A stretch of 34,341 nt of DNA from Gordonibacter sp. An230 (GTDB lineage: Bacteria; Actinomycetota; Coriobacteriia; Coriobacteriales; Eggerthellaceae): contig NZ_NFJP01000035.1 of assembly GCF_002159915.1 (NCBI RefSeq), forward strand, positions 1 through 34,341. The letters are read 5' to 3'. The position numbers and the translations under genes are program-made. Of the stretch, positions 1 to 34,341 are shown piece after piece (within the stretch, counting starts at the first letter, position 1; each line of letters starts with the position of its first letter). Under the pieces are notes generated by a model. The model saw only the letters and a list, made by a program, of their open reading frames with translations, was not told where the DNA came from and made no database searches.

Positions 1-348
<348 letters not shown>

Positions 349-545
349 AGGTGGCGGGGTCGCCCCCGCCTGAGTCTCGATCTTGGCGCCTCGCGGCGCG
401 GCCCGCCTCTCGGCGGCCGCGCTGCCGTCTCGGAATCGACTCGTCGTCGACTGGCTTTTCCTTGCTCCTCAGTATCCGGTTCTCAAGGTTCCCGCGGGGC
501 CCTCCCGGGCCCCCGCCCCGGCTTTCCGCCGAAGCGCGAGGAGAT
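349..545 (-). promoter_or_regulatory. 16S rRNA leader region
   Basis: This is the transcribed spacer between the proximal rrn promoter and the mature 16S 5' end. A perfect 7-bp hairpin (353-359 with 364-370, loop tcgc) lies directly upstream of the 16S end and could be part of the processing stalk. A TTGAGAA element (480-486 on the complement) resembles the TTGAGAAC boxA-type antitermination element of actinobacterial rRNA leaders. The antitermination role is inferred from position and similarity only. Confidence 0.55.
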
Positions 546-574
546 ATGTTACCCGCCCGCCTCCCCGCTGTCAA
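546..574 (-). promoter_or_regulatory. rrn promoter P2 (proximal)
   Basis: On the minus strand a perfect -35 TTGACA (569-574) is separated by exactly 17 nt from TAACAT (546-551). Upstream is an A/T-rich stretch (about 575-607) that includes the inverted repeat AAGAACTT...AAGTTCTT and could act as an UP element. Transcription would start near 539 and read into 16S. Confidence 0.75.
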
Positions 575-696
575 GAACTTTCTTCGAAGTTCTTGGAAGT
601 TTTTTTCGGAGGGCTGTTGCCTTCCGCATCCACTTCCTCGGGAATCGCTCCCTTTCGCGAGGTGCGGCCCGCGCTCTCCTCAAACGCGGAACACGT

Positions 697-725
697 ATAT
701 TACCCGTAAGGTTTCGGTAACGCAA
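697..725 (-). promoter_or_regulatory. rrn promoter P1 (distal)
   Basis: On the minus strand TTGCGT (720-725) is followed after 17 nt by TAATAT (697-702). An A/T-rich upstream region contains a perfect 14-bp palindrome TTCAAAATTTTGAA (735-748). It lies 151 bp upstream of P2 with the same 17-bp spacer, and both spacers end in GGG directly before the -10. Tandem promoters are usual for bacterial rRNA operons. Confidence 0.7.
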
Positions 726-777
726 TGGGTGATTTTCAAAATTTTGAACTTTTTTCCGAAAGCCCGGGAAGCGCGCC

Positions 778-893
778 GACGGACCCCGCACGATACGCCC
801 CACGCGATGCGCAGGGGCGGAGGGTGAATCCCAGGGGCTGACGCTCGCCGGACCGGTGGCGAAGACGGACCCCGCGCGATGCGCAGGGGCGGA
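778..893. repeat. Two-unit direct repeat, ~72-bp period
   Basis: The 18-mer GCGATGCGCAGGGGCGGA occurs at 804-821 and again at 876-893. Each copy is preceded by a GACGGACCCCGC-type segment (778 and 864). No reading frame here has coding character. The spacing resembles the other intergenic arrays of this window, but the repeat sequence is different. Confidence 0.6.
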
Positions 894-966
894 AGGGAGA
901 GGGGCTCGTCGCGGCCGCAGCCCTTGAAGCGCCGCGGCAGGCCTCGCACGGTCCGCGGGACGATGG

Positions 967-982
967 TGTTTCATGCGAAACA
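967..982. promoter_or_regulatory. Degenerate parS-like site
   Basis: TGTTTCATGCGAAACA differs from the ParB site TGTTTCACGTGAAACA at two central positions, while both outer half-sites are intact. It lies 191 bp before the first perfect site in the same intergenic region. Confidence 0.5.
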
Positions 983-1157
983 TCTGTGCGCATTGGAAGC
1001 CGAGCGCGAACCGTGCGGACGAGACGGACGCCGGGTCCGCGCTCGCGGTCCGCCCCCGCCCGGATGGGCCGCGAGCGCGAGTCGAAAGCCCGCGGGGGCG
1101 AGGGTGCGGACGGCGCCTCTGCTGCCTGGACGGGCCGCGAGCGCGAGCCGGAAGAGA

Positions 1158-1173
1158 TGTTTCACGTGAAACA
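1158..1173. promoter_or_regulatory. parS centromere site 1
   Basis: TGTTTCACGTGAAACA is a perfect 16-bp palindrome identical to the conserved chromosomal parS bound by ParB/Spo0J. It sits inside the first copy of the 178-bp repeat. ParB loads here, spreads on neighbouring DNA and recruits SMC and ParA for origin segregation (family knowledge). No parA or parB gene lies in this window. Confidence 0.93.
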
Positions 1174-1335
1174 TTTGTACGTGACAGAGGTTCGAGGGCG
1201 GGCCGCGAGAACGAGACGGGCGCCCCCCCCCCGCCCGGATGGGCCTAGCGAACCGCGAGCCGGAAGCCCGCGGGGGCGAGGGTGCGGACGGCGCCTCTGC
1301 TGCCCGGATGGGCCGCGAGCGCGAGTCGGAAGAGA

Positions 1336-1351
1336 TGTTTCACGTGAAACA
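1336..1351. promoter_or_regulatory. parS centromere site 2
   Basis: A second perfect TGTTTCACGTGAAACA lies exactly 178 bp from site 1, within the second copy of the tandem duplication. Its flanks are identical to those of site 1 (GAAGAGA before, TTTGTACGTGACAGAGG after), so it arose by duplication of a parS-bearing segment. Confidence 0.93.
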
Positions 1352-1464
1352 TTTGTACGTGACAGAGGTTCGAGGGCGGGCCGCGAGAACGAGACGGGCG
1401 CCGGGTCCGCCCCCCCCCCGCCCGGATGGGCCTAGCGAACCGCGAGCACGATTGTTTGGGAGGA

Positions 1465-1480
1465 TGTTTCACGTGAAACA
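1465..1480. promoter_or_regulatory. parS centromere site 3
   Basis: A third perfect TGTTTCACGTGAAACA lies 129 bp beyond site 2. Its flanks differ from the duplicated pair (AGGA before, TCTGTACGC after). It resembles the degenerate site at 967 in being followed by TCTGT. Confidence 0.93.
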
Positions 1481-1511
1481 TCTGTACGCTTCTACCCTGG
1501 GCACAGCCCGA

Positions 1512-1566
1512 GAGGGCGGGAGGACGGGAGGGCGGGAGGGCGGAAGGACGGGAGGATGGGAGGGCG
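1512..1566 (+). other. G-rich tract with G-quadruplex potential
   Basis: The plus strand is an almost pure purine stretch of repeated GGGAGGGCGGGAGG-type units with more than six runs of three G separated by 1-4 nt. That fits the sequence rule for intramolecular G-quadruplexes. It begins about 30 bp after the last parS site and lies in noncoding DNA. Confidence 0.6.
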
Positions 1567-1604
1567 GAGCGCTGGTCGCGCTCCTCGGGCGAGGAGCTTC
1601 CGCC

Positions 1605-1830
1605 CTGCGCACAGCACGCGAGAACGAGAGGGAAGGATAATGAGCTTTGCGTTGGCCGCTACCAGGTCTGCGCACAGCACGCGAGAACGAGAGAGAGAAG
1701 GGGCGCCTCAACACGCGCCGTGCACCCTCAAACCAGCGCGCAGCCCGCGAGAACGGGGGCACGCGCGGACGACGACCCGGCTACCGCACGGTGGGTGTGT
1801 GCGATTGCCGCGAGAACGGGGGGGGGGTAC
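1605..1830. repeat. Repeat array A (4 units, 63-66-bp period)
   Basis: The core GCGAGAACG recurs at 1618, 1681, 1747 and 1810 (spacings 63, 66 and 63). The first two units share the longer sequence CTGCGCACAGCACGCGAGAA and a following GAGAG stretch. Sequence between cores is unique. In reverse orientation the long unit resembles the 34-bp repeat at 24452-24620, so these are probably one repeat family. The span 1480-1920 contains no convincing gene. Confidence 0.65.
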
Positions 1831-1920
1831 GCGCGGGCGACGATCCGAGAGCCCTCTCCTTCGGCCTTCGCCAAGCTCCGAACCCCTGCTCCCCTGCCCC
1901 GGTTTATCTCGGACTGCGCC

Positions 1921-2808
1921 TTAATCTTGCCCTTGTCCTTGTCCTTGCCCCTGCCCTTGCCCCTGCCGATGCCCGCCGGCCCCCGCTCCCGGCCCGCGGT
2001 GCTCGCCCCTGTCGTTCGAGCCCATCGGATCGTCCCGTTCCGCACCCTCTTGCGACAGCGCCGCTATCCTGTCGCGCATCTGCCGCATGCTGAGGCTTTT
2101 GCACTCCTCCATCGTCACCGAGGGGTCGAGCTCCATCAGTTCGAGCGCCGCCCGGTAGCGTCCGACCCCCATGCCCTCCGAGGCCGCCGCCTCCCTCGTT
2201 TCGTCGTCCACTTCGCGACACGCGCCCTCGCACGGCAGCTCGCTCAGACAGGCGTCGCTTTGCCGCCGGATGTCGGCGACCTGGCGCTCGTCGCCCGACG
2301 AAACGCTGATCTCCATGAAGGAATCCGCCTGCGCGTAGGGCTCGAACGCGTCGCTTCGCGTGAGCGCGGACAGCGCGTCGGCGTACCCCCGTCCCACGAG
2401 CGGCACGGCATCGAGCAAGGCCCCGCCGTCGTCGTTGAGGGCGCTCGCCTCCACCACGACGCCGAAGCGGTTCACGCCGAGCTCGATCGAGGGATTGACG
2501 TCGATGCCCACGTACGCGGTCGGCTGCGCGTACGCCGTCAGCCCGCCGAGCCCGATGATCGCGACGACAAGGCACGCCGCGAGGGCGACCGCCCTGCGTC
2601 TGATCGACGAGCCGCGGCTCCGCATTCGACCCACCTTGCGGCGCGAGACGACGCGGGCGAACGAAGACGGCGCCGAAGGGGCGGGCGAGCCGGCCCGCTC
2701 GGCCTCCTCGGCAACGCGCGCTATGGAGGCGAGGGTCGCGCGCTTCACGTCTTCGGGAACGACGACGTCGTCGAAGGCCTGCCGCACGCGCTCATCGAAG
2801 TCGTTCAT
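1921..2808 (-). CDS. RsgI-like membrane anti-sigma factor
   Basis: This 295-aa protein probably sequesters the ECF sigma factor encoded just upstream. Residues 1-70 form a charged cytosolic segment, 72-94 a single membrane helix, and about 97-130 carry YVGIDVNPSIELGVN and a following ALNDDG, the hallmark of the middle domain of RsgI-type anti-sigma factors. Residues 213-250 (GRYRA...MEECKSLSMRQM) resemble the conserved helical segment after that domain. The C-terminus is a Gly/Gln run (281-294) encoded by a hexanucleotide repeat. The start is taken at 2808 because its ATG overlaps the sigma-factor stop codon as ATGA, the arrangement expected for translational coupling; a longer frame from 2850 would run deep into the sigma gene. 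Classical RsgI pairs with SigI rather than an ECF factor, so the family label is by domain resemblance. Confidence 0.82.
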   Translation of the reverse strand: MNDFDERVRQAFDDVVVPEDVKRATLASIARVAEEAERAGSPAPSAPSSFARVVSRRKVGRMRSRGSSIRRRAVALAACLVVAIIGLGGLTAYAQPTAYVGIDVNPSIELGVNRFGVVVEASALNDDGGALLDAVPLVGRGYADALSALTRSDAFEPYAQADSFMEISVSSGDERQVADIRRQSDACLSELPCEGACREVDDETREAAASEGMGVGRYRAALELMELDPSVTMEECKSLSMRQMRDRIAALSQEGAERDDPMGSNDRGEHRGPGAGAGGHRQGQGQGQGQGQGQD

Positions 2809-3299
2809 GACAGCGCCTCCTTCAGCTGCTTCTTGCCGCGCGCGATCCACGAATACACCGTGTTGACGGGGGCCTCGACCATCTGCGCGATCTCGGGAGC
2901 GGTGTATCCCTCGTAGAGGGAGAGGTAGAGCGGGGTGCGAGGCGGGTCGTCGAGGCCGCGCATCGCATCGATCACCTCGCTTTCGAAGGAGGCGGGCTGG
3001 ATCGCCGGGTCATCCGACCTCATGTCGGCCGCGCAGGCCGACTCGAGCGGCACCGATCGGCGGCTCGCCGCCTTCAGCATGTCCTTGCATATATTGGTCG
3101 CAACGCGCAGCAGCCACGCTTTGCGGTGCTCCTCGCCGTTGAACCGGACGCGGTCGGACAGCGCGTACCTGAGAAACGCATCCTGGAAGGCGTCCTGCGC
3201 GTCGGCATGGGAGCGGAAGTGCAGCACGCACACGCGCCAGACGGCGTCGCCGTGCCGCTCCATGGCCTCCTCGATATCGCCCCGCTCCCGCATGCCCAT
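2805..3299 (-). CDS. ECF-type RNA polymerase sigma factor
   Basis: A 164-aa sigma-70 family protein of extracytoplasmic-function size. Region 2 spans about residues 15-80 (DAQDAFQDAFLRYAL, then WLLRVATNICKDMLK for -10 recognition). Region 4 spans about 115-163, with the helix-turn-helix YTAPEIAQMVEAPVNTVYSW for -35 recognition. Regions 1 and 3 are absent, as usual for ECF factors. It is the middle gene of a minus-strand operon, 12 nt after the secreted-protein gene and overlapping the anti-sigma gene by 4 nt, so its activity is most likely controlled by that membrane anti-sigma factor. The start could be 3299 or the second ATG at 3293; an AGGA motif lies just upstream of both. It may autoregulate the operon through the promoter-like element at 3887-3917. 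Confidence 0.92.
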   Translation of the reverse strand: MGMRERGDIEEAMERHGDAVWRVCVLHFRSHADAQDAFQDAFLRYALSDRVRFNGEEHRKAWLLRVATNICKDMLKAASRRSVPLESACAADMRSDDPAIQPASFESEVIDAMRGLDDPPRTPLYLSLYEGYTAPEIAQMVEAPVNTVYSWIARGKKQLKEALS

Positions 3300-3311
3300 C
3301 GCTTCCTGCGG

Positions 3312-3851
3312 CTAGCGATTCGCGCAGCCGCGGCCGCCGCCGTTTCCCTGATGGCCGCGCCCCGCGCCATCGCCTCGCACGCAGGCGCCGGAACCATAGT
3401 TGTCGCACATGCCGTCGCCGTCGGCGTCGACGAAGCCGGGGCAGGCGCCCCGGTCGCTGCCGCGCGCATCGCATGCGCCGTCGCCGTTCTCGTCGACGAA
3501 GCCGGGGCAGGCGCCGGAACCGCAGTTGTCGCACATGCCGTCGGCGTCGGCGTCGACGAAGCCGGGGCAGTTCCCGCGCCCGACCGCGGCATGCCCTTGC
3601 GTTCCGGCGACGGCTCCGCCGACGAGCCCTTCGCGCGCAAGAGCGTCCGCAGGCTCGGAAGACGCCGCGCAAGCCGCTGAATCGGAGAGCGCCGAGGCGC
3701 CCCCTCCCGTCGCCGATGCGCACGACGCAGGCGCCTCGGCGCCGCTTTCCGGACACCAAACCTGCCGCGCCCCGTTCGCGAAGGCGATTGTGGGCACGGC
3801 GAGCAGCATCAGGGCCGCAACTGCAACAAACGCGATAGTGCTCTTCTTCAT
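3312..3851 (-). CDS. Secreted DxDxDG-repeat protein (calcium-binding-like)
   Basis: This 179-aa protein starts with a Sec signal peptide (KK, hydrophobic 6-22, cleavage after AFA near residue 25). After a low-complexity Ala/Ser region come three tandem units beginning at Cys95, Cys115 and Cys137. Each has the form CPGFVD followed by DADGMCDN or a close variant. The DxDxDG cores resemble the calcium loops of EF-hand or thrombospondin type-3 repeats, and the evenly spaced cysteines suggest disulfides. The C-terminus is Gly-rich. The start at 3851 follows a good AAAGGAG ribosome-binding site. As first gene of the sigma/anti-sigma operon it may be an extracellular ligand, sensor component or main product of the circuit. 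Calcium binding is inferred from the motif alone; no named family was recognised. Confidence 0.8.
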   Translation of the reverse strand: MKKSTIAFVAVAALMLLAVPTIAFANGARQVWCPESGAEAPASCASATGGGASALSDSAACAASSEPADALAREGLVGGAVAGTQGHAAVGRGNCPGFVDADADGMCDNCGSGACPGFVDENGDGACDARGSDRGACPGFVDADGDGMCDNYGSGACVRGDGAGRGHQGNGGGRGCANR

Positions 3852-3886
3852 GGTCGCTCCTTTCGTCGTGATCCGGTCTTCACCTC

Positions 3887-3917
3887 TAACACGAACGAGC
3901 AGCCTCCATCCTTGCAA
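3887..3917 (-). promoter_or_regulatory. Candidate ECF-type promoter of the sigma operon
   Basis: On the minus strand TTGCAAGG (3910-3917) is followed after 16 nt by CGTGTTA (3887-3893), about 36 nt before the ATG of the first gene. This resembles ECF promoters with TGCAA-type -35 and CGT-type -10 elements. It suggests autoregulation by the sigma factor of the same operon, which is inference. Confidence 0.4.
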
Positions 3918-4302
3918 GAATTTTCGCGACACGCAACCTTTTTTGGCGAGCGCGCCGGGCGAGCGCCGACGGAAAAGGCCGCGCCCCGCAGCCGACCGCC
4001 GATGTTCGCGCCCCGCACTCGACCGCAGACGCAAACGCGTTCGAATGCGGCGGACCGGGATGCGAGCGCGCCGACGCCTCCACCGTCGCAAGAGGCCCGT
4101 TCGGGGGCTCGGCCTCCGGCCCCCTGGCCACCTTGCGGGGTTCCGTCGCGATCACGGGGCAGAAGCCCGCCCGGCCCCAAGCCGCCCTCCGCCCTCGCAG
4201 CCGGAAGCCGCGTCTTCGAACGCTGCGCGGAACCGCGGTCGACGGCAGGCCCCAGGGGCCATCGCAACGCGTTTCAGACGAGAAACCCCTCCGCAGAGCC
4301 CG

Positions 4303-4322
4303 AAAAAAAAAAGGGGGGGGGG
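4303..4322. other. A10-G10 homopolymer block in a 727-bp gene-free region
   Basis: Ten A (4303-4312) are followed directly by ten G (4313-4322). The surrounding region 3918-4526, between the sigma operon and tyrS, shows no gene with a plausible start or composition. Apart from this block and the hairpin at 4527-4550 nothing recognisable was seen in it. Confidence 0.6.
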
Positions 4323-4526
4323 CAAAGGAGCCGTTCGGGAGCTTTCGGCAGCGCCCGAATCGATAAGGCCGGAGAGGCCCTCGGGGCTCGCCGCCTCGCA
4401 GAGCGCGGAACTCGGCGCGGCGCCCGCCCCGGCGCCTCCTCCCGGAGCGCGCAGCGGGCGGGCACCATGCCGCTCTTCCTCTGAGGCATGATGCCCGCAA
4501 CCGGTTTCCTTCCTTCGGAACGCGCT

Positions 4527-4550
4527 GCGGGCGGCCCGCAGGCCGCCCGC
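4527..4550 (-). terminator. Hairpin downstream of tyrS
   Basis: Perfect 10-bp arms GCGGGCGGCC (4527-4536) and GGCCGCCCGC (4541-4550) flank a CGCA loop, 28 nt after the tyrS stop. There is no clear U tract on the minus strand, so it may be a GC-stem terminator or simply an mRNA 3'-end stabiliser. Confidence 0.5.
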
Positions 4551-4578
4551 TCGATCACCGTCGAGAACGCGAAATACG

Positions 4579-5790
4579 CTACACGAACCTGACGAACTTG
4601 CGCTTGCCCACCTGGAGCGTGGCGCCCGCCAGCATCGCCGGGTCCACGTTGTAGGACTTGGCGGGAACGGGCTCGCCGTTCACCTTCACGCCGCCGCCGT
4701 CTATCAGCCGGCGCGCCTCGCCCGTGCTGGACGCCAACCCGGCATCGGCCAGAAGCTTGGCCAGGTAGACGGTGCCCTCGTCGTTGGGGGCGAGGTCGGC
4801 CGCGAACTCGGGGATGTCGTCGGGCACGGCGTGCTGCTTGAACACGAGGTCGAACTGCTCCTCGGCCGCCTGCGCCGCCGCCTCGTCGTGGTAGGCCGCC
4901 ACGATGTTGCGCGCCAGCGCGCGCTTCACCTTGTTGGGATGCAGCACGCCCTCGGCCAAGCCGCGCTCGATCTCGTCGATCTCGTCGACCGGCAGGGTGG
5001 ATGCCAGGCGGTGGTACTTCACCATGAGCTCGTCGGGGATGGACATGACCTTGCCGAACATGTCGGCCGGCTCGTCGGTGAGCCCGATGTAGTTGCCGTA
5101 GCTCTTGGACATCTTCTGCACGCCGTCGGTGCCCTCGAGGAGCGGCAGCGTCAGGCACACCTGCGGCTCCATGCCCATCTTCTCCATGAGCTCGCGGCCG
5201 GCCAAGAGGTTGAACAGCTGGTCGGTGCCGCCGAGCTCCACGTCGGCCTCGATGACGACCGAGTCGTAGGCCTGCATGAGCGGGTAGAGGAATTCGTGCA
5301 GGCTGATGGGCTGGCTGTTGGCGTAGCGGTTGTGGAAGTCGTCGCGCTCGAGGATGCGGGCCACCGTGAAGTTGCTGGCAAGCTTCAAAAGCCCCTCCAT
5401 GTTAAGGGAGAGCAGCCATTCGGAGTTGTAGCGCAGGGTGGTCTTCTCAGGGTCGAGGATCTTGAACGCTTGGTCGACGTAGGTCTGGGCGTTCGCCTTG
5501 ATCTGCTCGCTCGTGAGCTGCGGGCGCGTGGAGTTGCGCCCCGACGGATCGCCGATGAGCGCGGTGCCGTCGCCGATGATGAGCGTGACGCCGTGGCCGA
5601 GGTCCTGGAACTGGCGCAGCTTGCGCAGCGGCACGGCGTGCCCGAGGTGGATGTCGGGGGCCGTGGGGTCGACGCCCAGCTTGATGTTGAGCGGCGTGCC
5701 GCGCTTGAGCTTCTCGAGCAGGGCGCTCTCGGGCACGATCTGCGCCGCGCCGGAGGCGATGGTGTGCAGTTGTTCTTCCGCGGATAGCAT
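4579..5790 (-). CDS. tyrS: Tyrosyl-tRNA synthetase
   Basis: A 403-aa class I aminoacyl-tRNA synthetase that charges tRNA-Tyr with tyrosine in the cytosol. The HIGH-type motif is HLGH (48-51) in [11 protein letters not shown], the tyrosine pocket includes [13 protein letters not shown] (187-199), and the second signature is KMSKS (226-230). KMSKS rather than KFGKT marks the TyrZ-like bacterial subgroup. A C-terminal S4 RNA-binding domain occupies about 345-403. The start at 5790 follows GAGGATCC; the frame is open for another 97 codons upstream but has no conserved protein there. It stands alone between two long gene-free stretches. No T-box leader was seen upstream. Confidence 0.97.
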
Positions 5791-5822
5791 CGGATCCTCT
5801 TTCTTCGGGTACGTAGCATGCG

Positions 5823-5828
5823 ATTCTA
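5823..5828 (-). promoter_or_regulatory. Possible tyrS -10 element
   Basis: On the minus strand TAGAAT precedes the tyrS start by 32 nt, but no good -35 lies at 16-18 nt. The rest of the 447-bp gap 5791-6237 holds only a short duplicated GGCAGGACGGCGC (6141 and 6163) and no credible gene or T-box. Confidence 0.3.
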
Positions 5829-6237
5829 CCACAGCGCACCGAGAGGGGCGGCGGAATGCGACAGCCCCGCCCGCGCCCGCACCCGCGGCGCACGGGCGAA
5901 AACGGCATCGCGCTTTGAGGGGCGCGGCGGGAAGTCGCGAGAAGGGACGCCGCCCCGGCGGCCAGCGAGCCGCTCCCGGCCTGCCCCGGGGCACGGCATC
6001 GTCCGCCCCCGCATCCAAGCCCGGGGGGCCGCCTCCACCGATCCGCTCCCGCAACGCGGCACCGCCCGCTCCCCGGCGCACATTCGCCGCCGGCCCGGCG
6101 CGCCCTCCGTTGCCATCCAGAAGCGCGCCGCGTTTTGGATGGGCAGGACGGCGCCCCCGCTGGCAGGACGGCGCCGCCGCCCCCGCAGCGAGCGCACCCG
6201 CCCCGCCACGGCTCCGGCGCCCCGGCGGCCCGGCGTG

Positions 6238-8790
6238 CTAGGAGACGCCCCGGAAGAGATGGCCGCTCGTCGTGCCGGGGACCTTCCCGATGGCATCGCC
6301 GCTGGCATGGGCGACGCTGCGGGCGCGCACGGCGCGGGCGACGGCCCTCGTCGTCTCCTCGACGTTCATGAGCGTGGTGTCCACCATGAGCGCTCCGATT
6401 CCCGCGCGCACGAGGTCGGGAACCGCATGCGCCACATCGAGCTGCACGCCGTTGTACAGATGGCTGCGCCCGAGCGCGTCGGTGACGACGGGGAACTCGT
6501 ACTCCTTGCGGTCGCGCAGGAAATGCGGGCTTTTTCGGCGCGGGCACGCATCGCAGTCCTGGTCGCAGGGGCCCTGGCTCATGAGCAGGCAGTGCTCGGT
6601 CACCATGAGCTCCTGAAAGCCGATGATGGTAAGCCCCAGCTCCACGGGGGCATCCTCGGCAAGATCGGCGATCTGGCCGAGCGTGAGCTCGGGCGAGAGC
6701 CACACGCGCGAGGCGCCGAGTTCTGCCGCGACGGCGAGGGAAAGCGTGTTCGTCACGGGCACATGGGGGCCAAGCTCGACCTCGCATCCGAGGTCGGCGG
6801 CGCGCACGAGCGCGCCGAGGCTTTCGGCCATCACGGGCTTGCCGGGTTTGACGAAGCGCCATGCGTCGAAGCCGAGCTCCTCCTCGCGCGTGCCCAGAAC
6901 CGGATCGTGCTCGACCACGGGCAGCACGGGGACGACCTGCTTCGGATAGCCGGCCTGCTCGGCGGTTGCGCTGCGCTGGCCGGCGATGACAGCCTCGCCC
7001 CGCTTGTAGTTGAGCGCAGGGACGTAGACGAGGTCGGCTCCCGCGCGTTTCGCGGCGCGCGCGCACGCGGGGTTCGTCGCCCAGGCGGCGATGCGGCACC
7101 CGCGAGGCCGCACGGGCGCCGGCGCCGAGCGCGCGCTCACGCGCGGCAGCACGCGGTCGCGCGATCCGGCGAGCAGCTTGCCGCGCAGGTCCTCGAGGGC
7201 GGCGGCGCGCACGCGATGCAGCTGGGAGAAGCCCACGCCCGCGCCTTCGTCGAGCTCGATCTCAAGCTCTGCCAGCGCGAACGGCGTCTGGCCGAGGCGG
7301 TCGATGTGGGCGCGCACGTCCTCGGCGTCGACGGGCTTGGTGCGGGCCGGCTCGACGGGATCGCCTTCGGCCGCGCCCACGGCGCGCAGCGCGCCTGCGT
7401 CCATGCGCCGCGCGGCCTCGGGAGCCAGCGAGAACTCCACGCGCAGGGGCTCGCCGAGCCGTAGCCGCGCGCGCCCGCGCACGGGCACGCGGGGAAGCCG
7501 CGGGTCGTCCTCGTAGGCGGCCTGCGCGCTGCGCACGCGGAACACGCGGTCGCCCTTCCCCACCGGGCGGTCGGGGAAGGTGCGCACGTTGCCGTCGCGA
7601 TCGAAGGCCACCTCGCCGAGCGCGTACGTGAAATGCCCCTTGTTCGTCCAGAACTCCAGCACGTCGCCGCATGCAAGCGCGCGCTCGGCGGCGACGGCGG
7701 CCACACCGTCTTTCACCGAGGCCACGCGCCCCACGAGCACGCCGCGGTTGTTCGGACGCCCGTAGCTCATGATGCCGTTGCCGCGAGCGCCCTCGAGGTA
7801 CGCGGTGGTGAACCCGCGCGAGAACGCCTCGGCGAGCGCTCGGTGCTCGTCGTCGGTGGCGTGCACGGAAGGATCCCGCGTCCAGGAGCGCTCGTCCGCC
7901 TCGCCATCGCAGGCCCCTCCCGCATCCGCGCCGCCTCCGGCCGCCGCGTCCCGCGCGGCGAGCGCGCGGTCGAGCACGGCGCGGTAGACGCCCACGACCG
8001 AATACACGTAGTCGGGCGATTTCATTCGACCCTCGATTTTGAGCGAGGCGACACCCGCGTGCACCAGGCTGGGCAGCAAATCGATCGTGCACAGGTCGCG
8101 CGGGGAGAGCAGATGCTCGCCCGGGGAGGGAAGGTTTTTGCGCTGCGCTTTGTTGTGCAGCGTGTAGGGAAGCCGGCAGGCCTGGGCGCACATGCCGCGG
8201 TTCGCCGAGCGCCCGCCGATGAGCGACGACATGAAGCACTGCCCCGAATAGCACACGCACAGCGCCCCGTGAGCGAACGACTCCACCTCCATGCCCAGCC
8301 CGTCCGCGACTTCGACCAAATGCGCGACCTCGATAAGCGACAGCTCGCGCGCGAGCGTCACGCGCTTCGCGCCGAGCCGAGCCGCCGCCTCGATGCCGGC
8401 AGCGTTGTGCGTGTTCATCTGCGTGGAAACATGCAGCCGCGCCTCGGGCAGCGAGCGAGAGAGCTCGGCGGCCACGCCGATGTCCTGCACGATGAACGCG
8501 TCGGCGCCGGCGCGATAGGCCTGGCGGGCCGTCTCGAGCGCGCGAGAGAGCTCGGATGGCAGCACGGCGGTGTTGAGCGCCACGTACACGCGCACGCCGC
8601 GCAGGTGGGCGTACTCGCACGCCTCGGCGAGCCCCTCGAGCGTGAAGTTGTCGGCGCCGCGACGCGCGTTGAACGACTCGAGCCCGAGGTACACCGCGTC
8701 GGCGCCGGCGCGCACGGCTGCGCGGAGCGCTTCGGCGTTGCCGGCCGGCGCGAGAAGCTCGACTGCTTTGAGCTGGGACGTTCGTGGCAT
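6238..8790 (-). CDS. Peptidase U32 family protein with DUF3656-type region
   Basis: An 850-aa protein of the U32 (collagenase-like) family. The N-terminal TIM-barrel-like domain starts with ELLAPAGN (11-18) and carries the family signature ESFAHGALC...YSGQC (170-185). Cysteines at 178, 180, 185, 201 and 205 follow the usual pattern, and a second cluster lies at 734, 742, 746 and 749. The length and long middle region fit the large members with a DUF3656 insertion. E. coli relatives RlhA and TrhP (YegQ) hydroxylate 23S rRNA C2501 and tRNA wobble uridine, using prephenate and probably an iron-sulfur cluster, so an RNA hydroxylation role is more likely than proteolysis. Which substrate it uses cannot be read from the sequence. 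The start at 8790 follows AAGGAAGGG. It is divergent from the PBP gene at 8928. Confidence 0.9.
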   Translation of the reverse strand: MPRTSQLKAVELLAPAGNAEALRAAVRAGADAVYLGLESFNARRGADNFTLEGLAEACEYAHLRGVRVYVALNTAVLPSELSRALETARQAYRAGADAFIVQDIGVAAELSRSLPEARLHVSTQMNTHNAAGIEAAARLGAKRVTLARELSLIEVAHLVEVADGLGMEVESFAHGALCVCYSGQCFMSSLIGGRSANRGMCAQACRLPYTLHNKAQRKNLPSPGEHLLSPRDLCTIDLLPSLVHAGVASLKIEGRMKSPDYVYSVVGVYRAVLDRALAARDAAAGGGADAGGACDGEADERSWTRDPSVHATDDEHRALAEAFSRGFTTAYLEGARGNGIMSYGRPNNRGVLVGRVASVKDGVAAVAAERALACGDVLEFWTNKGHFTYALGEVAFDRDGNVRTFPDRPVGKGDRVFRVRSAQAAYEDDPRLPRVPVRGRARLRLGEPLRVEFSLAPEAARRMDAGALRAVGAAEGDPVEPARTKPVDAEDVRAHIDRLGQTPFALAELEIELDEGAGVGFSQLHRVRAAALEDLRGKLLAGSRDRVLPRVSARSAPAPVRPRGCRIAAWATNPACARAAKRAGADLVYVPALNYKRGEAVIAGQRSATAEQAGYPKQVVPVLPVVEHDPVLGTREEELGFDAWRFVKPGKPVMAESLGALVRAADLGCEVELGPHVPVTNTLSLAVAAELGASRVWLSPELTLGQIADLAEDAPVELGLTIIGFQELMVTEHCLLMSQGPCDQDCDACPRRKSPHFLRDRKEYEFPVVTDALGRSHLYNGVQLDVAHAVPDLVRAGIGALMVDTTLMNVEETTRAVARAVRARSVAHASGDAIGKVPGTTSGHLFRGVS

Positions 8791-8893
8791 GGGGCGGCCC
8801 TTCCTTAACTTCGCGGGGCGGGATGGCCGAAACCGAGCGGAGCGGAGGAGGCTCCGCATTCCGGGTTCCTTGTGTGCTCCCGCGCGGCAACGA

Positions 8894-8921
8894 TTCGGTA
8901 TCGACGGCAAGCTAGTATAAT
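8894..8921 (+). promoter_or_regulatory. Promoter of the PBP gene, leaderless arrangement
   Basis: A perfect TATAAT (8916-8921) ends six bases before the ATG at 8928, so the expected start of transcription coincides with the start codon. The -35 is weak (TTCGGT, 8894-8899, spacer 16). No Shine-Dalgarno sequence lies between the -10 and the ATG, which supports a leaderless mRNA. Confidence 0.6.
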
Positions 8922-8927
8922 CGAATC

Positions 8928-11132
8928 ATGAAGATACGGAGAAAACAGCGCGAAAAGCGCACCCACGGACCGAAATGGGCCCTCCTCATCGCGGGAGCGG
9001 CGCTGTGCTTCATCACCTACTGGGGCGCCCAGGGCGCCCTGCGCATCATGGAGGGATGGACGGAAGGGCTGCCCTCCATCGAGGACGTCGATTTCACCGA
9101 CTACTCGAAGAAATCGGTCATGTACGCGAACGACGAGTCGACCGTGCTCGCCGAGTTCCGCCTGGAGAAGCGCGAGCCGCTCGAGAGCGCCGAGCAGATA
9201 AGCCCGTACGTCCTCAAGGGAACGGTGGACACCGAGGACGTGCGCTTCTACGAGCACGACGGCGTTGACCTCCTGGGCATCGCCCGCGCGTTCGTCAACA
9301 ACCTGACCGGCGGCGCCCTCGAGGGCGCGTCCACCATCACCCAGCAGCTCGTGCGCAACACCGTGCTGGCCGACGAGGCCAACGACATCTCCCTCGAGCG
9401 CAAGATCCGCGAGGCCGAGCTGGCCGTGGACATGGAGAAGCGCTTCAGCAAGGACGAGATCCTGCTCATGTACCTCAACACCATCAACTACGGCGACGGG
9501 TGCTACGGCATCGAGGCGGCGGCCCGGAACTACTTCCAGGTGTCGGCGGCCGACCTCACGCTCGCGCAGGCGGCGACGCTCGTGGGCATCCCGCAGTCGC
9601 CCACGTACCTCAATCCGAAAGAGTACCCCGACGCATGCCTCGAGCGGCGCAACACCGTGCTCGACCGCATGCTCTCCGCAGGCGACATCACGCAGGAGGA
9701 GCACGACGCGGCGCGGGCCGAGGAGCTCAACCTCAACCCCGCGCCCGCCACGCCCGAGGACGGCATCTACGCGTACCCGTACTTCAGCAGCTACGTGCAG
9801 CAGCTACTGAGCAACGACCCCGCGAAGTACGGCTTGACCGAGAGCAGCCTCTTCGAGGGAGGCTACACCATCTACACCTCGCTCGACCCGGCCATGCAGG
9901 AGGAGGCCGAGGCGGCCTGCGCCGAGCAGAACGCGCGCATGGTGGGCATGGGCCCCAACCTTGAGTCGGCGCTCGTGGCGATGGAGCCTGAGACGGGCCT
10001 GATCAAGGCCATGGTGGGCGGTCGCGATTACTACGAGAGCCAGTGGAACATCGCCACGCAAGGCGGGCAGCCCACCGGCTCGACGTTCAAGGTGTTCACG
10101 CTGGCCGCCGCCATCGAGCAGGGCATCAGCCCCGACACGAGGATCGACTGCAGCTCGCCCATGGACCGCCCGGGAGCCGAGCCGCTCGAGAACTTCGGAG
10201 GCGCCGATTACGGCATCCAGACCATCAAGGACGCCACCGCGCTCTCATCGAACACCGGCTACTACCGCCTCACCGAGCAGGTGACCCCCGCCGCCATGAA
10301 CGAGATGGCCACGCGCCTGGGCGTGGGCGGCGAGTTCGTTCCCAACAACACGCCCACCGCCGTGCTCGGCACGGAGAACTGCACGCCGCTCAGCATGGCG
10401 ACCGCCTACTCCACGCTGGCCACCGGCGGCGTGAAGCACGATCCCGTGGCCATCACGAAAATCGTCGACCAGGACGGCGACGTGGTGTACGAAGCCGCCA
10501 ACACGAGCGCCCGCGTGCTCACCGAAGAGGTGTCGGGCGCGGTGACGAAGGTGCTGCGCTCGGTGTTCGAGTCGAGCAACGGCACCGCCTACGGCTCCGG
10601 CCCGGCGAACGGCCAGCCCGTCGCGGGCAAAACGGGCACCGTGCAGGAATTCCGCGGCCATTGGCTCGTCGGCTACGCGCCGCAGCTGAGCTGCGCCGTG
10701 TGGCTGGGCAACCGCGACTACGAGCAGACCGACCCGAACCTGACCGCGAACCAGCTGTGGCAGGACTTCATGTCGCGCGCGCTCGCAGGTTCCGAGATCG
10801 AGCAATTCCCCGAGACCAAGGACCCCGAATACAAGAACGAATTCAACGAGAAGCAGGCCGAGAAGTACGGCAGCAGCAAAAAGGAGGACGGGGAGAACGG
10901 GCAAAACGAGGGAAGCGACCCCTCCAAAGCGCCCGACATGGCCGGCAAGACGCTCGACGACGCGATCGCGCAGCTGAGCGGCTACAACGCGTACATGATC
11001 GAGGAGTACTCCGACTCGGTTCCCGCAGGAACGATCATCGGGCAGAAAGTGGAGGGGGACAAGCTCATCCTCATCGTGTCGAAAGGTCGAAATCCGGGGC
11101 CGACTATCGGCTCCGAGCCGGGCTCCCCGTAA
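8928..11132 (+). CDS. Class A penicillin-binding protein with C-terminal PASTA domain
   Basis: A 734-aa bifunctional peptidoglycan synthase. After a short basic cytosolic tail comes a membrane anchor (17-38). The glycosyltransferase 51 domain has the catalytic Glu103 in TEDVRFYEH and the motif GASTITQQL (133-141). The transpeptidase domain has STFK (385-388, nucleophile Ser385), SSN (440-442) and KTGT (568-571). A Lys/Glu-rich linker leads to one PASTA domain (about 666-719), a module that binds peptidoglycan or beta-lactams. All catalytic motifs are intact. It acts at the outer face of the membrane, polymerising lipid II and cross-linking stems. Its paralogue at 12033-14453 converges on it. 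The start at 8928 lacks a ribosome-binding site and appears leaderless. Confidence 0.95.
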   Translation: MKIRRKQREKRTHGPKWALLIAGAALCFITYWGAQGALRIMEGWTEGLPSIEDVDFTDYSKKSVMYANDESTVLAEFRLEKREPLESAEQISPYVLKGTVDTEDVRFYEHDGVDLLGIARAFVNNLTGGALEGASTITQQLVRNTVLADEANDISLERKIREAELAVDMEKRFSKDEILLMYLNTINYGDGCYGIEAAARNYFQVSAADLTLAQAATLVGIPQSPTYLNPKEYPDACLERRNTVLDRMLSAGDITQEEHDAARAEELNLNPAPATPEDGIYAYPYFSSYVQQLLSNDPAKYGLTESSLFEGGYTIYTSLDPAMQEEAEAACAEQNARMVGMGPNLESALVAMEPETGLIKAMVGGRDYYESQWNIATQGGQPTGSTFKVFTLAAAIEQGISPDTRIDCSSPMDRPGAEPLENFGGADYGIQTIKDATALSSNTGYYRLTEQVTPAAMNEMATRLGVGGEFVPNNTPTAVLGTENCTPLSMATAYSTLATGGVKHDPVAITKIVDQDGDVVYEAANTSARVLTEEVSGAVTKVLRSVFESSNGTAYGSGPANGQPVAGKTGTVQEFRGHWLVGYAPQLSCAVWLGNRDYEQTDPNLTANQLWQDFMSRALAGSEIEQFPETKDPEYKNEFNEKQAEKYGSSKKEDGENGQNEGSDPSKAPDMAGKTLDDAIAQLSGYNAYMIEEYSDSVPAGTIIGQKVEGDKLILIVSKGRNPGPTIGSEPGSP

Positions 11133-11166
11133 AGGGCCCGGCTCCGGCCCGCCCTCCCCTTTTTTC
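11115..11166 (+). terminator. Candidate terminator overlapping the PBP stop
   Basis: Arms GAGCCGGGC (11115-11123) and GCCCGGCTC (11136-11144) flank the stop codon, and a run of T begins at 11160. The gap of about 15 nt between stem and T run makes an intrinsic terminator less certain. Confidence 0.4.
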
Positions 11167-11376
11167 GCTCCGGGCGCCCGCAGACGAGCGGCCCGATCCC
11201 GGACAATCAGCGATGCGCGCGCAGCTGCCCCGACGCTGGGATGCGCGCACGGGCCTCGAGCCAGTCCGCGGCGATGCGCGCGTCCCAGCGTCGGCGAGCG
11301 AAGCCGTCAACTGGCACCCCCCCCCCGCCACGCTCCGGGCACCCGCAGACGAGCGGCCCGATCCCGGACAGCCAGC
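11166..11376. repeat. Direct and inverted repeats in the inter-PBP gap
   Basis: A ~45-bp segment (CGCTCCGGGC...CAGACGAGCGGCCCGATCCC) occurs at 11166-11212 and 11331-11376, 165 bp apart, with few mismatches. Between the copies, CCGACGCTGGGA (11230-11241) has its exact complement at 11283-11294, which could form a 12-bp stem. A run of C lies just before the second copy. No gene is evident in 11133-11488. Confidence 0.65.
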
Positions 11377-11391
11377 GCCTAGCACGATGCG

Positions 11392-11420
11392 AGAAGGCCC
11401 GCCGAAGCGGGCCTTCTTTC
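11392..11420 (+). terminator. Intrinsic terminator between convergent genes
   Basis: A perfect 11-bp stem AGAAGGCCCGC (11392-11402) and GCGGGCCTTCT (11407-11417) with a CGAA tetraloop is followed on the plus strand by a T-rich stretch. It lies 72 nt beyond the minus-strand lipoprotein stop and would end plus-strand read-through. Confidence 0.75.
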
Positions 11421-11488
11421 GCTTTCCGTATGCGCCGATGCGCGTTCTGCAGGGCGCGCCGATGGCGAAGCTCTTCGTCGTGGCAGGC

Positions 11489-11992
11489 TTACTGCTTTTC
11501 AGCCGCTTTCTGATCGCCTTCCTCGAGCTTCTCGATACCCGCGTTGTACTGGTCCTGGATGTCGCCGATGCGCTCGTCGTACGACGCCCAGTCGAACGGC
11601 TGCTCTTCGGTTGCGCTATCGATCTCGGTGTAGAGGTCGACGTAGTCGCTCAGAGCGTCCTTGAGCGCGCCGGCCCCGTCGACGTACGCCTGCTGGATGT
11701 CCTTGAGATCCTCCGGAGCCTCGAGTTTTCCCAGATCATCGATGGTTTTGAACGCATTGTCCGCCTGAGTGCGCATGCTCACCACATCGCCGCGCGAAAC
11801 GGCGTCGGTGAAGCTCGCGAGCCTTTCCTGCAAGTCCTCCATAGTCTGGTTCACCTGCGACATGTACTCGCGATTGTCGGCCTGCCGCTGCGCCGCAGAG
11901 GTGTCCTGCTGCATGCAGCCCCCCAGCGTCGCAACCGCCAGAGCCGCGGCGCACAGCACGGCGAGCGCCCTGACGAACCTTGTATGCTTCAT
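11489..11992 (-). CDS. Small helical lipoprotein of unknown function
   Basis: A 167-aa protein with a type II signal peptide. Positive residues at 2-8 are followed by a hydrophobic stretch and the lipobox LGGC (23-26), so Cys26 would be lipidated and membrane-anchored. The mature part is Gln/Asp/Glu-rich and predicted by eye to be helical, with heptad-like stretches (SQVNQTMEDLQERLASF). No named family was recognised. It lies 40 nt downstream of the class A PBP gene on the same strand, with GGGAG about ten bases before its ATG, so the two probably form an operon. A role alongside that PBP at the cell surface is plausible but rests on position only. Confidence 0.75.
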   Translation of the reverse strand: MKHTRFVRALAVLCAAALAVATLGGCMQQDTSAAQRQADNREYMSQVNQTMEDLQERLASFTDAVSRGDVVSMRTQADNAFKTIDDLGKLEAPEDLKDIQQAYVDGAGALKDALSDYVDLYTEIDSATEEQPFDWASYDERIGDIQDQYNAGIEKLEEGDQKAAEKQ

Positions 11993-12032
11993 ATGCCTTG
12001 CTCCCTACGTCGTGATTGATGTCTGCATCGCA

Positions 12033-14453
12033 TCAGGCTGCGCGAACCGCGCGCCCGAGCCAAAGGTGCTGACGAACCAGCTGGTCGAAGCCGACGGCGG
12101 CCGGCGCCGCGCCGCCCCCCGTCGAGCCTCCCGGGTCTCCTCCCGTCGAGCCTCCGTCCGAGCCTCCTCCGGTCGAACCGCCGTCGGAGCCGCCCCCGGT
12201 CGAGCCGCCATCGCCGCCATCGCCGCCGGAGCCGCCGGTGTCGCCGCCAGGCGAACCGCCGTCGCCCGTATCGCCGCCGGAGCCGCCGTCGCCTGTCGAG
12301 GGGCCGTCGGACGCGCCGCCGCCGGGATCGGTCGTCGAAGAGCCGCCGTCGCCGGAGCCGCCGTATCCTCCGCCACCGTAGCCATAGCCGTAACCGTAGC
12401 CGCCGTTCGAGTACCCGTACGATCCCGACGAACCGCCGCGACCGTACCCGCCGTATCCTCCGACATGGTAGTCCGCATTGGAGAAGTCCTGGTACGGGGG
12501 ATCTTCCGCATCGGCGAACTCCTCGAGCGGAGCGAGCGCCAACGCTTGGCTCATGAACGAGCTGAACACGTCCCCCGCGCTCTCATGGTTCGGCAGGGTG
12601 ACTTGGTTGCTCGGATCGCCGAACCAGATGGACGTCGAGAGCTGGGGCGTGATGCCGCAGAACGTGATATCCAGGTAGCTCTCGCTCGTGCCGGTTTTGG
12701 CCGCCACCGTCTGCCCGCTCGACAGGCGCGCGTCGTAGCCCGTTCCCTGGGCTCCCGTGACGACCGTCTTCATGACCTCGATGGCCGCATGGGCCACCTC
12801 GGGGGAGATGACCTGCTCGCTCGCGGTCCTGCGCAGCTCGCTTCCCTCTTCGGCCGTGTTGTCGACGAGCACCTCGCCGTCGGCCTTGGTAATCGTCAGG
12901 ATGGGGTTGGGATCGTTGCGCACCCCCTGGTTCGCGATGGCCGCGTAAGCGGTGGCCATGTCGAGCATCGTCACGTTGTTGGAGCCGAGCGTCATCGACG
13001 GCGTGATGCTCAGCGGCGACGTGATGCCCATGCGCTGGGCGACCTCGGCCACCTTCTCCATGCCCACGGCCATCTCCAATCGCACGAAGCCGGTGTTCGA
13101 CGACACCTCGAAGGCGCGCGCGATGCTGCGGGTGCCGTAATTGTAGTTGTCGATGTTCTGAAGCGCGGGGGCGGTCGTGCCGTAGCCGGTGTTCGGGATG
13201 CTCGCGGGAGACGAGCAGTCGATCAGCGTGTCGGGCGAGATGCCCGCCTCAAGCGCTGCGATGAGCGTGAACGTCTTGAACGACGAGCCGGAGGGGCGGC
13301 CGGGGTGGTCGGGATCGGTGCCCTCGCCGGTGGCGAGGTTCACCTGCGAGTTGCCGCCGACCATGGCTTTGATGTTGCCCGTAGACGGCTCGATGCACAC
13401 GAGCGCCCCCTGGATGGCGTCGCTGCCGGTCTCCCCGTGTATCTTCTCCAGCTTGGCGGCGACGGCCGCCTCGGCCTGCTCCTGCACCGCCGGATCGAGC
13501 GTCGTGACGATGGTCAGCCCACCGCCGCCCACTTCTTTCGAGGAGTACCGGTACGGGCCGTCGGGATCGGTGAGCAGGCTCTTCACATAGCGAACGAAAT
13601 GCGGGTACTGGTAGATGCCCTCCTCGGCGGGAAGCGACTCGTTCAGCGCGAGGGGCTCGGCCTGCGCCGCGTCGTGCTCCTCCTGGGTGATGTAGCCGTT
13701 CGACAGCATGCGGTCGAGCACGAGATTGCGCCGCTCGAGGCAGTTCTGGCCATCGTCGACGAGGGGGTTGTTGTACGAGGGGGACTGGGGAATGCCCACG
13801 AGCGCCGCCGCCTCGGCGAGCGTGAGGTTCGCGGCGTCCTTCGAGAAATAGCGCTGCGCCGCCGCCTGGATGCCGTAGGTGCTGTTGCCGTAGTTGATGG
13901 TGTTGAGGTACATGAGCAGGATGTCGTTTTTGGAGTACCGCTCCTCGAGCTTCACCGACAGATACATCTCGCGCACCTTGCGCTTGAGGGAGATGTCCTC
14001 CATCTCGTCGACGAGGATGGTGTTGCGCACAAGCTGCTGGGTGATGGTGGACGCGCCCTCGCGGCCCGAACCCGTGATGTTCACGACGAGCGCGCGGGCG
14101 ATGCCCATGAGGTCGAAGCCTCCATGGTCGTAGAAGCGCTCGTCCTCGGTGGCGATAGTGCCTTGGAGGACGTACGGGCTGATCTCGCTCAGCTCCACGG
14201 GATCGCGGTTCTCAAGCTGGAACTTCGCAAGCACCGTGCCGTCCTCGGTCCTGACCTCCGAGGGCATCGACACGTTGAGCGAGTCCATGTCGTCGTAGTC
14301 GGGCAGATCCTGCAGCCACGACGTGCCGAGGGCCCACACGCCCACGAACGTCGAGATGACGACGGTCGAGAAAACGGCGACGACGACGAGCAGCCCGATT
14401 TTGGGCTGCTTCTTTTTGGCGCTAGGCCGATTCTTGATCGAGCGTGAAGCCAC
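12033..14453 (-). CDS. Class A penicillin-binding protein with Gly/Tyr/Ser-rich tail
   Basis: An 806-aa paralogue of the PBP at 8928. It has a basic N-terminus, a membrane helix (19-42), a GT51 domain with Glu103 in TEDERFYDH and GASTITQQL (133-141), and a transpeptidase with SSFK (390-393), SSN (451-453) and KTGTS (586-590). In place of a PASTA domain, residues about 665-781 form a low-complexity tail: first Gly-Tyr repeats, then GGSTGGGSDGG units, ending in a short ordinary segment. Such tails often span or bind the wall. The start is a GTG at 14453 (VASRSIKNRP) preceded by GGAGGT at good spacing; the frame extends 21 codons upstream without a better site. The lipoprotein gene follows 40 nt downstream. 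Confidence 0.94.
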   Translation of the reverse strand: MASRSIKNRPSAKKKQPKIGLLVVVAVFSTVVISTFVGVWALGTSWLQDLPDYDDMDSLNVSMPSEVRTEDGTVLAKFQLENRDPVELSEISPYVLQGTIATEDERFYDHGGFDLMGIARALVVNITGSGREGASTITQQLVRNTILVDEMEDISLKRKVREMYLSVKLEERYSKNDILLMYLNTINYGNSTYGIQAAAQRYFSKDAANLTLAEAAALVGIPQSPSYNNPLVDDGQNCLERRNLVLDRMLSNGYITQEEHDAAQAEPLALNESLPAEEGIYQYPHFVRYVKSLLTDPDGPYRYSSKEVGGGGLTIVTTLDPAVQEQAEAAVAAKLEKIHGETGSDAIQGALVCIEPSTGNIKAMVGGNSQVNLATGEGTDPDHPGRPSGSSFKTFTLIAALEAGISPDTLIDCSSPASIPNTGYGTTAPALQNIDNYNYGTRSIARAFEVSSNTGFVRLEMAVGMEKVAEVAQRMGITSPLSITPSMTLGSNNVTMLDMATAYAAIANQGVRNDPNPILTITKADGEVLVDNTAEEGSELRRTASEQVISPEVAHAAIEVMKTVVTGAQGTGYDARLSSGQTVAAKTGTSESYLDITFCGITPQLSTSIWFGDPSNQVTLPNHESAGDVFSSFMSQALALAPLEEFADAEDPPYQDFSNADYHVGGYGGYGRGGSSGSYGYSNGGYGYGYGYGGGGYGGSGDGGSSTTDPGGGASDGPSTGDGGSGGDTGDGGSPGGDTGGSGGDGGDGGSTGGGSDGGSTGGGSDGGSTGGDPGGSTGGGAAPAAVGFDQLVRQHLWLGRAVRAA

Positions 14454-14672
14454 GTGACACCTCCAAAAAACTCCGCCCATTGTATCATCGGGCCCTGCGC
14501 GCCCGTGAAACAACATAAGTTTGTTGGAAAAAGGTCATGACGCAAAAGCCCCGATCGTGCGCGGAGGCAGCGCGGAGAGAGAGCGCTTCACCCTCACATG
14601 CCGGGCGCGGCCAACCGCGCGCGGAGGGCTCTCTCGCGGATGCGTCGGGGCGGATCCCCTCGCCGCAGGAGG

Positions 14673-14966
14673 CTCCGCGGCCTTTGCGCGGGCGGGGTCC
14701 ACGAACAGGCGGCGATACTCCCACACCGCGGCCTCTGCGCGTCCGCGCGGATGCGCAGAGGCCGTCGGAAAGCGCGGCGCCGCGCGTGCCGTCGCAAAAG
14801 GGGACGCCCGCACGGGCGCCAGGGCCGCGAACTCGGCGAGGCGGCCTCCGCTCGGTTCGAAACGCCTTCCTTTGGGGACGCGTCCGCATGGACGCCCAGG
14901 GCCGCGAACCGCGCGGCTTCCGCCCCAACGCGTCGCAACAAAGACACGCCCGCATGGGCGCGCGGG
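14673..14966. repeat. Repeat array C in the argH-PBP gap
   Basis: Two families are visible. CCGCGGCCT(T/C)TGCGCG occurs at 14673 and 14726. Hairpin units of the form CGCCCGCACGGGCG / CGTCCGCATGGACG / CGCCCGCATGGGCG start at 14805, 14881 and 14947 (spacings 76 and 66); the first two are followed by CAGGGCCGCGAAC. A separate perfect stem GGCCTCTGCG...CGCAGAGGCC lies at 14730-14762. The region 14454-15109 holds no credible gene. Confidence 0.6.
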
Positions 14967-15109
14967 AAGGGGCCTGCCGCCGAAATTCGCAGTTCGCCAC
15001 CGGAGGGGCACCGACGCCGAGAGGCCGCCGGAGAGGCGCCGGCGCCGGGAGGCCGCCGGAGGGGCGCCGGCGCGGCAGAGGGAAGGCTGACGCCGAGGGC
15101 GGGGCGCGA

Positions 15110-15141
15110 CGGCGGGGCGGCGGGAGCGCCCCGCCCCGCCG
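15110..15141 (-). terminator. GC-rich hairpin after argH
   Basis: Arms CGGCGGGGCGG (15110-15120) and CCGCCCCGCCG (15131-15141) form an 11-bp stem starting 11 nt beyond the argH stop. There is no U tract, so termination is likely but not classical. Confidence 0.5.
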
Positions 15142-15151
15142 CCCCGCGCGA

Positions 15152-16540
15152 TCACACCGACGCTTCGTCGGCGGCGAGCACCTCTTTGGCGTGCGCGAGC
15201 TGGACGCGCACGGCCGCGTGCCCCGTGCCTCCCTCAGTGGTGCGGGCGGCCACGATGCTCTCGAGGTCGAGCGCCTCGGTGATGTCGGCCTCGAACAGAT
15301 CGCACTCGGCCTTGAAGTCGTCGAGCGAAAGGTCGCCAAGATCGCAGCCGCGCTGCTCGCACAGAAGCACGAGATGCCCCACCACCTCGTGGGCGCGCCT
15401 GAACGGCAGCCCCTTCTTCGCCAGGTAGTCGGCCACGTCGGTGGCCGCGAGGTAGCCGCGCTGAGCCTGGGCGCGCATGGCCTCGGGCTTCACGGTCATC
15501 GTCTCGATCATGCCGGCGGCGCACACGAGGCAGTCCTCGAGGGTCTTCGCGGCGTCGATGGCGCCTTCCTTGTCCTCCTGGAGGTCCTTGTTGTAGGCAA
15601 GCGGCAGGGCCTTGCACGTGACGAGCAACGCCATCAAATCGCCCACGACGCGCCCGGTCTTCCCGCGGATGAGCTCGGCGAAGTCGGGGTTTTTCTTCTG
15701 CGGCATGATCGACGATCCCGTGGAGAACGCGTCCGACAGCTCGATGAACCCGAACTCGGAGCTCGACCACAGCACGACTTCCTCGCACAGGCGCGACAGG
15801 TGCACGCACGACACGCTGCACGCGTAGGACAAATCGAGCAGGAAGTCGCGGTCGGACACGGCGTCGAGCGAGTTGGGGATCACGCGCGAGAACCCGAGCT
15901 CCGCCGCCGTCATCTGCCGGTCGAGCGGATACGTGGTGCCCGCGAGCGCCGCCGCGCCGAGCGGGCTCGCGTCGGCGGCGCGCCGCGCGACGACCAGGCG
16001 CTCGAAGTCGCGCGCGAGCATCCACGTGTAGGCCAGCAAGTGGTGCGACAGCAGCACCGGCTGCGCATGCTGAAGGTGCGTGCAGCCCGGCAGGATGACG
16101 TCGAAATGCTCCTCCGCCTGCGCGACGAGCGCGCGGCGCAACGCGAGGTTGGCGCGCATGAGATCCGAGCAGCGCCGCTTGGCGAACAGGCGCGTGTCAG
16201 TCGCCACCTGGTCGTTTCGGCTGCGCCCTGTGTGCAGACGCGCGCCCGCGTCGCCCACGCGCTCGATGAGGGCGCGCTCCACCGCCATGTGGATGTCCTC
16301 GTCGCCCACATCGAAGGCGAACCTCCCCGCCTCGATGTCCGCCTCGATGCCCTCGAGGCCCGAAACGATGGCGTCGGCGTCCTCGCACGGGATGACGCCC
16401 TGCGCCGCCAGCATGCGCGCATGCGCCTTGGAGCCCGCTATGTCCTGCGCGTAGAGTGCCCTGTCCACCGGCAGCGACGCGCCGAAGCGCTGCGTGAACT
16501 CGTCGGCCCCCTCGGTGAACCTGCCCGACCACAGTGCCAT
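15152..16540 (-). CDS. argH: Argininosuccinate lyase
   Basis: A 462-aa member of the fumarase/aspartase superfamily that splits argininosuccinate into arginine and fumarate, the last step of arginine synthesis. It begins with the typical LWSGRFTEG, has SRND (107-110), CTHLQHAQP (153-161) with the catalytic His region, and the superfamily signature GSSIMPQKKNPD (275-286) whose second Ser is the catalytic residue. Length is normal for the family (about 460). It starts 11 nt after the argG stop, so argG and argH are one transcript. No anomalies were seen. Confidence 0.97.
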   Translation of the reverse strand: MALWSGRFTEGADEFTQRFGASLPVDRALYAQDIAGSKAHARMLAAQGVIPCEDADAIVSGLEGIEADIEAGRFAFDVGDEDIHMAVERALIERVGDAGARLHTGRSRNDQVATDTRLFAKRRCSDLMRANLALRRALVAQAEEHFDVILPGCTHLQHAQPVLLSHHLLAYTWMLARDFERLVVARRAADASPLGAAALAGTTYPLDRQMTAAELGFSRVIPNSLDAVSDRDFLLDLSYACSVSCVHLSRLCEEVVLWSSSEFGFIELSDAFSTGSSIMPQKKNPDFAELIRGKTGRVVGDLMALLVTCKALPLAYNKDLQEDKEGAIDAAKTLEDCLVCAAGMIETMTVKPEAMRAQAQRGYLAATDVADYLAKKGLPFRRAHEVVGHLVLLCEQRGCDLGDLSLDDFKAECDLFEADITEALDLESIVAARTTEGGTGHAAVRVQLAHAKEVLAADEASV

Positions 16541-16551
16541 GCCGCTCCCCC

Positions 16552-17910
16552 TTACGCCCGCTCGGACGCGACGACGTCCCGCTCAGCGGCCGCGCGCTCC
16601 GCCTCGGCCACCCGCTTCCAGATGGGCGTCACGTCCTCGTACTTGCCCCGCTTGAGCGGTCCCGCCTGCTTCTCGGCGTCGAACAGCTCAGCGGGCGCGC
16701 CCTCCTGCCGACGGTTGGACGCCCAGGTCTTGCCGGAAAGCGTCTGGAGCTGGATGAAGCCCTTGGCGGCGGTGTGGTCGAACGCGTCGTCCGCATCGTA
16801 GGTTGCCAGGGAGTAGTCGTAGAGCGAGTACGCGCTCTTGCGGCCGACCACCGTGCACGAGCCTTTGTAGAACTTGAGCCGCACCGTGCCGGACAGGCAG
16901 CGCTGCGTGTTGAGCAGGAACGCGTCGAGCGCCTCCTTGAGCGGCGAGAACCACTGCCCGTTGTACACGCACGTGGCCCAGGCCTGCTCGATCCCCAGCT
17001 TGTAGTGCAGCACCTCGCGCTCGAGCACGAGGTCCTCGAGCGCCTTATGGGCCTTGATGAGGGCGAGCGCCGCAGGAGCCTCGTAGCACTCGCGGCTCTT
17101 CACGCCCACGAGCCGGTTCTCGATCATGTCGAGGCGGCCAAAGCCATGCGCCCCGGCGATCTCGTTCAAGGCGTAGATGATGCCGAGGAAGCTCTTCTGG
17201 TTGCCGTCGATCATGTAGGGCAGGCCGCGGGCGAACGCGAGCTCGACGTACTGCGGCTTGTTCGGAGCCTTCGCAGGATCGACCGTCATCGCGTAGATGT
17301 CCGCAGGCGGCTCCATCCACGGATCCTCGAGCACGCCGCACTCGATGGCCCGGCCCCACAGGTTGTCGTCGATGGAGTACGGCGAGGCTTTCGTGGCGGG
17401 CACGTCGACGCCGTGCACGTGCGCCCATTCGATCTCCTCGGGCCGGGTTTTGAGATCCCATTCGCGCACCGGGGCGAGGATCTCGATGTCGGGATCGAGC
17501 ATCGTGATGCTGGCCTCGAAGCGCACCTGGTCGTTGCCCTTGCCCGTGCAGCCGTGCGCGATGTACTTCGCGCCGAACTTGTGCGCCGCGTCCACGAGAT
17601 GCTTCGAGATGAGCGGCCGCGAGAGCGCCGAGACGAGCGGGTACTTGTTCTCGTAGAGCGCGTTGGCCGCGAGCGCCTTCGACAGGTACTCCTTGGCGAA
17701 CATGTCCCGCATGTCCACGACCAGGCAGTCGAGCGCGCCGGTCTTGAGCGCTTTCCGCTTGATCTTCTCGAGGCCCTCATGCTCCTGCCCCACGTCACCG
17801 ACCACGGCGATGACGTCGAGGTTCTTCTCCTCCTGCAACCATTTGATGCACACGGAGGTGTCGAGGCCGCCCGAGTACGCGAGTACAACTTTGTCTTTCT
17901 GACCAGCCAT
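16552..17910 (-). CDS. argG: Argininosuccinate synthase
   Basis: A 452-aa cytosolic enzyme that condenses citrulline and aspartate with ATP to form argininosuccinate. The ATP pyrophosphatase loop AYSGGLDTS lies at 11-19. The core aligns with known ArgG proteins (for example AHGCTGKGNDQVRFE), but the protein is longer than the ~400-aa class and has a charged C-terminal extension (about 425-452). The start at 17910 follows AAAGGA; the frame continues 22 codons further up without a ribosome-binding site. argH follows directly. The 235 bp upstream, between argG and argR, contains no gene. Confidence 0.97.
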   Translation of the reverse strand: MAGQKDKVVLAYSGGLDTSVCIKWLQEEKNLDVIAVVGDVGQEHEGLEKIKRKALKTGALDCLVVDMRDMFAKEYLSKALAANALYENKYPLVSALSRPLISKHLVDAAHKFGAKYIAHGCTGKGNDQVRFEASITMLDPDIEILAPVREWDLKTRPEEIEWAHVHGVDVPATKASPYSIDDNLWGRAIECGVLEDPWMEPPADIYAMTVDPAKAPNKPQYVELAFARGLPYMIDGNQKSFLGIIYALNEIAGAHGFGRLDMIENRLVGVKSRECYEAPAALALIKAHKALEDLVLEREVLHYKLGIEQAWATCVYNGQWFSPLKEALDAFLLNTQRCLSGTVRLKFYKGSCTVVGRKSAYSLYDYSLATYDADDAFDHTAAKGFIQLQTLSGKTWASNRRQEGAPAELFDAEKQAGPLKRGKYEDVTPIWKRVAEAERAAAERDVVASERA

Positions 17911-18145
17911 GATGATAGTCCTTTCCCGTTGTTTGCTTGCAACTTGCGGATATGCCCGGATCTCCGATGCGGACACGGACGATACGGCTCCGCGCGGCCG
18001 AAGCGGCTTGCGGACACACGAGCTCCCGTGCGCATCGCGGCTTTTCGCGACGGCGTGAGCGCCGGGCGGCCCTCACGGCTTCATGCTGCTTGGCAGCGTT
18101 GGGGGAAAGAGGGAGAAAAGCGTCCCTCGCGCAAAGAATAGACGA

Positions 18146-18574
18146 CTAACGTCGTCGCAGACGGTCGATGGCGCGCTCGACCTCGACGGCGGCCTCGGGG
18201 CTTTCGGCCGCGATCATGATGGTGTTGTCGCCGGCAACCGTGCCGAGCGCTCCGCGCAGGCTCGCCTTGTCGAGCGCGGCCGAGACGCCGGCGGCTCCGC
18301 CGGAGAACGTCTTCACCACGACCATGTTGCCTGCCACGTGCACCTCTTCGACCAGTTCGGAAACCATGCGCTGGAGCCGCATCTCCTCGGGAAGGACGTA
18401 GTAGCCCTCGCGCGACTTCACGAGCCCCATGTCCATGATGTCGCGAGAGATCGTGGCCTGAGTGCACTCGTACCCAGCGGCTTGCAGCTGCTGCGCGAGG
18501 TCGCGCTGCGTCTTGACATTGTGCTCGCGAATGATGTCGCGGATAATGTCATGCCGTTGTTGACGTTTCCTCAT
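18146..18574 (-). CDS. argR: Arginine repressor ArgR
   Basis: A 142-aa transcription factor. Residues 1-65 form the winged-helix DNA-binding domain, with the SR motif in QATISRDI (39-46). Residues about 72-142 form the hexamerisation and arginine-binding domain, with GTVAGDNTI (111-119) matching the conserved GTIAGDDT. With bound arginine it would repress arg genes, and in some bacteria it activates catabolic ones. The start at 18574 follows GAGGGG; a longer frame from 18613 lacks a site. It sits between argD and argG, each separated by more than 200 bp, so it probably has its own promoter (see 18637-18691). Confidence 0.95.
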   Translation of the reverse strand: MRKRQQRHDIIRDIIREHNVKTQRDLAQQLQAAGYECTQATISRDIMDMGLVKSREGYYVLPEEMRLQRMVSELVEEVHVAGNMVVVKTFSGGAAGVSAALDKASLRGALGTVAGDNTIMIAAESPEAAVEVERAIDRLRRR

Positions 18575-18636
18575 GCCCCTCGATACTCTCTGTTCCCAGC
18601 CCAAGACGATCACATACGGTTCCGGTCACATCGCTC

Positions 18637-18691
18637 GCATGCAGTATGCAGTTTAGCGCAAACGGCACGCGAAAATATGCAGTAAATAGTA
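18637..18691 (-). promoter_or_regulatory. argR promoter with candidate ARG boxes
   Basis: On the minus strand TACTAT (18686-18691) preceded by GGGG is a good -10. The motif ACTGCATA occurs three times just downstream, once at 18672-18688 and twice within 18637-18655, in a locally A/T-rich stretch of otherwise very GC-rich DNA. TGCAT cores in A/T-rich surroundings are typical of ArgR operators, so autorepression is plausible. No good -35 was found, and the operator role is inference. The rest of 18692-18948 shows nothing recognisable. Confidence 0.45.
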
Positions 18692-18948
18692 CCCCATCGG
18701 TGGACGTTTCGTCCCCAGAAATTTCAAAAAGCGCAGAAAGATTTTCGCCAAGGGCCCCTCCCCTTTCTCCAAAGACCGCGTCCGGAAGCCCGAACGCGGC
18801 CTCGGCGGGAAACGGAGAAAAGGCGCCGGACGGCCTTTCGCGCACGGCCGAAGCGCCCGGGCGCATTCCCCGCATGCGGCTTTCGCGATCGCCTGCGAGC
18901 CGAGCGAAAGGCCCGCCCCGCCCTCCAACGCGACGGCCGGCGCGCTCC

Positions 18949-20226
18949 CTAAAGGGCAGAGAGTATCCCGCCTAGCCTCTCGATCAGCGCATCGACGTCC
19001 TCGCGCGCGCAGACGAGCGGCGGAAGGAATCGCAGCGTGCGAGGGCCGGTGGAGTTGAGGAGCAGGCCCGCATCGAGGCCGGCGGACACAACGTCCGGAG
19101 CGCTCGCGCCCTCGTCGAGGTCGGCGGCCACCATGAGACCGAGGCCGCGCACCTCTTCCACGTGCGGCAGCGCGGCCAGGCGCTCGCGCAGGTGCGCGCC
19201 CACCCGCTCGACGCTCTCGGCAATGTCGCCCCCCGACAGCTCGCGCACGGTGGCGCGGGCGGCGGCGACGGCCAGGCAGCTGCCGCCGAACGTGGAGCCG
19301 TGGTCCCCGGGCGCGTACGAGGCCGCCACCTCGGCACGCGCTGCGCACATGCCCATGGGGAACCCCGAGGCGATGCCCTTGGCGATGGTGACGACGTCGG
19401 GCACGATGCCGAAATGCTGGAAGCCGAAGGGATGGGTGCCGCAGCGGAACATGCCGCACTGGATCTCGTCGCACATGAGCAGCGCCCCGCGCTCCTCGGT
19501 GAGGCGGCGCGCCGCCGCCAGGAACTCGGCCGTGCACGGATGCACGCCGCTTTCGCCCTGCACGCACTCCACCATGACGGCGCAAACGGCGTCCCCCTGC
19601 GCCTCGAACAGGGCCTCGAGCGCCGCCACGTCGTTGATGGGCGTGCGGACAAAACCGTCGGGCAAGGGCTGGAACGCCTCCTGCTTCGCCGGCTGGGCCG
19701 TGGCGGCCAGCGTGGCGAGCGTGCGGCCGTGGAAGCTCGCGTCGAGGGTGACGATGATGCGGGGCGCAGCCTCTTGGGCGGCCGCGATCGCGGCTTCGTC
19801 GGCGCCCTCGGCCTCGGCGCGCGCTGCGGCGCGCTTCTTGGCGTGCAGGCGCGCGAGCTTGAAGGCGCATTCGTTCGCCTCGGCGCCGGAGTTGGCGAAG
19901 AAGCTTCGCCACGAAGCGCGCTCGGATTCGGGCACGCACGCGTTCAGCAGGTCGGACACGGCGCGGGCCACCTCGCCGCGATGCTCGATGTAGTAATAGT
20001 TGCTCACATGCACGAGCGTGCGCGCCTGCTCCTCGATCGCGGCGACGAGCGCAGGGTGGCAATGGCCGAGGCTCACCGCCCCCACGCCCGACACGAAGTC
20101 GAGGTAGGTGCGGCCCGCGTCGTCGACCACCTTCATGCCGCGCCCCGACACGAGCTCGACGGGCTTGCGGGCGTAGGTTTGCATTAGATAGGCGGATTCG
20201 AGTTCGCATTCCTCGACATAGGACAT
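18949..20226 (-). CDS. argD: Acetylornithine aminotransferase
   Basis: A 425-aa class III PLP aminotransferase that converts N-acetylglutamate semialdehyde to N2-acetylornithine using glutamate. Seen are FFANSGAEANECA (109-121), SFHGRTL (164-170), Asp253 in MCDEIQCG, which would hold the PLP ring nitrogen, and Lys283 in TIAKGIASG as the Schiff-base lysine. An Ala/Glu-rich stretch at about 128-153 looks like a lineage insertion, which explains the length above 400. A GGGAAG site lies before the ATG at 20226. It follows argB by 36 nt and ends the argCJBD block. Confidence 0.95.
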   Translation of the reverse strand: MSYVEECELESAYLMQTYARKPVELVSGRGMKVVDDAGRTYLDFVSGVGAVSLGHCHPALVAAIEEQARTLVHVSNYYYIEHRGEVARAVSDLLNACVPESERASWRSFFANSGAEANECAFKLARLHAKKRAAARAEAEGADEAAIAAAQEAAPRIIVTLDASFHGRTLATLAATAQPAKQEAFQPLPDGFVRTPINDVAALEALFEAQGDAVCAVMVECVQGESGVHPCTAEFLAAARRLTEERGALLMCDEIQCGMFRCGTHPFGFQHFGIVPDVVTIAKGIASGFPMGMCAARAEVAASYAPGDHGSTFGGSCLAVAAARATVRELSGGDIAESVERVGAHLRERLAALPHVEEVRGLGLMVAADLDEGASAPDVVSAGLDAGLLLNSTGPRTLRFLPPLVCAREDVDALIERLGGILSAL

Positions 20227-20262
20227 AGCGCGGCTTCCCTTCTTCGTGTTGGCGCGGCTGGC

Positions 20263-21249
20263 TTACTTGGCGTTTGGCCCGGAGCCGTTCGCGGCGGCGG
20301 GCTGGCGGTTCTCGAGGAGCTTCGAGGCGAAGTTGCCGAGCGGATGGGCGTCGAACTTGCACGCCTCCTCGGTGGAGTGCATCGTGGTGCCCACGCCGGT
20401 GCTGGTCAGAAGCTCCAGCAGCAGCGAATGCGGCGTGACGCCGTTGATGATGTGCGCGCGGAACACGCCCGCCTCGAGCGCGTGGATGCACGACCTCAGC
20501 TTGGGGATCATGCCCGTGGATACGATGTTGTTCTCCACCATGTACTGGGCCTCGAACAACGTGAGGTTCGAGATGAGGGAGTCTTTGTTCTCGAAGTTCT
20601 CGTAGAGGCCGTCGACGTCGGTGAGGAAGATCACCTTGTGCGCGCCGATGGCAGCGGCGATGTGGCCGGCGACCATGTCGGCGTTCACGTTGTAGAAACC
20701 GCCCTCCTCGCCGATGGCCACGGATGCCACGACGGGGATGTAGTCGCCGGCGACGAGGTCGTCGAGGAGCGCGCTGTTGATGCGCGTGATGCGCCCCACG
20801 CGCCCGAGGTCGGGGCTCGCCTGCTCGGCAACGATGACGCCCGCGTCCGCCCCGGACACGCCCACGGCGAAGTTGCCGTGCTCGTTGAGCGTTTCGACCA
20901 GCTCCTGGTTCACCTTGCCCATGAGCACGGTGCGCACGAGCTCCATCGCCTCGGGCGTGGTGACGCGCTGGCCGTCCTTGAACTCCACGGGCAGCTGCAT
21001 GTGCTCCATGGCCTCGGTGATGGCCTTGCCGCCGCCGTGCACGATGACGGGGTTCACGCCGACGATCTTGAGCAGCACGATGTCGGCCATGACGTCGGCG
21101 CGCAGCTCCTCGTCAACCATGGCCGAGCCGCCGTACTTGATGACGACCGTCTTGCCGGTGATGTTCTTGATCCACGGCAGCGCCTCGACGAGCACCTCCG
21201 CCGCTTTGTGCGATGCGCCCATCGGGCGCGTGTCCTTCGCGTATTTCAT
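20263..21249 (-). CDS. argB: Acetylglutamate kinase
   Basis: A 328-aa amino-acid kinase that phosphorylates N-acetylglutamate with ATP. The nucleotide-binding KYGG lies at 38-41, HGGGK at about 75-79, and SGADAG near the middle. An N-terminal helix before the core (HKAAEVLVEALPWI) is the feature of hexameric, arginine-inhibited kinases, so feedback inhibition by arginine is likely. Its ATG at 21249 overlaps the argJ stop as ATGA, which indicates translational coupling. A tail of about 30 residues beyond the usual end (ACKFDAHPLGNF... to the stop) is low-complexity and lacks obvious function. Confidence 0.96.
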   Translation of the reverse strand: MKYAKDTRPMGASHKAAEVLVEALPWIKNITGKTVVIKYGGSAMVDEELRADVMADIVLLKIVGVNPVIVHGGGKAITEAMEHMQLPVEFKDGQRVTTPEAMELVRTVLMGKVNQELVETLNEHGNFAVGVSGADAGVIVAEQASPDLGRVGRITRINSALLDDLVAGDYIPVVASVAIGEEGGFYNVNADMVAGHIAAAIGAHKVIFLTDVDGLYENFENKDSLISNLTLFEAQYMVENNIVSTGMIPKLRSCIHALEAGVFRAHIINGVTPHSLLLELLTSTGVGTTMHSTEEACKFDAHPLGNFASKLLENRQPAAANGSGPNAK

Positions 21250-22685
21250 GATCGATAGTCTCCGTTGATCGCGATGTACTCGTGCGTGAGGTCGCACGTC
21301 CAAACGGTGGCGCGCCCGTCGCCGGCCCCGAGGTCGACGTCGATGGCCACTTCGGGCCGCTCGAAGCGCCGCAGCGCCTCGTCCTCGTCGAACTCCACCG
21401 TGAGCCCGCCTCGGCACACGGGCAGCCCCATGATGTCGATGGCGGCGTCCTCCTGGCGAAAACGCGCGCCGGACTTGCCGAGGGCGGCGGCGATGCGGCC
21501 CCAGTTGGCGTCTCGCCCGCAGATGGCCGTCTTCACGAGCGGCGAGTTCGCCACGGCGCGGGCGGCCCTGTCCGCGTCGGCGTCGTCGGCGGCCCCGGCC
21601 ACGCGCACGGTGACGAGGCGCGTGGCGCCCTCGCCGTCGGCGGCCATCTGGCGCGCAAGGCTCCCGCACACCGTGGCGAGCGCGGCCTCGAAGCGCTCGA
21701 AGGCGGCCGAGCCCGGTGCAAAAGGCGCAGAGCCCGGCGGCACCGCCTGGCCGCTGGCCATCATGAAGCACGAGTCGTTCGTGGAGGTGTCGGAGTCGAC
21801 GGTGACCTTGTTGAAGCTCGCGTCGACGGCGCGCTTGAGCGCCGCATGGAGATCGTGCGGCAGCACAGGGGCGTCGGTGGCGAGGACCGCGATCATCGTG
21901 GCCATGTTCGGCATGATCATGCCCGAGCCCTTCGTCATGCCGCCAACCGAGAACGCGCGGCCCTCGTAGCCCACGCCGTCGCCCGAGAACACGACCGCGC
22001 ACTCTTTCGGGCGCGTGTCGGTGGTCATGATGGCGCGCGCCGCATCCGCGCCGCCGGAGGCCGAGAGCGCCCGGACCGCGGCGGGCAGGCCGGTCGCGAA
22101 CGGCTCGAGCGGCAGGTGCTGGCCGATCACGCCCGTCGACGCCACGAGCACCTCGTCGGCGGGGCACCCCACGGCATCGGCGGCCAGGCGGGCCGATTCG
22201 AGCGCGGCCTCAAGACCGCGCTCGCCGGTGGCGGCGTTCGCGTTGCCCGAGTTCACCATGATGGCGCGCGCCGTGCCGAAGCCCTGCCCGTCGAGGCGGG
22301 CGCGCGACACCGTCACGGGAGCCGAGCAGAAGACGTTCTGGGTGAACACGGCCGCGCACGGGCACGGCTCGTCGGCGACGACGAGCGCGAGGTCGAGCCG
22401 CCCGGGATCCTCGCGGAACCCCGCGTGCACGCCGGCGGCCCTGAAGCCCCGCGGCGTGGTGACGCCCCCGCCCGGCACCGGCGGCGGCGTGCAGGAGCGA
22501 GCCTCGGCGGTCGCGCCCAAACGCAAGGGGGCGACACCGGCGACAGGCGCGCCAGCCCCGGATTGCCCAGAACGATCGCCCTGCACGTCGAAACCGCCTG
22601 CTTCGGACGACGACGCGGAAGGAGCGGGCACGGGGACCGCTCCGACGGAGGGCCGCCGGCCCATCGCAGGGTATTCGTTGTTCAT
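21246..22685 (-). CDS. argJ: Bifunctional glutamate/ornithine N-acetyltransferase
   Basis: A 479-aa ArgJ that transfers acetyl from acetylornithine to glutamate, and in bifunctional forms also from acetyl-CoA. The precursor cleaves itself before Thr263 in MPNMAT, giving two chains. GGVTTPRGFRAAGVHAG (73-89) is the normal beginning of the family. Residues 1-72 are an extra Pro/Ala/Ser/Gly-rich segment with no counterpart in typical ~400-aa enzymes. The start at 22685 is chosen because GAGAGGAAAGG precedes it; if an internal start were used the extension would vanish. It follows argC by 37 nt and overlaps argB by 4 nt. Whether it is mono- or bifunctional cannot be told here. Confidence 0.95.
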   Translation of the reverse strand: MNNEYPAMGRRPSVGAVPVPAPSASSSEAGGFDVQGDRSGQSGAGAPVAGVAPLRLGATAEARSCTPPPVPGGGVTTPRGFRAAGVHAGFREDPGRLDLALVVADEPCPCAAVFTQNVFCSAPVTVSRARLDGQGFGTARAIMVNSGNANAATGERGLEAALESARLAADAVGCPADEVLVASTGVIGQHLPLEPFATGLPAAVRALSASGGADAARAIMTTDTRPKECAVVFSGDGVGYEGRAFSVGGMTKGSGMIMPNMATMIAVLATDAPVLPHDLHAALKRAVDASFNKVTVDSDTSTNDSCFMMASGQAVPPGSAPFAPGSAAFERFEAALATVCGSLARQMAADGEGATRLVTVRVAGAADDADADRAARAVANSPLVKTAICGRDANWGRIAAALGKSGARFRQEDAAIDIMGLPVCRGGLTVEFDEDEALRRFERPEVAIDVDLGAGDGRATVWTCDLTHEYIAINGDYRS

Positions 22686-22722
22686 TGACGCCCCTTTCCT
22701 CTCTCCCAGTCTCGGCGTCGGC

Positions 22723-23787
22723 TCACACGGGAACCGCAACGGAGTCGAACCCGGCCGTCTCCGCGAGGCCCCACACCGCATTCGCGCACTGCACGGCTTG
22801 GCCAGCCGCGCCCTTGCCCAGATTGTCGATCGCGCACACGACGACGAGCACACGGGCGCGCTCGTTCACGGCCAGGCCGATATGGGCGCAGTTCGTGCCC
22901 ACCACCGACGAGGTCTTCGGCATGACCCCCTCGGGCAGCACATGCACGAAGGGACTCCCCTCGTAGAACGCTCGGTAGCGCTCGAGCGCGAAGGCGGTTT
23001 CCGCGGGGGCGTCGGGCGAGAGAGGGAGGTTGACCGTGGAGAGCAGCCCGCGCTTCGCCGGCGCGAGGTGCGGCGTGAACACAAGGCGCCCCTCGAGACC
23101 GAGGATCTGCTCGATCTCGGGCGTATGGCGATGGGTGGCCACGCCGTACGCCTCGAGATTCTCGTCAGCGAAGCAGAAATGCGTGCGGGCGCTTGCCTTC
23201 TTGCCCGCGCCGGTGACGCCCGAGACGGCGTCCACCACGACCACGCCGCCTTCGGCGAGAAGGCCCGCCCGCACAGCGGGCGCGGCGGCCAGCGACGTTG
23301 CGGTGGGATAGCAGCCCGCGCATGCCACGAGCGCGCCCTTGCCCGCCATGCGGGCCTCGGCGGCGCGGGCGAGGTCGTCGGGGAAGAGCTCGGGCAGGCC
23401 GAACGCGGCGCGCCCAAGCAGATCGACGGCGGTATGGGGCGTGGCGTACCAGCGCTCGTAGACGGCGGGGTCCTTGAGGCGGAAGTCGGCCGAAAGGTCG
23501 ACGACCGTCGCCCCTCGGGCAACGAGACCGGGGGCCATCGCAAGCGCGGCGGTGTGCGGAACGGCAAGAAACACGAGGTCGCACGCATCGAGCGCCGGAT
23601 CGTCGTGGGCGGAGAAGACAAGATCGGTGGCGCCGGTGAAGCCGGGGTACTCGTCTGCGACGGACGTGCCGGCCAGCTCGTTCGACGTGACGGCGACAAG
23701 ATCGAGGTCGGGGTGGCGCAGAGCGATCCTCGTCAGCTCGATGCCGGCGAACCCCGCCGCGCCCACGATGCCCGTCGTGATCGCCAT
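22723..23787 (-). CDS. argC: N-acetyl-gamma-glutamyl-phosphate reductase
   Basis: A 354-aa NADPH-dependent reductase that makes N-acetylglutamate semialdehyde. The Rossmann loop GAAGFAGIE is at 9-17 and the catalytic Cys159 lies in CAGCYPT. The C-terminal HTPEIEQ and GAAGQAVQCAN segments are also family typical. A GGAGGGG site precedes the ATG at 23787. It is the first gene of the argCJBD transcription unit, behind a clear promoter and a leader hairpin. Confidence 0.97.
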   Translation of the reverse strand: MAITTGIVGAAGFAGIELTRIALRHPDLDLVAVTSNELAGTSVADEYPGFTGATDLVFSAHDDPALDACDLVFLAVPHTAALAMAPGLVARGATVVDLSADFRLKDPAVYERWYATPHTAVDLLGRAAFGLPELFPDDLARAAEARMAGKGALVACAGCYPTATSLAAAPAVRAGLLAEGGVVVVDAVSGVTGAGKKASARTHFCFADENLEAYGVATHRHTPEIEQILGLEGRLVFTPHLAPAKRGLLSTVNLPLSPDAPAETAFALERYRAFYEGSPFVHVLPEGVMPKTSSVVGTNCAHIGLAVNERARVLVVVCAIDNLGKGAAGQAVQCANAVWGLAETAGFDSVAVPV

Positions 23788-23844
23788 GTCGATCCCCTCC
23801 GTTCAGCCCGTCGCACGGGCAGCTCGTTTCGTGTCGGCGCCCCG

Positions 23845-23872
23845 CCCGATTTGTGCAAGCGCGCAAATCGGG
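23845..23872 (-). promoter_or_regulatory. Hairpin or operator in the argC leader
   Basis: CCCGATTTGTGC (23845-23856) and GCGCAAATCGGG (23861-23872) pair over 12 positions with one G-U type mismatch and a 4-nt loop. It starts about 16 nt inside the predicted transcript. Its A/T-containing palindrome could be an ArgR operator, an attenuator stem or an mRNA-stability hairpin. Confidence 0.55.
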
Positions 23873-23894
23873 ATCGTTCGCACCGCTGCCGACA

Positions 23895-23923
23895 ATCCTA
23901 AGAAAGATACGGGGGTTTGACAA
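23895..23923 (-). promoter_or_regulatory. Promoter of argCJBD
   Basis: On the minus strand TTGTCA (23918-23923) and TAGGAT (23895-23900) are separated by 17 nt. Transcription would begin near 23888 and give a leader of about 100 nt before argC. Confidence 0.65.
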
Positions 23924-24050
23924 GGCTCGCAGCGAAAATAGCCGAGCGAGAAGCAAAGGGGCGCGGCAAGAGGCGGCGAAGAAGGGCACCGCGGAAAGCC
24001 CGCGCCACAGACGCGCAAGGAGGGGCGAGGGGCATCCTTGCGCGCATGAG

Positions 24051-24813
24051 GGAAGGGGTCGGGCGCGATGCGACAGCGAAGCGCACGCAACGCACGCCCG
24101 CGGAAAGGGGCTCGACGATTCGGGGCCGCTCACGGCAAGCGCGAGCGCTTCCCCGCGCATCCGCGGGAAGGGCGCTGGAACATGGACGGATCTTGCAACC
24201 GGCAAAACGAGCGCTTCCCCGCACGAAGCGCTCGGAGGCGCATCCTGTCGGCGTGCGCTTCCCCGCCCGCCCGCGGGAGGAGCCCTCGCCCCGCCCTCGG
24301 AGCGTTCTTCACGATGTGCGCGTACTTCCCCGCGCGCCCGAGGGATGAGCGCCAATGCAGCCCACGACTCCCGAGCGTCCCTGCGCGCTTCCCCGCGCCC
24401 GAGGTACGAGCCCCGCGCGGGAAGGCCGTCGTGCCCCCCCCCGGGTGTTGGCCGCTCTCCCTCGCGCGTCCGTGGGAAGGGCGCCTGCGCGGAAGCGAAG
24501 CGGAATCCTCGCAGGATAATCCGCTCTCACTCGCGCGCCCGTGGGAAGGGCGCCAAGTCCAGATTGCCGTCGTAACCCGGCAAGCGCCGCTCTCACTCGC
24601 GCGCCCGTGGGAAGGGCGCCCCCAACACGGGAACGGCCCTCGAGGCGCACTTGGCCCTCCCTCGCGCGCCCGCGGGGAAAGGCGCCTCAGCACAGCGGCG
24701 CGATGCCGCTCGCCGAACCGTTGCGATCCCCACGACCGCGGGAAGGGAGCCCGCATCGCTGCGCACCCCTCAATTCGACGACATCGCCCCGCCGCACCCG
24801 CGGGAAGGGCGCT
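24051..24813. repeat. Repeat array D, degenerate CRISPR-like
   Basis: About eleven to thirteen hairpin-forming units occupy most of the gap before the ligase gene. The best units are at 24452-24485, 24521-24554 and 24587-24620: the last two are identical over 34 bp and the first differs at two positions. Weaker units lie at 24145, 24211, 24255, 24321, 24385, 24653, about 24731 and about 24790. Spacing in the regular part is 62-69 bp, with unique sequence of about 32-36 bp between units. Earlier units have the core CTTCCCCGCGCATCCGCGGG, a stem like type I-E CRISPR repeats. No cas gene, leader or perfectly uniform repeat is present, so a functional CRISPR array is not claimed. Confidence 0.6.
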
Positions 24814-24971
24814 CGGCAAGACACAGCCGCCCGCGAACGAGCGGGCCGAGCGCATGGAAACGGGATGTGGTTTCGAGCCGCTGCAGCGCAAAGCGACCGC
24901 ACGAGTATCGTATACGCGGTATCCTATGGTCGAAACACCTCGCATCGACCACACAGTACTCAGGAGAGAAC

Positions 24972-26264
24972 ATGAACGCCACCTTTTCCGGCGACACCCG
25001 CCAACCTGCTCGCGAAAGCAACATCGCCGCCATCGTCTCGTACTTCGAGCAGGGCATCAAACCCGCTGGCGGACCGGGCGAGCTGGGCATCGAGCTTGAG
25101 CACATCCTCGTGCACGACGACATGAGCCCCGTGTCCTACAGCGAAAAGCACGGGGTGGCCTGGCTGCTCGGCCAGCTGAAGGAGGAGTACCCCACGCTCA
25201 CATGCGACGCGCACGGCGACCTTCTGGGCGTATCGCGTCCCGGGGAGGCCGTCACCATCGAGCCTGCCGCGCAGCTGGAGCTGTCCGCAGGGCCGTTCGT
25301 GGACCTGGGCCGCGCACGCGAGGTGTTCGAATCCTTCGAGAGCCGCGTCGGGGCCCTGCTCGCATCCGCAGGCGAGCGCATGCTCGCAACGGGATACCAC
25401 CCAACGGCAAAGGCGCGCGAACTCGAGCTCATCCCGAAACGCCGCTACCAGTTCATGGATCTGTACCTGGGCAGAAAAGACAAGCACGGCCCCTGCATGA
25501 TGCGCGGAAGCGCGTCGACGCAGGTGTCTATCGACTACACGAGCACGCAGGACTGTCTGAGGAAGCTTCGGCTGGCGTTCGCGATATCGCCGATCATCTC
25601 GCTCATGTGCGACAACTCCCCCATATTCGAAGGGGCGCCGCGCACGCACGAGCTCGTGCGCACCGAGATTTGGAAGCACGTGGACGACGACCGATGCGGG
25701 CTCGTGCCCGGCGTTCTCGAGCCCTCGTTCGACCTGAGGAGGTACGCCGAGTACATTCTGGACACCGTCTCCATCCTCGTGCCCTGCGCCAAAGAGCAAT
25801 GGTGCTACTCCGACCGAACGTTCGGCGACGTCTACGCAGACCGAACCATGACCCGTGCGGAGGTGGAGCACGCGGTGTCGATGTTCTTCACGGACGTGCG
25901 CCTGAAAACCTACATCGAGATCAGACCGGCAGACGCCCTGCCCATACCCTACGCCATCGCCTATGCCGCGCTTGTCAGGGGGCTGTTTTACGACCCCGCG
26001 AGCCTCGATGCGCTCGACGAGCTGTTCTCCGGCATCCGAGCCTCCGACTACGAGGCGGCCAAGGCCGCGCTCATGGAAAGCGGCTACCGTGCCGAGGTGT
26101 ACGGCCGGCCCGTCGCGGAACTGTGCGACGCCGTCATGGATATCGCCATGCGAGGGCTCGGAGGAGACGACCGGGAACACCTCGAGCCGCTCGCACGCCT
26201 CGTGGCCGCTCGCACGACGCTTGCGACGCTCGCCGAGCGCGAACGGGACGGCGGAGCGCGATGA
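24972..26264 (+). CDS. GSH1/GCS2-type glutamate-cysteine ligase
   Basis: A 430-aa ATP-dependent ligase of the glutamate-cysteine ligase superfamily. GIELEH (39-44) carries the acidic metal ligands, VTIEPAAQLELSAGP follows, and the central MMRGSASTQVSIDY and ISLMCDNSPIFEG segments match the pattern of plant/proteobacterial GSH1 enzymes. The expected reaction joins glutamate and cysteine to gamma-glutamylcysteine, the first step to glutathione, or to ergothioneine in EgtA relatives. No glutathione synthetase is nearby, so the end product is open. AGGAG precedes the ATG at 24972; the frame runs back through the repeat array to 24651, which is not credible as protein. Its stop overlaps the next start as ATGA. 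Confidence 0.88.
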   Translation: MNATFSGDTRQPARESNIAAIVSYFEQGIKPAGGPGELGIELEHILVHDDMSPVSYSEKHGVAWLLGQLKEEYPTLTCDAHGDLLGVSRPGEAVTIEPAAQLELSAGPFVDLGRAREVFESFESRVGALLASAGERMLATGYHPTAKARELELIPKRRYQFMDLYLGRKDKHGPCMMRGSASTQVSIDYTSTQDCLRKLRLAFAISPIISLMCDNSPIFEGAPRTHELVRTEIWKHVDDDRCGLVPGVLEPSFDLRRYAEYILDTVSILVPCAKEQWCYSDRTFGDVYADRTMTRAEVEHAVSMFFTDVRLKTYIEIRPADALPIPYAIAYAALVRGLFYDPASLDALDELFSGIRASDYEAAKAALMESGYRAEVYGRPVAELCDAVMDIAMRGLGGDDREHLEPLARLVAARTTLATLAERERDGGAR

Positions 26265-26695
26265 GCAACGAGAACCGCATGGTGAAAGTGGCGTACCGCG
26301 GATACTTCGACGACGGGGCGACGTTCATCGACCAGCGCGAGCATCCCATCGAGTTCCCTTGCGTCGAGGGATGGATGCCGCCTGCGTTCATCGAGACGGT
26401 GCGCGACATGGCCGTAGGCGAAACGAGGACGGTGCGCGTTGCGGCGAACGAGGCGTACGAAGAACGCACCGACGAGCGCGTGATATCCGTGGAGCGCGCG
26501 AAGATCCCCGCGCGAACGCGGCTCGTCGTGGGCGAGATGGTGAACCTCGAGCAGCCCGATGGGCAAACCTACCCGGCCCGACTCGTCGAGCTTACCGAGG
26601 AGCGCGCGGTGTTCGACATGAACCACGACGCCATCTGCAAATCCCTCAATTTCGAGATGACGCTGCTCGACGTGAGCGACCTCCCCGACCGCTAG
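26261..26695 (+). CDS. Diverged SlyD-like FKBP
   Basis: A 144-aa protein homologous along its length to the canonical FKBP at 27288. Both start MSN and share the GE(T)(R/K)TVR, EAY and FDMNH...LNFEMTLL or equivalent segments. The prolyl-isomerase pocket looks altered: the usual FDSS is FIDQ here and IPGFD is replaced by PPAFI, so catalysis may be weak or lost while the chaperone insert-in-flap domain (about 70-130) is kept. It lacks the His/Cys metal-binding tail of E. coli SlyD. It is translationally coupled to the ligase gene by a 4-nt overlap, with GGAG ahead, which suggests that the two are needed together. Confidence 0.85.
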   Translation: MSNENRMVKVAYRGYFDDGATFIDQREHPIEFPCVEGWMPPAFIETVRDMAVGETRTVRVAANEAYEERTDERVISVERAKIPARTRLVVGEMVNLEQPDGQTYPARLVELTEERAVFDMNHDAICKSLNFEMTLLDVSDLPDR

Positions 26696-26922
26696 CCCGC
26701 GCGACACCCGCTGGCGGGAAGAGAAGGCCGCCCCCTTCCCGCCAGCGCCGCCCACGGCACGCTCCTTCACGATGCGCTCCTCGGCGCAAGCCCGAAACGG
26801 GAGCCGCTCAGGGCCACGATCCCGCACCGGCCCTCCCTCGCGGTGCGGCGCCAGGCGCGCGCTGCACCGCCCGCGTTCGGGACCGACCGTCCAGCCAGCG
26901 GCCCGTTCCCGCGTGCACGCGC

Positions 26923-27180
26923 CGCAGACGCCCCGCGCACGCGGGAACAGACGCGCCGACGAGCATCCCTCCTCCCCAGAGCGCTTCGCAGACGCCCCGC
27001 GCGCACGCGGGAACAGGCGCGTCGCTTCGGCGGCGCCAGGCGCGCTGATCGACAGCGGTCGCCCCGCGCACGAGCCATCGGGCGCGCGGAGGGCAAGCCC
27101 GGCCGGAGGCGTCGCAGCAGCATGCCCCGTCGGCGCGCTGGCGGCATCGGGCATGCGGAGGGCAAGCCCGGCCGCGCGAT
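26923..27180. repeat. Repeat array E (4 units, 63-67-bp period)
   Basis: GCCCCG-initiated units start at 26930, 26994, 27061 and 27124 (spacings 64, 67 and 63). The first two share CGCAGACGCCCCGCGC, then ACGCGGGAACAG, and form a stem-loop. The last two share GCGGAGGGCAAGCCCGGCCG at 27086 and 27155. The core CCCCGCGCACGCGGGAAC resembles array D units in the same orientation. The gap 26696-27287 contains no gene. Confidence 0.6.
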
Positions 27181-27287
27181 CCAAGACGACTTATGGCGAC
27201 TTGGAGCAAGTTGCTCGGCTCGATCACGGGCATCGCAGCGCTCGGGTAGACTGGAAACGTCGATCTCCAAGCGAAAGGGAACCCCCT

Positions 27288-27716
27288 ATGAGCAACGAAG
27301 GCAAGAAGGTCAAGGTCCACTACACCGGAACGCTCGACGACGGCACCACGTTCGACTCCTCGGTCGAGCGAGGCGAGCCCATCGAGTTCACCTGCATGGC
27401 CGGCCAGATGATCCCCGGGTTCGATGCGGCCGTGAAGGACATGGCCGCAGGCGAGACGAAGACCGTGCGCATCCCCGCCGCCGAAGCCTACGGCGAGCGC
27501 GACGAGAGCAAGGTGCAGAAGGTGCCGATCTCCCAGATCCCCAACGGCGACCAGCTTCCCGCAGGGCAAACGGTCTACATGATGGGTCCGGGAGGCCAGC
27601 CCTTCCCCGTGTTCGTGAAGTCCATCGAGAACGGCATCGCAACGTTCGACATGAACCACGAGCTTGCAGGCAAAGCCCTCACGTTCGAGATCACGTTGGT
27701 GGAGGTCGTCGGCTAG
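27288..27716 (+). CDS. FKBP-type peptidyl-prolyl isomerase (SlyD-like)
   Basis: A 142-aa cytosolic cis-trans prolyl isomerase and chaperone. The FKBP half-domains carry VHYTGTLDDGTTFDSS (9-24) and QMIPGFDAAVKDMAAGE (40-56), intact in the active-site pattern, with EAYGE completing the pocket. An insert-in-flap domain spans about 72-125. No signal peptide and no metal-binding tail. The start at 27288 follows AAAGGGA. A TAGACT -10-like element preceded by GGG (27247-27252) lies 35 nt upstream without a clear -35. The gene ends in a strong hairpin terminator. Confidence 0.95.
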   Translation: MSNEGKKVKVHYTGTLDDGTTFDSSVERGEPIEFTCMAGQMIPGFDAAVKDMAAGETKTVRIPAAEAYGERDESKVQKVPISQIPNGDQLPAGQTVYMMGPGGQPFPVFVKSIENGIATFDMNHELAGKALTFEITLVEVVG

Positions 27717-27743
27717 CGGACCGAAAGCGGCAGCGCGGTCCCC

Positions 27744-27777
27744 GAAGGCGAGGCGCATGGCGCCTCGCCTTCCTTTG
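27744..27777 (+). terminator. Intrinsic terminator after FKBP gene
   Basis: A 13-bp stem GAAGGCGAGGCGC (27744-27756) and GCGCCTCGCCTTC (27760-27772), with a 3-nt loop (12 bp if the last pair stays open), is followed by CTTTG. It begins 27 nt after the stop and separates the FKBP gene from the convergent minus-strand gene. Confidence 0.75.
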
Positions 27778-27784
27778 CTCGGGA

Positions 27785-28642
27785 TCATGCGGCCTTCGTT
27801 TCGGATGCAAGGGACAAAAAGCGCTCCCAGAACCTGCGCTCCGCCGCATCGTTCAGCACGCCGACGCATCGAGCGAGCGCCTCGCGCTGCTCCTCGGCGA
27901 ACCGATCGGGAAGCTCGAGCCCGAACGCCCGCGCACGCACGGCGCGATCGTCTCGCACGTTGGCCCCCGTCGGAACGCGGCCGTCCGCGCCCTCGGGCCC
28001 GGTCGCATCGCCCCCGCGGCCACGCCCTCCGTCCGACGCGCCCCCGTCGAGCAGCAGCTCGGCCCTCTTGCGAGCTTGGCGCGCCAGCACCTGATCGTAC
28101 TCGAACCCGAAAAACGTCATCTCCCAAAATGCGCCCGCGAGCACCTGGTAGCGCTCGCGCAGGCACCATGGCCCTCCGAGCCACACGCGGTACGCAAGCG
28201 ACTCCTCCCACGGCGCAAGAGCGTACCGGCGCTCCTTCGGAAGCGCATGCGCCTCGGCCGGAGCACGCTCGAACCCCTCGACCGAAGGAAAGATGGCGCG
28301 CCGCACCGTCTCGGCGTCGCCAAGCTGGGCAAGCGAAGCGGAAACGCCGCGCTCGATCAAGCCCGACTCGGCATGAAGTACGAACTCTTCCCGCGGCAGA
28401 AGGACAGACGAGCGGCTCGGCTTCTCAACCGGCAGCGCCCTCATCGCCGAGAGCGTCCTCGCAAGCCGCTTCCTCATCGCCTTGCGGCGCTTCGGCGTAG
28501 CTACGGTCGCCTCCGCGCGCACATGGTCCTCCATGACGGCGCGAACGAGCAGCTTTTCATCGCAGCAGATCAAAAGCTCCTGCAATGTGGGCAGGCGCTC
28601 GAAAGCAACGCCGTCGCGCTCCCAGAAATCAAAGGCGCACAT
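27785..28642 (-). CDS. Protein of unknown function, 285 aa
   Basis: No confident family. The start at 28642 has a strong AAGGAGG site. The N-terminal MCAFDFWERDG, a basic region rich in Arg (50-65), and a helix with FWEMTFFGFEYDQVL near residue 170-185 are notable; the last motif is like that of DUF6557-type proteins, which is a weak resemblance from memory. A Gly/Asp-rich linker at about 200-225 splits the C-terminal part. No signal peptide or membrane helix. It overlaps the preceding small gene by 14 nt, so the two are probably co-transcribed. Codon use and length favour a real gene. Confidence 0.75.
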   Translation of the reverse strand: MCAFDFWERDGVAFERLPTLQELLICCDEKLLVRAVMEDHVRAEATVATPKRRKAMRKRLARTLSAMRALPVEKPSRSSVLLPREEFVLHAESGLIERGVSASLAQLGDAETVRRAIFPSVEGFERAPAEAHALPKERRYALAPWEESLAYRVWLGGPWCLRERYQVLAGAFWEMTFFGFEYDQVLARQARKRAELLLDGGASDGGRGRGGDATGPEGADGRVPTGANVRDDRAVRARAFGLELPDRFAEEQREALARCVGVLNDAAERRFWERFLSLASETKAA

Positions 28643-28883
28643 GACCCGCCTCCTTCAACAAAGCAAGAGCATCTTCGCAGCTCAAAGCTGCAATGGTGCG
28701 CAGCGGTCTCCCCTCGCACAACCCGCTGGCATCGCTTGGCTGGGGTGATGACAGCTCCTGAGCGAGCGCGGCGGCCCTGAGCGAGCCCTCCGGCGAATCG
28801 AGGGAGCACAGCGGCAGCACCTCGATAACGACAAGGGCCTCCGCATGGGGGCAGGGCGGAACGATACGGCACGATTCCGACAT
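28629..28883 (-). CDS. Small protein of unknown function, 84 aa
   Basis: An 84-aa reading frame starting at 28883 behind AGAGGTG. It ends 14 nt inside the next gene, whose ribosome-binding site lies in its last codons. It contains four cysteines and the stretch LSCEDALALLKEAGHVRL at the C-terminus, but no recognised family. The overlap with a well-supported gene and a -10-like TATACT (29030-29035) about 147 nt upstream support expression. A longer start at 28967 has no ribosome-binding site. It could still be a non-coding frame. Confidence 0.5.
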   Translation of the reverse strand: MSESCRIVPPCPHAEALVVIEVLPLCSLDSPEGSLRAAALAQELSSPQPSDASGLCEGRPLRTIAALSCEDALALLKEAGHVRL

Positions 28884-29029
28884 GGCACGACACCTCTTCG
28901 CAAGCGTTCCGAAGGCTTGAGAGGATCTTGCAAGCGTGGTACGGGCGACGCGGAACACCGTCGCCATCTATGGGCTGCCCGACGGCCGAAGCGGGATCAG
29001 CGCTTGCACTGGCTCTTTCGTTCGAGAGC

Positions 29030-29035
29030 AGTATA
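29030..29035 (-). promoter_or_regulatory. Possible -10 for the two unknown genes
   Basis: TATACT on the minus strand is close to consensus and lies in an A/T-rich patch (29030-29075), but no -35 is visible at normal spacing. If used, the leader would be about 140 nt long. Confidence 0.3.
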
Positions 29036-29062
29036 GCATAAAAAAGAACGTTTGTTTGTGTT

Positions 29063-30628
29063 TTATTCGAAAAGCTCGAGTTTTTCGACAAGCTCGTCGC
29101 GGGAATGCACGTCGAGCTTGCGGTACACATGCCTGATGTGGGTCTTCGCCGTTCCGTTCGCGATGAACAGCTCGCGCTCGATGGAGCCCACCGTCTTGTG
29201 CTGCGCGAGCAGGAGCAGCACCTCCTCCTCCCGCGGCGAAAGACCGTGCTGCTTCGCGAGATCGCTGCAGCGGCTGGCAAGCTCCTGGCGCTTCACCACC
29301 GCCGTGTTCGCCGACGCGTCCTCCCCTCCCAAAAACGCCACGCCCCAGCGGCTGGACAGCTCGCGCTCCGAGAACAGGATCGTCGTGGCCGCCACCACCA
29401 TGATGATCACGAGCCCGCTCACCACGGCGTCCGATCCCGCCAGCCCGAATTCAGGAGACCCGAGCAGCGCCTCAACCTGCCGCCCAAGCACGGAGAACAA
29501 AGCCCGCACGCCTCGCTCGAGGCCGAACAGCCACACCGCCGACATGCCGTAGCGATAGCACAGGTTGGCCATGATGAGCATGATGAGGATGGAGAACGCC
29601 GTGTACGAGGCGCTCGTGCAGAAGTCCGACGCCGCCTGCGTGAGCACGCCGACGTTCGGAAGGATGAGAAACGCCGCCACCATGAGCGGCAGCGCGATGC
29701 GGTAGATGACGGCGAAATCGAACTTCCCGCCGCGCGCGATGACGCCGAAGAACACCACGGCCGCCACCGCAACCGTGCCGAACGCCGAATGCGGCCCGAA
29801 CGTCGACTGGTACATCGACGACTCCTTGAGCCCGTAGGCGAACGCGTACACGGCCATGAGCAGGACGATCTTCCAGGGAAACGAGAACTTCGTGGGATGC
29901 GCCACGGGCAGCTCGTCGGCCGGGAGCGCTCGGAAGCCAGCCGCCACCGCGGCGAGCGAGACGACGGGAAGCACCGCCACCACGGCGCCGAGCCACTCGA
30001 TGGAGAGGCCCCGGCACACGTAGATGATCGCCGCAGCCACGATCATGGATGCCGAGTAGTACAGCGCCACGCGGAACGGGTTCACGCATCCGTACAGCTC
30101 CGACCAGAGAAGAATGACGACGGCAATGCCCGCCCCGCCCAGAACCACCGCCGCCACCGCAAGCGCGTTTACCAACGCGGGGACCGCCATGGACGCGAAC
30201 ATGCAGCAGGTGGACAGCACGAGGGCGATGCCCGAGCACACGTACAACGGCGTGCGAGCGAAGTAGGGCCCCGTCCGCTTCGCGAGGGCGGCGCAGATGA
30301 GCATCGTCGCGATCATCACGAGATCGAACACGTCATGCCCGGTCACTTCGGCCGCGGGAAACGAAACGAACGAACCGACGAACACGACCTCTATCCAGGC
30401 GCGGTACACGCCGAGGCCGAGGAACGCAAGCGGTATGGCCGGCATCCAAGGGAAAAGCGGACCAGGTGGCTTCGGTCGCGCCTTATCGTTGTCGCGGAGC
30501 TCGGAAGCGGAGCCGGCAGCCCCGGAAGACGCCGAGGGCTTGGCGGGTCCGTCTGGCCCAGCCGACGCCGCACGGGCCGAAGCGACCGCCCCGTCACCGG
30601 CGGCATGCGATGGCGTTTCCCTCATGCG
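29063..30628 (-). CDS. Membrane-bound LuxR-family transcriptional regulator
   Basis: A 521-aa regulator with a disordered Ala/Pro/Ser-rich N-terminus (1-55), about ten to twelve hydrophobic helices (58-410), a short cytosolic segment, and a C-terminal LuxR/GerE helix-turn-helix (462-521: LSPREEEVLLLLAQ, then GTAKTHIRHVYRKLDVHSR). It would sense something in or at the membrane and control transcription. This architecture is greatly expanded in Eggerthellaceae and is usually next to reductase genes, as here. The start at 30628 is preferred over upstream ATGs at 30664 and 30709: GAGGAGG precedes it, and the promoter at 30663-30690 leaves only a 28-nt leader. It is divergent from the flavoprotein gene, its likely target. 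Confidence 0.92.
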   Translation of the reverse strand, partial: RMRETPSHAAGDGAVASARAASAGPDGPAKPSASSGAAGSASELRDNDKARPKPPGPLFPWMPAIPLAFLGLGVYRAWIEVVFVGSFVSFPAAEVTGHDVFDLVMIATMLICAALAKRTGPYFARTPLYVCSGIALVLSTCCMFASMAVPALVNALAVAAVVLGGAGIAVVILLWSELYGCVNPFRVALYYSASMIVAAAIIYVCRGLSIEWLGAVVAVLPVVSLAAVAAGFRALPADELPVAHPTKFSFPWKIVLLMAVYAFAYGLKESSMYQSTFGPHSAFGTVAVAAVVFFGVIARGGKFDFAVIYRIALPLMVAAFLILPNVGVLTQAASDFCTSASYTAFSILIMLIMANLCYRYGMSAVWLFGLERGVRALFSVLGRQVEALLGSPEFGLAGSDAVVSGLVIIMVVAATTILFSERELSSRWGVAFLGGEDASANTAVVKRQELASRCSDLAKQHGLSPREEEVLLLLAQHKTVGSIERELFIANGTAKTHIRHVYRKLDVHSRDELVEKLELFE

Positions 30629-30662
30629 ACGCGACCCCTCCTCAACCCTTTCCAGCCCTTTC

Positions 30663-30690
30663 ATTGTACCCGAATCAAAGTGCCACGCAA
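30663..30690 (-). promoter_or_regulatory. Promoter of the LuxR-family gene
   Basis: On the minus strand TTGCGT (30685-30690), a 16-nt spacer ending in GGG, and TACAAT (30663-30668). The transcription start would be near 30656. This excludes the two more upstream start codons of the gene. Confidence 0.65.
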
Positions 30691-30727
30691 GGCCGCCTCC
30701 ATCCGCCACAAGGAATCAAGGCTACGT

Positions 30728-30755
30728 TTTGCCTGATCATGCATAGGGTTATAGC
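30728..30755 (+). promoter_or_regulatory. Candidate promoter of the flavoprotein gene
   Basis: TTTGCC (30728-30733), a 16-nt spacer and TATAGC (30750-30755), a moderate match. Transcription would start inside or near the palindrome at 30757-30778. Confidence 0.4.
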
Positions 30756-30756
30756 G

Positions 30757-30778
30757 AAGGATGATGCAAATCATCCTT
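30757..30778. promoter_or_regulatory. Perfect 9-bp dyad, candidate regulator operator
   Basis: AAGGATGAT and ATCATCCTT are exact complements separated by GCAA, followed by GTTTTTGG. The dyad sits at the presumed transcription start of the flavoprotein gene, between it and the LuxR gene. It may be the LuxR binding site. The stem plus T run could alternatively act as a leader terminator. Confidence 0.55.
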
Positions 30779-30865
30779 GTTTTTGGCACGGTGGACGAAA
30801 GACAGGAAGGCGCAACGGCGCTAAGGTTCGATTCGAGGGATAGAACCGAAACCAAGGAGGAATCC

Positions 30866-32530
30866 ATGAGCAACACCATCAATGGAAACGGGATCAGCCG
30901 TCGCGATCTGTTCAGATTCGGAGGCATCGCAGCCGCCGGCGTGGTGGGCGCGGGCGCGCTCGCCTCGTGCGCGCCGCAAACGGCTGGCTCCGGCTCCGGC
31001 TCCGCGAATGGCGCGAACTCCGGCGAGGCGGGCACGTCGGCCGGGCACCTGCGCGAGGGCCTGCCGAGCTTCCTCGAGAAGCCCGAGCCCATCACCGACA
31101 TCAAAGAGACGAAGGACTTCGACGTGGTGGTGGTCGGCGCGGGCGCCGCTGGCGTTCCGGCGGCGCTTTCGGCGCTCGAGGCCGGCGCGAGCGTGGCGCT
31201 CCTGCAGAAAGAGAGCCAGGCCATCAGCCAGGGCAACTCCGGCAGCGGCATCGACCTGGCCACAAGCGATCCCGCCGATGTCGAGAACCTCGTCTCGCAG
31301 CTTATCGCCGACAGCCAGCACCGTCCGAACCGGGCGCTCGTCGAGCTGTGGGCGAAGAACTCCGGCGAGGCCGTGAAATGGGTCATCGAAAAGTCCGCCG
31401 AGAGCGGAGCTCCCGTCATCGACCAGGGCAACCTGCAGCACATGCCCCTCATCAACAAAAAGGGCTACACGATGAACTTCGTCACGTCGTTCTTCGGCCC
31501 GAAGCCGCTCAACACCGGCGACGGCATGCGCGCGTTGGCCGAAACGGCCGCGAAGGAGGGCGTCGAAATCTTCTACTCCACGCCGGCCGAGCAACTCGTA
31601 CAGGACGATTCCGGCAAGGTGACCGGCGTCATCGCCAAGGGCGACGGCGGCTACATCCAGTTCAACGCGGCCAAGGGAGTCATCATGGCCACGGGCGACT
31701 ACCAAAACGACACCGACATGCTCTACTACTACCAGCCCGACATGACCAACCTCGAGCCGAAGCAGACGAACAAGACCGGCGACGGCCACAAGATGGTGGT
31801 GTGGGCCGGCGGCAAGATTGAGAACCTCGCGCACACCAAGATGCTCCACGACTTCGACGCCGGCCCCTCGTCGATGTGCGACATGCCGTTTTTGGCCGTG
31901 AAGAACTCGACCGGGAAGCGCTTCGTAAGCGAGACCGTCGAGATGTCGCTCATGAACTGCTACCTGCGCTCGGCCGAAGACGCCGGCCACTACTGCCAGA
32001 TCTTCGACAGCACCTACATGGAGGACGCCGCCGAGTGGCCCGGAAGCCTGGTCGACCCCGAGGCGCTCAAAGTGTACATGCCCGAGGAGGACGTGGAGCG
32101 CGAAGGGGTGTTCGCCGACCAGGTCAACACGTTCAAAGCCGACACGCTTGAAGAGTTGGCCGAAAAGCTGGAGATCGCCGACACGGCCGCATTCGTGGAG
32201 ACGGTCGAGCGCTACAACGAGCTGTGCGCCGCCGGCGCGGACGAGGACTTCGGCAAGCCCGCGCAGTACCTCGCGCCGGTAGACACCCCGCCCTACTACG
32301 GCATCCATCGCCATGTGCGCATGAGCGCCATCTGCTCCGGCGTCGACGTGAACGAGAACCACGAATGCCTCACGCCGGAAGGAGAGGTCATCGAGGGCCT
32401 GTACGCCATCGGCAACTGCTCGGGTGGCTTCTACGGAGGCATCGACTACCCGCTCACCGTGTTCGGCTTGTCGCTGGGCCGCTGCTACACCGAAGGCTAC
32501 GTAATCGGCCGCATGGTGGCGCAGAAATAG
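30866..32530 (+). CDS. Tat-exported FAD-dependent reductase (fumarate/urocanate reductase-like)
   Basis: A 554-aa flavoprotein. The N-terminus has a twin-arginine signal (SRRDLF, Arg12-13), a hydrophobic stretch, and LASC with Cys35 as a potential lipidation site, so it would fold with FAD in the cytosol and act outside the membrane as a lipoprotein. The FAD Rossmann loop VVVVGAGAAGVPAA lies at 87-100. A C-terminal segment (GEVIEGLYAIGNCSGG...GLSLGRC) closes the flavin site as in the flavocytochrome c / FrdA family. No haem-binding or FMN-binding domain is present, so electrons must come from a separate partner. The substrate cannot be predicted; relatives reduce fumarate, urocanate, cinnamates and others. 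AAGGAGG precedes the ATG at 30866. Confidence 0.9.
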   Translation: MSNTINGNGISRRDLFRFGGIAAAGVVGAGALASCAPQTAGSGSGSANGANSGEAGTSAGHLREGLPSFLEKPEPITDIKETKDFDVVVVGAGAAGVPAALSALEAGASVALLQKESQAISQGNSGSGIDLATSDPADVENLVSQLIADSQHRPNRALVELWAKNSGEAVKWVIEKSAESGAPVIDQGNLQHMPLINKKGYTMNFVTSFFGPKPLNTGDGMRALAETAAKEGVEIFYSTPAEQLVQDDSGKVTGVIAKGDGGYIQFNAAKGVIMATGDYQNDTDMLYYYQPDMTNLEPKQTNKTGDGHKMVVWAGGKIENLAHTKMLHDFDAGPSSMCDMPFLAVKNSTGKRFVSETVEMSLMNCYLRSAEDAGHYCQIFDSTYMEDAAEWPGSLVDPEALKVYMPEEDVEREGVFADQVNTFKADTLEELAEKLEIADTAAFVETVERYNELCAAGADEDFGKPAQYLAPVDTPPYYGIHRHVRMSAICSGVDVNENHECLTPEGEVIEGLYAIGNCSGGFYGGIDYPLTVFGLSLGRCYTEGYVIGRMVAQK

Positions 32531-32547
32531 CGACATCCCCCTCCTTG

Positions 32548-32584
32548 GGAAGCGCCCGGCACGTTGACCGCGCCGGGCGCTTCC
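32548..32584 (+). terminator. Hairpin after the flavoprotein gene
   Basis: A 13-bp perfect stem GGAAGCGCCCGGC (32548-32560) and GCCGGGCGCTTCC (32572-32584) with an 11-nt loop starts 17 nt after the stop. No T run follows. Confidence 0.65.
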
Positions 32585-32779
32585 GCGTGCGGGGCGGTAT
32601 GCGCCAAACGATGCCGACGTCCAGATGGCAGCCCTCCTGCCGAAAGGTCGCCGGGTTAATCCCGAAGCGAATCCGACGAGGCGCCCCCTCCAAAAAGGCT
32701 CGCCCCCTCCAAAAAAAGGCTGCGGGCAGAGCGCACCAAGACGGCCGATTTCGCACGGAATCCGATTCCGCACGAAACC

Positions 32780-32972
32780 AAGCCCTACGATACAGAAATC
32801 ACCAGATTGCTACCGAAACTCGCCGAAACGAGCCTCCCCCATGCATCCTTTCCGGCAAATCCGCCTCGCGCTTCAACGCGCACTCTCGCGATCTGGGAAA
32901 ACGCCGAATCCGCAACGACGGCTTCCCGCAATGCGGCAGCAATCTGGTGATTTCTGCGCAAAAAGCCCTACG
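32780..32972. mobile_element. MITE-like element with 19-23-bp inverted repeats
   Basis: CAGAAATCACCAGATTGCT (32793-32811) has its exact reverse complement at 32938-32956; with one mismatch the arms extend to 23 bp. The element is about 164 bp and encodes nothing. The 10-mer AAGCCCTACG occurs just outside both ends (32780-32789 and 32963-32972), like a target-site duplication, though it stands 3 and 6 nt from the arms. The rest of 32585-33319 shows a duplicated GCCCCCTCCAAAAA segment (32685-32720) and no credible gene. Confidence 0.45.
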
Positions 32973-33319
32973 TCCACGTCAAACCGGCGTCAACGTAGGC
33001 CGAGCCGGCTCGCCAGCAAAGCCCGCTCGCGTCGCGAGAGCCCTCCTCCGCCTGATAGGAGGCTTTCGCGGTATCGGGCGGAAGGGCTCGGAGAGCCCGG
33101 CGAGCGCAGGCTCGCGTCGATTCCGATTTGGCGCAGACAGCCCACGGCCAACCCTGCTCGGCAGAACGGCCCTCTCGACGTCGGCTCGGTCGGAGAAGGC
33201 GGCTTCGCATCGGACGACGCGGCCCGCGCCGATCTCAAACCGCGGACATTCCCGGAAGGGCGCGCCCGCCTTGCCAATTCCGCTGATTCCGCCGTCCCCC
33301 GTCATCTGCATGCGCAACG

Positions 33320-34204
<885 letters not shown>

Positions 34205-34229
34205 GCGCTCTTCCTTTCGCTCGCGAGGT

Positions 34230-34235
34230 ATTGTA
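34230..34235 (-). promoter_or_regulatory. Possible map -10 element
   Basis: TACAAT preceded by GGGG on the minus strand lies 25 nt before the map start. No convincing -35 was found. Nothing else was recognised in 34236-34341. Confidence 0.4.
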
Positions 34236-34341
34236 CCCCTTGCACGCTGTTGCGAGCGGCGCGTTTCGGCACTTTCGGTGGGGATTCGGGGGATTCTGCG
34301 AGACGGGAAGGAGGGCGGGAAGCGGCAGGAAGTCGGGGGGG

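Follow-up and report, generated by a model that had tools for sequence, protein, structure and literature searches.

We found that many full parS sites are scattered over the chromosome in part of one bacterial family, the Eggerthellaceae; the motif and the protein are canonical, and the arrangement is not. A cluster of parS palindromes lies upstream of an rRNA operon in the window (the whole 34,341-nt stretch of Gordonibacter sp. An230 DNA analysed here). With a probability of about 0.55, we hold that these palindromes are genuine parS-type ParB sites and that the cluster is a minor local instance of parS dispersal, which is genome-wide and particular to this lineage, with one ParB serving the sites.

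The parS cluster in the window

Scanning the window for the parS palindrome TGTTTCACGTGAAACA with up to three mismatches, we found exactly four matches, all inside 514 bp (Table 1). These three perfect sites and one site with two mismatches match chromosomal parS beyond chance: 0.05 were expected, and four sites occurred in 0 of 100 shuffles. The original prediction, made from the letters of the window, had described three perfect palindromes and one with two changes within this distance, and the mismatch scan recovered their exact coordinates. It had also placed the cluster about 240 bp from the distal rrn promoter, and we measured 242 bp from site 967 to this promoter, which was read by eye. 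Its identification of the palindrome as parS holds as well, with the canonical sequence present and ParA and ParB encoded by the same genome.

Table 1. Features of the window, and parS centres of extended palindromes in other stretches of the same genome
Feature	Positions	Strand	Basis and remarks
16S rRNA gene, 5' part	1..348	minus	Rfam RF00177, 288.6 bits
Proximal rrn promoter	546..574	minus	TTGACA, 17 nt, TAACAT; consensus scan; sequence context conserved in G005
Distal rrn promoter	697..725	minus	-35 TTGCGT 725-720, -10 TAATAT 702-697; read by eye, unreported by consensus scan
parS with two changes (positions 8 and 10)	967-982	none	TGTTTCATGCGAAACA; mismatch scan
TCTGTGCG, 3' of site 967	983-990		resembles the tail, falls outside the strict tail pattern
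Tandem repeat, 178 bp, 2.2 copies	1053..1447	none	doubled one parS element
Perfect parS	1158-1173	none	tail TTTGTACG at 1174-1181
Perfect parS, duplicate of 1158	1336-1351	none	tail TTTGTACG at 1352-1359
Perfect parS	1465-1480	none	tail TCTGTACG at 1481-1488
RsgI-like anti-sigma factor gene	1921..2808	minus	Pfam PF23750, E 8.7e-20 (on 1921-2850); start called with our own gene finder
ECF-type sigma factor gene, synteny marker	2805..3299	minus	Pfam Sigma70 regions 2 and 4; syntenic in L175, L199
Tyrosyl-tRNA synthetase gene, synteny marker	4579..5832	minus	Pfam tRNA-synt_1b (on 4579-6081); identity 91% L175, 93% L199
parS centres of extended palindromes	L025:7372, 9495, 11764, 13805; L027:3531; L030:4001; L043:4574

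All four sites lie within the 1.57-kb gap between the 5' end of the 16S gene (position 348, minus strand) and the RsgI-like gene. The window holds only the first 348 bases of 16S, and its start is also the start of contig C29. The three perfect sites span 323 bp; those at 1158 and 1336 are not independent, because they lie within two copies of the 178-bp tandem duplication (149-nt copies, 97% identical, at 178-bp spacing). This local duplication raised the parS count in the window. G-rich 8-bp repeats adjoin the cluster at 1512-1568, and a hexamer repeat lies in the 3' end of the RsgI-like gene at 1926-1974.

parS number and placement, and the cognate ParB

Searching the genome that contains the window (G000; 3.88 Mb in 73 contigs), we found 63 perfect parS and 95 sites with at most two mismatches. 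In comparison, the reversed pattern gave 0 matches as a control, and the chance expectation for a perfect 16-mer is about 0.0001 per 1.8 Mb. Seventeen perfect sites lie on contig C1 at 16.8-45.6 kb, around parB (the strongest ParB match, C1:29950-30477) and dnaA (C1:37431-38933), with the ParA-ParB operon beside them. Hence, the origin cluster is on C1, a contig other than that of the window. The original prediction had taken clustering near dnaA as support and many copies genome-wide as evidence against it; the many copies were found, and the clustering around dnaA exists, but elsewhere. The ParB of G000 is 91% identical to that of Rubneribacter badeniensis, and from kinship we infer that G000 belongs with Rubneribacter; two genomes in its genus have 122 and 104 perfect sites, the numbers obtained for R. 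badeniensis and Ca. R. avistercoris below.

At least 20 perfect parS were present in 28 of 138 Eggerthellaceae genomes and at least 100 in 10 of these, with a maximum of 148; genomes with at least 20 sites occur in 11 of the 48 genera of the family (tallied from the table of counts). In a sample of 396 genomes from the phylum, the maximum among the approximately 383 outside the family was 21 and the next value 13. Among the 29 named genomes searched (from 68 named ParB loci), perfect sites numbered 126 in Enterorhabdus sp. P55, 122 in R. badeniensis, 109 in Eggerthella sinensis, 107 in Adlercreutzia faecimuris, 104 in Ca. R. avistercoris, 78 in Gordonibacter pamelaeae, 48 in Enteroscipio rubneri, 42 in Eggerthellaceae ABMPRH_69_3, 26 in Gordonibacter sp. 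28C, 25 in Gordonibacter sp. Marseille-P2775, 21 in Raoultibacter timonensis, 14 in Senegalimassilia anaerobia, 9 and 11 in Paraeggerthella hongkongensis and 1 to 8 in the remaining 15. A further genome from the genus of E. sinensis (G125, 3.6 Mb) has 130 sites. Among the matches listed from the open-licence PMC literature, we found no description of Eggerthellaceae parS.

These genomes share with the chromosomal ParABS systems of B. subtilis, Caulobacter, Corynebacterium and Streptomyces the same 16-bp consensus, parAB beside dnaA with a site cluster, and the parS-specificity residues of ParB. They differ in having 63 to 148 perfect sites, whereas most bacteria have few, near the replication origin, and the published range is one to 20 (excerpt of PMC10197239). 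The other Actinomycetota sampled likewise have far fewer. The tailed second class described below is another difference from the known ParABS systems. In Pseudomonas aeruginosa, ParB also engages hundreds of sites outside the parS cluster; those targets are 7-bp half sites with narrow peaks, whereas here they are full 16-bp palindromes (excerpt of PMC7022226).

Perfect sites were intergenic in 45 of 47 cases in G000, 57 of 65 in the single-contig genome G005 and 41 of 46 in G. pamelaeae 7-10-1-b (G060), where the called coding fractions of the same stretches are 74, 87 and 82% (home-made gene finder). Placement is not strictly intergenic, since a few sites overlap or abut gene starts or sit inside called genes (2/47, 8/65 and 5/46, respectively; e.g. 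L026:16701 to L032:16334, L172:6534). In the fetched stretches, 180 of 208 sites were perfect, 18 had one mismatch and 10 had two, shares that are biased because the stretches were mostly chosen round known sites, so these counts are not genome-wide rates; 15 of the 38 changes were C to T next to the palindrome centre.

Seven of 47 perfect sites in G000 centre perfect palindromes with 6-11 extra pairs (0.7% expected from flank swapping), and these may be hairpins that act as terminators or form cruciforms, parS being at the tip. As a general account, we rejected terminators: 40 of the 47 are not centres of long palindromes, and convergent neighbours are only mildly in excess.

G005 has 108 sites on one contig, of which 66 positions, all below 2.26 Mb, were listed. 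Among the listed sites, left-arm density per 100 kb fell from 8 in the first bin (38-100 kb from parB) to 2 in the middle of the arm and stood at 3.9 in the last bin. Of those on the left arm, 36 of 56 lie more than 400 kb from parB; most sites in G005 thus fall outside the origin domain, which also sets this genome apart from the known ParABS systems. Ten of the 66 are no more than 100 kb away from the point opposite parB, near the sign change of the GC skew. A possible terminus gap in G. pamelaeae (76 of 78 places listed) was set aside: with repeated GC-skew flips and abundant Ns, the order of the record is unreliable. This record (NC_021021.1, L268-L287), titled complete, has many Ns, GC-skew flips and no 16S match.

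ParB of G000 matches solved ParB structures (6t1f, E 1.3e-53), the alignment covering the N-terminal and helix-turn-helix domains. Residues R173 and G201 set specificity for parS versus NBS, the Noc type having Q173 and R201 (excerpt of PMC7383237). By this assignment, as far as the excerpt gives it, the genome encodes a cognate ParB with parS-type recognition residues, and R173 and G201 are kept in 29 of 29 ParB read, from high- and low-count genomes both. Hence, the change lies in the DNA. Each of 20 genomes has one strong ParB match (181-199 bits), and G005, with its 108 sites, has no ParB match beyond this one. A second ParB as the reader of the scattered sites was rejected: weaker ParB-like matches are found in genomes with many and with few sites alike, and G005 has none. 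On the ParB tree, at least five changes are required to explain the high-count label (12 of 29 rows; bootstrap 4-5; shuffled mean 9.5); since the starred branches force only one change, a single gain with losses would also fit.

Two site classes and readings of the dispersed sites

The parS sites form two classes: tail-less origin sites and scattered sites with a one-sided YYGTWCG-like tail (four genera). We defined the tail, reading outward from the palindrome, as YG and then, from the third base on, TWCK or close variants; this pattern was composed after viewing the flanks of G000, G005 and G060. Among sites with at most one mismatch in stretches of these three genomes, with the origin class set by locus, the tail was present at 0 of 47 origin sites and at 86 of the 127 scattered ones, in 78 cases on a single flank and in 8 on both flanks (three genera), and the shifted-position control gave a mean of 1.25 per 254 flanks. 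Similarly, none of 163 perfect sites had it across 22 of the 68 named origin (ParB) loci, a set that overlaps partly with the 47 (the G. pamelaeae origin is in both). In later checks, we found the tail at 14 of 17 sites in E. sinensis and 3 of 21 in genus g17 (G018, 2 of 8; G097, 1 of 13); given the value in g17, the tail is not family-wide. The perfect sites of the window belong to the scattered class, because they carry the tails TTTGTACG, TTTGTACG and TCTGTACG. The one-sided tail suggests either an additional factor for the scattered class or that this class arose separately.

In the reading that we prefer, a dispersed set of parS served by one ParB, the single strong chromosomal ParB would load at the dense tail-less cluster around parAB and dnaA, leading to ParA-driven segregation. 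The same ParB would also load along both arms at tens of sites, single or paired and mostly intergenic, and may there form small local complexes for SMC loading, DNA folding or ParB titration, without a second ParB or a Noc protein. The sequences themselves give the sites and their numbers, the two classes, the preference for intergenic DNA, the conserved recognition residues of ParB and the lack of parS at orthologous rrn loci; that ParB occupies the scattered sites and loads SMC there, and that this class or its tail has a function, is what we infer.

A broader reading, which we regard as possible but hold tentatively, is that of a 'polycentric' chromosome in several genera of the Eggerthellaceae. 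Here, one ParB on 50-150 full parS, terminus included, would drive segregation, SMC loading and folding along the whole DNA, and the tail would mark arm sites for different treatment. Models of segregation and SMC loading rest on few origin parS, and ectopic parS are generally held to disturb them. Since one family contains both natural genomes with at least 100 full parS and relatives with 2-5, any effect of dispersed centromeres on chromosome folding can be compared directly; high-count Eggerthella and Gordonibacter are culturable gut bacteria.

The tail could belong to a protein other than ParB. Using looser patterns for the consensus and the pair spacings, we obtained the oriented consensus RA-TGTTTCACGTGAAACA-TYYGTWCG (rows picked by the looser pattern), with base preferences over 8 positions on one side of the palindrome, and recurrent pairs, 12 of them spaced at 34-35 bp and 7 at 46-48 bp. 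The tail is mildly co-directed with transcription (both neighbours along it in 32 cases, both against in 15); relative to replication in G005, 25 tails point with and 20 against, and an orientation by replication was rejected. The one-sided preferences, the fixed spacings and the co-direction with transcription would suit operators of a different DNA-binding protein, with a site that contains the parS palindrome and ParB binding incidental. We consider this unlikely, since the core equals parS at all 16 positions, genus g17 has the core largely without the tail, and the genes neighbouring the sites are varied.

REP and BIME elements with RAYT genes are short palindromes between genes that carry a flanking tag and occur alone or as inverted pairs, and the scattered sites resemble them. 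The scattered sites might accordingly be a REP- or MITE-like element that captured parS and spread, with no function in the cell. Several observations agree with such spread and tell against dispersed parS as a functional set: 32 of the 95 sites in G000 carry one or two mismatches, as a decaying repeat would also give, and listed sites in G005 cluster beyond chance (30% of gaps below 5 kb versus 12% expected). Counts within a genus are patchy (25-79 sites in g59), pairs with shared linkers recur in different genera, and local duplication has multiplied sites both in the window and in G097, where four perfect parS form a tandem array with 76-bp spacing (L305:485-728). Two Gordonibacter genomes have few orthologous sites in common: nine regions that align between them contain 11 sites, of which 2 were shared perfect, 1 was present as a 2-mismatch variant and 8 were absent. 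Hence, most single sites are not conserved, and the persistence of the core as a type, despite gain and loss of individual sites, fits a functional set with turnover and a spreading element alike.

Against a mobile repeat, we found no clean insertion footprint in the nine comparisons between the two Gordonibacter genomes. In a scan of 15 of 24 Y1 loci, including all 10 of the long type, 0 of these 10 Y1/RAYT-type loci had a site with at most four mismatches within about 1.5 kb, and E. sinensis, with its 109 sites, has no Y1 match. Mobilisation by RAYT was therefore rejected; the RAYT-type genes here, unlike those of REP/BIME systems, have other flanking repeats. Long Y1-type (RAYT-like) genes at L210:1387-2281, L213:1405-2262 and L215:1058-2006 are flanked by palindromic repeats of their own, in inverted copies that bear no relation to parS. 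In addition, a free ParB target in more than 100 copies should burden the cell unless it is tolerated. A spreading element without function thus seems improbable to us.

Noc with its NBS sites in Bacillus likewise combines a ParB-family protein with many chromosome-wide sites (excerpt of PMC7383237). This likeness, together with the lack of a second strong Noc-like ParB in the genomes searched, would favour a second role for ParB in Noc-like nucleoid occlusion, exerted at the scattered sites. However, the motif here is parS and not NBS, and the main ParB lacks the Noc-type residues, as far as the excerpt defines them; no second ParB with Q173 and R201 was found among the proteins read (one match in G005; R and G in 29 of 29 main ParB). 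NBS are described in that excerpt as absent near the terminus, whereas 10 of the 66 listed sites in G005 are near the point opposite parB, so the terminus-free pattern of Noc is not seen in this genome. We regard a Noc-like role as very unlikely.

One viral contig with a tailed parS (L247:7168-7191), the sole one found, carries in addition genes for a terminase, a DNA primase and a ParB-like protein; it is possibly a phage of Eggerthellaceae using or mimicking host parS.

The orthologous rrn locus and the replication origin

The original prediction had also made the cluster a main ParB-loading site in an origin-proximal window, with a possible link between ParB and rRNA transcription. We found the gene order PBP, U32 peptidase, tyrosyl-tRNA synthetase, sigma factor, RsgI, 16S conserved in G005 (L175); the shorter stretch from Gordonibacter sp. 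Marseille-P2775 (G061, L199) holds part of U32 and the remaining genes in the same order. In G005, where the arm measures about 1.69 Mb, 675 kb separate the orthologous 16S from parB; in G061, with an arm of about 1.97 Mb, the distance is about 930 kb. In both genomes, this locus is outside the origin domain, taken as 20% of the chromosome round oriC (excerpt of PMC7022226). Judged by the synteny of tyrS, sigma factor, RsgI and 16S, origin proximity of the window is unlikely, the window contig itself being unplaced.

We found no parS with at most three mismatches upstream of the rRNA operons of G005 (L165, L175), the operon of G061 (L199) and the other-type operon of Ca. R. avistercoris (L186). 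These four stretches from three other genomes give no conservation of a parS-rrn link, which we rejected. The 16S contig of R. badeniensis has 203 bp upstream only, and an orthologue of the rrn flank of the window was not found in other Rubneribacter. On these sequence comparisons, origin proximity and conserved coupling to rRNA transcription both lose support.

We give almost no credence to an origin-proximal main loading site, possibly coupling segregation to rRNA transcription: the perfect sites are compact and the nearest site is close to the promoter, and the unplaced contig could in principle lie near the origin, whereas the origin cluster of 17 perfect sites sits on another contig, the orthologous rrn loci are distant from parB and without parS, and the perfect sites of the window bear the tail of the scattered class. 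parS clusters alone are an unsafe origin marker in the Eggerthellaceae.

In alignment with G005, the parS-bearing part of the window does not align, and identity is 80% from the 16S start to about base 712, with the promoters covered. The distance between RsgI and 16S is about 0.63 kb in G005 versus 1.57 kb in the window.
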